Source: Pseudoalteromonas sp. NC201 (GTDB lineage Bacteria > Pseudomonadota > Gammaproteobacteria > Enterobacterales > Alteromonadaceae). From it: a DNA stretch of 64,000 bases. The notes under the pieces are model-generated. The model made no database searches. It had not been told where the DNA came from and worked only from the letters and a program-made list of their open reading frames with translations. The translations under genes were made by a program, and so were the position numbers. The first letter of the stretch is position 1, and each line of letters opens with the position of its first letter. Below are positions 1 through 64,000 of this stretch, in pieces. The stretch lies in contig NZ_CP022522.1 of the NCBI RefSeq assembly GCF_002850255.1, positions 3,822,501-3,886,500 of the forward strand, given 5' to 3'.

Positions 1-841
1 AGTCACCGATATATTGAATTTGCTCGGCTTTCAGACAGTTTGCAGAACGTACAGTTAGTTCTAAGTCATCAACTGGACGAAGTAGAATCGGATCGAACTC
101 CGGTTTCTCTTCTTTCTCTTCTGGCTCAGAAACATCACGTAGGTCTACGAATGCATCTAACTGCTCAGCAAGGATAGTTGACGCACGGCGGATCGCTTCT
201 TCAGGATCTAAAGTGCCGTTCGTTTCCATATCGATGATTAGTTTATCTAAGTCTGTACGCTGCTCAACACGAGCTGACTCAACCGAGTACGCAATACGCT
301 CAACCGGGCTGAATGATGCATCTAGCAACAAACGGCCGATTGGACGCTCATCGTCATCAGAGGATAAACGACTAGACGCCGGTACATAACCGCGACCACG
401 CTCAACACGAATGCGCATGCTGATTTCGCTATTGTCAGCAGTTAAGTGACAAATGACATGCTCAGGGTTGGCGATAGTCACATCTCCGTCGTGCTGGATA
501 TCAGCCGCAGTCACAGGGCCTACACCAGACTTAGTCAGGGTAAGGAAAACTTCATCTTTACCTTCTAGAGATACCGCTAGACCTTTAAGGTTTAACAGAA
601 TTTCAATGATGTCTTCTTGTACGCCTTCTTTCGCGCTGTACTCGTGCAATACGCCGTCAATTTCAACTTCTGTCACAGCACAACCAGGCATAGATGAAAG
701 AAGTATACGACGTAGAGCATTACCTAGTGTGTGGCCAAAACCACGCTCTAGAGGCTCTAAAACTACTTTAGAACGCGTTGAGCTTACAGCGTCGATATCG
801 ACTAATCTTGGTTTTAGGAATTCGGTTACAGAACCCTGCAT
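1..841 (-). CDS. rpoA: RNA polymerase alpha subunit, 3' end cut by window edge
   Basis: Alpha subunit of RNA polymerase; the dimer scaffolds beta and beta' assembly, and its C-terminal domain contacts UP elements and activators. The start is an ATG at 841 giving [16 protein letters not shown], the standard gammaproteobacterial N-terminus. About 280 of an expected ~329 residues are inside the window. The visible part ends in the C-terminal domain, where [18 protein letters not shown] contains the Arg that matches the DNA-binding Arg265 of E. coli. It is the last visible gene of the alpha operon, 24 nt after rpsD; rplQ would be expected just outside the window. Confidence 0.97.
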
Positions 842-865
842 TTTATCCTCTCTTAACTCTTAACT

Positions 866-1486
866 TTACTTCGAGTAAAGTTCGACGATTAGTTGTTCGT
901 TAATGTCCGCAGACAGATCAGAACGCTCTGGTAGACGCTTGAAAGTGCCTTCCATTTTCTTACCGTCAACTTCAATCCAAGTTGGCTTTTCACGTTGCTC
1001 AGCCAACTCTAGAGCAGCGATGATACGCGCTTGCTTTTTAGACTTCTCGCGAATTACTACTACATCTTCAGGAGTAACTACGAAAGAAGGGATATTAACA
1101 ACACGACCATTAACCATAATCGCTTTGTGGCTTACTAGCTGACGTGCTTCAGCACGTGTGCTTGCAAAACCCATGCGATATACAACATTGTCTAGACGTT
1201 GCTCTAGAAGCTGTAACAAGTTTTCACCTGTGTTACCTTTAAGGCGAGCAGCTTCTTTGTAGTAGTTACGGAATTGCTTTTCTAGTACACCGTAGATACG
1301 ACGAACTTTTTGCTTTTCACGTAGCTGTAAACCGTAATCAGATAGACGACCTTTACGTGCGCCGTGCTGACCAGGTGCTGTTTCTAGTTTACACTTAGAG
1401 TCAATTGCTCTTACGCCGCTTTTAAGGAACAGGTCAGTACCTTCACGACGACTCAGCTTGAGCTTAGGGCCCAAATATCTTGCCAT
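866..1486 (-). CDS. rpsD: 30S ribosomal protein S4
   Basis: Primary 16S rRNA-binding protein of the small subunit, 206 aa, full family length. The N-terminus [19 protein letters not shown] and the central S4 RNA-binding domain (about residues 96-160, with [19 protein letters not shown]) are diagnostic. In enterobacteria S4 also represses the alpha operon by binding the leader ahead of rpsM; a matching leader is present at 2265-2344, so the same feedback is likely here. It lies between rpsK and rpoA in the standard order. Confidence 0.98.
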
Positions 1487-1507
1487 GTTCTTTCTCCTAA
1501 CCTATTG

Positions 1508-1894
1508 TTATACGCGACGTTTCTTCGGTGGACGACAACCATTGTGTGGAATTGGCGTCACGTCAGTGATGTTAGTGATACGGTAACCAGCAGCATTCAA
1601 TGCACGAACAGCAGACTCACGGCCTGGACCTGGACCTTTGATGAATACTTCTAGGTTCTTAAGACCGTACTCTTGTGCAGCAACACCTGCACGCTCCGCA
1701 GCAACCTGTGCAGCGAATGGAGTAGACTTACGAGAACCACGGAAACCTGAACCACCTGCAGTCGCCCAAGAAAGAGCATTACCTTGACGGTCAGTGATGG
1801 TCACAATCGTGTTGTTGAAAGATGCATGAACGTGAGCCATGCCGTCAACAACCTGCTTTTTGACCTTTTTACGACGAATTGGTGCTTTTGCCAT
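1508..1894 (-). CDS. rpsK: 30S ribosomal protein S11
   Basis: Small-subunit platform protein near the mRNA exit, 128 aa. The family signatures [19 protein letters not shown] and the C-terminal block [17 protein letters not shown] are intact. It is 13 nt downstream of rpsM and 21 nt upstream of rpsD in the alpha operon. Confidence 0.98.
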
Positions 1895-1907
1895 AACTTA
1901 CCCCACC

Positions 1908-2264
1908 TTATTTCTTGATAGGCTTGCGAGGACCCTTACGAGTACGCGCGTTAGTCTTAGTACGCTGACCACGTAGTGGTAGCGAACGACGGTGACGTAA
2001 GCCACGGAAACAACCAAGGTCCATAAGACGCTTGATGTTTAGTGTAACTTCACGACGAAGATCACCTTCAACAGTGTACTTGCCAACTTCTTCACGAAGG
2101 ATGTCAAGTGTTTCGTCATTTAACTCGCCGATTTTAGTAGTTTCAGCGATACCTGTCGCAGCTAAGATCGCCTTAGCGCGAGTTTTACCTACACCATAGA
2201 TGCTTGTTAAACCGATAACAGCATGCTTATGATCAGGAACGTTAATGCCTGCGATACGGGCCAC
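1908..2264 (-). CDS. rpsM: 30S ribosomal protein S13, GTG start
   Basis: Small-subunit head protein that contacts the P-site tRNA, 118 aa. An in-frame ATG lies two codons upstream (2270), but the mature family sequence begins [14 protein letters not shown], which fits initiation at the GTG at 2264. The AGGAG Shine-Dalgarno is 8 nt from this GTG and only 2 nt from the ATG. E. coli rpsM also starts with GTG just after the S4-binding pseudoknot, so the unusual start is part of a conserved regulatory layout. The C-terminal basic tail ([15 protein letters not shown]) is intact. Confidence 0.96.
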
Positions 2265-2344
2265 TAACATATCTCCTATAAATAAACTTGATTATCATCT
2301 TGCTGGAAAGCCCGTATAGGATACCCAACCGACATTCAAGTTTT
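2265..2344 (-). promoter_or_regulatory. Alpha operon leader RNA (S4-binding pseudoknot, Alpha_RBS type)
   Basis: The RNA just upstream of the rpsM GTG contains GTATCCT...ACGGGCTTT.CAGCA, the same ordered blocks as the E. coli alpha leader. An 8-bp helix (2284-2291 with 2336-2343) closes the structure, followed by TATAGGAG and the start codon. In E. coli, S4 binds this pseudoknot and traps the ribosome at the start codon, repressing rpsM-rpsK-rpsD-rplQ. The match is by eye; the regulatory role is inferred from the family. Confidence 0.85.
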
Positions 2345-2345
2345 A

Positions 2346-2380
2346 CCAAAGAAACAGGCTAAGTAAAGTTACTCAGCCTG
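2346..2380 (-). terminator. Hairpin between rpmJ and the alpha operon leader
   Basis: A 12-bp stem with one G-U pair at 2355-2380 follows the rpmJ stop codon; on the transcribed strand it is followed by TTTCTTT. It sits where the spc operon ends and the alpha operon begins, so it probably terminates or attenuates spc transcription. The T-tract is imperfect, so read-through is likely. Confidence 0.6.
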
Positions 2381-2395
2381 CACGACTTAATTTGC

Positions 2396-2509
2396 TTAGC
2401 CTTGCCTTTGCTTGTGCTTTGGCTCACTGCAGATCACACGTACAACACCTGCACGCTTGATTACTTTGCAGTTACGGCAAATTTTCTTAACGGAAGCACG
2501 TACTTTCAT
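2396..2509 (-). CDS. rpmJ: 50S ribosomal protein L36, zinc-binding type
   Basis: A 37-residue L36, [18 protein letters not shown] at its start and ending [10 protein letters not shown]. The zinc ligands Cys11, Cys14, Cys27 and His32 are all present, so this is the zinc-containing form. It is 22 nt downstream of secY, the usual last place in the spc operon. Confidence 0.97.
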
Positions 2510-2531
2510 TACTCAACTCCGTAAACTGACC

Positions 2532-3860
2532 TTAACGGCCGTAGCCTTTAAGGTTCGCTTTTTTCAGCACAGAATCATATTGATGTGACATCATATGAGT
2601 CTGTACTTGTGCCATAAAGTCCATGATGACAACAACGATAATCAGAATCGATGTACCGCCGAAGTAGAATGGCGTTTGCCATGCCATAGTCATAAACTCG
2701 GGCACCAGACAGATAAAGGTTATATACAAAGCACCTGCCAATGTCAGGCGTGTCATCACTTTATCAATGTATTTAGATGTCTGCTCACCTGGACGAATGC
2801 CTGGAATAAAAGCGCCAGATTTTTTCAGGTTATCTGCTGTCTCACGCGGGTTAAACACCAACGCAGTGTAGAAGAAGCAGAAGAAGATAATAGCCGCAGC
2901 TAATACCATCGCATACAGTGGTTGACCTGGAGTCAATACTGCTGAGATAGCTTGTAGCACATCAGCGACCGGACCTTCACCTTGGCCAAACCAGCTTGCT
3001 ATTGTACCAGGGAACAAAATGATACTGCTAGCAAAGATTGGTGGAATAACACCCGCCATGTTAACTTTTAGTGGTAAGTGCGTGCTTTGAGCAGCAAATA
3101 CCTGACGACCTTGTTGACGCTTCGCATAGTTTACAACGATACGACGTTGACCACGCTCGAAGAACACAACTAGGTAAGTTACAGCGAATACGATTACCGC
3201 AATCAATAACAATGCTAAAATATGCAGATCACCTTGGCGCGCCATTTCTGCTGTCGAACCAATTGCAGACGGCAGGTTAGCTACAATACCAACAAATATT
3301 AGAACTGAGATACCGTTACCGATACCACGCTCAGTGATTTGTTCGCCCAACCACATAAGGAACATAGTTCCTGTGACTAAGCTCACTACAGCTGTGAAAT
3401 AAAAGCCGAAGCCTGGATTCACAACTAAGCCTTCCATCATGTTAGGTAGACCAGTAGCGATACCTATCGATTGGAATGTAGCAAGCACAAGCGTACCATA
3501 ACGCGTATACTGGCTGATTTTCTTACGCCCTTGCTCACCTTCTTTCTTAAGCTCTATCATCGCAGGATGTATGTGCGTTAATAGCTGCATAATAATCGAA
3601 GCCGAGATGTACGGCATAATACCTAGCGCCAATACCGATGCACGCTCAAGCGCACCACCGCTGAACATGTTGAACATCTCAACAATGGTGCCCTTTTGTT
3701 GCTCGAAGAATTCGGCAAGTACAGCGGCGTCAATCCCAGGGATTGGCACAAAAGAGCCCAGACGGTAAATAATGATAGCACCCAATACGAATAGTAATCG
3801 GCGCTTCAGTTCCGCAAGCCCACTTTGTGCACTTTGCATATCTTGACCTGGTTTAGCCAT
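2532..3860 (-). CDS. secY: Preprotein translocase subunit SecY
   Basis: Central channel subunit of the SecYEG translocon in the inner membrane, 442 aa, the family length. The two SecY signatures are visible: [18 protein letters not shown] near the N-terminus and the block around [21 protein letters not shown] in the middle, with ten hydrophobic segments. It lies 11 nt after rplO and is co-transcribed with the spc ribosomal genes. Confidence 0.98.
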
Positions 3861-3871
3861 AGCGTACTTCC

Positions 3872-4306
3872 TTAGTCTTCTACCTTGCCTCCGGCAGCTT
3901 CGATAGCTTCGCGTGCACCTTTAGACACTTTCATGCCTTTAACAGTAACAGCGCGTGAAACTTCGCCAGATTTTACAACTTTTACGAACTGGATGTTCTT
4001 TTTAACGATACCAGCTGCCTGTAACGCGTTTAGATCTACCACATCGCCTTCAACTTTAGCGATTTCGAATAGATTCACTTCTTTAGACACAAGAGACTTG
4101 CGTGAAGTGAAACCAAACTTAGGTAGACGACGTTGCATAGGCATTTGACCGCCTTCGAAACCAACGCGTACTTTACCGCCAGAGCGTGACTTTTGACCTT
4201 TGTGACCACGGCCACCAGTCTTACCAAGACCAGAACCGATACCACGGCCAACACGCTTACCAGCTGTTTTTGAACCTGCAGCAGGTGAAAGTGTATTCAA
4301 GTTCAT
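3872..4306 (-). CDS. rplO: 50S ribosomal protein L15
   Basis: Large-subunit protein of 144 aa, [20 protein letters not shown] at the N-terminus, with the Gly/Arg-rich extension [20 protein letters not shown] that threads into 23S rRNA. The ATG at 4306 is chosen over an in-frame TTG at 4321 because it matches the family N-terminus and has GAGGGG upstream. The start is only 4 nt from the rpmD stop codon, consistent with translational coupling. Confidence 0.97.
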
Positions 4307-4310
4307 CGAA

Positions 4311-4490
4311 TTACCCCTCAACCTTAACCATGTAAGAAACTTGGTTGATCATACCGCGAACTGCTGGCGTATCTTCTAGCTCAACAGTGTGATTGATACG
4401 ACGTAAACCAAGGCCACGTAATGTAGCTTTATGCTTCGGTAAACGACCGATTGAGCTACGTACTTGAGTTACTTTTACTGTGTTTGCCAT
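4311..4490 (-). CDS. rpmD: 50S ribosomal protein L30
   Basis: A 59-residue L30 beginning [20 protein letters not shown] and ending VSYMVKVEG; the block [20 protein letters not shown] is typical. Its position between rpsE (6 nt upstream) and rplO is the normal spc order. Confidence 0.97.
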
Positions 4491-4496
4491 GGTGTC

Positions 4497-5003
4497 TTAC
4501 CCCAAGATTTCGTCAACGCTAAGACCACGCTTCGCAGCAATACCTTCTGGAGAATTCATATTCTCTAGCGCTGCGATAGTTGCGCGAACGATGTTGATCG
4601 GGTTAGTTGAACCGTATGCTTTAGATAGTACGTTCTGTACACCAGTTACTTCTAGTACTGCACGCATCGCACCACCTGCGATGATACCTGTACCTTCAGA
4701 TGCTGGCTGCATGTATACTTTAGAACCCGCGTGGCGACCCTTGATTGGGTGCTGTAGCGTGTTACCTTTTAGTTCAACAGTGATCATGTTGCGACGTGCT
4801 TTTTCCATTGCTTTTTGAATAGCAGCAGGAACTTCACGTGCTTTACCATAACCAAAACCTACTTTACCAGCGCCATCACCAACTACTGTTAGTGCAGTGA
4901 AGCTAAAGATACGACCACCTTTAACCACTTTAGACACACGGTTTACCGCGATTAGCTTTTCAGCCAATTCAGGCTGTTGTGCTTTTGCTTCTACGTTAGC
5001 CAT
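4497..5003 (-). CDS. rpsE: 30S ribosomal protein S5
   Basis: Small-subunit protein involved in translational accuracy and the mRNA entry channel, 168 aa. The double-stranded RNA-binding-like N-terminal domain ([20 protein letters not shown]) and the C-terminal domain ([20 protein letters not shown]) are intact. Confidence 0.98.
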
Positions 5004-5012
5004 TGTCTACTC

Positions 5013-5363
5013 CTAGAATTGCAGACCGGCTTCGCGCGCAGCATCAGCTAGCGCCTTCACACGGCCGTGATATTTAAAGCCACTGCGATCAAAAGCGATT
5101 TTTTCAACGCCTTTGTCAGCTACGCGCTCAGCGATTGCTTTACCAACTGCTTGAGCCGCTTCGATGTTGCCTGTGCCTTTAACTGTTTCAACAATTGCTT
5201 TTTCAACAGTAGAAGCAGCAGCCAGTACATTACCCTCAGCATTGATTACTTGAGCGTAAATGTGACGTGGCGTGCGGTGGATAACAAGACGTGTTGTGCC
5301 TTGTTCGATAATATTTCTACGAGTGCGCTTAGCACGACGTAGACGAGCTGTTTTCTTATCCAT
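5013..5363 (-). CDS. rplR: 50S ribosomal protein L18
   Basis: 5S rRNA-binding protein of the central protuberance, 116 aa. It begins [18 protein letters not shown] and ends with the family block [20 protein letters not shown]. It lies 9 nt after both rplF and before rpsE. Confidence 0.98.
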
Positions 5364-5372
5364 CGTCTTACC

Positions 5373-5903
5373 TTACTTCTTCTTAGCCTCTTTACGACGC
5401 ACGTGCTCATCAGCGTAACGTACACCTTTACCTTTATAAGGCTCTGGTTCACGGTATGAGCGGATGTTAGCAGCTGTTTGACCAACTAACTGCTTGTCTG
5501 CGCCTTTAACAACAATTTCAGTCTGGCTTGGAGCTTCGATAGTGATACCTGTTGGGATCTCGAAGTTCACTGGGTGAGAAAAGCCAAGGGTTAAATCTAA
5601 TGTATTACCCTTAACTGCCGCACGGTAACCAACACCTACTAGCTGTAGTTTCTTCTCATAACCATCGTTAACACCAACAATCATGTTGTTGATTAGCGCA
5701 CGTGCAGTACCAGCTTGAGCCCAAGCATTAGCAACTTCACGAGGAGCTGTAGTGATAACGTTGTCGTTTAGTGAAACTTCAACCGCATCGTTGATTGTGC
5801 GAGTTAATTCACCGTTCTTGCCTTTAACTTTGATGTCCTGGCCGTTAATTGTAACTTCAACACCGGCAGGAACATTGATTGGAGCCTTCGCTATACGAGA
5901 CAT
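5373..5903 (-). CDS. rplF: 50S ribosomal protein L6
   Basis: Large-subunit protein near the factor-binding site, 176 aa, with the two repeated L6 domains. The conserved C-terminal signature [20 protein letters not shown] is present. Confidence 0.98.
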
Positions 5904-5916
5904 AGTTCCCCTCCGA

Positions 5917-6309
5917 TTAAGCTACAAAGCCAATGATTTCACCACCAACGCCAGCGGTACGCGCAGCGCGGTCTGTCATCAGGCCTTTAGAAGTTGATAC
6001 GATAGCGATACCTAGACCACCCATTACCTTAGGTAATTCGTCACGTCTCTTATAGATACGTAGACCAGGGCGGCTAACACGCTGGATGTTTTCGATTACA
6101 GCTTTGCCTTCGAAGTACTTAAGTTCGATAGTCAATTCTGCTTTTACGTCACCAGATACTGCGAAGTCAGTGATATAACCTTCGTCTTTAAGTACCTTAG
6201 CTACAGCTACTTTCAGCTTTGAAGTTGGCATTGAAACAGATACCTTCTTCGCAGACTGACCGTTACGGATACGTGTGAACAAATCCGCAATTGGATCTTG
6301 CAAGCTCAT
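5917..6309 (-). CDS. rpsH: 30S ribosomal protein S8
   Basis: 16S rRNA-binding assembly protein of 130 aa, [18 protein letters not shown] at the start and [20 protein letters not shown] near the end. In E. coli S8 is also the repressor of the spc operon, binding mRNA around the rplE start. The rplE start region here is very similar to E. coli at the DNA level, so autoregulation is plausible but not shown. Confidence 0.98.
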
Positions 6310-6329
6310 GTCTTACTCCCGTGATTCTA

Positions 6330-6635
6330 TTACCAACTAGCCTTTTTAAGGCCAGGAATTTCACCGCGCATCGCTGCTTCGCGAACTTTAATACGGCTTA
6401 AGCCGAACTTGCGAAGGTAACCATGAGGGCGGCCCGTGATGTTACAACGATTACGTTGACGTGAAGGGCTAGAATCGCGTGGTAAAGACTGTAGCTTTAA
6501 CACTGCATCCCAACGCTCATCATCAGATGCATTAACATCGCTGATGATAGCTTTTAACGCAGCACGCTTTTCAGCATACTGAGTAACTAATTTAGCACGT
6601 TTTACGTCACGTGCTTTCATTGAATTCTTTGCCAT
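6330..6635 (-). CDS. rpsN: 30S ribosomal protein S14, zinc-independent type
   Basis: Small-subunit head protein of 101 aa. It has only one Cys (in [20 protein letters not shown]), so it is the long, zinc-independent form usual in gammaproteobacteria. It lies between rplE (10 nt) and rpsH (20 nt). Confidence 0.97.
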
Positions 6636-6645
6636 AACCCTACCC

Positions 6646-7185
6646 TTACTTTTTGAATGGGAAGTTGAACGCTTCTAACAACGCACGGCCTTCGTCATCT
6701 GTTTTCGCAGAAGTAGTGATTGTGATATCCATACCGCGAACGCGGTCTACTTTATCATAATCGATTTCTGGGAAGATGATTTGTTCACGTACGCCCATAG
6801 AGTAGTTACCGCGACCGTCAAAAGACTTTGCGCTAACACCGCGGAAGTCACGAATACGTGGCATCGCGATAGAGACTAAACGCTCTAGGAAATCCCACAT
6901 ACGCTCGCCGCGTAGGGTTACTTTACAGCCAATTGGGTAACCTTCACGGATCTTAAAGCCAGCAACTGATTTGCGTGCTTTCGTCACTAGAGGCTTCTGA
7001 CCAGAGATTGATTCTAGGTCTGCTACTGCGTTTTCTAGAATTTTCTTGTCAGCTAGGGCTTCGCCCACACCCATGTTAAGTGTGATCTTTTCGATCTGAG
7101 GGACTTGCATGACAGAGCTGTAACCGAACTTCTCTTGAAGCTCTTTTACCACTTTGTCTTTGTACACTTCATGCAGTTTCGCCAT
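6646..7185 (-). CDS. rplE: 50S ribosomal protein L5
   Basis: 5S rRNA-binding protein of the central protuberance, 179 aa. The signatures [16 protein letters not shown] and [19 protein letters not shown] are present. The first codons closely follow the E. coli DNA sequence in the stretch where S8 binds mRNA to repress spc translation. Confidence 0.98.
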
Positions 7186-7200
7186 CGTCTACTCCAACTA

Positions 7201-7515
7201 TTAAATAGTTTTACCGGTAGACTTGAAGAAACGGACTTTTTTACCGTCTTCAAATCTAAAACCTACACGATCCGCTTTGCCAGTTTCGGCATTGAAAATC
7301 GCTACGTTTGATACGTCGACTGACGCTTCTTTCTCAACAACACCGCCAGCTTGCTGTAGTTGTGGTACAGGCTTCTGGTGTTTCTTGATGATGTTAACGC
7401 CTTCAACAAATACTCGGCCAGTTTCAGTAACAACTGAAAGCACTTTACCGCGCTTACCTTTGTCTTTACCGGCTAGTACGATTACTTCGTCATCACGACG
7501 GATTTTTGCTGCCAT
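7201..7515 (-). CDS. rplX: 50S ribosomal protein L24
   Basis: Assembly-initiator protein of the large subunit, 104 aa. The N-terminal KOW motif ([18 protein letters not shown]) is clear. It is 10 nt after rplN and 15 nt before rplE. Confidence 0.98.
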
Positions 7516-7525
7516 GATCGACTCC

Positions 7526-7894
7526 TTATAGTACTTCTGGTGCTAGTGAAACGATCTTCATGAACTTTTCAGTACGAAGTTCACGAGTCACAGGGCCGAA
7601 GATACGAGTACCAATAGGCTGTAAGTTATCATTTAAGATAACAGCCGCATTGCTATCGAAACGGATTAAAGAGCCGTCTGGACGACGTACGCCTTTTTTA
7701 GTACGCACTACTACTGCGTTTTTAACATCACCTTTCTTCACTTTGCCGCGAGGAATCGCTTCTTTAACAGAAACTTTAATGATGTCGCCAACCGCTGCGT
7801 AGCGACGGTGCGAACCACCAAGGACTTTTATACACTGCACTTTGCGAGCGCCGCTGTTATCAGCAACGTCCAGCTGAGTTTGCATTTGGATCAT
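7526..7894 (-). CDS. rplN: 50S ribosomal protein L14
   Basis: Large-subunit protein of 122 aa at the subunit interface, [18 protein letters not shown] at the N-terminus. It is the first gene of the spc operon and has a good Shine-Dalgarno (CGGAGG). No rpsQ lies upstream, so the S10 operon is not contiguous with spc here. Confidence 0.98.
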
Positions 7895-7995
7895 CTTAAT
7901 GACCTCCGGTGTAGTTACAACTCGCCTAGATTTCGTTCAAAATCAAGGCATTTAGGTTAAATTCCACTCAAAAAACTGTGATTATGTCTTTCAAG

Positions 7996-8040
7996 GGCGG
8001 GCAATTGTATCAGCAATGTCGCATCAAAGATAGTTCAATT
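7996..8040 (-). promoter_or_regulatory. Candidate spc operon promoter
   Basis: On the minus strand an extended -10 element, TGATACAAT (complement of 8004-8012), lies about 110 nt ahead of rplN and is followed by GCCCGCCC. The -35 region is weak (ATCTT-like). Since rplN is the first gene of the operon here, a promoter must lie in this interval; the exact element is a guess by eye. Confidence 0.5.
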
Positions 8041-8289
8041 TTTAATTAATTTAACGCGTTAACATGAGGTACCGATTACAGTTTGAGGATATGGCGGCAA
8101 GCAATCGAGAATTCAACCACTTGCGCAAATATTAAACAAAGTTTACAGCGAAAATTTTATTTCGATTATTGTTTAGGCATATCGCTTAGTAGGCTGTGAA
8201 CAAGAATTTCTCATCCTTTTCTCACAAACAAGCTCAAGCTTTGAGCAAACAGCTATATGGAGCGACGAGAGAATTTTAGAAACCGTCAA

Positions 8290-8307
8290 GTCGAGATAAA
8301 TCTCGAC
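8290..8307 (-). terminator. Perfect 8-bp hairpin after the deacetylase gene
   Basis: GTCGAGAT and ATCTCGAC flank a 2-nt spacer directly after the stop codon of the deacetylase gene. There is no good T-tract, so it is either a weak terminator or a dispersed palindromic repeat. Confidence 0.45.
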
Positions 8308-9147
8308 CTACGGCTCTCTTTTACTTTTGATGTAATCACCCACATTGCTTACGGTGTCTAGCCAATAACCATTTTTAGGGTCCTGTAAATAAGGAATAAG
8401 CTGGTCTAACATTTTGGTATCGACGGTGTACATGCCTTTTTCACCCACTTCATGTCCAGCAAGGATGATCCAACTGTTATTTGCCCTAAGATGCTCCAGC
8501 AGCCCTTTTAGTTCTTCAAAGCTAACACCGTCCATCCTGATTCCGGTGAGTTGCGCAAAGTCAGTATAAGTTGGGTGGTTAGCGGTTTCATCTAACCACG
8601 TACGGCCACTGTCAAAGTGCTTCGCAATCACCGGTACATAACTTTTTACTTCAGCGCCGCGACCAACAAAGGTATTACCACAAGGGTATGCAAAGCTTCT
8701 GGGGGTTACGCCCAAATGCTTTTCAATATATTTTGTGGTGCTTACTACATCGCGTTCTATGTAGGCCAAATCAACTTGTTCCAGCCCTTTGTCCTTTTCC
8801 CTTAGCCAGGCAAAGTTACCCGTACATAAGTGTTCACTGGTGTGGTTGCCTATTTCATGCCCCTGCTTCACCGCCGCTTGCCACAATCCGAGCTTTTCCT
8901 CCACCTGTGATGGCATAACATAAAATGTGCCTTTCACCTTATGGCGATTAAGTAACGGCACTCCCACCTCAACTTGACTTGGCCTTGCATCATCAAACGT
9001 AAGGCTTATTGCGTTACGAGCATTATTAGGATAATTAAAGGTTTGGTTGCTATCAGCCGCTATACTAGAAGTATTTACGAGCAGAGCGCTTGCCATCATG
9101 GCAGCCAAACTGAAGTGAGAAACTAAATTAGAAGATAACTTTGCCAT
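8308..9147 (-). CDS. Secreted polysaccharide deacetylase (NodB family)
   Basis: A 279-aa exported enzyme predicted to remove N- or O-acetyl groups from a glycan. Residues 1-31 form a signal peptide ending at AIAADS-like sequence. The NodB domain starts with SLTFDDARP (catalytic base and metal Asp at 52-53), followed by the metal-binding GNHTSEH (His102 and His106). The later block RSFAYPCGNTF and the C-terminal ILAGHEVGEKG complete the fold. The substrate cannot be told from the sequence; chitooligosaccharide, peptidoglycan and biofilm glycans are all possible. It is a single gene with no operon partner, sitting where the S10 ribosomal operon would be expected. Confidence 0.85.
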   Translation of the reverse strand: MAKLSSNLVSHFSLAAMMASALLVNTSSIAADSNQTFNYPNNARNAISLTFDDARPSQVEVGVPLLNRHKVKGTFYVMPSQVEEKLGLWQAAVKQGHEIGNHTSEHLCTGNFAWLREKDKGLEQVDLAYIERDVVSTTKYIEKHLGVTPRSFAYPCGNTFVGRGAEVKSYVPVIAKHFDSGRTWLDETANHPTYTDFAQLTGIRMDGVSFEELKGLLEHLRANNSWIILAGHEVGEKGMYTVDTKMLDQLIPYLQDPKNGYWLDTVSNVGDYIKSKREP

Positions 9148-9314
9148 TTGTTTGTCCTTATTGTTATTTATCCTTATAACCTATATGAGGCTGTGAGTAT
9201 GACAAAGTGTTAAATTTTCAACTTGTTATTTGCGACTAAGGCCAACGCAAATGGTACTAATTTAGTATTTTTAGCGATACACTAATCCCAATAATAAAAG
9301 AGAAAGACAGCGCT

Positions 9315-11867
9315 GTGTTGAAGTTAGAAGAATACTATCAGGACGTGATCTTGCTCGCCGAAGGCGGAATGAGCAAAGTGTACCTTGCTACCGACAAAAA
9401 ATTAGGCCGCCGAGTAGCGGTAAAGGTGATATCACTAACTCAGCACACGCAATCAGATGCACTCAACGAAGCCCGCCTGTTAGCGCGTTTTAACCATCCA
9501 AACATAGTACAAATTTATGATGTATTTGAAAGCGATGGCCAAATGGCTTTGGAAATGGAATATGTGCAAGGTGCAACTTTACAGCACTACACAAAAACAC
9601 ACGTATTAACTACCGAGCAAAAAGTCGAGCTGCTAAGTCATATAGCCGATGGGCTGGCCTCAGCTCATGGCCAGAACATTCTTCATTTAGACTTAAAACC
9701 TGGCAATATACTGGTTAATGAACAGAGCATAGCCAAAATTGCCGACTTTGGTATTTCACAATTAGAAGACAACCAAGCCTCTCGTCCACATACCAGTTAC
9801 GGTAGTCTCACAGCAATGTCACCAGAGCAACTTCGTGATGAAACGCTAGACAGTCGCAGTGACTTATTCTCATTTGGGCTAATAGCTTATCAATTGTTAG
9901 CAGGACATCATCCTTATTTCGAACAAGCTGACGATGGTAGTGACAAGTCTATTGCTGAACAGATCAAGTTCCAGCCATTAAAAGCCAGTGCTAAACGTAT
10001 TTTAGATATTCCCCCTGCACTGGCACAGCTCATTGATCGCTTATTGCAATACGACAAAAACGCTCGCCCAAGTAGCGCGAATGAAGTCAGTCAGCAGCTA
10101 AAGCAAATTTTACACGCCTTTAGCTACGATAACAGCGAAGCGACAGTGTCACTTGAACAAATAGAGCTACGAGATAGAGCCAGAGAGAAAGCCAAAGCAC
10201 GTAAAAAGCAACTAGGTATTGCAGTATTTTTCACCTTTTTAGTGTGCTTAGCCGTTGGTGGGTACTGGTATTGGCAGGAAACCAAACCCAAGGTTTATAT
10301 TGCAGCGCTACCGATAAAATTCACAAACTCTTTTCAACTACTTGAAGCGCATCAACAAAACATCGAGTTAGCAATTAACGACGCACTTAAACAACATTTT
10401 TTAAGTAATGATGATTACGTCTTCATTTCAGACAGTGAAGTAGAGCAAACACAAAAATTTATTGGTGTTGAAGCACCATTAAAGGCATTGGGGCGAGCGT
10501 TAAATAGTAATGAGCTCATTACGATAAAACTAGACTGTAATATTCAAAGCTGTGACATCGTTATCGACTTAGTTGATGCGTCTAATGGAGCCTTGATTAA
10601 TGGTGCGCGAACAATGACCTCGAGTGAAAACTACAGCCATGTTTTTGCTATTACAGCCTCGGCCCTCACTTCATTAACCGGAGGCTCAACTGATTTAGCC
10701 ACTAGCAATAAAACATTACTGAATAACTACGCCACACTGCATGATGCTAGCTTAGTACAAGGGGCGGACCGCGCTGCGATATTAAAAGAGTTAACAACGC
10801 TGATTGATACTGCGCCGGACTTCCTGCCGCTGTATTCACTTTACTCTGAACTCGCAATTCAGTTGTATACAGATAGTTCAAATGATCAAGTACTTCTAAA
10901 CTGGGAGCAAGTATTACAGCAAGCCCCCAAGAGATTAAAGGCAAGTACAATTATTCAAACTTCCTATCTCGAGTTTTATGCGTTTGTAAAAGACAAGAGC
11001 CGTGCCAAAGGAACCTTTTTAGCCATTCAGAATTCAGTCAAGGACGAGTATCAAAAGCATGCACTTATCAGCATCTACTATAATTTAATAAACGATTACG
11101 CTTCGGCGCTTCATCACATTGAGCTTGCCTATGAACTTAGACCGACCTTAAAAGTCATCCGCAATGCAGCCTTGCTCAACATGAAGCTTGGCCAGTATGA
11201 AGAAGCCTTACCTTACTTACGAGCAGCCAGCCACTACGGCCCTGACAACCTGAAAACACTAAAGGCCATTGCCGATATCTCTCTTCTACTTGGTAAGCTC
11301 CATGACGCAGAGAAATCTTATCAAGCTCTAGTTAATCGCTCATATACAAGTACGGCTACCTTTAATAATTATGCCATTGTATTGATGCTCTTAGGTGATT
11401 TAGAACGGGCACTAGAGTTTGCTGAACGAGCGACTCAGTTGGCGCCCAGCAATGTAGAAATCTTACTTAACTATGCAGACATTTACTCCCTAATGGGCGA
11501 GAAGGCGAAAGCCAGTGAAGTGTATCAGCAAATTTTAGCCAGTGCTCCAGCAAGCCAAGTTGAAGTCGTACGCATTCAAGCTTTGGCACACCTAGGTCGG
11601 AACCAAGAGGCATTAATAGCAATTGATGAATATTTGGCAGAGTACCCCGATTCAGCCGAGGCTTTTTACGTAAAATCGTTAATTCAAACACTGATAGAAG
11701 AAAAGTATTCCGCGATGGCTTCACTGAAAAAAAGCATTGATTTAGGCTGGAGCCCGTCTTTTTATCGCCTGTCATGGTTCAAGACACTATGTCACTCGCC
11801 ATCACTTGAATTAAGAATTGGCACAGAACACTTTACCTATCTGTGCCAAGTGCAAATTACGAATTAG
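9315..11867 (+). CDS. Membrane Ser/Thr protein kinase with C-terminal TPR repeats
   Basis: An 850-aa Hanks-type kinase. The N-terminal catalytic domain (about 8-270) has the Gly-rich loop LLAEGGMSKVYLA, the ATP Lys37 in VAVKV, Glu52, the catalytic loop HLDLKPGN (Asp126, with Leu for the usual Arg) and DFG at 144-146. APE is replaced by SPE. A basic juxtamembrane stretch and one membrane segment (about 299-320) follow. The rest is probably periplasmic: an unknown domain (325-460), then helical TPR-like repeats (about 590-810). The start is GTG at 9315 or the adjacent TTG; the Shine-Dalgarno (AGAGAAAG) is weak. The 3' end overlaps the convergent unknown gene by 4 nt. Targets are unknown. Confidence 0.88.
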   Translation: MLKLEEYYQDVILLAEGGMSKVYLATDKKLGRRVAVKVISLTQHTQSDALNEARLLARFNHPNIVQIYDVFESDGQMALEMEYVQGATLQHYTKTHVLTTEQKVELLSHIADGLASAHGQNILHLDLKPGNILVNEQSIAKIADFGISQLEDNQASRPHTSYGSLTAMSPEQLRDETLDSRSDLFSFGLIAYQLLAGHHPYFEQADDGSDKSIAEQIKFQPLKASAKRILDIPPALAQLIDRLLQYDKNARPSSANEVSQQLKQILHAFSYDNSEATVSLEQIELRDRAREKAKARKKQLGIAVFFTFLVCLAVGGYWYWQETKPKVYIAALPIKFTNSFQLLEAHQQNIELAINDALKQHFLSNDDYVFISDSEVEQTQKFIGVEAPLKALGRALNSNELITIKLDCNIQSCDIVIDLVDASNGALINGARTMTSSENYSHVFAITASALTSLTGGSTDLATSNKTLLNNYATLHDASLVQGADRAAILKELTTLIDTAPDFLPLYSLYSELAIQLYTDSSNDQVLLNWEQVLQQAPKRLKASTIIQTSYLEFYAFVKDKSRAKGTFLAIQNSVKDEYQKHALISIYYNLINDYASALHHIELAYELRPTLKVIRNAALLNMKLGQYEEALPYLRAASHYGPDNLKTLKAIADISLLLGKLHDAEKSYQALVNRSYTSTATFNNYAIVLMLLGDLERALEFAERATQLAPSNVEILLNYADIYSLMGEKAKASEVYQQILASAPASQVEVVRIQALAHLGRNQEALIAIDEYLAEYPDSAEAFYVKSLIQTLIEEKYSAMASLKKSIDLGWSPSFYRLSWFKTLCHSPSLELRIGTEHFTYLCQVQITN

Positions 11868-12328
11868 ACTGGAGCATCTGGCTCGTCAATTATCACCCTT
11901 GGATCTTGAGAGAAATAACGCACAGCACCATTTGCGGAGTCATATTGAGCAACAAGTCTGAACTCAATTTTCGAGTTGTTATTCTCTACGAGTGTAACAA
12001 CTCTCGCATCAGGGTTAGCTGAAAGCGCTTCGATATCATCTTCACTTAGCGTATTCGCAACATTCAATGCTTCAATCTTCACCTCAACCGTAAACTCATC
12101 TTTTAATGTGCTTATAAGGTTATAATTGAAATTGTCTTGCGCTTCGGTAAAAAAAGTACCGTTTTCAGCAAAGCTCCAGCCGGCTTCATCAGTAACGAGC
12201 TTATAAGTTAGAACAGCGCTTTCACCCTGAGCTAATTTAAGTTCAACTGGTTTATCGTCATTTGAAAATATCCAGTTACCCTCAGCTTTTGGCGTCACCG
12301 TGTATTCGAGTAAAATAGGTGTACTCAT
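11864..12328 (-). CDS. Unknown small acidic protein
   Basis: A 154-aa protein I do not recognise. It has no signal peptide or membrane segment, is acidic and rich in beta-prone sequence, and starts from an ATG with AGGATAAAATA ahead of it. It converges on the Ser/Thr kinase gene and overlaps its stop codon by 4 nt. A role with the kinase is possible from position alone but nothing in the sequence shows it. Confidence 0.65.
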   Translation of the reverse strand: MSTPILLEYTVTPKAEGNWIFSNDDKPVELKLAQGESAVLTYKLVTDEAGWSFAENGTFFTEAQDNFNYNLISTLKDEFTVEVKIEALNVANTLSEDDIEALSANPDARVVTLVENNNSKIEFRLVAQYDSANGAVRYFSQDPRVIIDEPDAPV

Positions 12329-12480
12329 TATTTTATCCTTCGTTTGTTTATAGAGCTATTCGCATCTATCTAAGCACATGAATAGCAGTAATTCTATTAC
12401 AGCTGGTTACAGTTTATAGGCATAAGTCATCATAAGCTCACTATAACTGCATATAGATAATTAACTCGCGATAAATATAG

Positions 12481-12510
12481 AACAAGGGCTACCATCGGCA
12501 AGCCCTTGTT
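12481..12510 (-). terminator. Perfect 10-bp hairpin downstream of the AsmA-family gene
   Basis: AACAAGGGCT and AGCCCTTGTT flank a 10-nt loop about 60 nt after the stop codon of the AsmA-family gene. It could serve the minus-strand transcript; the T-tract is short. Confidence 0.6.
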
Positions 12511-12567
12511 TAGCTGAAATTGATTTAAAACAAACAGATGAGCTGTTTATTGAAGCGTCATAAAGAT

Positions 12568-14511
12568 CTATCCACCAAACAAACCTTTAAGTTTGTCTTT
12601 TACCTTATCCTTAACCTTGTCTTTGGCTTTGTCTTTTGCCGCTTCTTTTAGGTCTAAGCTAGTTTCAACTTTGTGGAATGGACCTTTGATCCGCACCGGA
12701 ATTTTAAAGCCGGTACTGTCATCGCTACTGGCTTGCCCCTCAATGGTATCAACAATTCCAGTCACCACACGGTAATCAACTAAAGTTTGTGGTAAATCAA
12801 CGGTGCCCTTGCCTGTCACTCGAAGTAACGGGCTTGCCAATGAGAAGTCATCGTTTTGACCTACGCCTTTGGTAAAGACAAAGGTGCCAGTCATGGCTGA
12901 GAAGTCGGTTTTTTGATCCGGATCGAAATTGGCATTGAGTCCTTGCGATACCGAAGAGAAGTCACCTTTGAGCATCTCTTTGCCCTTACGGATCATCTCA
13001 GCAAGGTTTGCGCCTTTTACGCCACCATCTTTGAACTCAAAACCTAATTTACCACCTAGGGCATTCACAAATTGCTTTTGAGTGACACCTTGTGTGTTTA
13101 ACGCCCAATTAAGACTACCTTTACCCAATACTTTGTCAAAGCCAATGGCATCGGTCAGTAGTGGCTCGGCATTAATTGCCGTTAACGCAAAGTCAGTACT
13201 GATGGTATAAGGTTTTGCAGCCGCATTTACAACAACCCTACCTTTACCCTGACCTTCATAGGCTTGGAACTTATCTAAGCTCAGTGTCGCCTTACCTGAG
13301 TTAAGCACTAAGCTGATTTGGTTTTCGCCAAGCTTAATTTCTCTCGCACGTAGCCCTGTTGAGGTGATCTTCACATTCGCATTGAGGCTATTAAGTGCTG
13401 ACAAATCAATTGCAGTGTCATCCCACACGATAGGCTGTGCTGGTGCGCCTTCTGGCTCAGTTTGCGTTTGTGGCTTTTCCACAGGTTCTGGTAAATACGG
13501 GTTAAGATCTAACATGCCAAGGTCAACGCTAGCGACAATATCAGGCTTACCTGAGAGGGTGACTTTGCTTTGACCCTTTATTACCAATTCGTCCAAGGTC
13601 GCTTCTAAGGCATTGAGAGTAAAAACTTGCCCTTGCGTCGTCATTTTAGCATTTAGGCCAAAGTCATTGAACGCATTTTCTTTGGCTTTTAGATCAACGC
13701 CCTGCCACTTAGCTAGCGCTTTTACCGAGTCGCCAGACAAGGCTAATTGACCGCGAATGGTTTTACCTTGCTCTGCAATTTCACCTTTATAGTCAAGGTT
13801 GAACAGCGCTGATTTTACTTGTTGTTCAACATTAAAGGTTTCACCTTCGATCGCCTTTGCTGGATTATCGAGTGTAGTAACTAGGTTAAAAGTTTGACCT
13901 TGAAAAGTCAGCTTGCCGTCGACTTCTAATGGTTGGTACAGTGACGATAGCATCACGCTAATGTCTAAATCAGTTACCTGATATTCAGCGCCTGTCACAC
14001 CATCAAGATAAGTCACCGAGCCACCATAAATCGCCACTTCGCCAAGGCTAACATCTAAGCCTTCCGGTAACTGCATATTACCTTTTGAGCTGGTTTGCGC
14101 CGTTGGCGTGTTTTCTGCACTGGTGGGTAGCAACTGCCAGTTAGCATTACCTTGTTTGTCGGTTTCTAGAATAATTTTAGGATTATTGATCACAAAGCGC
14201 TCAAGCTTAGCTTCACCAGACAACGCACTTAACCACGGAATATGCACGGCAAGTTGCTCCATAGCGAACATATCTGGGCGACTGCCCGTTGCCATGTTGG
14301 CAAATCGCACTTGGTTTAGCTCAATGTGCAGCGTTGGGAAAATACCGATGTCAGAGTCGCCATCGATCGACAGTTTTCTACCTGTCACTGACTCAACCTG
14401 TGACGTGACTTGGTCAATAATTGCCTGTTTGGGGATTAAAAACGGGGCTGCGATAACAAGAATAATAATAAGCGCGACAATGGCGCCTACGATTTTAACT
14501 AGCCGGTTCAT
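12568..14511 (-). CDS. AsmA-family envelope protein
   Basis: A 647-aa inner-membrane-anchored protein of the AsmA/TamB-related family, whose members span the periplasm and are linked to lipid transport and outer-membrane homeostasis. The N-terminus (MNRLVKIVGAIVALII) forms one membrane anchor, followed by AAPFLIPKQAIIDQVTSQVE and a long beta-rich body. The C-terminal AsmA_2-like part runs to about residue 600, and the last ~25 residues are a Lys/Asp repeat tail (KDKAKDKVKDKVKDK). The ATG at 14511 has AAGGA upstream and matches the usual family start; a longer reading frame from 14607 has neither. Confidence 0.87.
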   Translation of the reverse strand: MNRLVKIVGAIVALIIILVIAAPFLIPKQAIIDQVTSQVESVTGRKLSIDGDSDIGIFPTLHIELNQVRFANMATGSRPDMFAMEQLAVHIPWLSALSGEAKLERFVINNPKIILETDKQGNANWQLLPTSAENTPTAQTSSKGNMQLPEGLDVSLGEVAIYGGSVTYLDGVTGAEYQVTDLDISVMLSSLYQPLEVDGKLTFQGQTFNLVTTLDNPAKAIEGETFNVEQQVKSALFNLDYKGEIAEQGKTIRGQLALSGDSVKALAKWQGVDLKAKENAFNDFGLNAKMTTQGQVFTLNALEATLDELVIKGQSKVTLSGKPDIVASVDLGMLDLNPYLPEPVEKPQTQTEPEGAPAQPIVWDDTAIDLSALNSLNANVKITSTGLRAREIKLGENQISLVLNSGKATLSLDKFQAYEGQGKGRVVVNAAAKPYTISTDFALTAINAEPLLTDAIGFDKVLGKGSLNWALNTQGVTQKQFVNALGGKLGFEFKDGGVKGANLAEMIRKGKEMLKGDFSSVSQGLNANFDPDQKTDFSAMTGTFVFTKGVGQNDDFSLASPLLRVTGKGTVDLPQTLVDYRVVTGIVDTIEGQASSDDSTGFKIPVRIKGPFHKVETSLDLKEAAKDKAKDKVKDKVKDKLKGLFGG

Positions 14512-14710
14512 TGCTTTTCCTTCGTAAGGCTTGGTTCTCTTTATGATAACGGCTGTAGTCGAATATACCATGAATAAAGGCAAATAATTTGTACTGAGCG
14601 ATTGCAACCTTTTGACTAATCGGTATGATCCTCGCCCTTGCCAGTTTTTAGCGTCATTAGCTATATTTTACTGGTTGGTTTATTAATCAAACTTGGAGTA
14701 TCTAACCCGC

Positions 14711-15877
14711 ATGAAGAAACTGCTCGTATCACCGTCAAACATGGCCTTGGGCGAACAAGAAAGTCAGATTTATCAAAATATCCTCAAACAGGCCACGGAG
14801 ATCAGCCTTAATCTGATGGCGGTTAAGGTGGAAAATCATCCTGAAGATTTTCTTGGTTGGTGTTATGAACTGCTTGATGTGGCGAAAAATCGTATCAATT
14901 TTGATTTACTGGATGACCATCAATTACCCACAGTGAAAAAGCTACAAGATCTGCTCATCGCAGCGATTAGCTTTTTACAACTCAAGACGTTACGCATTGC
15001 GCCTTGGCCTATGGTGGCTGCATTTATTACCGGTCACAAAGAAGTGATTGTACTAGATGAGCAATTAAAACTGATTGAATACCTTAAACCAATGCGCAGC
15101 ACTCCACTTAAAGACATGATCAAAGAAGATCGCCTCGCCTTTAGCGGTAAGCATGCTGCAAATTTAGATACCAGCGTGTATCAGTTTGACGTGGAGTGGT
15201 TTGCCTCCACCAAAAGTGCAAAAGGCTTTCACCAGTTATTAGACGACCTTCCGGGTGCTTTTGATGAAGCGCTAGCCACAATCCCGGCAGAAGGTGACGT
15301 GACGCTCGAGCATTATCAGTCATTTATGGTGGGGTATTTAAGCGCTTTTGCTGGCAGCGAGGAAAAGCCAACGCTTGCACCAGCTACTCGCCTATTAGCA
15401 ATGCGTCGCCCTGATGTGTTCACTCCAATAACCTCGAGCAAGCTTGACGCTTTGTGCCAAGCGCTTGGTGTTGCTAAACTTAACAATCGCGATTTTGAGC
15501 GTTACTGGACCGATGTCGTCAGCACCATTAAAGCAATGCCATGGTATACGATGGCCGCTCCTGTGGATGAGTTTGAAACGCAACTTGCTGAAATTAAAGC
15601 GCTGCTACCATGCCTGTTTTATTACGCGGATAAAGACACCGCCACTAACTCCAATTACTTTAAGCTACTGCATAAGCCTAAGCGCAGCGGCAGCAGTGGT
15701 GGCAAAAAGACCGTACGCCGCGGTAAAGAGTCAGCTGAAGTGTTAGTCGACCGCGCACTCGCGGATGAGTCTATTCCAGAACATATTCGCGCCAAACGTG
15801 ACTCGATAGTCGCCGAAGTGGAAAAAGGCCGCAGTGTTGATGAAACCATCAGCCTAATGCGCACCATCTTTGGATAA
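14711..15877 (+). CDS. Unknown cytoplasmic protein
   Basis: A 388-aa soluble protein with no signal peptide, membrane segment or motif I can name. It is mostly alpha-helical in character. A basic, Gly/Ser-rich linker (about 325-345, KRSGSSGGKKTVRRGKES) joins a long N-terminal part to a short helical C-terminal part. It starts divergently from the AsmA gene. The ATG at 14711 is preferred; an in-frame TTG at 14693 overlaps the only GGAG. It is followed by a strong hairpin. Confidence 0.7.
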   Translation: MKKLLVSPSNMALGEQESQIYQNILKQATEISLNLMAVKVENHPEDFLGWCYELLDVAKNRINFDLLDDHQLPTVKKLQDLLIAAISFLQLKTLRIAPWPMVAAFITGHKEVIVLDEQLKLIEYLKPMRSTPLKDMIKEDRLAFSGKHAANLDTSVYQFDVEWFASTKSAKGFHQLLDDLPGAFDEALATIPAEGDVTLEHYQSFMVGYLSAFAGSEEKPTLAPATRLLAMRRPDVFTPITSSKLDALCQALGVAKLNNRDFERYWTDVVSTIKAMPWYTMAAPVDEFETQLAEIKALLPCLFYYADKDTATNSNYFKLLHKPKRSGSSGGKKTVRRGKESAEVLVDRALADESIPEHIRAKRDSIVAEVEKGRSVDETISLMRTIFG

Positions 15878-15890
15878 CGACTAGCTCAAA

Positions 15891-15923
15891 ACACAGCTTG
15901 CATTAATACTGTGCAAGCTGTGT
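15891..15923 (+). terminator. Perfect 12-bp hairpin after the 14711-15877 gene
   Basis: ACACAGCTTGCA pairs perfectly with TGCAAGCTGTGT across a 9-nt loop, 14 nt after the stop codon. The following TACTTTG is a poor T-tract, but the stem length and place suggest a terminator. Confidence 0.65.
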
Positions 15924-16127
15924 TACTTTGCACCAGCCATGTGCAACATTTATGCAAATCACTCTGCCCTACTTTCGAAACTCAGAAATTAAATGCTAAT
16001 ATTTTTAATAACATAGAATAAATTCTCCGTTATTTTCCGACATTGGCCTCCCCCTTGCACCTACTCTTTGCAAAAAATGCAATGACAACAACTGAATAAT
16101 AACTCTGCGTTCAATGGGGAAAACAGA

Positions 16128-16799
16128 ATGAAAAACAAACCTTTGCTTATGCTACTCGGCGGCCTGACTGCGTGCTTTTGTGTCTCTGCTCAGGCGGAAG
16201 TGACCGCGAATATTGCGGCAAGCTCAAATTATTACTGGCGTGGTATCACCCAGACTGATGACGGCGCAGCGGTGTCTGGCGGCTTGGATTATAGCAATGA
16301 GTCAGGGTTTTATGCAGGCACTTGGGTCTCTAACATCGACTTTGGCGACTCCGCCAGTTACGAAATGGATCTGTACGCGGGTTACGCTGGAGAAATCAAG
16401 GGCATGAGTTTTGATTTCGGTTATATCCACTACGCCTATCCCGATGCCAGTGGAGATATTGATTTTGGCGAGATTTACGCCGCGCTTGGCTGGCAATACT
16501 TTACGTTTAAACTCAGCCACTTAGCTACAGCGCAAAGCGACTCAACCACAGAAGAAGACATGCTATATGCCGAAGTGTCGGCCAGCTTCCCCATTTTTAA
16601 AGACAGTGAATTAACTCTACATATTGGTCGCTCCAGCGGAGACACAGTGCTTGAGTGGACAGGAGAAGACGACGCTTATATGGATTACGGGGTGAGTTTA
16701 TCTACGCAAGGCTTTACCTTCGGATTAGTAAAAACCGACCTAGACAGTAGCGACGATATCAAAGCATACGTAAGTTATGGATTAGATTTTAATCTGTGA
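16128..16799 (+). CDS. TorF-family putative porin
   Basis: A 223-aa outer-membrane protein of the TorF/Gcw_chp family. A signal peptide (1-23, ending SAQAEV) precedes the family hallmark SSNYYWRGITQTDDGAAVSG and alternating hydrophobic/polar strands consistent with a small beta barrel, ending in an aromatic-rich strand YVSYGLDFNL. Family members are annotated as putative porins; the solute is unknown. GGGGAAAACAG precedes the ATG, and a strong terminator follows. Confidence 0.85.
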   Translation: MKNKPLLMLLGGLTACFCVSAQAEVTANIAASSNYYWRGITQTDDGAAVSGGLDYSNESGFYAGTWVSNIDFGDSASYEMDLYAGYAGEIKGMSFDFGYIHYAYPDASGDIDFGEIYAALGWQYFTFKLSHLATAQSDSTTEEDMLYAEVSASFPIFKDSELTLHIGRSSGDTVLEWTGEDDAYMDYGVSLSTQGFTFGLVKTDLDSSDDIKAYVSYGLDFNL

Positions 16800-16863
16800 T
16801 GACCAAAGGTGAACGGCCCTGTGACAGCCGCATCACCTTATTTTTTACTTGCTGCAACACGTA

Positions 16864-16884
16864 GGGCCGAAAGGCCCTTTTTTT
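16864..16884 (+). terminator. Rho-independent terminator of the TorF-like porin gene
   Basis: GGGCC-GAAA-GGCCC with a stable tetraloop followed by seven Ts (16878-16884), a textbook intrinsic terminator for the plus strand. Confidence 0.9.
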
Positions 16885-16890
16885 AATTCT

Positions 16891-17991
16891 TCAACATTCT
16901 GAGTTTGGAACATTAAAAACGTACTGTAATTCATTGCGAGAATTGTAAAAGTGAATTGTGCAACCTGTTACCTTACTGCTGTCTCCAGACTCTGGCGGAA
17001 TTCCACCTAGATTACCAAACCGAGTCGCCGAACCATCCTTAAGTTTCAACTGTCCGAACTGACTTAATTTTTCTAGCTGGTATAAAACACACTCATTAGT
17101 AATTTCTTGCGGCCTATGAAGTGCCTGCAATAGCGTCGTAATTCTTTTCCCCCCAGCAACTCGCGAATGAGCTTTATTCAACTTCATACCCAGAAAAGGT
17201 ACATTTTCAGCATCCCAACCGATATGATCTATGCTCAACGCTAGCACATCACGAAATGAGCTAGACTCTTCATTTTCATAAAACGTCTTAGCATAAACTA
17301 GCGGTTGCTCATGTTCAGGTATACTGACTGACACACTCGCTCCAAAATGAGATAGACTCACGGAACCTCCAGTGAAACGCGCGCCTTGATAAATTCTCTT
17401 ATTAACATCAATACCGTCACCCATCCCAACTGTAATCTCAGCCAACGCAAGCTCCTCCAGTGCCATCATTTTTGAGGGGTCGAGCAAAGTTGCTAGCGCA
17501 GAATTTGATGGGCACGATTGTTCTGGCTGCTGAGCCTGGCTACGCACGTTTGACAAACCATAACGACTCACATTCTGACTTGAGGTAGTTGCTAGCACGT
17601 GCTTCATCTCTTCATAAAAACTGGCCGCCTCTGCAAAGACCTTTTTTTGCACTTCCGTTAACGAAAAGGCAGTCACTTTGACATCATAGGGTAAAAAATC
17701 TTCATGCGTAACCCAAAAACCGTAAGTCGTTCCACTTGCAGGGTGTACAAGAAAAACCTGTTTTTTTGCAGAAGTACACTGCATGTTTTCAGGGGTCATA
17801 GGCGCGCTAGGTTTTAATGGATAGCAGCTTTTTTGTGGTGCATAAGTTTTAGCCATCTTCTGAGCTTTACTTTCAGATGTACATAAGCTGCAAAACTGGC
17901 CTCGATAATCAGACGCACTCGAATTCGCAAATACAGGTCTGGTGGCCAATATGCACATCAAGAATAGCACCGCTGAGATTATACATTTCAT
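16891..17991 (-). CDS. Unknown exported cysteine-containing protein
   Basis: A 366-aa protein with a clear signal peptide (1-22, ending RPVFANS) and nine or so Cys residues, clustered near the N-terminus (FCSLCTSES, KSCYPL, MQCTS) and at the very C-terminus (TGCTIHFYN, SEC). This suggests disulfide-bonded periplasmic or surface folding. I do not recognise the family. AAGGAG lies 8 nt before the ATG. It stands alone between the porin gene and an AT-rich intergenic region. Confidence 0.75.
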   Translation of the reverse strand: MKCIISAVLFLMCILATRPVFANSSASDYRGQFCSLCTSESKAQKMAKTYAPQKSCYPLKPSAPMTPENMQCTSAKKQVFLVHPASGTTYGFWVTHEDFLPYDVKVTAFSLTEVQKKVFAEAASFYEEMKHVLATTSSQNVSRYGLSNVRSQAQQPEQSCPSNSALATLLDPSKMMALEELALAEITVGMGDGIDVNKRIYQGARFTGGSVSLSHFGASVSVSIPEHEQPLVYAKTFYENEESSSFRDVLALSIDHIGWDAENVPFLGMKLNKAHSRVAGGKRITTLLQALHRPQEITNECVLYQLEKLSQFGQLKLKDGSATRFGNLGGIPPESGDSSKVTGCTIHFYNSRNELQYVFNVPNSEC

Positions 17992-18230
17992 TTATTTAAC
18001 TCCTTTTTAGAAATGAAAGTACAAAATAATCAAAAGAAGAGACAATATACAAGTAGTTTGAGATAAGTATTAAAGTTCAAAAGTAGTGCTCTCAGCTACT
18101 GCCAAGCTATCTATGTTTACTAGGAAAAACTTCGCTATTCATTTGTTCTAATTGATAAATTTTTAACAAACTACGATACCTGGGGTTTGAATGCAACTGA
18201 TATTATAACTGGCTCAAATTTATTGCCGTG

Positions 18231-18258
18231 GTTTGCCCCAAATAACTTCAGGGCAAAC
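18231..18258 (-). terminator. Hairpin after the aldo/keto reductase gene
   Basis: GTTTGCCC and GGGCAAAC flank a 12-nt loop, 8 nt after the reductase stop codon. No T-tract follows on the minus strand, so termination is only possible. Confidence 0.4.
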
Positions 18259-18265
18259 TAATCGG

Positions 18266-19159
18266 TTATGGTACGCTATACCCGGTAGACGCCGTCCAAA
18301 TGCGATACCACTGCTCGCGACTCATGCTAAGTGACTGTGAAGCAAACGCGCTGGCAACTCGAGTGATATTTCCCGTTCCAAGCACAGTGGCGGGTTTCGA
18401 TGGATGCATGGCAAGCCATGCGTAGATCACTTGATCAATTTCAGTGCTACCAATCTCTTCACCCACTTGCTGTAGCACCGCACGCAGTCGTTCGGCTTTT
18501 TCATCTTCGCTGGAGAATATTCTCCCCCCTGCCAGCGGCGACCACAGCATAGGATTCATGCCTAGTTGTTGGCACTGATCAAGCGTGCCATCGTCAAGCG
18601 CTTTCATCTCATAAGGTGAAAACTCAATTTGGTTGGTCACTAAAGCGAAATCGAGTCTCGATTGCAATAAGGCAAGCTGGCTCGGTGTAAAGTTCGAGAC
18701 CCCAAAATGCAGCACATCGCCGTTTTGTTTGAGGGTATTAAACGCATCGGCAACTTCATCAGCATCCATCAGATAATCCGGGCGATGGATCAACAACACA
18801 TCTAACCTATCCGTGCCGAAATGCTTTAGTGACTGCTGCGCTTGAGCAATGATATGCGCCTTACTCGAATCATAGTGGTTCGCCTTTCCCACTAGTCCCA
18901 AGCTTGGAAATGCGGGCTTAATGCCACATTTAGTGATGATCCGAATGTGCTCTCGAATGCTAGGCTCAAGCGCTAAGGCTTTGCCAAACTCCGCCTCACA
19001 CTGATACTCACCGTAAATATCAGCATGATCAGTATCGCGTATTCCAAGCTCAATCGCTTGCTTTAAAAAGCGTAAATTTTCTTGCGGCGTAATTTGCCAA
19101 TCTAATAGCCGCCAAAACCCCAATACTAATGGGTCAAGTACGCGGGTGTTTGCGTTCAT
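18266..19159 (-). CDS. Aldo/keto reductase, YdhF-like
   Basis: A 297-aa NADPH-dependent oxidoreductase of the aldo/keto reductase superfamily, closest in look to E. coli YdhF. The catalytic tetrad is complete: Asp44 and Tyr49 in [14 protein letters not shown], Lys77 in IITKCG and His125 in LLIHRPDY. The motif [10 protein letters not shown] and the C-terminal cofactor-binding region follow. The natural substrate is unknown. Its ATG overlaps the purT stop codon by 4 nt, so the two are probably translationally coupled. Confidence 0.9.
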
Positions 19160-20343
19160 AACGTAATTCCTACTGTTGCAGCCACTTGCTTGGCTTTTTC
19201 GACAGCACTTTCAGCCGAATCTGAGCGCGCTAACGCCACACCCATTCTACGCTTGCCACTCACCTCGGGTTTACCAAACAAACGAATATCCGTTAGTGGC
19301 TCTGCAAGCGCTTGTGCAAGATTGTTGAACTGTAGCTGTGTTGATTCCCCTTCGACAAGGATCACGCTAGATGCCGATGGCCCATTAAAGTGAATGGTGG
19401 GGATAGGCAAACCTAAAATTGCCCGAGCATGCAGCGCAAACTCACTTAAGTCTTGCGAGATAAGCGTGACCATGCCGGTATCATGTGGCCTTGGCGAGAC
19501 TTCGCTGAAGTAAACTTCATCACCCTTAATAAAGAGTTCAACGCCAAACAGACCCCGACCGCCCAGTGCCGCCGTGACTTTTTCAGCCATCGCTTTGCTG
19601 CGCTCTAGCGCGAGTGCTGACATCTGCTGCGGCTGCCAGCTTTGCTGATAATCACCGTCTTGTTGCACATGTCCAATTGGCTCACAAAAACTCGTACCAT
19701 CGATATGGCGTACGGTTAGCAGCGTAATTTCGTAGTCAAAATCAACAAAACCTTCCACAATCACTCTGCCCTGACCTGCACGCCCACCTTCTTGAGCATA
19801 GTGCCAAGCCGCTTCGATATCCGCGGCACTTTTAATCACACTTTGCCCTTTACCTGATGAGCTCATGATAGGCTTAACCACACACGGCATGCCGATACTC
19901 GCGACAGCAGCATTAAAGTCTGCCAAGGTGTCAACAAATTGATAGGGTGAAGTGGCAAGCCCAAGCGTTTCAGCAGCAAGACAGCGGATCCCTTCACGGT
20001 TCATGGTCAGTTGAGTCGCTTTGGCGGTTGGCACCACCGTGTAACCTTCAGCCTCTAATTCCACCAGCTTATCCGTCGCAATGGCTTCGATTTCCGGCAC
20101 GATATAATCAGGTTGCTCTTGTTCAATAATCGCTTTGAGTTTTTCACCATCCAACATAGACAAGGTATAGCTGCGATCTGCCACTTGCATCGCTGGCGCA
20201 TTGTCGTAGCGATCTAAGACAATCACTTCTGCACCTAAGCGCTTAAACTCGATAACGACTTCCTTCCCTAACTCACCGCCACCGCAGAGTAATATTTTGC
20301 AAGCAGTTACCGAAAAGGGCGTGCCCAGAGGTTTGATTTTCAT
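19156..20343 (-). CDS. purT: Formate-dependent phosphoribosylglycinamide formyltransferase 2
   Basis: PurT converts GAR to formyl-GAR in purine synthesis using formate and ATP. It is an ATP-grasp enzyme of 395 aa, the family length. The nucleotide-binding N-terminus [20 protein letters not shown], the ATP-grasp block [18 protein letters not shown] and the metal-binding [18 protein letters not shown] are all seen. The ATG at 20343 has AAGGA 8 nt upstream and matches the family start; an upstream in-frame ATG at 20373 does not. It is divergent from the NRPS operon across 162 nt. Confidence 0.96.
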
Positions 20344-20505
20344 GATGATTCCTTGGTTGGTTTGATACCCCATGGTAGCGACTTTTTGTCATATGCAAAA
20401 GCTGAGAAGACGGCAATTCAACTCGAAATCACAAAATACACATTTCAAACACATTCTTTACATATCGTACACAAAGAGCATTTTTATATTTAAAGGATTA
20501 CTTCA

Positions 20506-23500
20506 ATGACTGCCCAGTCTCCTATTGATTACAGCACTCAGCCGCAGATCTTATTAACGCGCGCACTCAACCAATACGCCAATAAAATCGCACTGGTATT
20601 TAACGGTACGCAAGTCACCTATCAAGCACTTGAAGAGCAGGTAACACGGGTCGCCACGAATATCCAGCAACAGATGAGTCTGAGCCAATCTCAATCGCCT
20701 TATGTGGCACTATATCTCGAGCGTGGCATTGATATGGTCGTGGGGATCTTAGCGGCAATCAAATCAGGACTGGGTTATATCCCTATTTCCACGGAGGCAC
20801 CCAAAGCTCGCTGCGAGTTTATTCTTGAAGATAGCCAACCAGCGCTTATCGTCACCCATGGACATTATCAAGCACTGCCACAATTTGGCCACACACCTCA
20901 AGTGCTGATCGACTCTCCTGCAACGCAAGCCTTTGTTACTCCTGATTATAAAATGAGTGATATTGCTTATGTGATCTACACCTCGGGCACCACTGGCACG
21001 CCAAAAGGCGTAGAAGTACCTTACCAAAACTTACTTTATTTAGCCGAATCACAAATTAACCGTTTTGAGCTAGACCGATTAGACCGCGTTATGATGTTTG
21101 CTTCTTATATTTTCGATGCTAGCGTGTTTGAGCTGCTCGTGCATATCATGTTGGGTCAAACTGTATTTGTAACGACAGAAACCGAGCGACGAGATGCCAA
21201 AGCGCTGAGCCAATTGATCTCAAAAAATGCGATTCAATTTGGCGCTATCCCTCCTGCATTGCTGGCTTTGATGGATCCCCGAGATTTGCGCTCGATGCGC
21301 AAATTAATCGTTGCAGGAGAAACCCCAAATCTAGAAATGCTATCTCGACTTTCAGAAGTCACGCGAGTGTTTAACGGTTATGGTCCTACCGAATATACCG
21401 TGTGCACCTGCGCCAATGAATATACCAATGCCGACTCCGAATTTAATATTGGTCAACCTTTTGTGAATACCAGACTTTATGTGCTAGATGAGCAATTGCA
21501 ACAAGTAGCCAATGGCGCTATCGGTGAGCTCTATATTAGTGGTGCAGGTTTGGCTAAAGGATACTTGAACCGTCCTGAACTCACAAAATCTCGATTTATC
21601 GCCAACCCCTATTATCAAGCAGAAGTCGACCCTGTGCACTTCGCTAGACTTTATAAAACTGGCGACTTAGTAAGTTTTGACGGTGATAATTATCATTTTG
21701 TTGGTCGTAATGACAACCAAATTAAGCTACGTGGATTTCGTATTGAGTTAGGTGAAATAGAAAAAGTTGTTGCCCAACATGAGGCAGTAAAACTTGCAAG
21801 CTGCCAAGTAGTACAACGAGGTAATGCAAAGTTCTTGGTAGCATTTATCGTTCCTCATAGTGAACCTACAGCAGACCTTGGACAACACATCAGCCAGTTA
21901 GCAGAAAAGCTACTGCCAGACTATATGCTGCCTGATCACTATCAATGTTTAGACGCATTACCCATGACCGAAAACGGGAAGGTAGATAGCCGCGCACTCG
22001 CTAATTACGAATTAAGTAGCCAACAAGACCAACCGCAAGATCAGCTTAGCCAAGAACAGCAAGCTTTTTTAGCGCAGTTTCAAGGTTTCTGTTTGCCAGG
22101 TCTTGGCTGGCAACAAGATTTTTTCCAACAAGGTGGTGACTCCATTTCTGCAATCAACCTTAGCAACCAGTTATTTCAGCAGCTCGGCTTAAGCGTGCCA
22201 ACACACCTAATCTATCGCTATCGTAGTGCTGGACAAGTATGGCAGGCAATGCAAACTCAACACTTTGAAACCATTGCGATTCCAAAGCGCGATGCTGATT
22301 TTGCTGAGGTCGCCCCGCTATCACTGCAACAACGCGCGATTTGGTTTTTAGCCAAAGCCGATCCAAGTGATAAAGCCTATCATGCAAAGTGTACAATCAC
22401 CTTCAGTGGTGATTTAAATGTACCAGCACTACAAGGTGCATTACAGGATATCGTTGATAACCATGCGATTTTCCGTACTAGCTACGACTTACATGAGCCA
22501 CTGCAATATATTGCAAAACACTACCAGCAAGACGTGCCTTACTTTGATTTTAGTGAGTATCAAGAAACACAAGCATTAGCTGAGGTCGATAAACTCGTTA
22601 ATGGTCATATGAATGATATTTTTGCGATTGACCAATTACCGCTAGCGCGCTGGGCAATTGTAAAAATTAGCGAATATAAACATGTACTTATTCATATTGA
22701 ACATCACTTAGTACATGATGGTTGGTCTTCTAACATCTTCCTTGATCACCTCTTTAGTTGTTATAAGCAGCGCTTACATGGCGCAAGCCAAGGTACTTTG
22801 CCTGAAATCACACAATACGCCGATTACGCAGCCTATCAGCATCAATGGTTAGGAACAGAGCAAGCCGAGTTGCAACGCCAATTTTGGAAAGCACAACTAC
22901 AAGATGCACCGAGCCGTATTAACTTGCCTGTTTCTCGTCTCGGCGAAACCGCCACCGAACGTGGTCGCGCACACCGAGTAAAACTGCCTCGTTCGCTATG
23001 GAACAATTTAAAAGCCTACAGCCAAGCGCATCAGATCACGCCATTCGCCGTCGCCCTTGCGGCATTAAATATTGTCCTTTCGCGCTTTAGTGGCGATCAG
23101 GATATCTGTATTGGTTCTGGCGTTGCAAACCGAGGCTACACCAATGTGGATGATACCATTGGTATGCTCGTCAGCACCGTAGTGGCGCGAGTTCAGCAAA
23201 CACCAGAAATGCCTGTTGAACAACTGGTACAGCATTGTTTTGAAGTCAGTAACGACATGCTGGCCAATCAAACCCTACCATTTACTGAAGTCGTCGCGGA
23301 CGTAAACCCTGAGCGCATCAAAGGCGTCAACCCGTTATTCCAGATCTGTTTTAGCTTCCATGATTCACCACTCCCAGAACTCACGCTTCCGGGGTTAGAT
23401 GATATTGAGTATTTCGAGGCGATCAGCAGTCAAGCGGCGAAGTTTGAGATTAATATCGTGGTGCTTACCCGTATGGGGCAAGATCAGGATGATTCGGTCA

Positions 23501-25488
23501 CCATGTTATGGGAGTTTGACTTAAACCGCTACGATCCTTGGTTTATCGATGCCTTGAGTGACAACTTCAGTCATATTCTCGCTCAACTTATCAGTGTAGA
23601 TGGGCAATTACCACTTGAGCAGTTAAGTTTACAAAACCTTGCTGAGCGCGATGTTCAAGCGACACAGCACCAAAGCCAAGACTTGCTGTCACTATTTACG
23701 CATCACGCGCAGTCTCGCAACCAGCAAACTGCACTTATCACCAGTCAAATGGAGTTAAGCTACCAGGAGCTAAGTACTCGATCAGACAGTCTGGCTGCAC
23801 ATATTCTTAAGCAGTATGGCACGCTTGAGTATATCGGCCTATACCTGCAGCCCGGCATTGACACAGTGGTTGCAATGCTCGCCATCATGAAAGCTGGCGC
23901 CGCTTATGTGCCGCTATCGCCAAGAGCGCCAGCTGCCCGCAATGCTTTTATTATTGACGATGCTCAGCTCAAGTTAGTATTAACTAACACCATAAGTCAG
24001 CAAAGCTTGAGCGAAAATGAGCAATCAAATTGGCCACTGTTAAACTTGGATAATACATTCGCGCCTTGCGATATTGCACTTTGCCGACCGTCGCCTGATT
24101 CTGCAGCCTACATAATTTACACCTCAGGTACGACGGGCCAACCTAAAGGCGTTATTCAAAGCCATAAAAATGTTGCGCGTTTGCTATCTGCCAGTCAACC
24201 GCTTTACCACTTTAATAGCGAAGATACTTGGGTGATTTATCACGATACGATTTTTGACTTTAGTGTTTGGGAAATATGGGGAGCACTGTGTCATGGCGGT
24301 CGGTTGTTTATTCCAAGCTACGAACAAGCAAGAGACAGTTTTGGTTTTGTAAAACAGTGTGAGCAATTTGCTGTCACCGTCCTTAACCAAACTCCAAGTG
24401 CATTCTATAATTTTAGTGATATTGCCATTTCTGCGGGCGCGTCACTTGATAGCCTTCGCACTGTGATCTTTGGTGGTGAGCAGCTCAACTACGATAAACT
24501 AGCTCCTTGGTGGCAACGTTTTGGTAAACGTATTCAATTGGTCAATATGTACGGTATTACTGAAACCACAGTACATGTCACGTACCAACCTTTGCACCCT
24601 AACATGAATACCCAGATTGCTGACATTGGCGTGCCGCTCAATGATATGCAGGCTTGGGTGCTGGATAGTCAGTTACGTCCCGTACCTGTGGGCTGTCCTG
24701 GAGAGCTGTTTATCTCTGGTGCAGGTTTGGCGATTGGTTATTTGAATCAGCCAGAACTGAGCGCTACTCGCTTTTTCGAGCTAACGCTAAATGGCAAACT
24801 CACCCGCGTTTACAAAACCGGTGATAACGCCAGACTATTGCCAAACGGTCATTTAGAATATCTAGGTCGTTTGGATAACCAAGTGAAGATCAGGGGGCAT
24901 CGTATCGAGCTTGGTGAAGTCGAATCCCAATTGCTCAGCTGTAGCGGTGTTAAAGAGGCAGCAGTGATCACCTATACACGCCAAAATCAAACGGCGCTAA
25001 GTGGCTATGCTGTGATGGAAAGCCATGCTTATTTTGACGCCGAGCTGTTACTTAATTATCTACGAACGCAGCTGCCAGCATATATGATACCGGATAGCAT
25101 CACCCAACTCACGGCGATGCCACTAACCGTTAACGGTAAGCTAGATAGCAAAGCACTACCGCTGCCGCAGGTGTTATCATCAAACCAATACGCAGCTCCG
25201 CGCACTGCGCTTGAACAGACGCTTTGCCAAATTTGGCAAACCACATTAGAACTGGAACAAGTCGGTATCCATGATAACTTCTATCGCCTAGGTGGTAACT
25301 CCATCTTAGCGGTGCAGCTCGTACGCAATGCCCATAAATGGCATCAGATTGCGATCCCGTTATCAGCGATTATTGCCAATCCATCAGTCGCGGCTCTGGC
25401 TCAACACCTAAACACCATAGAGTTGAGTGATATCACCCAATCTCAGGAGGCACCTGCCACCACCTCTTCACAGGTGATGGAGCTATAG
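20506..25488 (+). CDS. NRPS 1: initiation and second module (A-T-C-A-T)
   Basis: A 1660-aa non-ribosomal peptide synthetase. Order: A1 (about 15-500; YTSGTTGTPKG near 157), T1 (GGDS, pantetheine Ser546), C2 (HHLVHDG at 733-739), A2 (YTSGTTGQPKG near 1206) and T2 (GGNS, Ser1599). With no condensation domain before A1, this is the start of the line and free amino acid priming is expected. Aligning by eye to GrsA, A2 gives the code D-F-W-N-I-G-M-V-H-K, the classical threonine code. A1 gives about D-A-F-A-I-A-G-V-C-K, suggesting a hydrophobic or aromatic residue. The ATG has AAAGGA upstream. It ends in Met-Glu-Leu, 2 nt before NRPS 2. Confidence 0.95.
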   Translation: MTAQSPIDYSTQPQILLTRALNQYANKIALVFNGTQVTYQALEEQVTRVATNIQQQMSLSQSQSPYVALYLERGIDMVVGILAAIKSGLGYIPISTEAPKARCEFILEDSQPALIVTHGHYQALPQFGHTPQVLIDSPATQAFVTPDYKMSDIAYVIYTSGTTGTPKGVEVPYQNLLYLAESQINRFELDRLDRVMMFASYIFDASVFELLVHIMLGQTVFVTTETERRDAKALSQLISKNAIQFGAIPPALLALMDPRDLRSMRKLIVAGETPNLEMLSRLSEVTRVFNGYGPTEYTVCTCANEYTNADSEFNIGQPFVNTRLYVLDEQLQQVANGAIGELYISGAGLAKGYLNRPELTKSRFIANPYYQAEVDPVHFARLYKTGDLVSFDGDNYHFVGRNDNQIKLRGFRIELGEIEKVVAQHEAVKLASCQVVQRGNAKFLVAFIVPHSEPTADLGQHISQLAEKLLPDYMLPDHYQCLDALPMTENGKVDSRALANYELSSQQDQPQDQLSQEQQAFLAQFQGFCLPGLGWQQDFFQQGGDSISAINLSNQLFQQLGLSVPTHLIYRYRSAGQVWQAMQTQHFETIAIPKRDADFAEVAPLSLQQRAIWFLAKADPSDKAYHAKCTITFSGDLNVPALQGALQDIVDNHAIFRTSYDLHEPLQYIAKHYQQDVPYFDFSEYQETQALAEVDKLVNGHMNDIFAIDQLPLARWAIVKISEYKHVLIHIEHHLVHDGWSSNIFLDHLFSCYKQRLHGASQGTLPEITQYADYAAYQHQWLGTEQAELQRQFWKAQLQDAPSRINLPVSRLGETATERGRAHRVKLPRSLWNNLKAYSQAHQITPFAVALAALNIVLSRFSGDQDICIGSGVANRGYTNVDDTIGMLVSTVVARVQQTPEMPVEQLVQHCFEVSNDMLANQTLPFTEVVADVNPERIKGVNPLFQICFSFHDSPLPELTLPGLDDIEYFEAISSQAAKFEINIVVLTRMGQDQDDSVTMLWEFDLNRYDPWFIDALSDNFSHILAQLISVDGQLPLEQLSLQNLAERDVQATQHQSQDLLSLFTHHAQSRNQQTALITSQMELSYQELSTRSDSLAAHILKQYGTLEYIGLYLQPGIDTVVAMLAIMKAGAAYVPLSPRAPAARNAFIIDDAQLKLVLTNTISQQSLSENEQSNWPLLNLDNTFAPCDIALCRPSPDSAAYIIYTSGTTGQPKGVIQSHKNVARLLSASQPLYHFNSEDTWVIYHDTIFDFSVWEIWGALCHGGRLFIPSYEQARDSFGFVKQCEQFAVTVLNQTPSAFYNFSDIAISAGASLDSLRTVIFGGEQLNYDKLAPWWQRFGKRIQLVNMYGITETTVHVTYQPLHPNMNTQIADIGVPLNDMQAWVLDSQLRPVPVGCPGELFISGAGLAIGYLNQPELSATRFFELTLNGKLTRVYKTGDNARLLPNGHLEYLGRLDNQVKIRGHRIELGEVESQLLSCSGVKEAAVITYTRQNQTALSGYAVMESHAYFDAELLLNYLRTQLPAYMIPDSITQLTAMPLTVNGKLDSKALPLPQVLSSNQYAAPRTALEQTLCQIWQTTLELEQVGIHDNFYRLGGNSILAVQLVRNAHKWHQIAIPLSAIIANPSVAALAQHLNTIELSDITQSQEAPATTSSQVMEL

Positions 25489-25490
25489 TC

Positions 25491-28400
25491 ATGGAGTTAA
25501 CATCTTTACTGAACGACCTTCACGCGCAGCAGTTGCGCGTGTGGGTGTCTGAGCAAAATACCTTGGCACTGGGATATGAGGGTAACGTAGCGCCAACTTT
25601 GCTCACAGCACTCAAAGCGCATAAAGCTGAACTATTGGCGCTACTAAGCGCCCACCAGATCTGCTCCGAAGCCGCCTTTTTAAGTTGGCCATTATTAAAA
25701 CCAGTGCCGCTTTCCAATGCCCAGGCAAGGTTGCTGTATGTAGACAAACGTGCACCAAAGTCCTGTGCTTATCATATTCCAATGCTGGTTGAGCTGAATG
25801 ATCCAGCGCAGCAACAAGACATAATCTCGGCACTAGCACAGCTGCTTGTCCATCACCCGCTCCTAACGAGTGTAATTGAAACCGATGCTGAGCATTTTAA
25901 CTGCCGAGCAACCTTACAACCTCTAGTGGTCGAGTATCACCGTGCAACCACTTTGGCTCATGTACAAACACTGGTAAAAGAGCACATCCACACGCCGTTT
26001 GACCTCCATACTCAAGCTCCCTTTAGAGTCTGTATTATTGAGCTTGAGCAAAGGCGTTTTATGCTTTTCCTTTGGCATCATATCGTCTTTGATGCTTGGT
26101 CAATGCGAGTCATGTTGCGCGACTTAGTTAGCTTGCTACGAGGAGAAAGCATTAAGCCATTAAGCTATTTTGACTTTGCCAAGTGGCAACAAAGGCAAGA
26201 ACAAAGCGCTGCACACAGTTATTGGCACACGCAACTTGCAGGCGCTCATGCCACACAAATTGCACCGCTGTTCGCTACACAAACACACGAAACCGAATCG
26301 CTCACGCACTATTTTGCACTTTCACCACAGCAAAGCCAGGCATTGCGTGCCCTAGCAAAATCATTAAATACCACAGTGTACAGCGTGTTGCTTGCCCATT
26401 ACTGTTATATTTTGGCACTTCATAGCGGTGAAACAGACATCGTGATTGGTGCGCCATCGGATAATCGAGATCACCCGCAAACGCAAGAAATGATTGGCTT
26501 TTTTGTCAACACCTTAGTGCTTAGAGTGAAGCTAGATTATCGCCAAAGTTTTGCCAGCCTCGTGCAGCAAGTTCATGAGACCGTGCGCGCCGCAAAACAA
26601 TACCAAAGTTATCCTTATGATCAACAAGTTGCCTGTTTAAGTGAGGGAAAACACTCACCTCAGCCAAGCCTGATGTTTAGTGTACAGAGATTTGCCAGCG
26701 AGCTTATGGACGAGTTTGCGTTGCCATTTTCAGCGGTTGATGCTTTTACTAACGAGTCTTTATATAACCCGATTAAATGTGATTTCCGTCTGGCATTTGA
26801 TGATAGCAATACAAATCTGCAAGGACAGATAAGTCTTGATCCCAATAAGTTTGATGATGCATTTGCACAGCAATTTGCCCACACCTATCAGCAATTATTG
26901 GTACAGCAGTTAGAGCACAGCGACGTCGCTCTTGAGCAATTATCAACTTCTCACCCAAGCACAAAGCCATCAGCAACCACAGTTAAGCAAACTTCAACCC
27001 TATCGCTATATCAACAATTTTTAGCCTGCGCCTCAGCAGCTCCAGATGCACCAGCGTTACAAATCAACGATGAGGTTATTACTTACCAAACACTCGCTGC
27101 GCGTGTTCAGCACCTGACTGTGCAACTCCAAGCACAGTTAACCCACGAGCAAAACCCTGTTATCGCGCTGATATTTGAGCGCAGTCCAGAGATGATAGTC
27201 GCCATATTAGCAACGCTTGGAGCCGGTGCTGGATATTTACCCCTCAATCCAGAGCAAGGCCAAACACGTAGTGAGTTTATGTTGCAAGACAGTAGTGCCA
27301 ACCTGCTACTTTGTCATCAAGCAACCTTGAATACAGCCATGTGTTTTAGCGCAATCACAGAGGTGCAAAACATTGACGAGTTAGCGCAACAACCAGCTCC
27401 TGTTTTCGATATAGATCAAGCGAACTCAACGTGTCATTCATCACTTGCATATATTATTTATACTTCTGGAAGCACCGGTAAACCAAAAGGCGTCATGGTA
27501 GAGCAGCGGCAAGTTCAGGCTTTGGTTCAAAGCGCAACTGCGGCTTACGACTTTAACTCCAGCGAAAAAACACTGAGTCTGGCTCCGTACTTTTTCGACG
27601 CGTCCGTAGAGCCACTCTTTTTAACGCTGCTCAACGGTGCTTGCTGGGTGATCATGAATGAGGCAAGTGCAAACTCGCCAGCTATGATAAGCGAAACTAT
27701 CGTTAGCCAAAGGATCAGTCACTTAGTCACAGTTCCTGCATTTTTAAGTGCCATCGGTACGCCGCCCCGGCATCATGCACTACAGCGTGTGATCACCGGT
27801 GGCGAGCCTTGTGACCGTAATCTCATGGAGGCATGGACGCCTCTTCTTCATATTGAATATGGTCCGACCGAAACCACGGTAACCGCAACAGCAAACCACC
27901 AGCCGCTACAATCACGCTATTTCAATAATATTGGCGCACCACTGCCTCATGTTGATATTCAGATCGTTGATGCCAACCTCAAAGCGCTGCCACCCTTTTG
28001 TCAAGGAGAGATCCTTATTGGTGGCGCGAGTGTCGCTCGAGGCTATGTTAACCTTGCAGAGCAGACGGCGTCGCGCTTTATTAACTGGCACGGAACACGT
28101 ATGTATCGCACGGGCGATCAAGCGCGGTATCTGGCAAACGGCGAGATCCAATTTTTAGGACGTGCCGATGAGCAGGTAAAAATTCGTGGCTATCGCATCG
28201 AGCTACAAGAAATAGAGCACCTACTTAACCTGCATTCGCAAATCAACCAAGCTTGCGTCAAAGTACAGCAAAACAACCATCTCATTGCTTATTTCACTGG
28301 CGACCAAACCCTCTCTCACACCGAGATTGTGAAGTGGCTACAACCGCAATTACCAGATTATATGCTGCCAAATGCCATTTGTTGGCTAGAACAATTGCCT

Positions 28401-31400
28401 GTGCTCGCCTCTGGTAAAGTGGACAGCCGCAGCTTACCAAGCGTCGCACTGGTATCACAGACACCATACCGAGCACCGCGCACGCCATTAGAGCAGCAGC
28501 TTTGTGCTCTATGGCAGACGCAACTTGAAGTTGAGCTCGTAGGCATTGATGATGACTTTTTTGCCTTAGGCGGCCATTCTCTGAGTGCAATGACATTGGT
28601 GGCTAAAATGCACTCTAGCTGTAACGTTAACATCAGTTTGAGTCAATTTTTGCAAAGCAAAACGATAGCGCAACTGGTATCACAGCAAGCTAGCAACGCC
28701 AGTGAGCCTTTACCGGTCGCATCAACATCACAATCACTTGACGAAATCATTGTGCCCGCGCAGCAGCAAGCGATGCTCACCAGCGAGCAATTAGCAACAC
28801 AATCAGGCGCTTTTCATATCCCCTTACAGCTAAAATGCCAAAGTGGGCTACAACAGCAAGCGTTACAACACGCAATCTATCAGCTGGTTGAGCGTCATGC
28901 TATTTTGCGCACCCGCTATACTCAACAGCAACAAGGTCGTTGGGCATATAAAGATGAGCAAGGCGTGCCAACATGCAAAACCCTCATAAACACGCCGCAT
29001 AGTGAATTTATCGCTCAGACATTTGACCTTGAGAATGATGCGCCGCTGCGGCTTGGACTGTATCACCAAGATGATGAATTTGGGGTGTTACTGGTATTTC
29101 ATCACATAGCCTTCGACGGCTGGTCGACACAAGTATTGTTGGATGAACTGAACACGCTGCTATCAGGACACACGCTTGCCCCAACCTCACTGCAATTTCG
29201 CGACTATGCATATTGGCAATCAACACAACAATACGACAAAGCCGCAGCATTTTGGCAGCAACACTTGATTGATATTGATGTCACCCCATGGCCAACCGAT
29301 GAGCCAAGACAGGCTTTGTTTGATCACCAAGGTGAAGCATTCCCCTTTACCCTCTCGGCAACACTAACATGTGAGTTAAGGACGCTGGCAAAATCACATC
29401 AGGTATCTATGTACAACTTACTACTGTGCGCTTTTCAGCTCGCATTATGTGCATGGGATAGTCGTGAAAGTATTGTCGTTGGCTCCCCCACCGATAACCG
29501 CGACTCGGCATTTAAAGATACGCTAGGTTACTTTGTTAATACCTTACCGATGCCGCTGCGTGTCGACTTAAATAAGAGTTTTTCTGACTACCTAAGACAA
29601 AGCCAAACGCTGTTACTTGCGGCAAAATCTCACCAACAATTGCCGTTAGAGTCAATTGCCGCGCAACTTGGATTGATCCGAGAGGTGGGTGTATCACCAC
29701 TGTTCCAAGTGTTTTTTACCTTTGATCAGTTCTCACTACCAACAGCGCAATATCAACATTTTGAAGTCGCCAGCGACACCGCCCAGCAAAACCAATATCA
29801 CCCAGCCAAGTTTGACTGGAATTTGGTGATTAAAGATATGCCAGAACAATTGGTTGGTCAGCTCATTGTTGCTCGCAGTCGTTACCAGTCTTCCCGCTGC
29901 CAACAATTTGTGCACTTTTTTTGCCGTTATCTTGAAAATCTCTGTCAGTACAACGAGGAACCTTTACTACAATGCCCTTTGGTTAGTACTGAATATTTAC
30001 AGCAAGTCATCTCAGAAACACGATTATCACAACCAAATGACGCTTTTTTAGTGCAATTTGCGAAGACAGTAGCAGCGTATCCAGCACGCACAGCATTAAG
30101 CTTCGCTGAGCAAACCGTGAGTTATCGCGAGCTAGACTTGTTTTCTGATCACTTAGCAGCACAGTTGATTGCAACCAATGACGAAGGCTCACCAGTTGCA
30201 TTATATTTTGATAAAGGTATAGAAGCTCCCATAGCAATGCTAGCGGCGCTAAAAGCGGGCATGCCCTTTGTTTCACTCTCAGCTAATCATCCCGTTGCTC
30301 GTCGCCAAGAGATTATGGCAAAAGCGCAGGCAAAACTGCTCCTTAGCCGCACACCACTCAGCTGGAATGCATTGCCAACACTGACTCTTGATGTACAGAC
30401 ATTACAGCAAAGTGCTCAACTACGGCCATTCTCAGCCAACAATCATGCAACAGACAAGCTGGCTTACCTCATTTTTACTTCGGGGACGACGGGAGAACCA
30501 AAAGGGGCGATGCTGTCTTACCAAGGCCTTGCTAACCTCTGCACCGAGAAGCGCAACACCCATAAATTAGAGGGAAATACTCAGGTAGTCACTAGCCAAT
30601 ATGCTGAATATGTTTTTGATGCCTGTATTTGCGAGATATTCCCAGCCCTAGCTGCCGGCGCTAAACTGGAAATCATTCCAGAGCCAATACGCAAAGATCC
30701 ACAACAGCTGTGCCGCTATCTCAAAGCTAAACAGGTCAACGTCGCATTTATTCCTACGGTATTTATCAATCAGTTTCCAAAGTGGATAGCGGATATTAAC
30801 TTAACCGTATTGTATGCCGGTGGTTCTCGTTTAGACCCAGTCAGCCACAAGTTGGCAGAGTATCATTTCAATGAATATGGATTAAGTGAAACAAGTGTCA
30901 CCGCAACACTTAGTGAAGTGTACCCCAATACACCTATCACTATTGGTAAGCCTATTCGTAACACTCGATGCTATGTGTTGGACCCTTTTATGCGGATTTT
31001 ACCGGACGGTGCGTTGGGTGAGCTATACATCGCCGGTGATTGCGTCGGTTTGGGCTATTGGCAGTCACCAAAGCAAACGGAAAAACACTATATTGACTAT
31101 CACCTTCGCTGTGAAAACAACCACTTTTCTGACGAAAAGCTCTACCGCAGCGGAGACTTAGTGCGTAAAAATCAGCAAGGTGAATTCGAGTTTGTTGCCA
31201 GAGCTGACAAACAGTGGGATTTACATGGTCACCGTGTTGAGCCAGGCGAAATTGAGTATAAACTCAAAGCGCATCCAGATGTTGACCACGCCGTTGCACA
31301 CTTACATTTAAGTGAAACAGGCAAAGTGCTGTTGGGTTATGTCGTACTTAACGCTAACACTGAGTGTGATGTGAACGACCTTCGCCAATGGTTGAATCAA

Positions 31401-31802
31401 CAGCTCCCAAGCTATATGCAGCTTGCTGCGATATCACAGATTGACGCACTTCCAATGACAGTAAATGGCAAACTTGATACCGCTCAGCTCATCATTCCAA
31501 CGCTGCAAGATAGTATTACCTATATCGCGCCAGAAACGGAACTACAACAACAACTCGCCAATGCTTGGCAGCAAGTGCTTGAAGTCTCCGAGATTGGCCT
31601 ACAACACGACTTTTTTGCTTTAGGTGGCTCATCGATACAGGCAGCACAAGTTACCGCTCTGTGTAGTCAAGCACTCGGTAACGAAATTGCCGTCGCGACC
31701 TTACTGACTTACCCACAACTTGACGCATTTGCCACGCAAGTAGAACAACAGCTAAACACGCTCGCCAGCAGCGAAGACTGCGAATTTGAAATGGAGTTAT
31801 AA
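25491..31802 (+). CDS. NRPS 2: third and fourth modules (TubC dock-C-A-T-C-A-T)
   Basis: A 2103-aa elongation NRPS. Residues 1-55 are a TubC_N-type docking domain (helical, ending in LLTALKAHKAELLALLS). Then C3 (HHIVFDAW at 196-203, with Ala for the usual Gly), A3 (YTSGSTGKPKG near 656), T3 (GGHS, Ser1030), C4 (HHIAFDG from 1204), A4 (FTSGTTGEPKG near 1662) and T4 (GGSS, Ser2048). A3 code is about D-A-E-T-I-G-E-V-T-K; Glu at the second specificity position hints at a basic amino acid. A4 is divergent (NEYGLSE, HGHRVEPGEIE) with code near D-A-C-F-Y-G-E-V-T-K, not assigned. No epimerisation domain is seen. The Shine-Dalgarno GGAG lies inside the last codons of NRPS 1. Confidence 0.95.
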   Translation: MELTSLLNDLHAQQLRVWVSEQNTLALGYEGNVAPTLLTALKAHKAELLALLSAHQICSEAAFLSWPLLKPVPLSNAQARLLYVDKRAPKSCAYHIPMLVELNDPAQQQDIISALAQLLVHHPLLTSVIETDAEHFNCRATLQPLVVEYHRATTLAHVQTLVKEHIHTPFDLHTQAPFRVCIIELEQRRFMLFLWHHIVFDAWSMRVMLRDLVSLLRGESIKPLSYFDFAKWQQRQEQSAAHSYWHTQLAGAHATQIAPLFATQTHETESLTHYFALSPQQSQALRALAKSLNTTVYSVLLAHYCYILALHSGETDIVIGAPSDNRDHPQTQEMIGFFVNTLVLRVKLDYRQSFASLVQQVHETVRAAKQYQSYPYDQQVACLSEGKHSPQPSLMFSVQRFASELMDEFALPFSAVDAFTNESLYNPIKCDFRLAFDDSNTNLQGQISLDPNKFDDAFAQQFAHTYQQLLVQQLEHSDVALEQLSTSHPSTKPSATTVKQTSTLSLYQQFLACASAAPDAPALQINDEVITYQTLAARVQHLTVQLQAQLTHEQNPVIALIFERSPEMIVAILATLGAGAGYLPLNPEQGQTRSEFMLQDSSANLLLCHQATLNTAMCFSAITEVQNIDELAQQPAPVFDIDQANSTCHSSLAYIIYTSGSTGKPKGVMVEQRQVQALVQSATAAYDFNSSEKTLSLAPYFFDASVEPLFLTLLNGACWVIMNEASANSPAMISETIVSQRISHLVTVPAFLSAIGTPPRHHALQRVITGGEPCDRNLMEAWTPLLHIEYGPTETTVTATANHQPLQSRYFNNIGAPLPHVDIQIVDANLKALPPFCQGEILIGGASVARGYVNLAEQTASRFINWHGTRMYRTGDQARYLANGEIQFLGRADEQVKIRGYRIELQEIEHLLNLHSQINQACVKVQQNNHLIAYFTGDQTLSHTEIVKWLQPQLPDYMLPNAICWLEQLPVLASGKVDSRSLPSVALVSQTPYRAPRTPLEQQLCALWQTQLEVELVGIDDDFFALGGHSLSAMTLVAKMHSSCNVNISLSQFLQSKTIAQLVSQQASNASEPLPVASTSQSLDEIIVPAQQQAMLTSEQLATQSGAFHIPLQLKCQSGLQQQALQHAIYQLVERHAILRTRYTQQQQGRWAYKDEQGVPTCKTLINTPHSEFIAQTFDLENDAPLRLGLYHQDDEFGVLLVFHHIAFDGWSTQVLLDELNTLLSGHTLAPTSLQFRDYAYWQSTQQYDKAAAFWQQHLIDIDVTPWPTDEPRQALFDHQGEAFPFTLSATLTCELRTLAKSHQVSMYNLLLCAFQLALCAWDSRESIVVGSPTDNRDSAFKDTLGYFVNTLPMPLRVDLNKSFSDYLRQSQTLLLAAKSHQQLPLESIAAQLGLIREVGVSPLFQVFFTFDQFSLPTAQYQHFEVASDTAQQNQYHPAKFDWNLVIKDMPEQLVGQLIVARSRYQSSRCQQFVHFFCRYLENLCQYNEEPLLQCPLVSTEYLQQVISETRLSQPNDAFLVQFAKTVAAYPARTALSFAEQTVSYRELDLFSDHLAAQLIATNDEGSPVALYFDKGIEAPIAMLAALKAGMPFVSLSANHPVARRQEIMAKAQAKLLLSRTPLSWNALPTLTLDVQTLQQSAQLRPFSANNHATDKLAYLIFTSGTTGEPKGAMLSYQGLANLCTEKRNTHKLEGNTQVVTSQYAEYVFDACICEIFPALAAGAKLEIIPEPIRKDPQQLCRYLKAKQVNVAFIPTVFINQFPKWIADINLTVLYAGGSRLDPVSHKLAEYHFNEYGLSETSVTATLSEVYPNTPITIGKPIRNTRCYVLDPFMRILPDGALGELYIAGDCVGLGYWQSPKQTEKHYIDYHLRCENNHFSDEKLYRSGDLVRKNQQGEFEFVARADKQWDLHGHRVEPGEIEYKLKAHPDVDHAVAHLHLSETGKVLLGYVVLNANTECDVNDLRQWLNQQLPSYMQLAAISQIDALPMTVNGKLDTAQLIIPTLQDSITYIAPETELQQQLANAWQQVLEVSEIGLQHDFFALGGSSIQAAQVTALCSQALGNEIAVATLLTYPQLDAFATQVEQQLNTLASSEDCEFEMEL

Positions 31803-31805
31803 CGC

Positions 31806-34800
31806 ATGATCGAATCATTTATTTATGAACTAAAACAAAGTGGGATAAGCGTTTGGCAGCAAGAGAATAAATTAAAAATTGCTAGCAACGTGAATTTACA
31901 AGGCCAAGCCATCGTTGAGCAGCTAAAACAGAATAAGCCACAGTTGTTACGCTACCTCACAAGTCAAGGCATAGATAGCAAAGCTCGTTTTGATGAACTG
32001 TCTATCTTGCCATTGGAAACGCGATGCGCTCCGCTTACGCTTGGGCAGCAACAACTACTGTTTACGCAAGAAGTGAGCAACGCGGCAAGTACTTATCATA
32101 TTCCATGCCTACTCAAAATCGCCAAGCACTGCGATATTGAAAAACTCACAGCAGCAATAGAACAACTGGTGATCCGCCACAGTGCGCTAGATATGGTTGT
32201 GGCCTATGATCACCAAGGAAAGACGATACAGCAGCCTGCCAATGAGGCGTTTATCGTGACGCATCATGAGCTTGGTAATCTAAACTTGCATGAGCAGTGC
32301 GAGCATTTCTTTAACGAGCCCTTTAGCTTACAGCATTCTCGACCATTTCGTGCCTATGTCATCACCTCAAAGGAGCAGCAACATGTGTTTTTTGTCTGGC
32401 ATCATATCGCCTTTGACGGATGGTCTTTGGGACTGTTTTTACAAGAATTGACATCACTCTATGAGGGAGAAAATCGACCTCTGAGTCTACAATTTAGTGA
32501 TTATGCTTATTATATGGCAACACCCAGCCAACGTGAACGACAAGCAACAAGTCAACGTTATTGGCAAACTCAATTGGCTGATTACGAACCATTAAAACTT
32601 GCGCAAACTCAGTCGCGCCCAGCCACCTTTGATCATCGCGGCGCGATACAGAGCATTGTGCTAGATGAAAGTACGACCCTAAAGTTACAACAAACAGCGA
32701 AAACGCACCGCATTAGTATTAATACACTTGGGCTTGCGGCTTGGTATCACACCCTTGCGCTACTCAGTCATCAACGGCAATTTGTTGTTGGTATTCCAAG
32801 CGAGAACCGTCCAACGGCACTGCAGCAAAACATACTTGGATATTTTGTTAACTCATTGCCGATTAAAGCGGATATCGACATGACGATGTTACTTGAGCGC
32901 TGGTTCACTCAAGTTAATCAAGTCGTTAATCAAGCCAAGCAACATCAGGCCTTACCGTTTGAGGCCATTAAGAATAGCTTAGACGTGCCGCTCGACACTA
33001 GCATGCACCCGATATTTCAAACGTTGTTTAGCAGTAGTCAGTTTGCCCCTGAGCAACATCATACCTTATGGCAAAGCGTTGACCTTGATCTTAGCCAGCA
33101 GTGCCAAGCGAAGTTTGATTTAACGTTACACTTGAGCGCAGGGAAGACCACAGAGTTGGGGTTAACTTATGCCACGGCACTTTTTTCCAGTTCATACGCG
33201 CAGCAGATCCTCGAGTTATATCAAACGGTTTTACAGGCATATCTAACAGCTGAAAACGCCCAACAGCCTCTCTATAGCCTACCTTTATTGAGTAACGCGG
33301 CGCAGCAAAAACAATATCAATTAAGTGGAATGCAACACGCCTATCCGAGCGTGGCAAGTATCACCGACCAGTTTGCTGAAGTAGTAGCACGCTATCCAGA
33401 TAAAGCTGCTATCAGTAATCGCCATCAAACCTTGAGCTACCAAGAGCTTGATAACCAAGCCAAGCAACTTGCCAATGCTATCTTGGCAGTCTGCCCTGAA
33501 CCCAAAATCGTCGCACTCTACATGCGAAACGACATTGAGTTTGTGATTGCCATGTTGGCGGTACTAAAAATCGGCGCGGCATACACAACACTATCGCTCA
33601 AAGACCCAGTGGCGCGTCATCAATATCAACTGAGTGATAGTAATGCCGATGTAATTGTCACCTTGCGTGAACATAGCCAATCATTGGCAACACTCAACCA
33701 CAACAATATCGCTGAAGTTTTCTATGATACAAGTCTGGCAAATACTGATATCACGGCGAATTTTGAGCCTATGTACATCGCACCTAGCGAAGTCGCGACG
33801 ATTATTTATACCTCAGGTACAACAGGAAACCCTAAAGGCACATTGCTCTCTCACGCCGCAATTAGCTCTTTGGCACTCGATAATCATAGTTACCAGCATC
33901 AGCCCCAAGATAGCTTTATTCAACTCGCAAACCCAGCTTTTGATGCCACTCTATTTGAGATATGGAGCGCATTACTCAACGGTGCCGAGGTGCACTTAGG
34001 CTATCAGGACAGCCTTAATTCTGCAGCGCAGCTCAGTGCAACATTACAGACGCTGAATATCACTTCGATGTTTCTAACCCGTTCACTGTTCGACACTTTG
34101 TTGCTGCAAGACGAGCATATTTTCGCTTCTCTGACTCATTTACTCGTGGGTGGTGAAGCATTAACAGAGTCGATGGTAAATAAATTGCTGGCGTCCACAT
34201 CTTGTCCAAAACACTTTATCAATGGTTATGGCCCGACTGAGTGCACCACATTTACCACAGTGCAAACGATGTCTAAACAGCAGTCTGAGATAGCAATCGG
34301 CAAGCCAATCCCAGGGCGAGCAGTGGCTGTAGTCGGTCGCAATAACGAATTACTGCCACTTGGCTGTCCCGGCGAGTTAGTGGTTTGTGGACATGGCGTG
34401 GCTGCACGTTACCTCAATCACCCAACACTCAACAGCGAAAAGTTTGTATCCCTAAATCTGTTTGGCTCAATGCAAAAGTACTATCGCACGGGCGACTTAG
34501 TATATTGGAATGCACAACAGCAACTGTGTTATATCAACCGTGGCGACCAACAAGTCAAAGTACGAGGCTTTAGAATTGAGTTGGCAGAGATTGAGCATCA
34601 CCTTAATCAGCTGGCGGATATAGATAGCTGTGCGGTTATTGCCAAAAAGCAGCAGGCTCAGACCTTGCTGCATGCATATTTGGTCATCAAACCAGCGGCC
34701 GATCAAGCTGCGGCACTCAGCCACTGTAAAACTCAGCTTACCAAGTTACTTCCTAGTTATATGATGCCACATAGCTTCACTGTCCTTTCGGCGTTACCGT

Positions 34801-35918
34801 TAACGCTCAACGGCAAACTCGACAAAACTAAGTTGCCAGAACCTGAGCTAAAGCAGCATCAACTCGTCGTGCCACAAACCAACACAGAGAAGGAAGTGCA
34901 GGCCATTTGGCAGGATGTTTTAGGCCAGAGTCCACTTTGTTGTGTGACGGCAGTGACTGAGCAAGGTGCCGACTCCATTAGTTTATTAAGCTTTTGTGGT
35001 GCAGCAAGCAAGCGTAATTGGCAGCTAACGCCACAACTTATCCTTGAACATCTATCAGTGCAGCAACTGGCAAGATTTATTGATAATCAGACCCGACTTG
35101 ATTTTGCCACCATGAGTGAAGATCAAGCAATTGACGCTGCGCTTGCCCATGAGCATTTCGCTCCTTCACGTTTTTTTAATGCACCGCAGGGCGAGTTTCT
35201 GCTTCACCTCATGCCCGCAGCAGCAACCGCAGATAGCTTTGCACCTCTGTGTGAAAAACTCGCGCCCGACCTGCGCATTCACGCATTAGAAAATATCAAA
35301 CTGTTCACAGGCAAACACATCAGCTTGCATACTATGGTGCGCTATTATGCTCAGCGTATTACAGAGGTATCGCCAACTGGCCCACTTTACTTGGGTGGCT
35401 TTTGTGAAGGTGCGGCATTGTCACTGGAAGTGGCGCGTTACTTGGCCGAAATGGGTAGAGAAATTGTCCATTGCTTTTTGATTGACCCCGTCTTACCAAG
35501 GCTTACTTCAACAGCGCGTCAGGCCGCTGAAGAAGAGTATATTCGCTCGCAAGACGATGACGCTAAACCCATCGCTCGAGCATTTTTAGACTTTACTCAA
35601 TACTTTCAAAGCGCGACGGCGTTTACCTTCCCTGTGAGCTTCTTTATCGCCGATCATGTCAGTGATGAGGCCATTCCACTTCCGGCACTGAGATTGATCC
35701 ATCAAGTGGAAGACATACCTGCGCTGTATAAACGAACGTTTGCGAGTGACAGAAATGGTTTTGAAAATTTACTTGCCAATGCAGACTATATTGCGCTTGA
35801 AAGTGCACACGATGAAATCATGACCGACGCTAAAGACTTATCCATCATCGCGTCACACATTAATGCGTTAATGCAACAAACGAATAGCGCCGCAACCACT
35901 GTGGAGCAACGCGCATGA
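31806..35918 (+). CDS. NRPS 3: final module with Cys thioesterase (TubC dock-C-A-T-TE)
   Basis: A 1370-aa termination NRPS. Residues 1-52 are a second TubC_N-type docking domain. C5 has HHIAFDG from 199, A5 has YTSGTTGNPKG near 668, and T5 has the slightly unusual QGADSI (Ser1057). A5 gives D-A-F-F-L-G-G-T-F-K, close to valine/isoleucine codes. The C-terminal ~230 residues are an alpha/beta-hydrolase thioesterase whose nucleophile elbow is GGFCEGA: Cys1200 replaces Ser, with Asp1227 (LIDPV) and His1335 (SAHDE) completing the triad. It should release or cyclise the peptide. It overlaps the MFS gene by 4 nt (ATGA). Confidence 0.95.
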   Translation: MIESFIYELKQSGISVWQQENKLKIASNVNLQGQAIVEQLKQNKPQLLRYLTSQGIDSKARFDELSILPLETRCAPLTLGQQQLLFTQEVSNAASTYHIPCLLKIAKHCDIEKLTAAIEQLVIRHSALDMVVAYDHQGKTIQQPANEAFIVTHHELGNLNLHEQCEHFFNEPFSLQHSRPFRAYVITSKEQQHVFFVWHHIAFDGWSLGLFLQELTSLYEGENRPLSLQFSDYAYYMATPSQRERQATSQRYWQTQLADYEPLKLAQTQSRPATFDHRGAIQSIVLDESTTLKLQQTAKTHRISINTLGLAAWYHTLALLSHQRQFVVGIPSENRPTALQQNILGYFVNSLPIKADIDMTMLLERWFTQVNQVVNQAKQHQALPFEAIKNSLDVPLDTSMHPIFQTLFSSSQFAPEQHHTLWQSVDLDLSQQCQAKFDLTLHLSAGKTTELGLTYATALFSSSYAQQILELYQTVLQAYLTAENAQQPLYSLPLLSNAAQQKQYQLSGMQHAYPSVASITDQFAEVVARYPDKAAISNRHQTLSYQELDNQAKQLANAILAVCPEPKIVALYMRNDIEFVIAMLAVLKIGAAYTTLSLKDPVARHQYQLSDSNADVIVTLREHSQSLATLNHNNIAEVFYDTSLANTDITANFEPMYIAPSEVATIIYTSGTTGNPKGTLLSHAAISSLALDNHSYQHQPQDSFIQLANPAFDATLFEIWSALLNGAEVHLGYQDSLNSAAQLSATLQTLNITSMFLTRSLFDTLLLQDEHIFASLTHLLVGGEALTESMVNKLLASTSCPKHFINGYGPTECTTFTTVQTMSKQQSEIAIGKPIPGRAVAVVGRNNELLPLGCPGELVVCGHGVAARYLNHPTLNSEKFVSLNLFGSMQKYYRTGDLVYWNAQQQLCYINRGDQQVKVRGFRIELAEIEHHLNQLADIDSCAVIAKKQQAQTLLHAYLVIKPAADQAAALSHCKTQLTKLLPSYMMPHSFTVLSALPLTLNGKLDKTKLPEPELKQHQLVVPQTNTEKEVQAIWQDVLGQSPLCCVTAVTEQGADSISLLSFCGAASKRNWQLTPQLILEHLSVQQLARFIDNQTRLDFATMSEDQAIDAALAHEHFAPSRFFNAPQGEFLLHLMPAAATADSFAPLCEKLAPDLRIHALENIKLFTGKHISLHTMVRYYAQRITEVSPTGPLYLGGFCEGAALSLEVARYLAEMGREIVHCFLIDPVLPRLTSTARQAAEEEYIRSQDDDAKPIARAFLDFTQYFQSATAFTFPVSFFIADHVSDEAIPLPALRLIHQVEDIPALYKRTFASDRNGFENLLANADYIALESAHDEIMTDAKDLSIIASHINALMQQTNSAATTVEQRA

Positions 35919-37168
35919 CTCGTTCACAATTTGCTACACGATACGGCATCCACCTTGGGTTAACTATGTTTGCCAGTATGCTGGTGCTCCCTATTTTTAC
36001 GCCTTACATGCTGAACTTAGGCCTAGCATTGCAAGATGTGGCCTTAACTATGGTGGTCATGGCTATCACTATCGTGGTGTGCGAAGTACCAAGTGGTATT
36101 GCGGCAGATGCCATTGGTCGCCGCAAAGTCTTTTTAGCTTCTTTAGTGTTTGCCGCTGTATGCAACTTACTTTTATTGTTGAGTGAAGACTTTTGGCACG
36201 TCTGCTTAGCCATGGCATGCTGGGGATTAAGTCAGGCGTCGTTAACTGGCACGCTCAACGCATGGTTTGTTGAAACTTATCAAAAGCTTGAAGGAGATGA
36301 GCCACTGAATAAGGGGTTCGGTAAAGTGTATGGTATTGGCTATCTTATCGGCGCCAGTGCCGCTTTATTTGCCGCCCTCTTTTTGGCGTTTGCGACTAGC
36401 CCAACACAACAGCTCAACCACTTGTATCAAGCCTTAATCTTGGTTTCGATAGCGGTATTGTGTGTGGTATTTGCATGTACTTTTGTCGTGGTGAAAGAGT
36501 CAACGAGACCTCTGCAAGACGTGGTTGAGAAAGGACTGATTAGCCAAGCTAAGGCCATGCTGGCAACTTGTAAGCAAAGTGGTATGCAAAGGCTGCTGTT
36601 GGTGATTGTTTTTGCAATTCCTGTTGCCAGTAGCATAGAGAAGTTTTGGCCTGCTCTAGCAGAGCGCTATAGTAGTGCACCAGTTGACTCTATTGCGTGG
36701 ATATTCCCAGCAATGATGGCAGCTGGGTTTGTATTAAATGGCGTCGCTGCAGCTATCAGCGCTCCGATCTGTTCTCTATTTGGCCAACGCTTAGGGTATG
36801 TCATGGCGTTCGCTCATTTCGCCAAATTAGCCTTTGTGCTGTTACTTGCTTGGGTTACGTCACTACCATTACTGATTGTAGCTCTGCTGTGCTTTTATCT
36901 TTGTATGGGACTAGCGCAACCAGCACAACTGCAACTACAACATCAACTGAGTAGCGATAACGTGCGAGCCAGTGTGGAGTCAATAATGTCACTGACCACT
37001 CGCTTTGGTGGCTTGCTCGGCTCTGCATTAACCGCTTTACTGTTGGGCTACGTCAGCCTGACTATCAGCTGGATAATATTAGGCGCAATTTCACTCGTTG
37101 CTATCATGCTGTGCTGCTCGAGCACAATCAATCAACCGGAAGCTGAGCTCGTTGCTGCGCAGTCGTAA
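35915..37168 (+). CDS. MFS transporter, probable peptide exporter
   Basis: A 417-aa major facilitator with about twelve membrane segments. The MFS loop 2-3 signature is seen as GIAADAIGRRKVF. Its ATG overlaps the NRPS 3 stop codon by 4 nt, so it is the last gene of the NRPS operon and most likely exports the peptide or protects the producer. Substrate is inferred from position only. Confidence 0.85.
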   Translation: MTRSQFATRYGIHLGLTMFASMLVLPIFTPYMLNLGLALQDVALTMVVMAITIVVCEVPSGIAADAIGRRKVFLASLVFAAVCNLLLLLSEDFWHVCLAMACWGLSQASLTGTLNAWFVETYQKLEGDEPLNKGFGKVYGIGYLIGASAALFAALFLAFATSPTQQLNHLYQALILVSIAVLCVVFACTFVVVKESTRPLQDVVEKGLISQAKAMLATCKQSGMQRLLLVIVFAIPVASSIEKFWPALAERYSSAPVDSIAWIFPAMMAAGFVLNGVAAAISAPICSLFGQRLGYVMAFAHFAKLAFVLLLAWVTSLPLLIVALLCFYLCMGLAQPAQLQLQHQLSSDNVRASVESIMSLTTRFGGLLGSALTALLLGYVSLTISWIILGAISLVAIMLCCSSTINQPEAELVAAQS

Positions 37169-37202
37169 CAGACTACGCAGCGATGTACATAAAAGCGAGA
37201 AG

Positions 37203-37865
37203 CTAATCTATCGCAACTTTGCCATGCCAAGGAGTATGGCTTTTCAGCTGCAGCGTAAGTTCATCGCCATGCACTAGGCTCCCTACCCCTTTTGGCGTTC
37301 CTGTTAAGACAATATCTCCTGGCTGAAGCGTAAAGTAACGAGCAATGTCCTTTAGCAACTCAGCGATTGGAAAAATCATTAAGCTAGAGTCGCCATGTTG
37401 TTTAAGCTCTTCATTTTGCCAAAAACGATATTCAATACACTCAGCAAAGGTGTTTTCATCACATGGTACAAAGGGTGTCATTGGGCAACTATTATCATAG
37501 GCCTTTGCCCGCTCCCATGGGTGCCCTTGCGCTTTTAGCTCACTTTGTAAGTCTCGTAATGTCAAATCGAGTGCCAGCCCAATTCCGGCGATATGCTTGA
37601 GAGGCGCTGGGGTTTTTGCATCAATTTTGGTGCCTACCAATAGTGCAAGCTCGGCCTCATAATGATGTTCGCCAAGTGCGGCGTCCAACTTCATTTCATT
37701 ATTAAATGGTACTAAGCTCGTTGCTGGTTTAATAAACAACAGCGGACTGCTTGGAATAGGGTTATCTAGCTCTTTGGCGTGCGCTACGTAGTTTCTACCA
37801 ACACAAACGATTTTCCCCGCTGGTAGACTTATTTTATTGTTTTCATTATCAATATGTTGATACAT
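37203..37865 (-). CDS. Fumarylacetoacetate hydrolase family protein
   Basis: A 220-aa enzyme of the FAH family, similar in length and sequence to E. coli YcgM-type acylpyruvases, which cleave short acylpyruvates. The family core is visible: GKIVCVGRNYVAHAKELD, the metal-binding Glu pair in HHYEAELALLVG, and the C-terminal GDIVLTGTPKGVG. The ATG at 37865 is chosen because AGAGGG lies just upstream and the family N-terminus fits; an in-frame ATG at 37934 would add a tail without family match. It converges on the MFS exporter gene and is probably unrelated to the NRPS operon. Confidence 0.88.
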   Translation of the reverse strand: MYQHIDNENNKISLPAGKIVCVGRNYVAHAKELDNPIPSSPLLFIKPATSLVPFNNEMKLDAALGEHHYEAELALLVGTKIDAKTPAPLKHIAGIGLALDLTLRDLQSELKAQGHPWERAKAYDNSCPMTPFVPCDENTFAECIEYRFWQNEELKQHGDSSLMIFPIAELLKDIARYFTLQPGDIVLTGTPKGVGSLVHGDELTLQLKSHTPWHGKVAID

Positions 37866-37952
37866 TTCACCCTCTCTGTACGGCCACAAGCTCCGGTTAT
37901 GGAGCGTACCATAACCAAAGCGTTGTGCTAGCAAGTTATCATATAAACGGTA

Positions 37953-39149
37953 TTATTCCGGTTTACAGACCCAGCGCACCATATCCTTAATTGAGGGTTC
38001 CTTGCCATACATCACCATGCCCGCTTTAAACAATCGCCCCGCAGCAACACGGATAAGGTAGCAACCAAGTAATGCGCTGACCAACGCGCATAACACTTGC
38101 CAAATGGGTACTTCAATTAACGCCATTTTTACTGGCATCACCACAAATGCGGTAAGCGGGAAAAGACTCAAAATATCCACGGCAAAGCTGCTAGGACTAT
38201 CAACAATCATAAACGCGATAACAATTGGCAATATAGGGATCATCATAAATCCTGTCTTGCCACTATGGTTAGGATCGTCAATAGCTGCGGCTATTGCTGC
38301 CATAAAGGCTGTTGCCATATAAAGACCTACTATCGCAAACAGGGTAAACCAAGGCAACATTGCAAAGTCTATCATCGTAAAGTCCAAGGCTTCGTTTTTT
38401 ACAACGACTTGTATAAAAGCCATCGCCAACAAAAATGAAAATAACGTACTTAACATAGCCTTTAGACAATGGAGCATTTGACCAAATATTTTGCCGTCAA
38501 TCCAAGTTTGCGCATTCATACAAGAATATAATTGCTCGGTAACACGCTGCTGCTTTTCTCCGGTGATAGACACGAAGATCTGTCCAAATGACGTAAAAAT
38601 ACCGATGAGCATCAATAGCATCACGCCAAATGCTGTCATCGAAGACTGGTTGTGTGCCTCCTTAACCGCATCCTTGGTGTATTGATTGGAAACGGTCACA
38701 GGTTGCTGTAACAAGGCGAGCTGAGCGGCAGATAAATTAAAACTCTGTGCGAGTTCGTTGCTGTAAAACTGCTTAAGCGCTACCTCAACTTCATTCTGCC
38801 AAGACATTTTACCTGTGGTAATCAGTTCAAACTGTAACGCCTCACCCGTTTGGGCTTGAAGTATCAAAATACCGTCAATTTCCTCTTGTTCTAACTGAGT
38901 CAGAAGTTCAGCTTTTGAAGCATCAACTCGCTTTAGAAGCAAAGGCTCAGGTAGCTGAGTTAAGTTCATGGCGGATGGTGTTGCGATAACATATTGTTCA
39001 GGTTCAAAAAACGAAGTGCTTTGCCAAAAATAGATAAGCAAACCTATCGCCAGCATAATTGCTTTACCGATCAACTCCTGCTTGAGTTTAAAAAAGTACA
39101 TAAACTCCCATTTGGTCACTTGCAGTATCTGTTGCAGTTTATGAGACAT
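37953..39149 (-). CDS. ABC-2 type permease, NatB-like
   Basis: A 398-aa inner-membrane permease of the ABC-2 export class, with one N-terminal membrane segment, a ~130-residue extracytoplasmic loop, and five to six further segments (from about 170). The layout and the block SITGEKQQRVTEQLYSCM match NatB-like sodium or drug export permeases. The second ATG (39149) has AGGAG at 7 nt; the first (39155) is too close to it. It overlaps the ATPase gene by 11 nt, so the two form a transporter. Confidence 0.83.
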   Translation of the reverse strand: MSHKLQQILQVTKWEFMYFFKLKQELIGKAIMLAIGLLIYFWQSTSFFEPEQYVIATPSAMNLTQLPEPLLLKRVDASKAELLTQLEQEEIDGILILQAQTGEALQFELITTGKMSWQNEVEVALKQFYSNELAQSFNLSAAQLALLQQPVTVSNQYTKDAVKEAHNQSSMTAFGVMLLMLIGIFTSFGQIFVSITGEKQQRVTEQLYSCMNAQTWIDGKIFGQMLHCLKAMLSTLFSFLLAMAFIQVVVKNEALDFTMIDFAMLPWFTLFAIVGLYMATAFMAAIAAAIDDPNHSGKTGFMMIPILPIVIAFMIVDSPSSFAVDILSLFPLTAFVVMPVKMALIEVPIWQVLCALVSALLGCYLIRVAAGRLFKAGMVMYGKEPSIKDMVRWVCKPE

Positions 39150-40095
39150 GGGCATTCTCCTGAGATTGCACTTTGCCTTGATGAGACTCGATTGCTTTAA
39201 GATAGAGTTGATGCAAGTCCATCGTTTTGGTTTCTATTCCTTGCAAAGTCGTTGATTTAGACAAATCGGCGAGCAGCAAATTAAGCTCTGAGGAGTCAAT
39301 CAACTCAAACTTAATTTTATTCTGACTTAATTGAGTACACGCAACCTTGTAGTTACCTAAATTGAGCGCTGCGTAGTTCGTTGCCTCACTGAAACTCACT
39401 GTGATATCGATGCCAACACCAACGTCCTGTTTTATTTCGGCTAACGTGCCATAAAGCACAGCTTGCCCGTGATTCATTAACAGCATTCGATCAGCAAGCT
39501 TTTCTACCATCGCCATCTGATGTGCGCTTAAAATAACGGTCATGCCTTGTGCTTTTAACGCTTCTAAAAACACCACCACCTTTTCTTGGTTGATGGGATC
39601 AAGACCAGAGAAAGGCTCATCGAGCAATACAACCTTGGGTTTGTGCAATACTGCCGATATTAACTGTACTTTTTGCTGATTGCCTTTTGACAACGATTTC
39701 AACCGCTCATGCGCTCTATCACTTAAGTCAAACTGCGTTAGCCAAGACTCAATCTGTGCTAGCGCTGCGTTTTTCTCAACACCGCGTAGCTTGGCAAAAT
39801 AGAGCAAATTCTGCTGCACGGTTTTTTCAGCGTAAAGCCCTCTATCTTCTGGGAGATAACCTAAACTTTGATGAGGGATTGATTGATATGCTTGCCCATC
39901 AATATTCACAGCGATTGTGCCGCTATCTGGATAGGTAAATCCAACCAACATTCTCACAAGGGATGATTTACCCGCACCATTGGGGCCCAGTAATGCAAAG
40001 ATCTCACCTTGTTTAACGCTAAAACTTAGATTGTCTACTGCTTTTACCGAAACATATTGCTTCGACACCCCTGTTACTTGCAATAAATCTGGCAT
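39139..40095 (-). CDS. ABC transporter ATPase, NatA-like
   Basis: A 318-aa ATP-binding subunit. Walker A GPNGAGKSS (37-45), signature LSKGNQQK (135-142) and Walker B VVLLDEP (155-161) are intact, and the C-terminal ~90 residues are an extension typical of the ABC-2 class. It pairs with the overlapping permease gene. The substrate is unknown. Confidence 0.92.
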   Translation of the reverse strand: MPDLLQVTGVSKQYVSVKAVDNLSFSVKQGEIFALLGPNGAGKSSLVRMLVGFTYPDSGTIAVNIDGQAYQSIPHQSLGYLPEDRGLYAEKTVQQNLLYFAKLRGVEKNAALAQIESWLTQFDLSDRAHERLKSLSKGNQQKVQLISAVLHKPKVVLLDEPFSGLDPINQEKVVVFLEALKAQGMTVILSAHQMAMVEKLADRMLLMNHGQAVLYGTLAEIKQDVGVGIDITVSFSEATNYAALNLGNYKVACTQLSQNKIKFELIDSSELNLLLADLSKSTTLQGIETKTMDLHQLYLKAIESHQGKVQSQENAHVS

Positions 40096-40116
40096 AACTT
40101 TCCTTTAAAAACGAAT

Positions 40117-40137
40117 GAGGGCTTTCGAAAAGCCCTC
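40117..40137 (-). terminator. Terminator of the ABC-M1 operon
   Basis: A 9-bp stem (GAGGGCTTT with AAAGCCCTC, 3-nt loop) follows the permease-aminopeptidase stop codon; on the minus strand it leads into ATTCGTTTTT. It separates this operon from the next ABC operon. Confidence 0.75.
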
Positions 40138-40154
40138 TCCTACCTATATATCCA

Positions 40155-43100
40155 TTAGAGTGACTTGATGTTATCGGCGGTTTTCTTATCAATCAGTTTT
40201 ACAAACGGATCAACTCCCACAAATTTCGGTAACTCTGTTACTTTCAACTCAATCTTATTTTCACCCGATGTGATGACGTGCTTTTGTAGATATAACAGCG
40301 TTTCGTCACTTTGAATGTTGTTAGGATCGGCAGAGAATAAGGCTATATCAATCTCTTGATTAAGCGGGATTTCTTCTTCGTTACCTTCACCATCTGCATG
40401 CTTTTTCGCCGCCTCAACCGTTAAGGTCACCGTATGTAGCTCTCCCGCTTGCGTCGCTTCTTGCACTTCAACACCCGCAAGCTTAAGCTCATACAACGTA
40501 ATCGCATTGAACTGATCTTCGATAAATACTTGTTCTTGCTCTGAAGCCCCCGCTTTTAAGTAAGTCAAAAAGTCGAGTGTCGTTGGGTAGATATCTGTTC
40601 TAAAACGATAGTCATTTAAGAAGCTTCTTAATGCGCTATTGAGTCGCGTTTCTCCAAGTAAATCGTGCAGCGCTAACATCACAACAGAACCTTTATTGTA
40701 GTGAATGTACTGCTGACCGACGGTTCTGGATAGCGCCCGCTCTTCATACGGATCAGAACCTCGCCCACTTAAATAGGTGTCTAGTTCATACTTCAAGAAT
40801 TTACGAAGATTATGCTCGCCGTACTTTTCTTTCATCACCATAATGGCAGAATATTGCGACAACATTTCCGACAGGATATTTGATCCCTCCACATTAGCAC
40901 CAATTACCTGATGCGCCCACCACTGGTGTGCCAGCTCATGTGACGTCACATAGTAAGGTACATTGATATTGTCAGGGTTACGGGTGTCCGTTAAAAATCC
41001 AATATTCTCCGAGTAAGGCACTGTATTGGCAAAACTTTGCGCAAAGTCTCGGTAACGAGGAAACTCAATAATACGCATTTGCTTATGTTGGTAAGGCCCA
41101 AATTCTCGAGTGAAATAATCAATTGAGTCTTTAGTCGACTGCAACATAGTGTCGACGTTCCAAGCATGATCTTTATGGTAGTAAACCTCGAGCGCAATGC
41201 CTTTGTACTCTTCTCGTTTCACCTCAAGATCCATCGACAAGATGTTATAGAAGTGCAGCATTGGAGCATCCATTTCATAGACATAGGTCGTGCGGCCGTC
41301 TTTGCTGAATTTTGATTGCAAATAACCCGGCACCATCGCAACTTGCGATTCATCCGTCGTCACCGTTGCGGCGAATGTGACGAAATTTTCAGCAAACAAT
41401 GGCTCATGATGATAGTGTGTTTCTTCAATCTTATTGCCACGTTTTAGTGGTTCAAGGCTGCGCTGACGACGCTCACTTTTGTCTTGAATTTGCTTATAGA
41501 TGTTATAACCAAATGTCGGGAACAAGGTCGCGTTATCAATGAAGGTACCATTGTTCACCAAAGTTTCATCATAGCCTCTATCTACAAAGCCAAGCGTTTG
41601 GCGTACGACTGACATCGTAATTACACGCTGCTCACCCGGTGTCATTGGTTGTGAAAGCTCAAGCCAAGCATGCTTAAAGGTTTTATCCTCTTCAGCAAGC
41701 GTAGCGCCAGCCATTTCAACTTGCCACTCTAATGTATGATCAGGTTTATTGACCAAAAAGCGAGTAATCTCTTTATCTGAGCGGTTTTCAACCAACAGCT
41801 TTACCTGCGCTTCAATACGACGTGTCTTTGGAAATATCTCAGCATTGAGCTGTACGTCTAACGTGACAGGTACAGGGTCATCACGATACTGGGCAAATTG
41901 TTGCTCATATAGCTCTGCGATATCTTCAGCTTCATCCTGCGTGATAAACTCATTGACCATTTGCGTGTTGTAGTAGATGTAGCTGCCACTGCCCACGAAT
42001 ATTAAAGCACCACAAGCCAATAATGCTTTACCAGCGTTACCTAACTGATAGCCCATCAGTGAAATGCGTGCTTTCAGCGTTTGTCCTGCACCACGAGGCC
42101 AAAGTGCATAGCTTAGTGTCGCTAATATCATGCTAAAACCAAACCAGTACAAATTGTACCAATGTGCTGCACTGAGGAAATGACCATAACCATTAATATC
42201 TGAGTACGGCACTGGGGAAGTTTCGCCTAAGTGGTACATATTGTGCTCAAAACCAAAGTTGGTCAGGACTATCGAAATAATGAAATAAACGACATATATT
42301 CCCATACCCATATACTTGCTTGGACTCATCACCTGTATCAAAAATGCTAAGGTGGTTTGGAAGGCAAAACCTAACACATATAAATATCCCAAGCGCACAA
42401 TATACTGGGCAAGATCTATCTGTGTCACACCCGACAATAGTTGATAGCTAATGGTGATCAAGCTACCAAATACACATAGCAGCGTCATCACCGCAACTAA
42501 GGCTATGTATTTAGAGCCCCAAAATACCCAGTTTGCAACAGGATAAGAGTCAACAATGTCTCCCATTCGCGAATCACGGTCATGCCATACCAGCTCAGCG
42601 CTGTAATACACCAATACAATGACCAATAATTGCCAGAAGCTCCCATGGATAAGCTCCACCATTCTAAAGGTCACTGGCCATACTTCTGTGCCATACCAAT
42701 TAAATGAGCCAACCAGTGCAGGTATTAAGGTTGCCACCGCCAAAATTAATAACACTAAGAATGGGTAGCTTTTAAGCACTTGCTTTACTTCAAAAGTGGT
42801 TCTGGTGCAAAAGTGCACCCAACTACTACCTACGCTCGCTTTAAAATCAAAACGATTCAGCAATGCCGACGCTTGGTTACCATCTTCTTTGGCTTTACTC
42901 TTAGTTTTTTGTTTTTGCGGTAAATAATGAGAAGTATTTAAGGCTAAAGCACCTAAACTGAGCAGTGCAACTGACATCCAAATTAAGCGGTTATAGAGCA
43001 GTTCATCAACTAAGCTAATGACTGACGTATTGCGATCTGCAATGGTCCAATATTCTGATTGCGCCGAAATAGCTGATAGGCCAAACATGTCTAAATACGC

Positions 43101-43724
43101 AGCAATGGTACGGTATTCAATGTCTGAAAAAATACTATTTGCCACAAGATAAGTCACAAACAAACCCACAGCAACTAAGTACATTGCTATCATGGTTCTA
43201 AATTTTTGCGCCACCAGCGCAAATAGGCTCGCCATAAAGAACAGTGAAGGGGCCGCGATGACAAATAGTGGCGTTAGGTAATAGTTGAGTTTATTAGGCC
43301 CAATCAGTTCGGTATCTAGCCAACCGACTAAACCACCAATGCCTGAGCCTACCCAGATCCCCACTAAACACATTGAAAATACTAGTAAAGTAACAAGATA
43401 AGCGCCGAGAAAACGACCCAATCGGTACTGAGCTAAGTGCAAAGGCTTACTCAAAATAAGCTCACTGAACTTACTTTGATCGTCTCTTATTACCGCACTA
43501 CCAACAAAGTTAACCACCAAAAAGATGGAAAAAATGGTCATGATGGCAACGGTTTGTAAGATGGCAAAGGGCGAGTTTACATTGACGTTACTGCCACCAC
43601 CAATCTGTACCGAGTCCGAAACTGAGGCAAAAAAGGTGAGCAAAAATAGAATCAGAGAAGTCACATAAAAGGAAGGCTGACGGACAAAATACCGCAGCTC
43701 AAAACGCATCATTTTAAATAGCAT
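40155..43724 (-). CDS. ABC permease fused to M1-family aminopeptidase
   Basis: A 1189-aa inner-membrane protein. The first ~600 residues contain two sets of about six membrane segments, like a duplicated ABC-2 permease. The rest is an extracytoplasmic gluzincin (M1) peptidase domain with the zinc motif HELAH (929-933) and a downstream Glu953 in NILSEMLSQYSA. The spacing is one residue longer than in classical M1 enzymes; I recall the same spacing from other fusions of this class. The ATG has GGAG at 7 nt. The ATPase gene lies 11 nt upstream, so both form one machine that may export and trim, or sense, peptides; the substrate is unknown. Confidence 0.9.
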   Translation of the reverse strand: MLFKMMRFELRYFVRQPSFYVTSLILFLLTFFASVSDSVQIGGGSNVNVNSPFAILQTVAIMTIFSIFLVVNFVGSAVIRDDQSKFSELILSKPLHLAQYRLGRFLGAYLVTLLVFSMCLVGIWVGSGIGGLVGWLDTELIGPNKLNYYLTPLFVIAAPSLFFMASLFALVAQKFRTMIAMYLVAVGLFVTYLVANSIFSDIEYRTIAAYLDMFGLSAISAQSEYWTIADRNTSVISLVDELLYNRLIWMSVALLSLGALALNTSHYLPQKQKTKSKAKEDGNQASALLNRFDFKASVGSSWVHFCTRTTFEVKQVLKSYPFLVLLILAVATLIPALVGSFNWYGTEVWPVTFRMVELIHGSFWQLLVIVLVYYSAELVWHDRDSRMGDIVDSYPVANWVFWGSKYIALVAVMTLLCVFGSLITISYQLLSGVTQIDLAQYIVRLGYLYVLGFAFQTTLAFLIQVMSPSKYMGMGIYVVYFIISIVLTNFGFEHNMYHLGETSPVPYSDINGYGHFLSAAHWYNLYWFGFSMILATLSYALWPRGAGQTLKARISLMGYQLGNAGKALLACGALIFVGSGSYIYYNTQMVNEFITQDEAEDIAELYEQQFAQYRDDPVPVTLDVQLNAEIFPKTRRIEAQVKLLVENRSDKEITRFLVNKPDHTLEWQVEMAGATLAEEDKTFKHAWLELSQPMTPGEQRVITMSVVRQTLGFVDRGYDETLVNNGTFIDNATLFPTFGYNIYKQIQDKSERRQRSLEPLKRGNKIEETHYHHEPLFAENFVTFAATVTTDESQVAMVPGYLQSKFSKDGRTTYVYEMDAPMLHFYNILSMDLEVKREEYKGIALEVYYHKDHAWNVDTMLQSTKDSIDYFTREFGPYQHKQMRIIEFPRYRDFAQSFANTVPYSENIGFLTDTRNPDNINVPYYVTSHELAHQWWAHQVIGANVEGSNILSEMLSQYSAIMVMKEKYGEHNLRKFLKYELDTYLSGRGSDPYEERALSRTVGQQYIHYNKGSVVMLALHDLLGETRLNSALRSFLNDYRFRTDIYPTTLDFLTYLKAGASEQEQVFIEDQFNAITLYELKLAGVEVQEATQAGELHTVTLTVEAAKKHADGEGNEEEIPLNQEIDIALFSADPNNIQSDETLLYLQKHVITSGENKIELKVTELPKFVGVDPFVKLIDKKTADNIKSL

Positions 43725-43735
43725 CTGCCTACTCC

Positions 43736-44617
43736 TTACGCTGCTTGATTATTTCGATGAGTATGCAGAGTAGAAAAATAGACGTCCTCTAAATCGGCTG
43801 GTACCGCTTCAAAGCCTTCAGGTGCTTGATCAGCAAATACATTAAGTAAGGTCTGGCCCGCGAATAAGCGCTTAGAAATAACCGGTAAGTTTTGCTCTAC
43901 TTCTTTCGCTTCTGCAAGTGTGACCGACTTACGCCAGATTTTCCCCTGTAGCTGCTCGGTGAGCGCAATTGGATTACCTTCAAGTAAAATTTGTCCGCTC
44001 GCCAATACAGCCATATTCGGACATAGCTCAGACACATCCTCTACAATATGCGTTGATAAGATGACTACTTTACTCTCACCTAAGCCAACGAGTAGATTGT
44101 GGAAACGATTACGTTCTTCTGGGTCTAGTCCCGCCGTCGGCTCATCCACAATGAGTAAATCAGGGTCGCCAAGCAGTGCCTGTGCAATACCAAAGCGTTG
44201 ACGCATACCTCCGGAAAATCCGCTTACCGCATTTTTACGGTGATCATATAAGTTAGTTTGTGCGAGCAATCCGTCAACGGCTTCTTTACGCTCTTTTTTA
44301 TTATTTAACCCTTTTAGGATTGCCATATGATCCAATAAATCATACGCACTAACGCGTTGGTAAACACCAAAGTCTTGCGGCAGGTAGCCTAAACGTGCAC
44401 GAAGTGCCTTTGGCTCCTTTAAAACATCTACACCATCGAACTGTATAGTGCCTGCATCTGCCGACTGTAATGTGGCAATCGTGCGCATCAACGAAGATTT
44501 ACCAGCGCCATTAGGTCCGAGCAAACCAAACATTCCCTTTGGAATAGTCAGGTTTACACCTCTCAAAGCATGAACGCCATTGTCATAGGTTTTTGAAAGT
44601 CCTGAGATTTCGAGCAT
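43736..44617 (-). CDS. ABC transporter ATPase partner of the M1-fused permease
   Basis: A 293-aa ATPase with Walker A GPNGAGKSS (34-42), signature FSGGMRQR and Walker B LLIVDEPTAGLD. A ~70-residue C-terminal extension follows. AGGAAATAAAA precedes the ATG. It is first in a two-gene operon with the permease-aminopeptidase fusion. Confidence 0.92.
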   Translation of the reverse strand: MLEISGLSKTYDNGVHALRGVNLTIPKGMFGLLGPNGAGKSSLMRTIATLQSADAGTIQFDGVDVLKEPKALRARLGYLPQDFGVYQRVSAYDLLDHMAILKGLNNKKERKEAVDGLLAQTNLYDHRKNAVSGFSGGMRQRFGIAQALLGDPDLLIVDEPTAGLDPEERNRFHNLLVGLGESKVVILSTHIVEDVSELCPNMAVLASGQILLEGNPIALTEQLQGKIWRKSVTLAEAKEVEQNLPVISKRLFAGQTLLNVFADQAPEGFEAVPADLEDVYFSTLHTHRNNQAA

Positions 44618-44768
44618 TTTTATTTCCTGTCCGGATTTTTATTATTGTCCTTTTTATAACATTTCCCTAGGTTAGTGACAATTAACATAAACATATCAAT
44701 TGCAAATAAAAGTAAACACTGAAACACTAAGAAGCATTCTTAGTTTACAACACCCAAGGAAAACTAAC

Positions 44769-45446
44769 ATGCAAGATCACGCCAACCACCCATTGACGGA
44801 TTTTATTGAATACCCTCACGAGGAAATGCTAAGTCGTGCGGAAGCATTCTTGGAGAACAGTAAGAGACGTCATAGTATCCGTGCTTTTAGCGACCGCCCA
44901 GTACCGCAAGAAATCATCGAAACTTGTATCAAAGCGGCGGGCACTGCCCCTAGTGGTGCAAATCACCAGCCATGGCATTTCGTGGCGATTGGCAGCGCAG
45001 AAAAGAAAAAACAGATCCGAGCTGCAGCCGAAGACCTCGAGCGCTCGTTTTACCAAGGCCGTGCGGGAGATGAGTGGCTGGACGCGCTAAAGCCTTTGGG
45101 CACAGATGCACAAAAACCCTACTTAGAACATGCACCTTGGCTTATCGCTATTTTTAGTCAGAAAAAAGGTGGGATCCACGCGGAAGACAAAAATACCAAC
45201 TACTATGTCCATGAATCGGTTGGGATAGCTACTGGGTTTCTTATCCAAGCTCTGCATAATGCAGGACTTGCCACACTGACCCATACACCTAAACCTATGA
45301 GCTTTTTAAGCGAGTTGTGCGGTAGAGATAAAGATAACGAACGTCCTTATATGTTATTGATTGCGGGTTATCCAAGTGATGATGCAACTATTCCAGAGCA
45401 CGCAACAGTGAAAAAATCACTCGCCGAAATCGCTTCCTTTATTTAA
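44769..45446 (+). CDS. Nitroreductase-fold flavoprotein, iodotyrosine deiodinase-like
   Basis: A 225-aa FMN enzyme of the nitroreductase superfamily. The N-terminal FMN motif [14 protein letters not shown] and [14 protein letters not shown] are typical. The three residues that bind halotyrosine in iodotyrosine deiodinase are conserved with exact spacing: Glu in LERSFY, Tyr four residues on, and Lys twenty-one residues after that (in DAQKPY). This points to reductive dehalogenation of halotyrosines or similar phenols rather than nitro reduction; activity is inferred. The ATG at 44769 has AAGGA at 8 nt. It is a single gene. Confidence 0.82.
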
Positions 45447-45463
45447 AAGTTCGGATCAGCTAA

Positions 45464-46510
45464 CTATCGCTGCACAGCTAGCTGATCACCTCCGTTTAGG
45501 CCACTAATAACAATCGTTTTATTACCTGTCTCTTCGCCCAACCTGAGGTAGCGTTTGTGAAGCTGGCCACTTTCTATTACCTCAACCATCGCCAATTGAC
45601 CATACTTGCTGATCATATTCGTTGGAATTTGGATAACCGCCTGCTCGCCAAGCACAAGTTCAACCAGCGCGTACATGCCAGGCACCACATTTTGCAGCAA
45701 AGGCATATCCAATTTAATAATAAAGCTGCGCGCTTGGCTGTCGGCAATTGGCACCATTTCCGACACGCGCGCGGTTTGGCTTATGTCTAGCGCAGGTATG
45801 CGCACCTTAATCTCGCTTCCTAACTGAATATGCTTAACTTGGCTCTCGCGAATTGGCGCTTCAATCTGTAATTGTAATGGGTTGAATAACGAAATAATGG
45901 CGCCACCGGGGCTAACCATGCTGCCCGGCTCTTGTAAGCGCGCCACCACTTTACCCGAAATAGGGGCTGTGATTTGCGTGTAACCCAGCGCGACTTCAGC
46001 ACTACGATACGCTTCTTGCAATGCCTTATCTTGCGCTTGTAACTCGTTCACTGTGGCTTGCCACTCATCCACTTGGTTAATCGCGATAAGCCCTTTTTCA
46101 TTAAGAGATTTATTGCGTACTAACTGCTTAGTTGCTTGCTCTAGCTTAGCTGAATTTGCCGCTTGCTGCGCTGCCACTCTTTGCAGCTCTGCTTTAAGCT
46201 CTGCATCATCGAGTGTTGCTATCAGCTGTCCCGCAGTGACTTTATCACCGGCTCTGACGTTAAGCGTTTTAAGCTCCGCCAACAACCGACTGGACACTAA
46301 CGTATTTTCTTTTGCGACCACACTCGCGGGAACTTGTTCAATCATCGCAATCAGCGACTTTTGCACGGTATAACGTGCTCCTTGATAGGCGGGAAGTTCG
46401 GACTTATTGCCCGGAGCTAGCTTATTTTGGAATCCACCAGCAAGCCATACGACCATCAATAATAGGCAAAAAATAGCAAGAACAGGAATAAAGATTTTAT
46501 TACGGGACAT
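45464..46510 (-). CDS. RND efflux periplasmic adaptor (membrane fusion protein)
   Basis: A 348-aa adaptor with an N-terminal membrane anchor (FIPVLAIFCLLLMVVWLA), a lipoyl half-motif (VSSRLLAELKTLNVRAGDKV), a short coiled-coil hairpin (about 85-150), the second lipoyl half (YTQITAPISGKVVARLQEPG) and a beta-barrel domain. The ATG at 46510 has AGGAG at 7 nt. It overlaps the RND pump gene by 11 nt. Together with the pump it would need an outer-membrane channel encoded elsewhere. Confidence 0.92.
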   Translation of the reverse strand: MSRNKIFIPVLAIFCLLLMVVWLAGGFQNKLAPGNKSELPAYQGARYTVQKSLIAMIEQVPASVVAKENTLVSSRLLAELKTLNVRAGDKVTAGQLIATLDDAELKAELQRVAAQQAANSAKLEQATKQLVRNKSLNEKGLIAINQVDEWQATVNELQAQDKALQEAYRSAEVALGYTQITAPISGKVVARLQEPGSMVSPGGAIISLFNPLQLQIEAPIRESQVKHIQLGSEIKVRIPALDISQTARVSEMVPIADSQARSFIIKLDMPLLQNVVPGMYALVELVLGEQAVIQIPTNMISKYGQLAMVEVIESGQLHKRYLRLGEETGNKTIVISGLNGGDQLAVQR

Positions 46511-49500
46511 GAGAAAACTCCTGAACTGATGAGGCATTAAGGGGTTGATTAGGTGTCGATGATGATTTGAATACTAAATAGTAAACGATAGGCACGACCA
46601 ACAGTGAAAATAACGTTGAAGCAATGATCCCGAAGATAATAGCAAGGGCGAGGCCACTAAAAACGGGATCTAAGATAATCACTAAATTGCCTAATAACGT
46701 CGTACCTGCTGTAAGTAATACCGGTCGCATTCTTACACTTCCCGCCGCAATCAATGCATCGATAAGTGCCATACCAGCCGCTCGAGACTGATTAATAAAC
46801 TCCACCAAAATCAGGGAATTTCTCACCACTATTCCGGCCAGCGCTATCATCCCTATCATCGCGGTCGCTGTAAATAACACGGGCTCTGGCGCACCTGAAA
46901 CCACACGCTCACCAAACTGGTTGAGTAACCAAAAACCCGGCATAATCCCTATCATAGTAAGGGGAATAGCCGACATAATGATAAGTGATAAGCTACTAGA
47001 TGCCGTTTGTACCCGCAGGATGATAAATATCGCCACCAGTGCAAACGCAAATGCGATCCCCATATCTCTAAACACATCTATGGTAATGCGCCATTCACCT
47101 TCGCCTTTAAAGGTATAATGGGTTCCCTCAAACATTGACCAAGTGACTCCTCCGCCACTGTGTAAAAAGGTGCGAGATGCCCAATTGCTCGGTGTTATCT
47201 GTTGGTTTTCATCCGCAACCACATCGGCAATCACCTCAGCTGGCGTGCGGCCATTTAGCTCCGCAAACACATAAATCACCTCTTGTAGGTCTTTTCGAAG
47301 GATCACGGGAGCCGTAGGAATAGCTGTTAATTCGCCCAGTTCACCAATCGCCACAAGGGGTCTCGCAGCCTGCTCTAAGCCGTATTCTTGAGTGGTTTTA
47401 GCCAACTCCTGACGACCACGAACTTGCATCGCTAATACGTTTTGCCATTGATTACGCTGCGCGTAACTCACACCTAACTCGATGGGCACCGTTGCGACCT
47501 CACCTTGAGTATATAAAAAGCCTGCTGACATGCCGCTGCTTGCAACCACTAAAGATTGATTAATATCCTCTGTGGCCACACCTGATAACGCAGCCTTTTG
47601 TTTATCAACCACAAACCGCTTTAGCCATGTTGGCGAAGCCATTGAGGTGTCAACCTCAACCACATGTGGCTCCTGCCTTAAACGATGTGCTAACCTCTGG
47701 GCTGCTTGCTCTTGCGTTTCACGAGCAACAAACGGATCTGCATAAACCTCAGCAACGAGTGTACTTAATACCGGAGGTCCCGGCGGCACTTCCACCACTT
47801 TTACTTGCGTCAAAGTTTGGTTAAAAGGCTGAAGCTTTTCACGCAGTCGCATGACGATGGCGTGAGATTGATGTTCGCGTTCACGCTTATCCACCAGTAA
47901 GACTCTAAGTTCGGCAAGATGAGTACCACTACGACGATAATAGCCTCGCACCATACCATTAAAATCCATACTGGAAGGCTTACCGACAAAAGCGGCGATG
48001 TCGGTCACTTCAGCTTCTGACCAAACGATTTGCTGTACTTGCCTCGCCATTGCGGCCGTTTGCTCAAGGCTGGTTCCCTCAGGCATATCTATCAGTACTT
48101 GGATTTCACTTTTATTGTCAAACGGCAGCAATTTCAGTGGTACGGCCCTAAAAATAGGAAGGCTCACACTCGCAACAAATAACCCTAACACACCCCATAA
48201 TAACCATTTGGCTTTGCGGGGGTTTTGTAAAATTGGCAGCATGATTTTGCTGTAGTACGAGTCTTGAGGCGCGACTTCACTTGTTTTTGAATCCGCTTTG
48301 AGTAGCTTTTTAGATAGCCAAGGCGTTACTAAAAAAGCCACTAACGTCGAGGCAATGACACTAACAGGGACGTTAAATGCCATGGGTGCCATATATGGGC
48401 CCATCATGCCAGTAATAAACGCCAATGGAATAAACGCCATGATGATAGTTAACGTTGACATCAAAAGCGCAGATTTGATCTCGACCATAGCAGCGACAAT
48501 ATTATGATCTGTGTCAGCTGCCGCGCCGCGATGAATAAAGCGGCTAATATTATCAATCCCAGTGATTGGGTCATCGACTAACAATCCCAGCGACAAAATA
48601 AGCGCAAACAAGGTGACCCGATTAATGGTGTAACCAAACGCAAAATCCAACCCAAGTGTAATGCCATAGCAAATTGGCACTGCAAGACCAACAACGATGG
48701 CAGGCCGCCAACCTAAAAATACACCGACAAATACCACAACTGTAAATACCGCAAAGGCCAAGCTAGAGGTAAGATTATTGACTTTGTCATTGGCCGTCTC
48801 GCCATAGTTTCTTAATACTTTTACCGATACCTCAGCAGGAAGGAGCTCCTGTTGTAGCTGGGTCACAAGCGCTAAACTTTGCTCTGCAACCGTTACCGCA
48901 TTACTTCCCTTTTGCTTCGCCACGCCAATCGTCACTAATGGTGCATCAGCCTGGCTGCCGCTGCTTGCTAACCACTGATAGCTATCGGGCTCACTAGGAC
49001 CATCAATAACCCGAGCAACTTCTTTTAAAACAATGGCACGACCATTAATTACATTTACCGTGAGCCCTTCAAGTGCCGACTTATTACGAAGGACATCACC
49101 TGATTCAAAGGCAATTGTGTTACTGCCTGCCGTCACTTGCCCGACTCGTGTCACTAGATTACTACTTTGGATAGCACCTAAAACATCCATTGGTGTTGTT
49201 TGATGTGCGGCAAGCGCAGCTAAGTTCAACTCAACCCTAAGTGCTCTCGTGCGCCCGGTAATAACCGTAACCTCGCTGGTATCTGCAATGCTCTGTAACT
49301 GGATAGCTAGCTCTTGTGCAAAGCGCGTTAGCGCGTAGTCATCATATAGTTGCGGCTTGGAACTTGTCAGTCCAAGCATAAGAATCGGAACGTCATCGAC
49401 TTCTATTGGACGGATCTGCCACTGAGTGACAATTCCCGGCATAGTATGCTGGTTGGCATACAGCTTAGTGTAGGTGTTGAGAATGGCTTTCTCTCTGTCT

Positions 49501-49805
49501 TCACCCACATGAAACCTTAAAGTAACAACCGTGCCGCCGGTTTGGGTCGTAGAATAGACGTGTTCAACGCCTGGAATTTGCAGCAGTAACTTTTCAAGTG
49601 GAGTGGTGACCAATCGTGCCACTTCTGGTGAGGCAGTATTTGGTACCGACACATGAATATCCAGCATAGGCACCACTATTTGTGGTTCTTCCTCTCGTGG
49701 TGTCATTTGCAATGCAAATAATCCAAGTACCACAGCGCACAAGAAGATAATCGTTGGCAAGCTGCCTTGTAGAGCATACCGAATGACACCATCTAACTTT
49801 TGCAT
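46500..49805 (-). CDS. RND-family efflux pump inner-membrane subunit
   Basis: A 1101-aa proton-driven RND transporter with the family topology: one N-terminal membrane helix, a large periplasmic domain, a helix bundle, a second periplasmic domain and a final bundle. The proton-relay Asp pair is at 411-412 (LLVDDPITGIDN). The sequence belongs to the AcrB/HAE1-like group rather than the heavy-metal CusA group, though this is judged by eye. It is the second gene after a BigR/YgaV-type regulator, which suggests induction by reactive sulfur or redox stress. Confidence 0.93.
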   Translation of the reverse strand: MQKLDGVIRYALQGSLPTIIFLCAVVLGLFALQMTPREEEPQIVVPMLDIHVSVPNTASPEVARLVTTPLEKLLLQIPGVEHVYSTTQTGGTVVTLRFHVGEDREKAILNTYTKLYANQHTMPGIVTQWQIRPIEVDDVPILMLGLTSSKPQLYDDYALTRFAQELAIQLQSIADTSEVTVITGRTRALRVELNLAALAAHQTTPMDVLGAIQSSNLVTRVGQVTAGSNTIAFESGDVLRNKSALEGLTVNVINGRAIVLKEVARVIDGPSEPDSYQWLASSGSQADAPLVTIGVAKQKGSNAVTVAEQSLALVTQLQQELLPAEVSVKVLRNYGETANDKVNNLTSSLAFAVFTVVVFVGVFLGWRPAIVVGLAVPICYGITLGLDFAFGYTINRVTLFALILSLGLLVDDPITGIDNISRFIHRGAAADTDHNIVAAMVEIKSALLMSTLTIIMAFIPLAFITGMMGPYMAPMAFNVPVSVIASTLVAFLVTPWLSKKLLKADSKTSEVAPQDSYYSKIMLPILQNPRKAKWLLWGVLGLFVASVSLPIFRAVPLKLLPFDNKSEIQVLIDMPEGTSLEQTAAMARQVQQIVWSEAEVTDIAAFVGKPSSMDFNGMVRGYYRRSGTHLAELRVLLVDKREREHQSHAIVMRLREKLQPFNQTLTQVKVVEVPPGPPVLSTLVAEVYADPFVARETQEQAAQRLAHRLRQEPHVVEVDTSMASPTWLKRFVVDKQKAALSGVATEDINQSLVVASSGMSAGFLYTQGEVATVPIELGVSYAQRNQWQNVLAMQVRGRQELAKTTQEYGLEQAARPLVAIGELGELTAIPTAPVILRKDLQEVIYVFAELNGRTPAEVIADVVADENQQITPSNWASRTFLHSGGGVTWSMFEGTHYTFKGEGEWRITIDVFRDMGIAFAFALVAIFIILRVQTASSSLSLIIMSAIPLTMIGIMPGFWLLNQFGERVVSGAPEPVLFTATAMIGMIALAGIVVRNSLILVEFINQSRAAGMALIDALIAAGSVRMRPVLLTAGTTLLGNLVIILDPVFSGLALAIIFGIIASTLFSLLVVPIVYYLVFKSSSTPNQPLNASSVQEFSHVP

Positions 49806-49820
49806 CTCAGTCGTTCCTAG

Positions 49821-50126
49821 TTACTCTGCACTTGAGGCGCAGAACAGCTGATATAAACTCTCGAGTAGTACAGCGACTCGGCTATCTTTAACATGATAAT
49901 AAATCGTCGCCCCCTCACGCCTAGTCGCCACGATTTGTGCCTTTCTCATGCTGGCTAAATGTTGTGATAAGGCAGACTGCGCTAACGGCACCATTTCGTT
50001 AAGCTGGCTAACACTGAGCTCTTGCTTTTGCAATGCGCACAAAATCATCAAGCGATTTTTATTCGCCATAAGCTTTAACAAGGCTTCTGCCTGTTCGGCA
50101 TTTTGCGCCATTTGCTGAAGATCCAT
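49821..50126 (-). CDS. ArsR-family repressor of the BigR/YgaV/SqrR type
   Basis: A 101-aa winged-helix repressor. The helix-turn-helix block (LSVSQLNEMVPLAQSALSQHLASM, cited here as residues 37-60) and wing (REGATIYYHV) are clear. Two Cys, Cys30 in LMILCAL and Cys96 in LYQLFCASS, match the pair that forms a persulfide or disulfide in BigR, SqrR and YgaV sensors. It is likely to repress its own RND operon and the divergent DUF2892-rhodanese genes. The ATG at 50126 has GGGAG at 5 nt. Confidence 0.87.
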   Translation of the reverse strand: MDLQQMAQNAEQAEALLKLMANKNRLMILCALQKQELSVSQLNEMVPLAQSALSQHLASMRKAQIVATRREGATIYYHVKDSRVAVLLESLYQLFCASSAE

Positions 50127-50180
50127 GTTGACTCCCAAAAAATAAATGCGCTTAAAGTATAGACACAAACATTAGCAATG

Positions 50181-50206
50181 TCTAATATTAGAAATATCTA
50201 ATATTA
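50181..50206. promoter_or_regulatory. Tandem operator candidate between the ArsR-type repressor and DUF2892 gene
   Basis: TCTAATATTA occurs twice in direct orientation 16 bp apart (50181-50190 and 50197-50206), each holding the palindrome TAATATTA; the first extends to the perfect palindrome TCTAATATTAGA. This AT-rich palindromic form resembles known BigR-type operators and lies between the divergent genes, immediately upstream of the DUF2892 Shine-Dalgarno. Confidence 0.7.
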
Positions 50207-50221
50207 AAGGTGACACTCATT

Positions 50222-50413
50222 ATGACCTTACATCCTCTACTTAGATTAATCGCTGGTGTTATGTTTGCCATTTCTTTACTGCTCACACATTTTGTCAACC
50301 CACATTGGGTTTGGTTTAGTGTGTTTATTTGTGTCAATTTAGTGCAGTCTGCTTTTACAAACTGGTGCCCTATGATCGTTATATTGAAGAAACTTGGCAT
50401 TCAGGAAAGGTGA
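50222..50413 (+). CDS. DUF2892 two-helix membrane protein (YgaP-tail-like)
   Basis: A 63-aa protein with two membrane segments, LHPLLRLIAGVMFAISLLL and the next, ending SAFTNWCPMIVILKKLG. This is the DUF2892 signature also found at the C-terminus of E. coli YgaP after its rhodanese domain. Here it is a separate gene, followed 37 nt later by a rhodanese gene, so the pair mirrors a split YgaP. The ATG at 50222 has AAGGTG at 9 nt; a GTG at 50210 overlaps that site. Confidence 0.85.
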   Translation: MTLHPLLRLIAGVMFAISLLLTHFVNPHWVWFSVFICVNLVQSAFTNWCPMIVILKKLGIQER

Positions 50414-50450
50414 GTCATAATGAAACCGATAACCCAATAAGGAGCTATAT

Positions 50451-50795
50451 ATGCTGATATCTGCCCAAGATGTATTAAAGACAGTCAAGCCTAATCAACG
50501 CTGCATTGACGCGGTACAAGCAAAATCAGAGATTGCACAAAACAATGGTCTGGTTATCGACGTGAGAGAGCCGGCTGAACACAGTCAAAAGGCAGCCAAC
50601 GGCACGGTAAATATCCCAAGAGGATTGCTAGAATTTAAGCTTCCAGAGCTGGAAAAAGACGCAGACAGACCAATTTATTTACACTGTGCCGCTGGTGGCC
50701 GTGCTATTTTTGCCGCAGAGCAACTAACTCGTATCGGTTACACCAATGTCAGCGTAATTACCTGCAAAGCTGAAGTGGTGTGTGACACGCTTTAA
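50451..50795 (+). CDS. Single-domain rhodanese-like sulfurtransferase
   Basis: A 114-aa rhodanese with the catalytic Cys in the active-site loop HCAAGGRA, and the fold motif VIDVREPAEH. It should carry sulfane sulfur as a Cys persulfide. AAGGAG precedes the ATG. It is downstream of the DUF2892 gene and probably co-transcribed under the divergent ArsR-type repressor. A hydrophilic N-terminal stretch carries no signal peptide, so it is cytoplasmic. Confidence 0.88.
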   Translation: MLISAQDVLKTVKPNQRCIDAVQAKSEIAQNNGLVIDVREPAEHSQKAANGTVNIPRGLLEFKLPELEKDADRPIYLHCAAGGRAIFAAEQLTRIGYTNVSVITCKAEVVCDTL

Positions 50796-50822
50796 GCACA
50801 TTATGACCTTCTTTTTATTGAG

Positions 50823-50861
50823 GCACTGAGTCACAAAACTTTATTAGGCTCAGTGCTTTTT
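50823..50861 (+). terminator. Rho-independent terminator of the rhodanese gene
   Basis: An 8-bp perfect stem (GCACTGAG with CTCAGTGC) and an 18-nt loop followed by five Ts, 28 nt after the stop codon. Confidence 0.85.
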
Positions 50862-50942
50862 CTGACTTCCATTTCTTACCCAACCTTAACATTCGCTATA
50901 AAAGTATTTAAATCATTAAGTTAATTAATTTTATAAATCTAT

Positions 50943-50954
50943 TGTCATATGACA
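50943..50954. promoter_or_regulatory. Perfect 12-bp palindrome upstream of the 51038 gene
   Basis: TGTCATATGACA lies about 85 nt before the ATG of the HTH-linked gene, within AT-rich DNA. It could be the operator of the adjacent membrane-anchored HTH protein; no other support. Confidence 0.4.
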
Positions 50955-51037
50955 GTTTGAGCACTGACGTAAGCTTGTCGGCGTGTTTTAATGGAGAAAC
51001 AGGCACAGTGGAGACAACAACTTAACGAGAGTTCAAT

Positions 51038-51451
51038 ATGTCTGACTTAAAAAAGCTAGAAAGAGCCACCTACAAAGTGTATTTCCAAGATGGAGATCAT
51101 CAAATTACGTGTTGTGCAAATGCATTAAATTGCACTCAATATGTTTTCGTCGACGATGTTTGCGTTTCTCAAAAACGCCACTTACTCGGTGATAGTACCC
51201 ATAAATTTACTTATGCAGATCAAGCCTATGAAGCTAGATTTTGTTTAATTAACGGGTTTACTTTTGAAACTGAGTGCCTACTACTCAAAGGAAAAAAAAT
51301 ACTTGGTCGCCAGTCAAGTCCCCCTCTGAACGATCAACTGACCTTAGCCAAGGTCATATTCACTTTTATGGGCTACGGCCTGGTTGCAGGTTTTTGTATA
51401 TTTACTCTCGCGTACTACTTGGGACGCTGGTACGGCAGCACCGTACTTTAA
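51038..51451 (+). CDS. Unknown protein with one C-terminal membrane segment
   Basis: A 137-aa protein I do not recognise. Its ~100-residue N-terminal part is soluble and holds several Cys (TCCANALNC, DDVCVS, RFCLI); the C-terminal segment (about 104-130) is a membrane helix, followed by a short tail. It is followed 19 nt later by a membrane-anchored HTH gene, so the two form an operon and may act together. Confidence 0.7.
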   Translation: MSDLKKLERATYKVYFQDGDHQITCCANALNCTQYVFVDDVCVSQKRHLLGDSTHKFTYADQAYEARFCLINGFTFETECLLLKGKKILGRQSSPPLNDQLTLAKVIFTFMGYGLVAGFCIFTLAYYLGRWYGSTVL

Positions 51452-51470
51452 GTTCGTCAAGGAGGAGATA

Positions 51471-51797
51471 ATGCAAATAAATAATAATACAGTAAAGCTG
51501 TTGCGAACCGAAAAGAGTTGGACTCAGCAACATTTAGCAGATGCCTCTGGAGTAAGTCTACGCACAATTCAACGCGTCGAGAGCGACGGGACAGCAAGTA
51601 AAGAGACTGTAATGAGCTTGTGTGCGGTGTTTGAAATCTCCCAATCCAAGCTTATTGACTTGGCCGACATGCTCCATAATAAAGAAAACAAAGAAGAAAA
51701 AACAGTGAGTTATCATTTATTCTTGTTTACTGCAATCCTATCCCTAAGCGTTGGGGGCGTTATCGGCGCAGGCCTGATTTATCTGATAATTCGATAA
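51471..51797 (+). CDS. XRE-type HTH protein with C-terminal membrane anchor
   Basis: A 108-aa protein. An N-terminal XRE/Cro-type HTH (TVKLLRTEKSWTQQHLADAS and VSLRTIQRVESDG) is followed by a short charged linker and one membrane segment (about 84-107). Anchored HTH proteins of this layout are thought to bind DNA from the inner membrane or to be released by a partner. AAGGAGG lies 5 nt before the ATG at 51471; the upstream in-frame ATG at 51384 overlaps the preceding gene and is not used. Confidence 0.8.
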   Translation: MQINNNTVKLLRTEKSWTQQHLADASGVSLRTIQRVESDGTASKETVMSLCAVFEISQSKLIDLADMLHNKENKEEKTVSYHLFLFTAILSLSVGGVIGAGLIYLIIR

Positions 51798-51830
51798 ATA
51801 CCTTATTCTTATAGCAGCCGAAATCCATAA

Positions 51831-51858
51831 AAAGGAGTGCTCAAACATAGCACTCCTT
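51831..51858. terminator. Bidirectional terminator
   Basis: A perfect 10-bp stem (AAGGAGTGCT with AGCACTCCTT, 8-nt loop) between convergent genes, with TGATTTTC on the plus side and a T-rich run on the minus side. Confidence 0.8.
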
Positions 51859-51865
51859 GATTTTC

Positions 51866-52492
51866 TTACGCGCGGTTTGGAATAATTTTAATTTCGACTC
51901 GGCGATTTTGTGCCTTACCTTGCTCGGTGCTATTGCTCGCGATTGGCTGAGACTCACCCATGCCCTCTGCGTACAAACGCGCAGGTAGTACTTGCTGTGA
52001 TAATAAATACTGCTTTACGCTATTTGCGCGCTGTTCAGACAAAGTCTGATTGAAGCTCGCTGAACCAGTAGAGTCTGTATGTCCGACAATCGTTAAGAAT
52101 GTCTTATCGTACTGCTGCATCACGCGTGCAATGCCTTGAAGTGTATTGTAAAAACCAGGGCTGATAGCTGACTTACCTGTCGCAAAGGTTATGTTTGATG
52201 GCAACACTAAGCGCATTTGATCGCCTTCACGAACAACCTCAACACCCGTACCAGCAAGCTCTTGGTTAAAAGCGGCTTCCTGCTTGTCCATATAGTTACC
52301 AATCGCGGCACCTGCAATTGCCCCAACCGCAGCACCAATGGCAAGACGCTTATCTTTGTGGTTACCTGTAGCTTTACCTAACACCGCACCGGTTGCAGCA
52401 CCAATCGCCGCACCTTTACCTGTGTTATTCATTTCACATCCAGACAAAGCAACCACAACAGCTGCACCAATTAACATATTTCTTGCAATCAT
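51866..52492 (-). CDS. yiaD: OmpA-family lipoprotein, YiaD-like
   Basis: A 208-aa outer-membrane lipoprotein. The signal peptide ends in the lipobox LSGC (Cys19). A Gly-zipper region (GKGAAIGAATGAVLGKATGN and GAAVGAIAGAAIGNYMD) follows, then an OmpA-like peptidoglycan-binding domain (ITFATGKSAI, VGHTDSTGS and LSEQRANSVKQYLL). The whole order matches E. coli YiaD. It anchors the outer membrane to peptidoglycan. It is a single gene. Confidence 0.9.
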   Translation of the reverse strand: MIARNMLIGAAVVVALSGCEMNNTGKGAAIGAATGAVLGKATGNHKDKRLAIGAAVGAIAGAAIGNYMDKQEAAFNQELAGTGVEVVREGDQMRLVLPSNITFATGKSAISPGFYNTLQGIARVMQQYDKTFLTIVGHTDSTGSASFNQTLSEQRANSVKQYLLSQQVLPARLYAEGMGESQPIASNSTEQGKAQNRRVEIKIIPNRA

Positions 52493-52575
52493 CTTCCCAC
52501 CTGAGTTCGTTTCAACTTGATTGTCTATATTGTTGCAATAAACAATTAACTCTGGCTGAAGCCTTGTTGGTTTTT

Positions 52576-53373
52576 TTAAGGGTGAGCAGGGACTAAGTCG
52601 CTTATATGCTCAGAAACTGGTGGCAGTTTATATTTTGCAACCACAGCATCAAGCTGCTTTCTCTTAGCCAATTGCTTCATCGTTAAACGAATGGTTTGCG
52701 CAAGCTCGGTGCCGCTGAAGCGTTTGCTCATCGCCATATGGCCATAAATCGGCTGAGCGTGGTGATAGGAGACTTTTTTCAACTTTTCAATGGGCTGACC
52801 AAGCACTTCCATCGCCACCTCAGCGGTGTCTTCAACTGCGATCACTAGGTCAACACGTCCTTTAAGCAATAAATCAAACGCCACTTGCTCACTAAACACA
52901 GGGACTTTATTGAGTTGACGGTCTTCATCAAAGCGAGGGTAAAAAACGCCCCCACGCATCACTGCAATCCGCTTGGTATAAAGATCCGTATATTGCTCCA
53001 CCCGAATATCGCTGTCTTGTTTAGCGTAGAATACAAACGAAGATGTCAGCGCCATGTAGGCGGGTTCGACAAAGTCGATTAACTTTTCTCGTTGAGGCGT
53101 ACGGATCAAGCCACCCATGACGTCTACTTCACCTTGCGCTATCATCCGCATACAGCGTGAGAAAGGACAGGGAACGGCATTTATTTGATAATCAACACCA
53201 GCTTGAGCCTGTACCGTTGCCAATATATCTAAGATTAAACCTTGCACTTCACCATTGTCTTCAATAATGCTATACGGTGGCGCGTGATCAACAGCGACAT
53301 TGATTTGCTGAGCAAAACAAGAGAAGTTCGCCAACAAAAAAAGTAAACAGGGCGATAAAAAAGTCATTCGCAT
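52576..53373 (-). CDS. Family 3 periplasmic solute-binding protein
   Basis: A 265-aa exported protein with a signal peptide (ends SCFAQ) and the amino-acid-binding fold (HAPPYSIIEDNGEVQGLILD, and the CMRMIAQGEVDVMGGLIRTP block). It resembles family 3 binding proteins for polar amino acids, but no ABC permease or ATPase is next to it; it may act alone, as a sensor or orphan. The ATG at 53373 has GGA at 8 nt. Confidence 0.83.
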   Translation of the reverse strand: MRMTFLSPCLLFLLANFSCFAQQINVAVDHAPPYSIIEDNGEVQGLILDILATVQAQAGVDYQINAVPCPFSRCMRMIAQGEVDVMGGLIRTPQREKLIDFVEPAYMALTSSFVFYAKQDSDIRVEQYTDLYTKRIAVMRGGVFYPRFDEDRQLNKVPVFSEQVAFDLLLKGRVDLVIAVEDTAEVAMEVLGQPIEKLKKVSYHHAQPIYGHMAMSKRFSGTELAQTIRLTMKQLAKRKQLDAVVAKYKLPPVSEHISDLVPAHP

Positions 53374-53469
53374 AATACTTATCCAACTGAGGCGCACCAG
53401 CACCAAAAGTCATAAATATGTCATATAAAAATGTGAGGATACAAGGTTAACAATATCACAAGGTACACT

Positions 53470-54600
53470 ATGTTTCTGAAAATATTTTATCAGTTTTTGT
53501 TATTAGGATGTACGAGCTTTGGGGGACCTGCAGCCCACCTTGGGTTCTTTAAAAAACACTTTGTCGATAACTTAAAATGGCTGAGTAACGAGCGCTATGC
53601 CAGTATGATCAGCCTGTCACAAATACTGCCAGGGCCGGGGTCCAGCCAAGTCGGATTCGCGATTGGTTTAGAAAAAGCTGGAATACTAGGAGGGATCGCC
53701 GCCTTCTTAGGGTTTACGCTACCGTCTTTTTTGCTCATGATCATGCTGGCATTAACCGCTGAGCAGCTTTCGGGCACTGCGTTGAATGTCATTGATGGGT
53801 TGAAGTTGTTTGCTGTTGTTATCGTTGCCGATGCGGTACTGAGTATGGCGAAAAGTTTTTGTAAAACCACAGCACTCAAATTCGTCGCATTTTTCGCCAC
53901 ATTCACACTGTTGATGCTGCCAAACTTAAGCGCGCAGTTGGGTGTGCTTATGGTGCTTGTCGTTGCTGGTTACTTTTACTCATTCAGCAATGCGCCAAGT
54001 AAACCGAGTCAATCAAAAAGCCAAATCAACTGGTCTGTATTTGCGCTATTTATTGGCCTATTTGCGTTAACCTTTGCCGCGCTACCAAATCAACTATTTG
54101 CCGAGTTTTATCAGGCAGGTGCTTTGGTTTTTGGTGGTGGTCACGTCGTGCTGCCGCTGCTACAAACCAGTGTCGAGGGGATCGCGCAAGAAACCTTCTT
54201 AACGGCTTATGCTGCCGCGCAAGCCATTCCAGGGCCGATGTTTACCATCGCAAGCTTTTTAGGCGCCGTTGTCGACAATACCCATCCCATTTTGGGCGCA
54301 GCGATTGCGACGCTCGCTATTTTCTTGCCGGGCCTACTGTTAATGTGGGCATTTAACCAACAGTGGCAATCACTTATTGCATTGCCACTGTTTGCAAGTA
54401 TTAGCGCGGCCTTAAATGCCGGTGTTGTGGGAATTTTAGCCGCTGCGTTTTATCAACCAATTTGGCTTTCTGCGGTGCATAGTTTGCTCGATATCACCGC
54501 GGTGGTATTAGGCTTTGCAGCACTAAAATGGCTAAAGCCCGCGATATGGCAGTTGCTTATTGCCTTTATGGTGTTTGGGGTTATCGCAGGAAGTGTGTAG
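53470..54600 (+). CDS. chrA: Chromate transporter family protein
   Basis: A 376-aa inner-membrane protein of the CHR family with two homologous halves, each starting with the CHR signature: TSFGGPAAHLGFFKKHFVD and QILPGPGSSQVGFAIG in the first, VFGGGHVVLPLLQ and AAQAIPGPMF in the second. Family members efflux chromate, possibly by exchange with sulfate. It is divergent from the binding-protein gene. Confidence 0.9.
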   Translation: MFLKIFYQFLLLGCTSFGGPAAHLGFFKKHFVDNLKWLSNERYASMISLSQILPGPGSSQVGFAIGLEKAGILGGIAAFLGFTLPSFLLMIMLALTAEQLSGTALNVIDGLKLFAVVIVADAVLSMAKSFCKTTALKFVAFFATFTLLMLPNLSAQLGVLMVLVVAGYFYSFSNAPSKPSQSKSQINWSVFALFIGLFALTFAALPNQLFAEFYQAGALVFGGGHVVLPLLQTSVEGIAQETFLTAYAAAQAIPGPMFTIASFLGAVVDNTHPILGAAIATLAIFLPGLLLMWAFNQQWQSLIALPLFASISAALNAGVVGILAAAFYQPIWLSAVHSLLDITAVVLGFAALKWLKPAIWQLLIAFMVFGVIAGSV

Positions 54601-54618
54601 GCCACGCTTGAGTGGCCT
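54599..54618. terminator. Hairpin between chrA and the MscS-type gene
   Basis: AGGCCAC and GTGGCCT flank a 6-nt loop; the left arm overlaps the chrA stop codon. It lies between convergent genes; the T-tract is weak. Confidence 0.5.
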
Positions 54619-54624
54619 TGATGA

Positions 54625-55854
54625 TTATTCTGAAGTTGCGTCTGGTTTGCTACCGGCGCGCACTTTCACGCGGTGTGCGCCAAAGTAATCACTCACGCTT
54701 TGATATGGACGTAACCCAAATGCTGGCATTACGCTTAGCATGTAGTCCAAAATATCGGCTTGTAGATGCTCATAAAACACCCAGCGTTTATCGCGACTAA
54801 AACAGTAAAACTCTAGAGGCAAGCCATGTTGCGTGGGGGCAAGTTCCCTGACCATACATAAACAATCTTGATTGATGGCATCATGCAGCTTCAAGTAGGC
54901 CTCTGCATAGCGTCTAAATAAGCCTAAATTGGTGATATCACTGGGTACATCGTCAAGCTTTTCCAGCAGTGGATATTGCTCGGTTAGCGACGCTCGCTTT
55001 TGCTCAGGCAACGGCTCAATGCTAGTAAAATCAATATGGATGGCGCGTTTGATGCGGCGTCCTGCTGACTCTTGCATGGCACGCCAGTTTTTAAATGAAT
55101 CAGAGATCAACATATAAGTTGGTATGGTGGTGACGGTGTTATCCCAGTTACGTACCCTAACGGTATTTAACCCCAGATCTATCACCTCGCCGTCTGCGCC
55201 AAATGCGTCAACTTGGATCCAGTCGCCAGTGGTTACCAGTCGGTTGGCTGCTATTTGAATACTCGCAACCAATCCCAAAATCGTATCTTTAAATACCAAA
55301 ATAATGACTGCCGCGATAGCACCAAAACCGGAAAGAATATAGGTCGGTGATTTATCCACCAAGATACTGACCACCAATATAGAACAAACTATAAATATCA
55401 GTAGCTTAATTACTTGAATAATCCCTTGGATCGGCACTTCTTTGGCGAATGGAAAGAGGTTATAAACGCCATTCCCTAAATTGACTAAACTACTAAATAA
55501 AAACCCAGATGACACCACCAACATAACGTACACTAGTGTTTCCATCACGATAAACACCCAAGCAGGCGCGACAAATAGACGCTCGTGGTAGGCGGAAAAG
55601 ACCAGTAAACACAATACAAAGGCAAAGCGGCCGCTAAATTTACTTAACTGAGGGGAAAGGTGACCAATTTTACGCGGTGAAATATGGCGCGCGAGGTTTT
55701 CTACATTGGGTAGCACTAAACGGCGGATCACCCAATATAAAAGCAATAACCCAACAACCGCGACACCATTGGTGAATAAAGCACTGATCACAGTGCCCTG
55801 CGGTAACTCTTTTAACCACGGTTGAACGACATCATGAAGGTGATCAAACTTCAT
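54625..55854 (-). CDS. Mechanosensitive channel, YbdG-type MscS family
   Basis: A 409-aa inner-membrane channel of the MscS superfamily. About five membrane segments precede the pore-lining region (SGFGAIAAVIILVFKDTILG) and the beta domain (IQIAANRLVTTGDWIQVDAF). The arrangement and length resemble E. coli YbdG (MscM), which opens under osmotic downshock. It overlaps the upstream acyltransferase by 4 nt, so the two are probably coupled. Confidence 0.87.
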   Translation of the reverse strand: MKFDHLHDVVQPWLKELPQGTVISALFTNGVAVVGLLLLYWVIRRLVLPNVENLARHISPRKIGHLSPQLSKFSGRFAFVLCLLVFSAYHERLFVAPAWVFIVMETLVYVMLVVSSGFLFSSLVNLGNGVYNLFPFAKEVPIQGIIQVIKLLIFIVCSILVVSILVDKSPTYILSGFGAIAAVIILVFKDTILGLVASIQIAANRLVTTGDWIQVDAFGADGEVIDLGLNTVRVRNWDNTVTTIPTYMLISDSFKNWRAMQESAGRRIKRAIHIDFTSIEPLPEQKRASLTEQYPLLEKLDDVPSDITNLGLFRRYAEAYLKLHDAINQDCLCMVRELAPTQHGLPLEFYCFSRDKRWVFYEHLQADILDYMLSVMPAFGLRPYQSVSDYFGAHRVKVRAGSKPDATSE

Positions 55855-56771
55855 AGCTGTTTTAGCTCCTCATTGAGCGTGTCATTTGGCTCAGTCGAAT
55901 GCAGCCAATGCGCTTCGAGTTGGCAATCTTTGCGTTGCCAAACTTCATTCATAAAAGATTGAAACTGTACACGATAAGCTTTATCGGCTTGATAATTACC
56001 AAGTGGCACTTTCTCCATCGCGATGTAGTCTATTTTTACATCAATTGCATCCAAGCGTCCAAGCGTAAATGCACGGCAAATATGCTCACCCTCTAACTCA
56101 TAAGCCAAAGTCGCGTTGAGCATACCGTCAAGTTGCTCAGATAACACTTCTAGGGCAAACGCTACACCACCCGCCTTTGGTTTGAGCAGATGCTTAAACG
56201 GACTATTTTGATGCGCATGTTTGGCTTTAGTATGACGAGTACCTTCCACAAAATTAATTACCGTTGTGGGATGATCACGAAAATTGCGACAACTGGCTTT
56301 GGTACGCTCTACATCCATCCCTTTAAGCTTAGGGTTTTTGGCGATCTGCGCTTTACTCGCACGTTTCATAAATGGCATGCCCATCGCCCATGCACCAGTA
56401 CCAATGAAAGGCACGTACTTTAATTCATCTTTTAGGAAAAATTTAGGTGCAGGTAGTACCTCCATGGCACTAAGCACAACGATATCAAGCCAGCTAAGAT
56501 GATTGGAAATTAATAAATACCACCCTTGAGCGTGTAATTCTTTTGGCAAGCTCACTTGTATTTTGTCGCACGCGATGCGCAAACCGAGGTAATTGCCTTT
56601 ACACCACATACCGTAAAAAAAGTGCAGTGCTGTAGAGATAAACTTAACTGGCACAAGCAATTTTATGATGCCAAACAATAGCACCAATAAACCACAAACA
56701 AAGGTATTCACCAGCAGCCACACACTGGCCGATAGCCCGAGAAACCACTTAGGTAGTATTTGTTTTAACAT
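55851..56771 (-). CDS. PlsC-like acyltransferase, YihG-type
   Basis: A 306-aa membrane-anchored 1-acylglycerol-3-phosphate-type acyltransferase. One membrane segment at the N-terminus is followed by the catalytic HX4D motif NHLSWLD (His91, Asp96) and the substrate block FVEGTRHTKAKH. The resemblance is to E. coli YihG. It is followed at 4 nt overlap by the MscS-type gene, and preceded by a second, paralogous acyltransferase. The ATG at 56771 has AAGGA at 7 nt; a GTG one codon before is the alternative. Confidence 0.88.
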   Translation of the reverse strand: MLKQILPKWFLGLSASVWLLVNTFVCGLLVLLFGIIKLLVPVKFISTALHFFYGMWCKGNYLGLRIACDKIQVSLPKELHAQGWYLLISNHLSWLDIVVLSAMEVLPAPKFFLKDELKYVPFIGTGAWAMGMPFMKRASKAQIAKNPKLKGMDVERTKASCRNFRDHPTTVINFVEGTRHTKAKHAHQNSPFKHLLKPKAGGVAFALEVLSEQLDGMLNATLAYELEGEHICRAFTLGRLDAIDVKIDYIAMEKVPLGNYQADKAYRVQFQSFMNEVWQRKDCQLEAHWLHSTEPNDTLNEELKQL

Positions 56772-56786
56772 CACAACATCCTTCTA

Positions 56787-57662
56787 CTACTTTTTATCGG
56801 CAAGCTCCACAAGTTGTGCGTCTTTGGCTTGCCACAAGGCGTTTAATTCGGATTGGAAACGCACTCTAAATTCGGGATCATTCGTGTAGTCGCCGACCAA
56901 GTTTGCACTGACCGGCATTACTTCCACCTGAACATCTACTGACTTCACTTTACCAGCGATAAAGTCTGCAAAAGTTGGTACACCACCGGGATAATGGATG
57001 GTGACATTCACCACTTTGCTGATTTGCTCACCCATGGCTTGCATCACAAACGCGATGCCTCCCGCTTTTGGTTTAAGCAGGTGTGTGAATGGGCTTTTCT
57101 GCTTACTATGCTTGGACTCGGTGTAACGCGTACCCTCAACGAAGTTTACAATACTCACAGGCATTGTTTTAAACTTTTCGCATGCTTTTCGCGTCGTTTC
57201 TATGTCCTTACCACGCAATTTAGGGTTTTTCTTTAATTGCGACTTGCTGGTTCGCGTCATAAAAGGAAAATCGAGCGCCCACCAAGCAAGACCTAGCACG
57301 GGTACGTAAAGCAGCTCTTTTTTCAAAAAGAAATTCAAAAACGGGATTTTGCCATGAAGCACTCGCTGCAACACTAAGATATCCACCCAACTTTGGTGGT
57401 TGGCAATAACCAAGTACCAGTCTTTGCGTTTAAGCTCATCTAATCCGCTAACATTGAGCGTATACGGCGCAATGAGGTTTTGGCTCACTGAATTACACGC
57501 GACCCAGTTACTTGCGCACGCTTTAGCAATATAGCTCATGGCTTTTTGCAATGGTGGGATGGGCAGTAGCTTAATCAAGCCACAAATAAAGATCGGTATA
57601 AACCAAAATATAGTGTTAACGGCGTACAGCAAGATGCTGATCACTTTACGAATAAACGACAT
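56787..57662 (-). CDS. Second PlsC-like acyltransferase
   Basis: A 291-aa paralogue of the neighbouring acyltransferase, with HX4D motif NHQSWVD (His89, Asp94), FVEGTRYTESKH, and one N-terminal membrane segment. The tandem copies share a similar overall layout, which suggests duplication followed by divergence. GAGGG precedes the ATG. The acyl donor and acceptor preferences are not known. Confidence 0.88.
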   Translation of the reverse strand: MSFIRKVISILLYAVNTIFWFIPIFICGLIKLLPIPPLQKAMSYIAKACASNWVACNSVSQNLIAPYTLNVSGLDELKRKDWYLVIANHQSWVDILVLQRVLHGKIPFLNFFLKKELLYVPVLGLAWWALDFPFMTRTSKSQLKKNPKLRGKDIETTRKACEKFKTMPVSIVNFVEGTRYTESKHSKQKSPFTHLLKPKAGGIAFVMQAMGEQISKVVNVTIHYPGGVPTFADFIAGKVKSVDVQVEVMPVSANLVGDYTNDPEFRVRFQSELNALWQAKDAQLVELADKK

Positions 57663-57723
57663 TCATTCCCTCATCGTGTTTTACGGCAGAGCTGTATCAT
57701 ACCTTGAAAGTCACACACAATTA

Positions 57724-57743
57724 AGCCGACCAGTTGGTCGGCT
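57724..57743 (-). terminator. Hairpin after speA
   Basis: A perfect 9-bp stem (AGCCGACCA with TGGTCGGCT, 2-nt loop) 30 nt after the speA stop codon, followed on the minus strand by TAATTGTG. Probable terminator. Confidence 0.65.
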
Positions 57744-57772
57744 ATAATTTATTCCATTTCACTATCTAGAAA

Positions 57773-59653
57773 TCAATCTTCGAAGTAAGTATAACCTTCA
57801 AGTCCGGCGTTTAACTCTTGTAAATACTGAGCTTTAATTGACTCTGGCAACGACAACGCCGCGACTTGCTGTGCATAGTTCTCAGATAGTACCGCTTTGT
57901 CATAATGAACAAAGCGCAGTACATCTTCAACACTGTCGCCCTTGATGGCATTAGTGAGTTTATAACCCTCATCACAAAGCTCAACGTGTACTGAGTCTGT
58001 GTCACCAAATAAGTTATGTAAATCACCCAATATTTCTTGATAGGCTCCCACCAAGAACATCGCAACGTGATATTGCTCTCCCGGCACATACTCAGGAATG
58101 GGTAAACTTGACTCGATACCCGCGCCCTCAACATAACTGTTGATTTGACCGTCCGAATCACAGGTAATGTCCTGAATAATCGCTCTTTGCGTCAACGGCT
58201 GATTGAGCTTGTCGATAGGCATCACCGGAAATAGCTGGTCAATACCCCACACATCCGGCAGTGATTGGAACAACGAGAAGTTCACAAACAGTTTATCTGC
58301 CAGCTTTTCATTGAGGTCGTCTAGTACTTCTCGGTGTGCTCTCGCATTCTCATTTAAGCACTCACGCACTTTATGAAGTGTCGTGAAGTATAGCTGTTCA
58401 AGCTGCGCCCACTCTTGCATGCTGATCAAACCATGCACGTATTGGTCGTGTGCGTCGCTGAACAAATGCATAGCGTCATGATAAGTTTCTAAAGCCATGC
58501 GAGGGGTTAGTTGTGACAACGAATGCCATAACTCTTGCAACACCAATGGGCTGGTATCTAGTGGTTGCACCGGTTCGACTTGATTTGGCGCTTTTTCTAC
58601 GTCAATCACATCCGTGATCAGCATCGCGTGATGGGCAGTTAATGCTCGGCCAGATTCAGTAATAATATCCGGATGCGGAATGTTATTAAGCTCCGCAATA
58701 TCATGAAAAGCATGCACCACATTTTTCGCGTATTCCGCCACCGTATAATTCATAGAGCATGAACTACGAGAACCTGAGCCTTCGTAGTCCACTCCGAGGC
58801 CACCGCCAACATCAACGATACGCAGCGGAACACCTAGTTGGTATAGCTCAGCATAGTGACGCGCACACTCTTTAAGCGCACGTTGAATATCGCGAATATT
58901 GGCAACTTGCGAGCCGATATGGAAGTGTACCAACTGCATTAAGTGCAAACGATTATGCGACTTAAGTAGCTCAACCGCTTGCAGCACTTGGCTAGCAGTA
59001 AGACCAAACTTGCCTTTTTCACCACCGGTATTTTGCCACTTGCCCTTACCAACTGAATTAAGACGAATACGAATACCAATCGACGGTTCAATGCCTAAAT
59101 CGTCGATTTCCTGTAATAAGGTATCCAGTTCAGAGAGCTTTTCAACGACTATGTTTACTTGATGGCCCATCGCTTGACCAATGCAAGCTAAGCGCAAGAA
59201 CTCACTGTCTTTGTAGCCGTTACAGACAATGGTAATAGGTTGGTGTGCCACACCCAAAATTGCCATCAACTCAGGCTTAGAACCGGCTTCAAGACCAACA
59301 AGACCGCTCGGGTGAGCCAATAACTTACTGACAACCGAGCGCTGCTGATTCACTTTTATTGGGTAAACACAGGTGTACTGGCCTTGGTAATCACGTTGAG
59401 TTCGTGCGGCAGTAAATGCTTGAGTCAAGGTATCGACACGATGTTTTAAAATGTCGGTAAAACGTACCAAAACCGGCAAAGTTAGCCCCTGCGCTTTAAA
59501 TTGCTCAGTTAACTCTGAAAGAAGAATTGGTGGCTTAGTGCGATCACCATCAGGAAACGCCACTAACTGGCCCTGTTCATTGATATCAAAATAGCCGTCA
59601 CTCCAGTGAGTAACGTTATAGATAGAACGTGCTGTTTGCAGACCCCAAGTCAT
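57773..59653 (-). CDS. speA: Biosynthetic arginine decarboxylase
   Basis: SpeA decarboxylates arginine to agmatine, the first step of the agmatine route to putrescine. This 626-aa protein (E. coli 658 aa) has the PLP-binding Lys in VYPIKVNQQ (about residue 100), the glycine-rich phosphate loop VDVGGGLGVDYEG, and the barrel-edge blocks GIRIRLNSVGKGKW and HFHIGSQVANI. The ATG at 59653 has GAGAG at 7 nt; a TTG four codons upstream is the alternative. It is divergent from speE. Confidence 0.96.
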   Translation of the reverse strand: MTWGLQTARSIYNVTHWSDGYFDINEQGQLVAFPDGDRTKPPILLSELTEQFKAQGLTLPVLVRFTDILKHRVDTLTQAFTAARTQRDYQGQYTCVYPIKVNQQRSVVSKLLAHPSGLVGLEAGSKPELMAILGVAHQPITIVCNGYKDSEFLRLACIGQAMGHQVNIVVEKLSELDTLLQEIDDLGIEPSIGIRIRLNSVGKGKWQNTGGEKGKFGLTASQVLQAVELLKSHNRLHLMQLVHFHIGSQVANIRDIQRALKECARHYAELYQLGVPLRIVDVGGGLGVDYEGSGSRSSCSMNYTVAEYAKNVVHAFHDIAELNNIPHPDIITESGRALTAHHAMLITDVIDVEKAPNQVEPVQPLDTSPLVLQELWHSLSQLTPRMALETYHDAMHLFSDAHDQYVHGLISMQEWAQLEQLYFTTLHKVRECLNENARAHREVLDDLNEKLADKLFVNFSLFQSLPDVWGIDQLFPVMPIDKLNQPLTQRAIIQDITCDSDGQINSYVEGAGIESSLPIPEYVPGEQYHVAMFLVGAYQEILGDLHNLFGDTDSVHVELCDEGYKLTNAIKGDSVEDVLRFVHYDKAVLSENYAQQVAALSLPESIKAQYLQELNAGLEGYTYFED

Positions 59654-59873
59654 TGCTGCTCTCAATTAATTCTTTATAAAGCTTCATTCTAATACGCGAG
59701 GCAAGTCAATGCGACCTAAAGTTGCGTTTTCATTAGCTTACAAACCTTATAAATCGGCCATGGTTGATTAGAACTAATATGAGGCAAAGTACAAAATGTT
59801 GACTAAAATTGATTGAGCAAAGGCGCAAGCACTGGCAGAATTGCCTTAATTTTTATCAAGTGTGAACACAATC

Positions 59874-60734
59874 ATGGCAAACTTAGAAGCAAACCGTTGG
59901 TTTACAGAAATTAGCGACCGCGATGGCAGCGCTTTTTCACTTAGAGTCAACAAAAAATTAGACGAAATCCAATCACCTTTTCAAAAAGTAGAAATGTTTG
60001 AAACGACGGATTTTGGTAACCTGATGATCATTGACGGTTGCACTATGGTGAGCACGCGTGAAAACTTTTTCTATCACGAAATGATGAGTCACCCGGCGCT
60101 ATTCTCGCACCCAGCACCTACAAATGTTGTGATCATTGGCGGCGGCGACTGTGGCACATTGCGTGAAGTATTAAAGCACCCTGGCGTTGAAAAAGTAACT
60201 CAGATTGATATCGACGAAGTTGTGACGCAAATGTCTTTGAAATACTTCCCTGAGCTTTGTGAGTCTAATAACGATCCTCGCGCAACTGTAATGTTTGATG
60301 ATGGCATCAAATTTATGCGTGAAGCCGAAGCAGAGTCTATCGACGTTATCATCGTTGATGGCACCGATCCTGTAGGCCCTGGTGAAGGTTTATTCAACCA
60401 CGCATTCTACAAGAGCTGTTTAGCAGCGCTTCGCACTGGTGGTATCATGATCCAGCAAAGTGAATCACCACTGATGCACATGCCGTTGCTACTAGAAATG
60501 CGCGATGCAATGTTGGAAGTAGGCTTTGTTGATCTGCAAACCCTGCCTTTCCCACAGCCGATCTACCCAAGCGGTCTGTGGTCAGCAACGATGGCGCGTA
60601 AAGATGAAAAGTTTGCCGGATTCCGCGAGCAAGATGTTGATAACGCAACATTTGATACTGAGTACTACAACACAGGTATTCATAAAGGAGCATTAGCAAC
60701 ACCTAACTTTATGAAGCGTGCTTTCGAAAAGTAG
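59874..60734 (+). CDS. speE: Spermidine synthase-family aminopropyltransferase
   Basis: A 286-aa SpeE homologue that moves the aminopropyl group of decarboxylated SAM to putrescine. Family motifs: ENFFYHEMMSHPALF, the nucleotide loop VIIGGGDCGTLREVLKH (a Cys in place of the usual Gly after Asp), the catalytic-site DGTDPVGPGEGLF, and the C-terminal polyamine part. The start is ATG 59874 or GTG 59862; neither has a clear ribosome binding site. The last 70 bp of the gene recur 2.8 kb downstream and may be an attachment site. Confidence 0.92.
   Translation: MANLEANRWFTEISDRDGSAFSLRVNKKLDEIQSPFQKVEMFETTDFGNLMIIDGCTMVSTRENFFYHEMMSHPALFSHPAPTNVVIIGGGDCGTLREVLKHPGVEKVTQIDIDEVVTQMSLKYFPELCESNNDPRATVMFDDGIKFMREAEAESIDVIIVDGTDPVGPGEGLFNHAFYKSCLAALRTGGIMIQQSESPLMHMPLLLEMRDAMLEVGFVDLQTLPFPQPIYPSGLWSATMARKDEKFAGFREQDVDNATFDTEYYNTGIHKGALATPNFMKRAFEK
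60664..60733. repeat. Left copy of a 70-bp repeat inside speE (attL-like)
   Basis: The last codons of speE up to the stop codon. The copy at 63507-63576 matches 65 of 70 positions, with the final 35 or so bases identical. This is the hallmark of an element integrated at the 3' end of a gene, keeping the gene intact. Confidence 0.75.
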
Positions 60735-61116
60735 ACCGAATCAAAACATAAACTTAATTGTTAAAGTGTAGTAGCTCATATCTGCTCCTACAGCCTTGAT
60801 GGTTCGGTTAATATTTCACCTGACCTGAAGTTATGAGCGAACAACAGACGTTCGCTCTAGCTCGTTTTTGGACAAAAACGTTTTCGGTCGCCGGCTGTAT
60901 TAGATGACTTTCGCATAAAAATTTCTATGGGCTAGCGCCGCCAGCACGCGCGGCTTTGTAGTGAAGGTGAAGCCGCAACAGAAAAGCCGTCGCTGTGCCT
61001 GACCTTGTTATGACTACTTCGCTCGCTTGATGACACATGTTTCAGACCTAACAACGACATTGGTAGCTCGTTTTGCCATAACTGCTCAAATATATCTTTT
61101 TGCAAAGGCAACAACT
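60735..61116. other. Hairpin-rich gene-free stretch after speE
   Basis: No gene is seen. Hairpins: a 9-bp stem with one mismatch (60767-60792), a perfect 8-bp stem GAGCGAAC/GTTCGCTC (60835-60857), a 7-bp stem CGTTTTT/AAAAACG (60863-60880), and GCGGCTT/AAGCCGC around 60951-60975. Several may be transposition-associated palindromes. Confidence 0.55.
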
Positions 61117-61260
61117 TTAGAGCGCCTTGCCCAGAGATGAGCCAATAATTACTCCAAAACTCATGATAAGAGCTGCCGCAACAAATGCCGCTAACACAAT
61201 CAGGCCCGTTTTCTGGGCTTTTGGTACTGAGCTCCACCAATTTTTAATTTCATTAATCAT
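61117..61260 (-). CDS. Small predicted membrane protein, 47 aa
   Basis: Begins MINEIKNWWSSVPKAQKTG and ends GSSLGKAL, with one membrane segment (about residues 19-40). A good Shine-Dalgarno (AAGGAAG, 5 nt) precedes the ATG at 61260 and the frame ends at TAA 61117. No family recognised. It lies inside the decayed region, but the clean start signal and hydrophobic pattern suggest it is real. Confidence 0.6.
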   Translation of the reverse strand: MINEIKNWWSSVPKAQKTGLIVLAAFVAAALIMSFGVIIGSSLGKAL

Positions 61261-61691
61261 AAATCTTCCTTAAAACAACCGCACGCGAAGTTACTTAGCC
61301 TTAACATTTTAGTATTTATGCGACACGCAGTTTGTGTTGCATAATCACTTGTTGGACTGAGCCGCTACCTGCTCGGTGTGACAGAGTTGGTGTTGTTTAT
61401 GCTATAGCTTACTTAGAAAAAATAGGCTTTTTGGAGGCTCTCACTTTCCTAGCTAGTGTTATGTAAGCTTTCCCTGCATTGCTCAGCGCTTATTATGTAT
61501 TCATTACACCTAAATTTGCCTTAATAAGCAATTATATTTTTTACTCGTACAGAGGCAGCTAGCCTGAGCAATTAAGCAGGTTAACTAATTGATTTTGAGC
61601 AGCTATCGAGCTGCTAACTCGTTCGGTCTACTTTGGTCGTTGTTGCATCTAACTTGAATGCGCCAATTAGCCGCAAGATACCTGCTCGACA
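61261..61691. other. Gene-free stretch before the recombinase remnant
   Basis: No supported gene. One palindrome, AGCAGCT-atcg-AGCTGCT (61598-61615), stands out; the rest is unremarkable. Confidence 0.5.
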
Positions 61692-61787
61692 ATGCTGCAA
61701 GGCCAATGCTGTATCAGCGTCACGTTTTCTGTCTTCGCCTTCTCAACTTCACCTGTGTGTGATTCTTGTGACTTTATTAATGCTAAC

Positions 61788-61955
61788 TTTCGCTTGCGAC
61801 ATGCATTAGCTACTCATTTACTACAAAGTGGTGCAGATATTAGAACCGTGCAAGCTCAACTTGGTCATTCCGATGTGAAGACAACGCAAATATATACTCA
61901 TGTTTTACAGCAAGGCGCAAACGGTGTTGTTAGCCCTTTGAGCAAAATTTTCTAG
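61788..61955 (+). pseudogene. Tyrosine recombinase C-terminal remnant, IntI-like
   Basis: About 55 residues matching the catalytic C-terminus of integron-type tyrosine recombinases: [20 protein letters not shown] with the box II Arg and His, [15 protein letters not shown] with the active Tyr, and the tail [12 protein letters not shown]. The N-terminal three quarters are missing; the open frame upstream (from 61692) has no similarity that I can see. A partial gene, so not active. Confidence 0.8.
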
Positions 61956-61963
61956 CTTGTTTT

Positions 61964-61993
61964 GGTGTAAATCGCTGAGGTGTAAATCGCTGA
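61964..61993. repeat. 15-bp tandem repeat left of the transposase unit
   Basis: GGTGTAAATCGCTGA occurs twice without a gap (61964-61978 and 61979-61993); the second copy continues into the 31-bp direct repeat and, with the following CACCC, forms an imperfect palindrome GGTGT...ACACC. Confidence 0.7.
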
Positions 61994-62012
61994 CACCCAC
62001 CACTAATTTGCA
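61982..62012. repeat. Left 31-bp direct repeat of the transposase unit
   Basis: Matches 29 of 31 bases of 63389-63419 in the same orientation. It lies 61 nt before the transposase start codon and includes GTAAATCGCTGACACCCA. Confidence 0.75.
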
Positions 62013-62072
62013 CCTTCCAAATATACCGCCTACGCTTTAATTCTGCACTCAAAGGATTGAGGAAACCAAACT

Positions 62073-63044
62073 ATGGCAACTGCCCGTAAAAGACAAATCA
62101 GTTTAACCGACACCAAATACTACCACTGTATCTCCCGTTGCGTAAGGCGTGCGTTTCTGTGCGGTGAAGATAAATTTACCGGAAAATCATACGAACACCG
62201 TCGTGATTGGGCTGAAGAAAAGCTATTGATGTTGGGGTCTGTGTTTTGTATTGATGTCTGTGCTTATGCGGTGATGAGTAATCACACTCACATTGTTTTA
62301 TATGTTGATGATAAAAAAGCTAAGCGCCTGTCGGATAAAGCGATTGTAATACGGTGGCACAAGTTGTTTAAGGGCAATTGGATAAGCCAAAAGTTTACTG
62401 AAGGTGAGCCACTCAATGAGTCGGAGCAGTTGATACTCAATGAGCATGTCGCCAAATACAGAGAAAGGCTCGCAGACATTAGCTGGTTTATGCGAGTACT
62501 CAACGAAGATATCGCCCGCCGAGCAAATAAAGAAGATAATTGCGCAGGTCGATTTTGGGAAGGAAGATTTAAATCCCAAGCATTACTGGATGAAGCCGCA
62601 CTGGCTGCTTGTCTCGCTTACGTAGACTTAAACCCCATTAGAGCCAAAATCGCCGCAACGCCTGAAACCTCAGACCACACCAGCATCAAAAAGCGCATCG
62701 ACCACGCTAAACGGGGTAATCAACCAAAAAGTCTACTACGTTTTGCTGGCAGCCCACGAAAACGTATGCCTAAAGGCCTGCCTTTTGAGCTCAAGTCTTA
62801 TATCGAATTGGTTGAACTCACAGGCCAATGTATTCGCGCCGACAAACGAGGCTATATTTTTGAGTCACAACCCATACTCACTCGACTCAATATAGAGCCT
62901 GAGAACTGGATAAAACTCACTACGCAGTTTTCTCGGGTATTTCACGGTGCCGTTGGTCGAGAGCGAACAATAACCGCTTACTGCGAAACACTGCAAAAAC
63001 GACGACGGACAAACCTAACAAACTGCGAGCGCTTGTTGGCTTAG
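62073..63044 (+). CDS. REP-associated (IS200-like, Y1) transposase
   Basis: A 323-aa Y1-family transposase of the REP-associated type, which acts on single-stranded DNA hairpins. The N-terminal YYHCISRCVRRAFL and the HUH-type metal motif NHTHIVL (His71, His73) are clear; the conserved CAGRFWEGRFKSQALLDE and AYVDLNPIRAKIA follow. At the place where I would expect the catalytic Tyr the sequence reads SWFMR (138-139 Trp-Phe); Tyr129 is a possible substitute. GAGGAAACC precedes the ATG. Full length, so possibly functional. Confidence 0.85.
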   Translation: MATARKRQISLTDTKYYHCISRCVRRAFLCGEDKFTGKSYEHRRDWAEEKLLMLGSVFCIDVCAYAVMSNHTHIVLYVDDKKAKRLSDKAIVIRWHKLFKGNWISQKFTEGEPLNESEQLILNEHVAKYRERLADISWFMRVLNEDIARRANKEDNCAGRFWEGRFKSQALLDEAALAACLAYVDLNPIRAKIAATPETSDHTSIKKRIDHAKRGNQPKSLLRFAGSPRKRMPKGLPFELKSYIELVELTGQCIRADKRGYIFESQPILTRLNIEPENWIKLTTQFSRVFHGAVGRERTITAYCETLQKRRRTNLTNCERLLA

Positions 63045-63187
63045 CAAAACTCACATTCTCAATTCTAGAATTTCTTACTGTTGTATTTGCAGCGCGTTGT
63101 CGTGCGCGATAACCCAGTTTTAGTGTAGAGATACGCTTGAGCGCTAAAAAATAACCTATCGATAAACGTTTTTGACCAAAATTATTG

Positions 63188-63252
63188 GAGTGTTTACATG
63201 CTTTTTTACTTCACTTCCTCAACTTTGATGTTAATAGTGATGGGTGTCGCTT
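63188..63252. repeat. 65-bp diverged direct repeat, copy A
   Basis: Aligns without gaps to 63424-63488 at about 82% identity (roughly 12 mismatches), sharing the run CTTTTTTACTTCA and GTTAATAG. Meaning unknown. Confidence 0.65.
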
Positions 63253-63388
63253 ATTTTCCTAGGTTGTCGAATATCTCGACTACCTTGTACTTAAACGTAA
63301 TGTGTCGCCTAAAACACAAGCGACAGCGTTAAATGCATTATCTTTTCTGTATAAGCAAATAATTAAACAGGATTTGTGTCCTAATCTT

Positions 63389-63419
63389 GTAAATCGCTGA
63401 CACCCAACACTAACTTGCA
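63389..63419. repeat. Right 31-bp direct repeat of the transposase unit
   Basis: Matches 61982-62012 with two mismatches, in the same orientation, about 345 nt after the transposase stop codon. Confidence 0.75.
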
Positions 63420-63423
63420 ATGG

Positions 63424-63488
63424 AAGTGCTTTCATACTTTTTTACTTCATCTCCTCAGCTGTGGTGTTAATAGCGATAGGTGTCACTT
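63424..63488. repeat. 65-bp diverged direct repeat, copy B
   Basis: Partner of 63188-63252; it starts 4 nt after the right 31-bp repeat and ends 18 nt before the displaced speE tail. Confidence 0.65.
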
Positions 63489-63506
63489 GTTTTTCTTGTT
63501 TTCATC

Positions 63507-63576
63507 ACTACAACACAAGTATTCATAAGGGGGCATTAACGACACCTAACTTTATGAAGCGTGCTTTCGAAAAGTA
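63507..63576 (+). pseudogene. Displaced speE 3' end (attR-like copy)
   Basis: Encodes, in the speE frame, YYNTSIHKGALTTPNFMKRA followed by FEK and a stop. It matches the true speE tail at 65 of 70 bases; three of the five changes are in third codon positions, so it diverged as a coding sequence before being cut off. The upstream part of the gene is absent. Confidence 0.85.
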
Positions 63577-63586
63577 ACGCACTGCC

Positions 63587-63615
63587 GAGGAGCATATTTT
63601 GCTCCTCAGTAATTT
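63587..63615 (+). terminator. Terminator after the displaced speE tail
   Basis: A 7-bp stem GAGGAGC/GCTCCTC with a 7-nt AT loop, then AGTAATTTTATTT. It lies 10 nt after the displaced stop codon and is probably the ancestral speE terminator. Confidence 0.7.
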
Positions 63616-63671
63616 TATTTCCTTGCTCCGCAAAGCTATATTTATCTTCTAATTTAAAAGGGAGATTTAAT

Positions 63672-64000
63672 ATGCAGATAGGACTAAGAACATTCATACT
63701 TTCGTTTGCCTTGATCACGCCAGCCGCTCACAGCAAACCTCAAGTGGAAAGCCCAGCGCCAACCAAAGAAGAGCTCATATTCAATTCAGGCCATATAACT
63801 TCAGTGGATCAGATGAGCCCTAATCACGCCAAAATCACATATAAATTAGCAAAGCAACTCATCGCCAATCCAAACATTTCTAAAACTGAGGAACTGATTA
63901 GGCTCTCTGAAAAAGTCTCATTGACTGAGAAAAAGATAGCAGAAGAATCCATCAAGATATGTCAAGACCTCATCGACTATGACATTTCCGATACGCGCGC
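63672..64000 (+). CDS. Unknown exported protein, 3' end cut by window edge
   Basis: At least 109 residues are visible. A signal peptide (MQIGLRTFILSFALITPAAHS) is followed by a helical, charged sequence (KITYKLAKQLIANPN, then EELIRLSEKVSLTEKKIAEE). GGGAG lies 7 nt before the ATG. No family recognised from this part. Confidence 0.65.
   Translation, partial: MQIGLRTFILSFALITPAAHSKPQVESPAPTKEELIFNSGHITSVDQMSPNHAKITYKLAKQLIANPNISKTEELIRLSEKVSLTEKKIAEESIKICQDLIDYDISDTR

Follow-up and report, generated by a model that had tools for sequence, protein, structure and literature searches.

The 3' end of speE, the gene of spermidine synthase, was found to occur twice in the window, and the two copies were found to bracket the remnant of an integrase; the question raised by this locus is whether such a repeat marks the attachment site of an inserted element or was left there in another way. 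The window is the whole stretch of DNA that was analysed, 64 kb in length (positions 3822501-3886500 of contig C1), and belongs to a 5.4-Mb Pseudoalteromonas genome referred to here as G000. Tyrosine-recombinase islands and prophages are found at the 3' ends of genes, as with e14 in icd and the islands at guaA, prfC and tRNA genes, and the locus resembles them in that the gene is whole and its 3' end is duplicated. An earlier note on this DNA had proposed such an island, with the 3' end of speE as its attachment site.

The repeat (D2) was found to comprise positions 60664-60733 (copy 1) and a second copy behind the integrase remnant (copy 2, Table 1), in the same orientation at a spacing of 2843, with 65 of 70 bases identical (93%) and a stretch of 2773 bp between the copies. 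Copy 1 corresponded to the final 70 bases of speE when the last letter of the stop codon is left out, and the final 35 bases of the two copies contained no difference. D2 was the sole source of repeated 30-mers on the plus strand of the 64-kb window (6 overlapping ones, all at the offset 2843), and no inverted 30-mer matches were found in the window. The recurrence of the speE end described in the earlier note was confirmed by these figures, together with the integrase remnant (a C-terminal piece of IntI) and the transposase that it had placed between the copies, and its reading of the five differences as allelic coding divergence held for three of them. The differences at repeat positions 23, 26 and 35 were found at third codon positions and at sites also variable in the intact speE of relatives, which fits allelic divergence, whereas those at positions 12 and 33 would be amino-acid changes if copy 2 coded and fit the drift of a dead copy. 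Copy 2 of G014 was identical to the intact speE end of the window (70/70). In a genome-wide search that scored at most 5 candidates per genome, no copy 2 was found elsewhere; copy 2 was present in four genomes only (G000, G014, G070 and G116), each of which contained a disrupted intI.

Table 1. Features between speE and the right end of the window (window coordinates; empty strand cells, no strand given).
Feature	Position	Strand	Evidence or remark
speE (spermidine synthase), intact	59874..60734	+	PF01564, PF17284; end carries copy 1
Left-end stretch adjoining speE	60734..60945		matched in 8/8 group members, whole or first 151 bases
Possible decayed attC of last cassette, weak (TAACAA ... GCGCTA)	60933..61010	-	read from sequence
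ORF of a 47-aa predicted membrane peptide	61117..61260	-	inside stretch common to G028 (97.4% match)
End fragment of IS91-family element	61302..61797 (end approximate)		match 61302-61812 overlaps 3' end of IS91 transposase CDS, NZ_CP011027.1
intI 3' piece (C-terminal part)	61798..61961	+	97.6% to intact intI of G088
RAYT-like transposon unit, limits approximate	61981..63257	+	transposase ORF 62073-63044
intI internal piece, N-terminal domain (VVEYLDYL...)	about 63261..63387	+	99.2% to intI of G088 over 63261-63385
MITE-like non-autonomous copy, both ends of RAYT-like unit	63388..63501		repeats D1 and D3; splits intI
Apparent displaced speE 3' end (copy 2)	63507..63576	+	repeat D2
Terminator hairpin after copy 2	63587..63607	+	related to hairpin directly 3' of speE in G090
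MQIG... gene, 191 aa	63672..64000, past window end to window coordinate 64247	+	ORF

The interval between the copies was found to contain pieces of several elements (Table 1), of which the second intI piece, the IS91-type end, the small minus-strand ORF and the internal repeats do not figure in the earlier note. A working integrase was absent from the window, which contained only two disjoint pieces of intI; the ORF of the C-terminal piece (61692-61955) matched TIGR02249 with 95.5 bits over profile positions 263-314 of 315, and the last codons of the translated N-terminal piece were found to fall within the MITE. The C-terminal part precedes the N-terminal part, and a simple interruption of one intI is therefore impossible. 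The left part of the interval up to 61971 was found to lie within a 97.4% match to G028, the sequence of which then enters the normal flank of intI, and the right part (63261-63900) was found to match G116 with 99.2%. From these matches the window locus would appear to be a recombinant of a G028-like left half and a G116-like right half, joined at the transposon. The transposase ORF of this transposon scored 36.6 bits against NF047646, below the cut-off of 80, and for this reason the unit is named RAYT-like; the ORF had no match among solved structures. Five more near-full-length copies of the unit (88-92%) were found in the same genome, and the 82-bp and 32-bp internal repeats of the interval were found to be the ends of the transposase element. 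The same MITE copy was present in G014, G070 and G116.

At the speE side, the left-end stretch was found to include a terminator-like hairpin, the present one, at 60835-60857 (fold z -4.6), and pieces of dispersed genus repeats were also contained in this stretch. The 47-aa ORF is probably the last cassette. The candidate attC site was not detected by the attC covariance model R1 (described below) at E<=0.05, and its full-site fold was no better than that of shuffles (z -0.96; 30/200 as good); a shifted stretch near it, 60942-61018, gave a fold z of -2.4.

Of 60 genomes, 20 were compared with long flanks, and another 7, either group members or outgroups, were added; P. piscicida, P. flavipulchra and their close kin were represented by one genome per species. 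The genome of the window was found to belong to a tight group of eight (G000, G014, G070, G116, G088, G028, G089 and G080), with identities of 97-99% over speE without its tail plus the upstream stretch and of 95-97% over the DUF2057 gene, followed by G084 and G090, which differed from the group and from each other with identities of 88-90% over the speE stretch. The distance between the copies was found to be 11.3 kb in G070 and 6.0 kb in G116, where the interval contained small ORFs, mostly on the minus strand, with attC sites between them. Cassette arrays with attC sites were found at this locus in G070, G116 and G088, the sites being imperfect hairpins from TAACAA to GCGTTA. Model R1, trained on 11 of the attC sites at these loci, was applied to 16 sources and gave 33 matches at E<=0.05, 30 of them on the cassette strand (28 distinct after removal of overlaps), the 11 training sites included. 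With overlaps counted once, the cassette strand contained nine sites in G070, eight in G116, five in G088, three in G090, two in G080 and one in G014, and no site at this threshold was found in the window, in G028, G089 and G084 or in three other species that were included. The intI of G088 was found to be full length (323 aa; TIGR02249 462 bits against a cut-off of 265) and to lie on the plus strand where the array ends on the right; some 120 bp separate it from the terminator that it shares with the convergent DUF2057 gene. The intI was on the plus strand and the cassettes on the minus strand in G070, G116 and G088, a divergent arrangement. Since an array, attC sites and intI lie together between speE and the DUF2057 gene, the interval represents a chromosomal integron, and what the window retains is the debris of such an integron, one belonging to the Pseudoalteromonas piscicida group.

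A Pfam search covered 31 array ORFs from G088, G116 and G070 (those of at least 70 aa, without the RAYT-like and one duplicate ORF of G088 or the two transposase ORFs on the plus strand of G070). They were found to contain a few families of unknown function, GDPD, LprI, HTH and transposase domains, and no second integrase was found among them, the only integrase being IntI in its customary position. In G014 the shared MITE was found to cut intI, and a little more of intI is missing ahead of it. In G090 cassettes were found to the right of speE, its terminator and a GGDEF gene and beside the DUF2057 gene (on two contigs, the linkage being inferred), and an IS91 fragment was present at the place expected for intI; by reading, the counterpart in G090 of the window's IS91-type stretch continues into a Y2_Tnp fragment. 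From the position of these cassettes of G090, the integron was probably at this locus before the group split and seems older here than the duplication.

The origin of copy 2 was indicated by the sequence that follows it. The speE of G090 was found to run directly into ACGTATTGCCGAGGAGC..GCTCCTC, and copy 2 of the window was followed by ACGCACTGCCGAGGAGC..GCTCCTC. When the flank of copy 2 was compared with the 3' flanks of all 80 speE loci, that of G090 was the best with a score of 21, followed by a next score of 9, and no shuffled version of the G090 flank, among 5000, reached 21. The hairpin after copy 2 gave a fold z of -5.4 and its counterpart in G090 one of -4.9. Copy 2 with its hairpin looks like an old 3' end of speE, since both flank and hairpin match the speE flank of G090. 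From copy 2 to the common DUF2057 terminator there were about 670 bp, containing the old terminator and the MQIG gene. In the form present in this group, that gene was found only beside copy 2 (G000, G014, G070 and G116, in G116 on two contigs), relatives at 29-32% were found in 3 more genomes among the 108 genus genomes searched, and the protein had no match in Pfam or NCBIfam and none in the plasmid collection. A local tandem duplication of the speE end, which the earlier note had named as a finding that would speak against its island, was rejected as the origin of copy 2 and is given next to no credence: the copies are directly oriented, and G088 contains a tandem duplication of its own, some 1.5 kb long and including part of speE, but the 3' flanks of the two copies are unrelated, that of copy 2 matching the speE flank of another species.

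Copy 2, the terminator and the MQIG gene were found to occur together in G000, G014, G070 and G116, where the same MITE cuts intI, whereas G088, G028, G089 and G080 were found to keep the 3' end of intI with its flank and to lack all three. The reading favoured here, with somewhat better than even confidence, is that an integron-bearing and an integron-free allele of the locus recombined, by homology on one side and illegitimately on the other, and that the old speE end was left behind. Two versions of the locus would have existed, one with speE, terminator, MQIG gene and DUF2057 gene, the other with speE, left end, cassettes, intI and DUF2057 gene, of which the second was observed in G088. 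A single recombination would have combined a homologous exchange on one side (in speE or at the DUF2057 gene) with an illegitimate join on the opposite side, which would lie 70 bp short of the stop codon in the older speE, next to the MITE that splits intI. The outcome would be a whole speE with a new 3' flank and, behind the broken intI, the old tail, terminator and MQIG gene; the process would be of the type termed homology-facilitated illegitimate recombination. This account is the most economical, as a single replacement would explain why the 3' part of intI is missing and why copy 2, terminator and MQIG gene are present in its stead. The anatomy, the flanks of the two allele types, the chimeric order and the lack of repeats around the intact integron were observed directly, whereas the allele free of an integron, the succession of events and the pathway of recombination are inferred; an integron-free parent was not found, the group MQIG gene occurring in 108 genus genomes only beside copy 2. 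About 12 bases between the end of the MITE and copy 2 have no explanation under allele recombination, and no microhomology was identified at this join.

A possible but rather unlikely alternative is site-specific integration at the 3' end of speE, in which the integron would have been inserted into speE-terminator-MQIG-DUF2057 by a lost recombinase or by IntI, copy 1 being attL and copy 2 attR, with a later loss of attR and the MQIG gene in G088, G028, G089 and G080. The duplication of the 3' end with speE kept whole, the identity of the last 35 bases and the native-type terminator after copy 2 are consistent with it, as is a nearly empty site in G084, where only 38 bp were found between speE and the DUF2057 gene. 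No direct repeats were found around the integron in any of the four relatives keeping the intI-side flank (4/4), nor, at E<=1e-4, at four other integron loci, each with some 54 kb available for the search; two further loci (G070 C2 and G084 C2) also contained none within searchable lengths of only about 2.7 and 0.4 kb, their contigs ending there. Against integration stand, besides these results, the array ORFs with no second integrase, the left boundary of copy 2, which adjoins the MITE and not the integron's own right end, the cassettes of G090 (on two contigs), by which the integron seems older than the duplication, and the separate deletions that would be required in both halves of the group. 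The locus differs from tyrosine-recombinase islands in two of these respects, no island integrase having been found among the 31 array ORFs and no repeat around the intact element, and an island with its own integrase was for these reasons not the first choice. That a whole integron was inserted by site-specific recombination, with the end of speE as its genuine attachment site, IntI or a lost partner as recombinase and the copies as attL and attR, is considered unlikely; if it were so, a 'sedentary' integron platform would once have moved as a unit.

The island model of the earlier note is borne out in part. The larger elements that it expected at this site were found in G070 and G116, with an intact intI at the same locus in G088, and the native-type terminator and near-empty site agree with it, whereas the lack of repeats around the intact intI and of a second integrase does not. 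The empty sites that it expected were only partly of the kind described: G084 has its 38 bp and G090 runs from speE straight into a related terminator, but the 38-bp flank of G084 differs from that of copy 2, and G090 has cassettes further on. Its view of the interval as one inserted tyrosine-recombinase unit was not upheld, as the interval of the window is a chimera with the C-terminal IntI part before the N-terminal one and the element is an integron.

Copy 2 was found to begin about 12 bp past the end of the MITE in G000, G070 and G116 and slightly further in G014, and IS91 and RAYT-like fragments were present inside the interval. A one-ended transposition, by which the MITE, the RAYT-like transposon or the IS91-type element would have carried the speE tail with neighbouring DNA to this place, agrees with these positions but is very unlikely, since copy 2 is followed, up to the DUF2057 terminator, by the segment of about 670 bp that a native speE-DUF2057 interval would be expected to have and not by a transposon end.

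Integron integrases are known in Pseudoalteromonas (PMC2536512), and homologues of SonintIA have been reported in P. piscicida (PMC9229058). The sedentary chromosomal integrons of Xanthomonas lie downstream of ilvD and, as at the present locus, contain an IntI-family integrase and an attC array beside one conserved housekeeping neighbour across species, with intI often inactivated by frameshifts, stops or large deletions (PMC12444791). From what is described there, the present locus differs in its neighbours (speE and the DUF2057 gene), in the position of intI at the end far from speE and in the displaced gene tail behind the broken intI in four of eight group members. The integrons of Shewanella are described from varied settings, some of them sharing one neighbour gene, for example trpA, and are likewise found next to protein genes, but a tail duplication like that of speE is not mentioned in the sections covered (PMC9229058). 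For the T6SS effector-immunity arrays of Vibrio, Kirchberger et al. ascribed displaced 3' genes to homology-facilitated illegitimate recombination, a mechanism given as a proposal (PMC5361080). The incoming allele is anchored there by homology, its far end is joined illegitimately and the old downstream segment is retained, as would be the case here, whereas at the present locus the gene of a housekeeping enzyme would serve as anchor and an integron as insert. No integron at speE was found among the matches listed from open-licence papers. Integrons beside one housekeeping gene were already known, and what is added here looks like a false att site. How sedentary integrons settle beside housekeeping genes and are lost is not well known, and one species group with its near relatives was found here to display the integron in intact, broken and chimeric form, together with a site that is nearly bare. 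Repeats of a gene's 3' end are usually taken for att sites; this locus suggests that they can also arise when alleles recombine and the former end of the gene is pushed aside, which, if true, calls for caution in repeat-based island calling.

In the window, allele recombination would have been followed by a later exchange, apparently via the RAYT-like transposon; a left half of the G028 type would thereby have been linked to a right half of the G116 type, and the reversed order of the IntI parts would be explained. The sequence left of copy 2 was found to be identical between G000 and G116 (119/119), with only 106/119 between G000 and G014. The last part of the MQIG gene was identical between G000 and G014 (346/346), preceded by 318/324 over the first 324 bases after copy 2, and the genes flanking the locus had identities of 96-98% for both pairs. 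These values point to a segment exchanged between lineages, which holds for parts only, the best pairs being those with 119/119 and 346/346.

An integron integrase match above the curated cut-off was found in 83 of the 108 Pseudoalteromonas genomes in the genus-wide search. Among the matches listed, several of these genomes were found to contain more than one, and some matches were shortened or interrupted by stops.

The cassette array of the relative G070 was found to contain two neighbouring ORFs with transposase domains, which probably represent a single, split transposase. The genome of strain NC201 contained five further near-full-length copies (88-92%) of the RAYT-like transposon unit along with shorter pieces, and IS91- or intI-like pieces were present within a few kb of some of these copies or pieces.

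Coordinates of features at the speE locus
Feature	Sequence	Position	Domains
Dispersed repeat family	window	60758-60884	
Dispersed repeat family	window	60861-60941	
RAYT-like transposon unit	window	61981-63257	
Two neighbouring ORFs	L190 (G070)	5989-7527	DDE_Tnp_1_6, DUF772
Apparent tandem duplication	L192 (G088)	5737-7853	

The 212-bp stretch adjoining the 3′ end of speE was found to have at least one match in 57 of the 108 genus genomes. Two dispersed repeat families, overlapping each other, were also observed in it. At the speE locus, the assembly of the relative G088 showed an apparent tandem duplication, about 1.5 kb long, in which a second, 5′-truncated speE (query bases 232-861) was found and the first distal ORF was present again.
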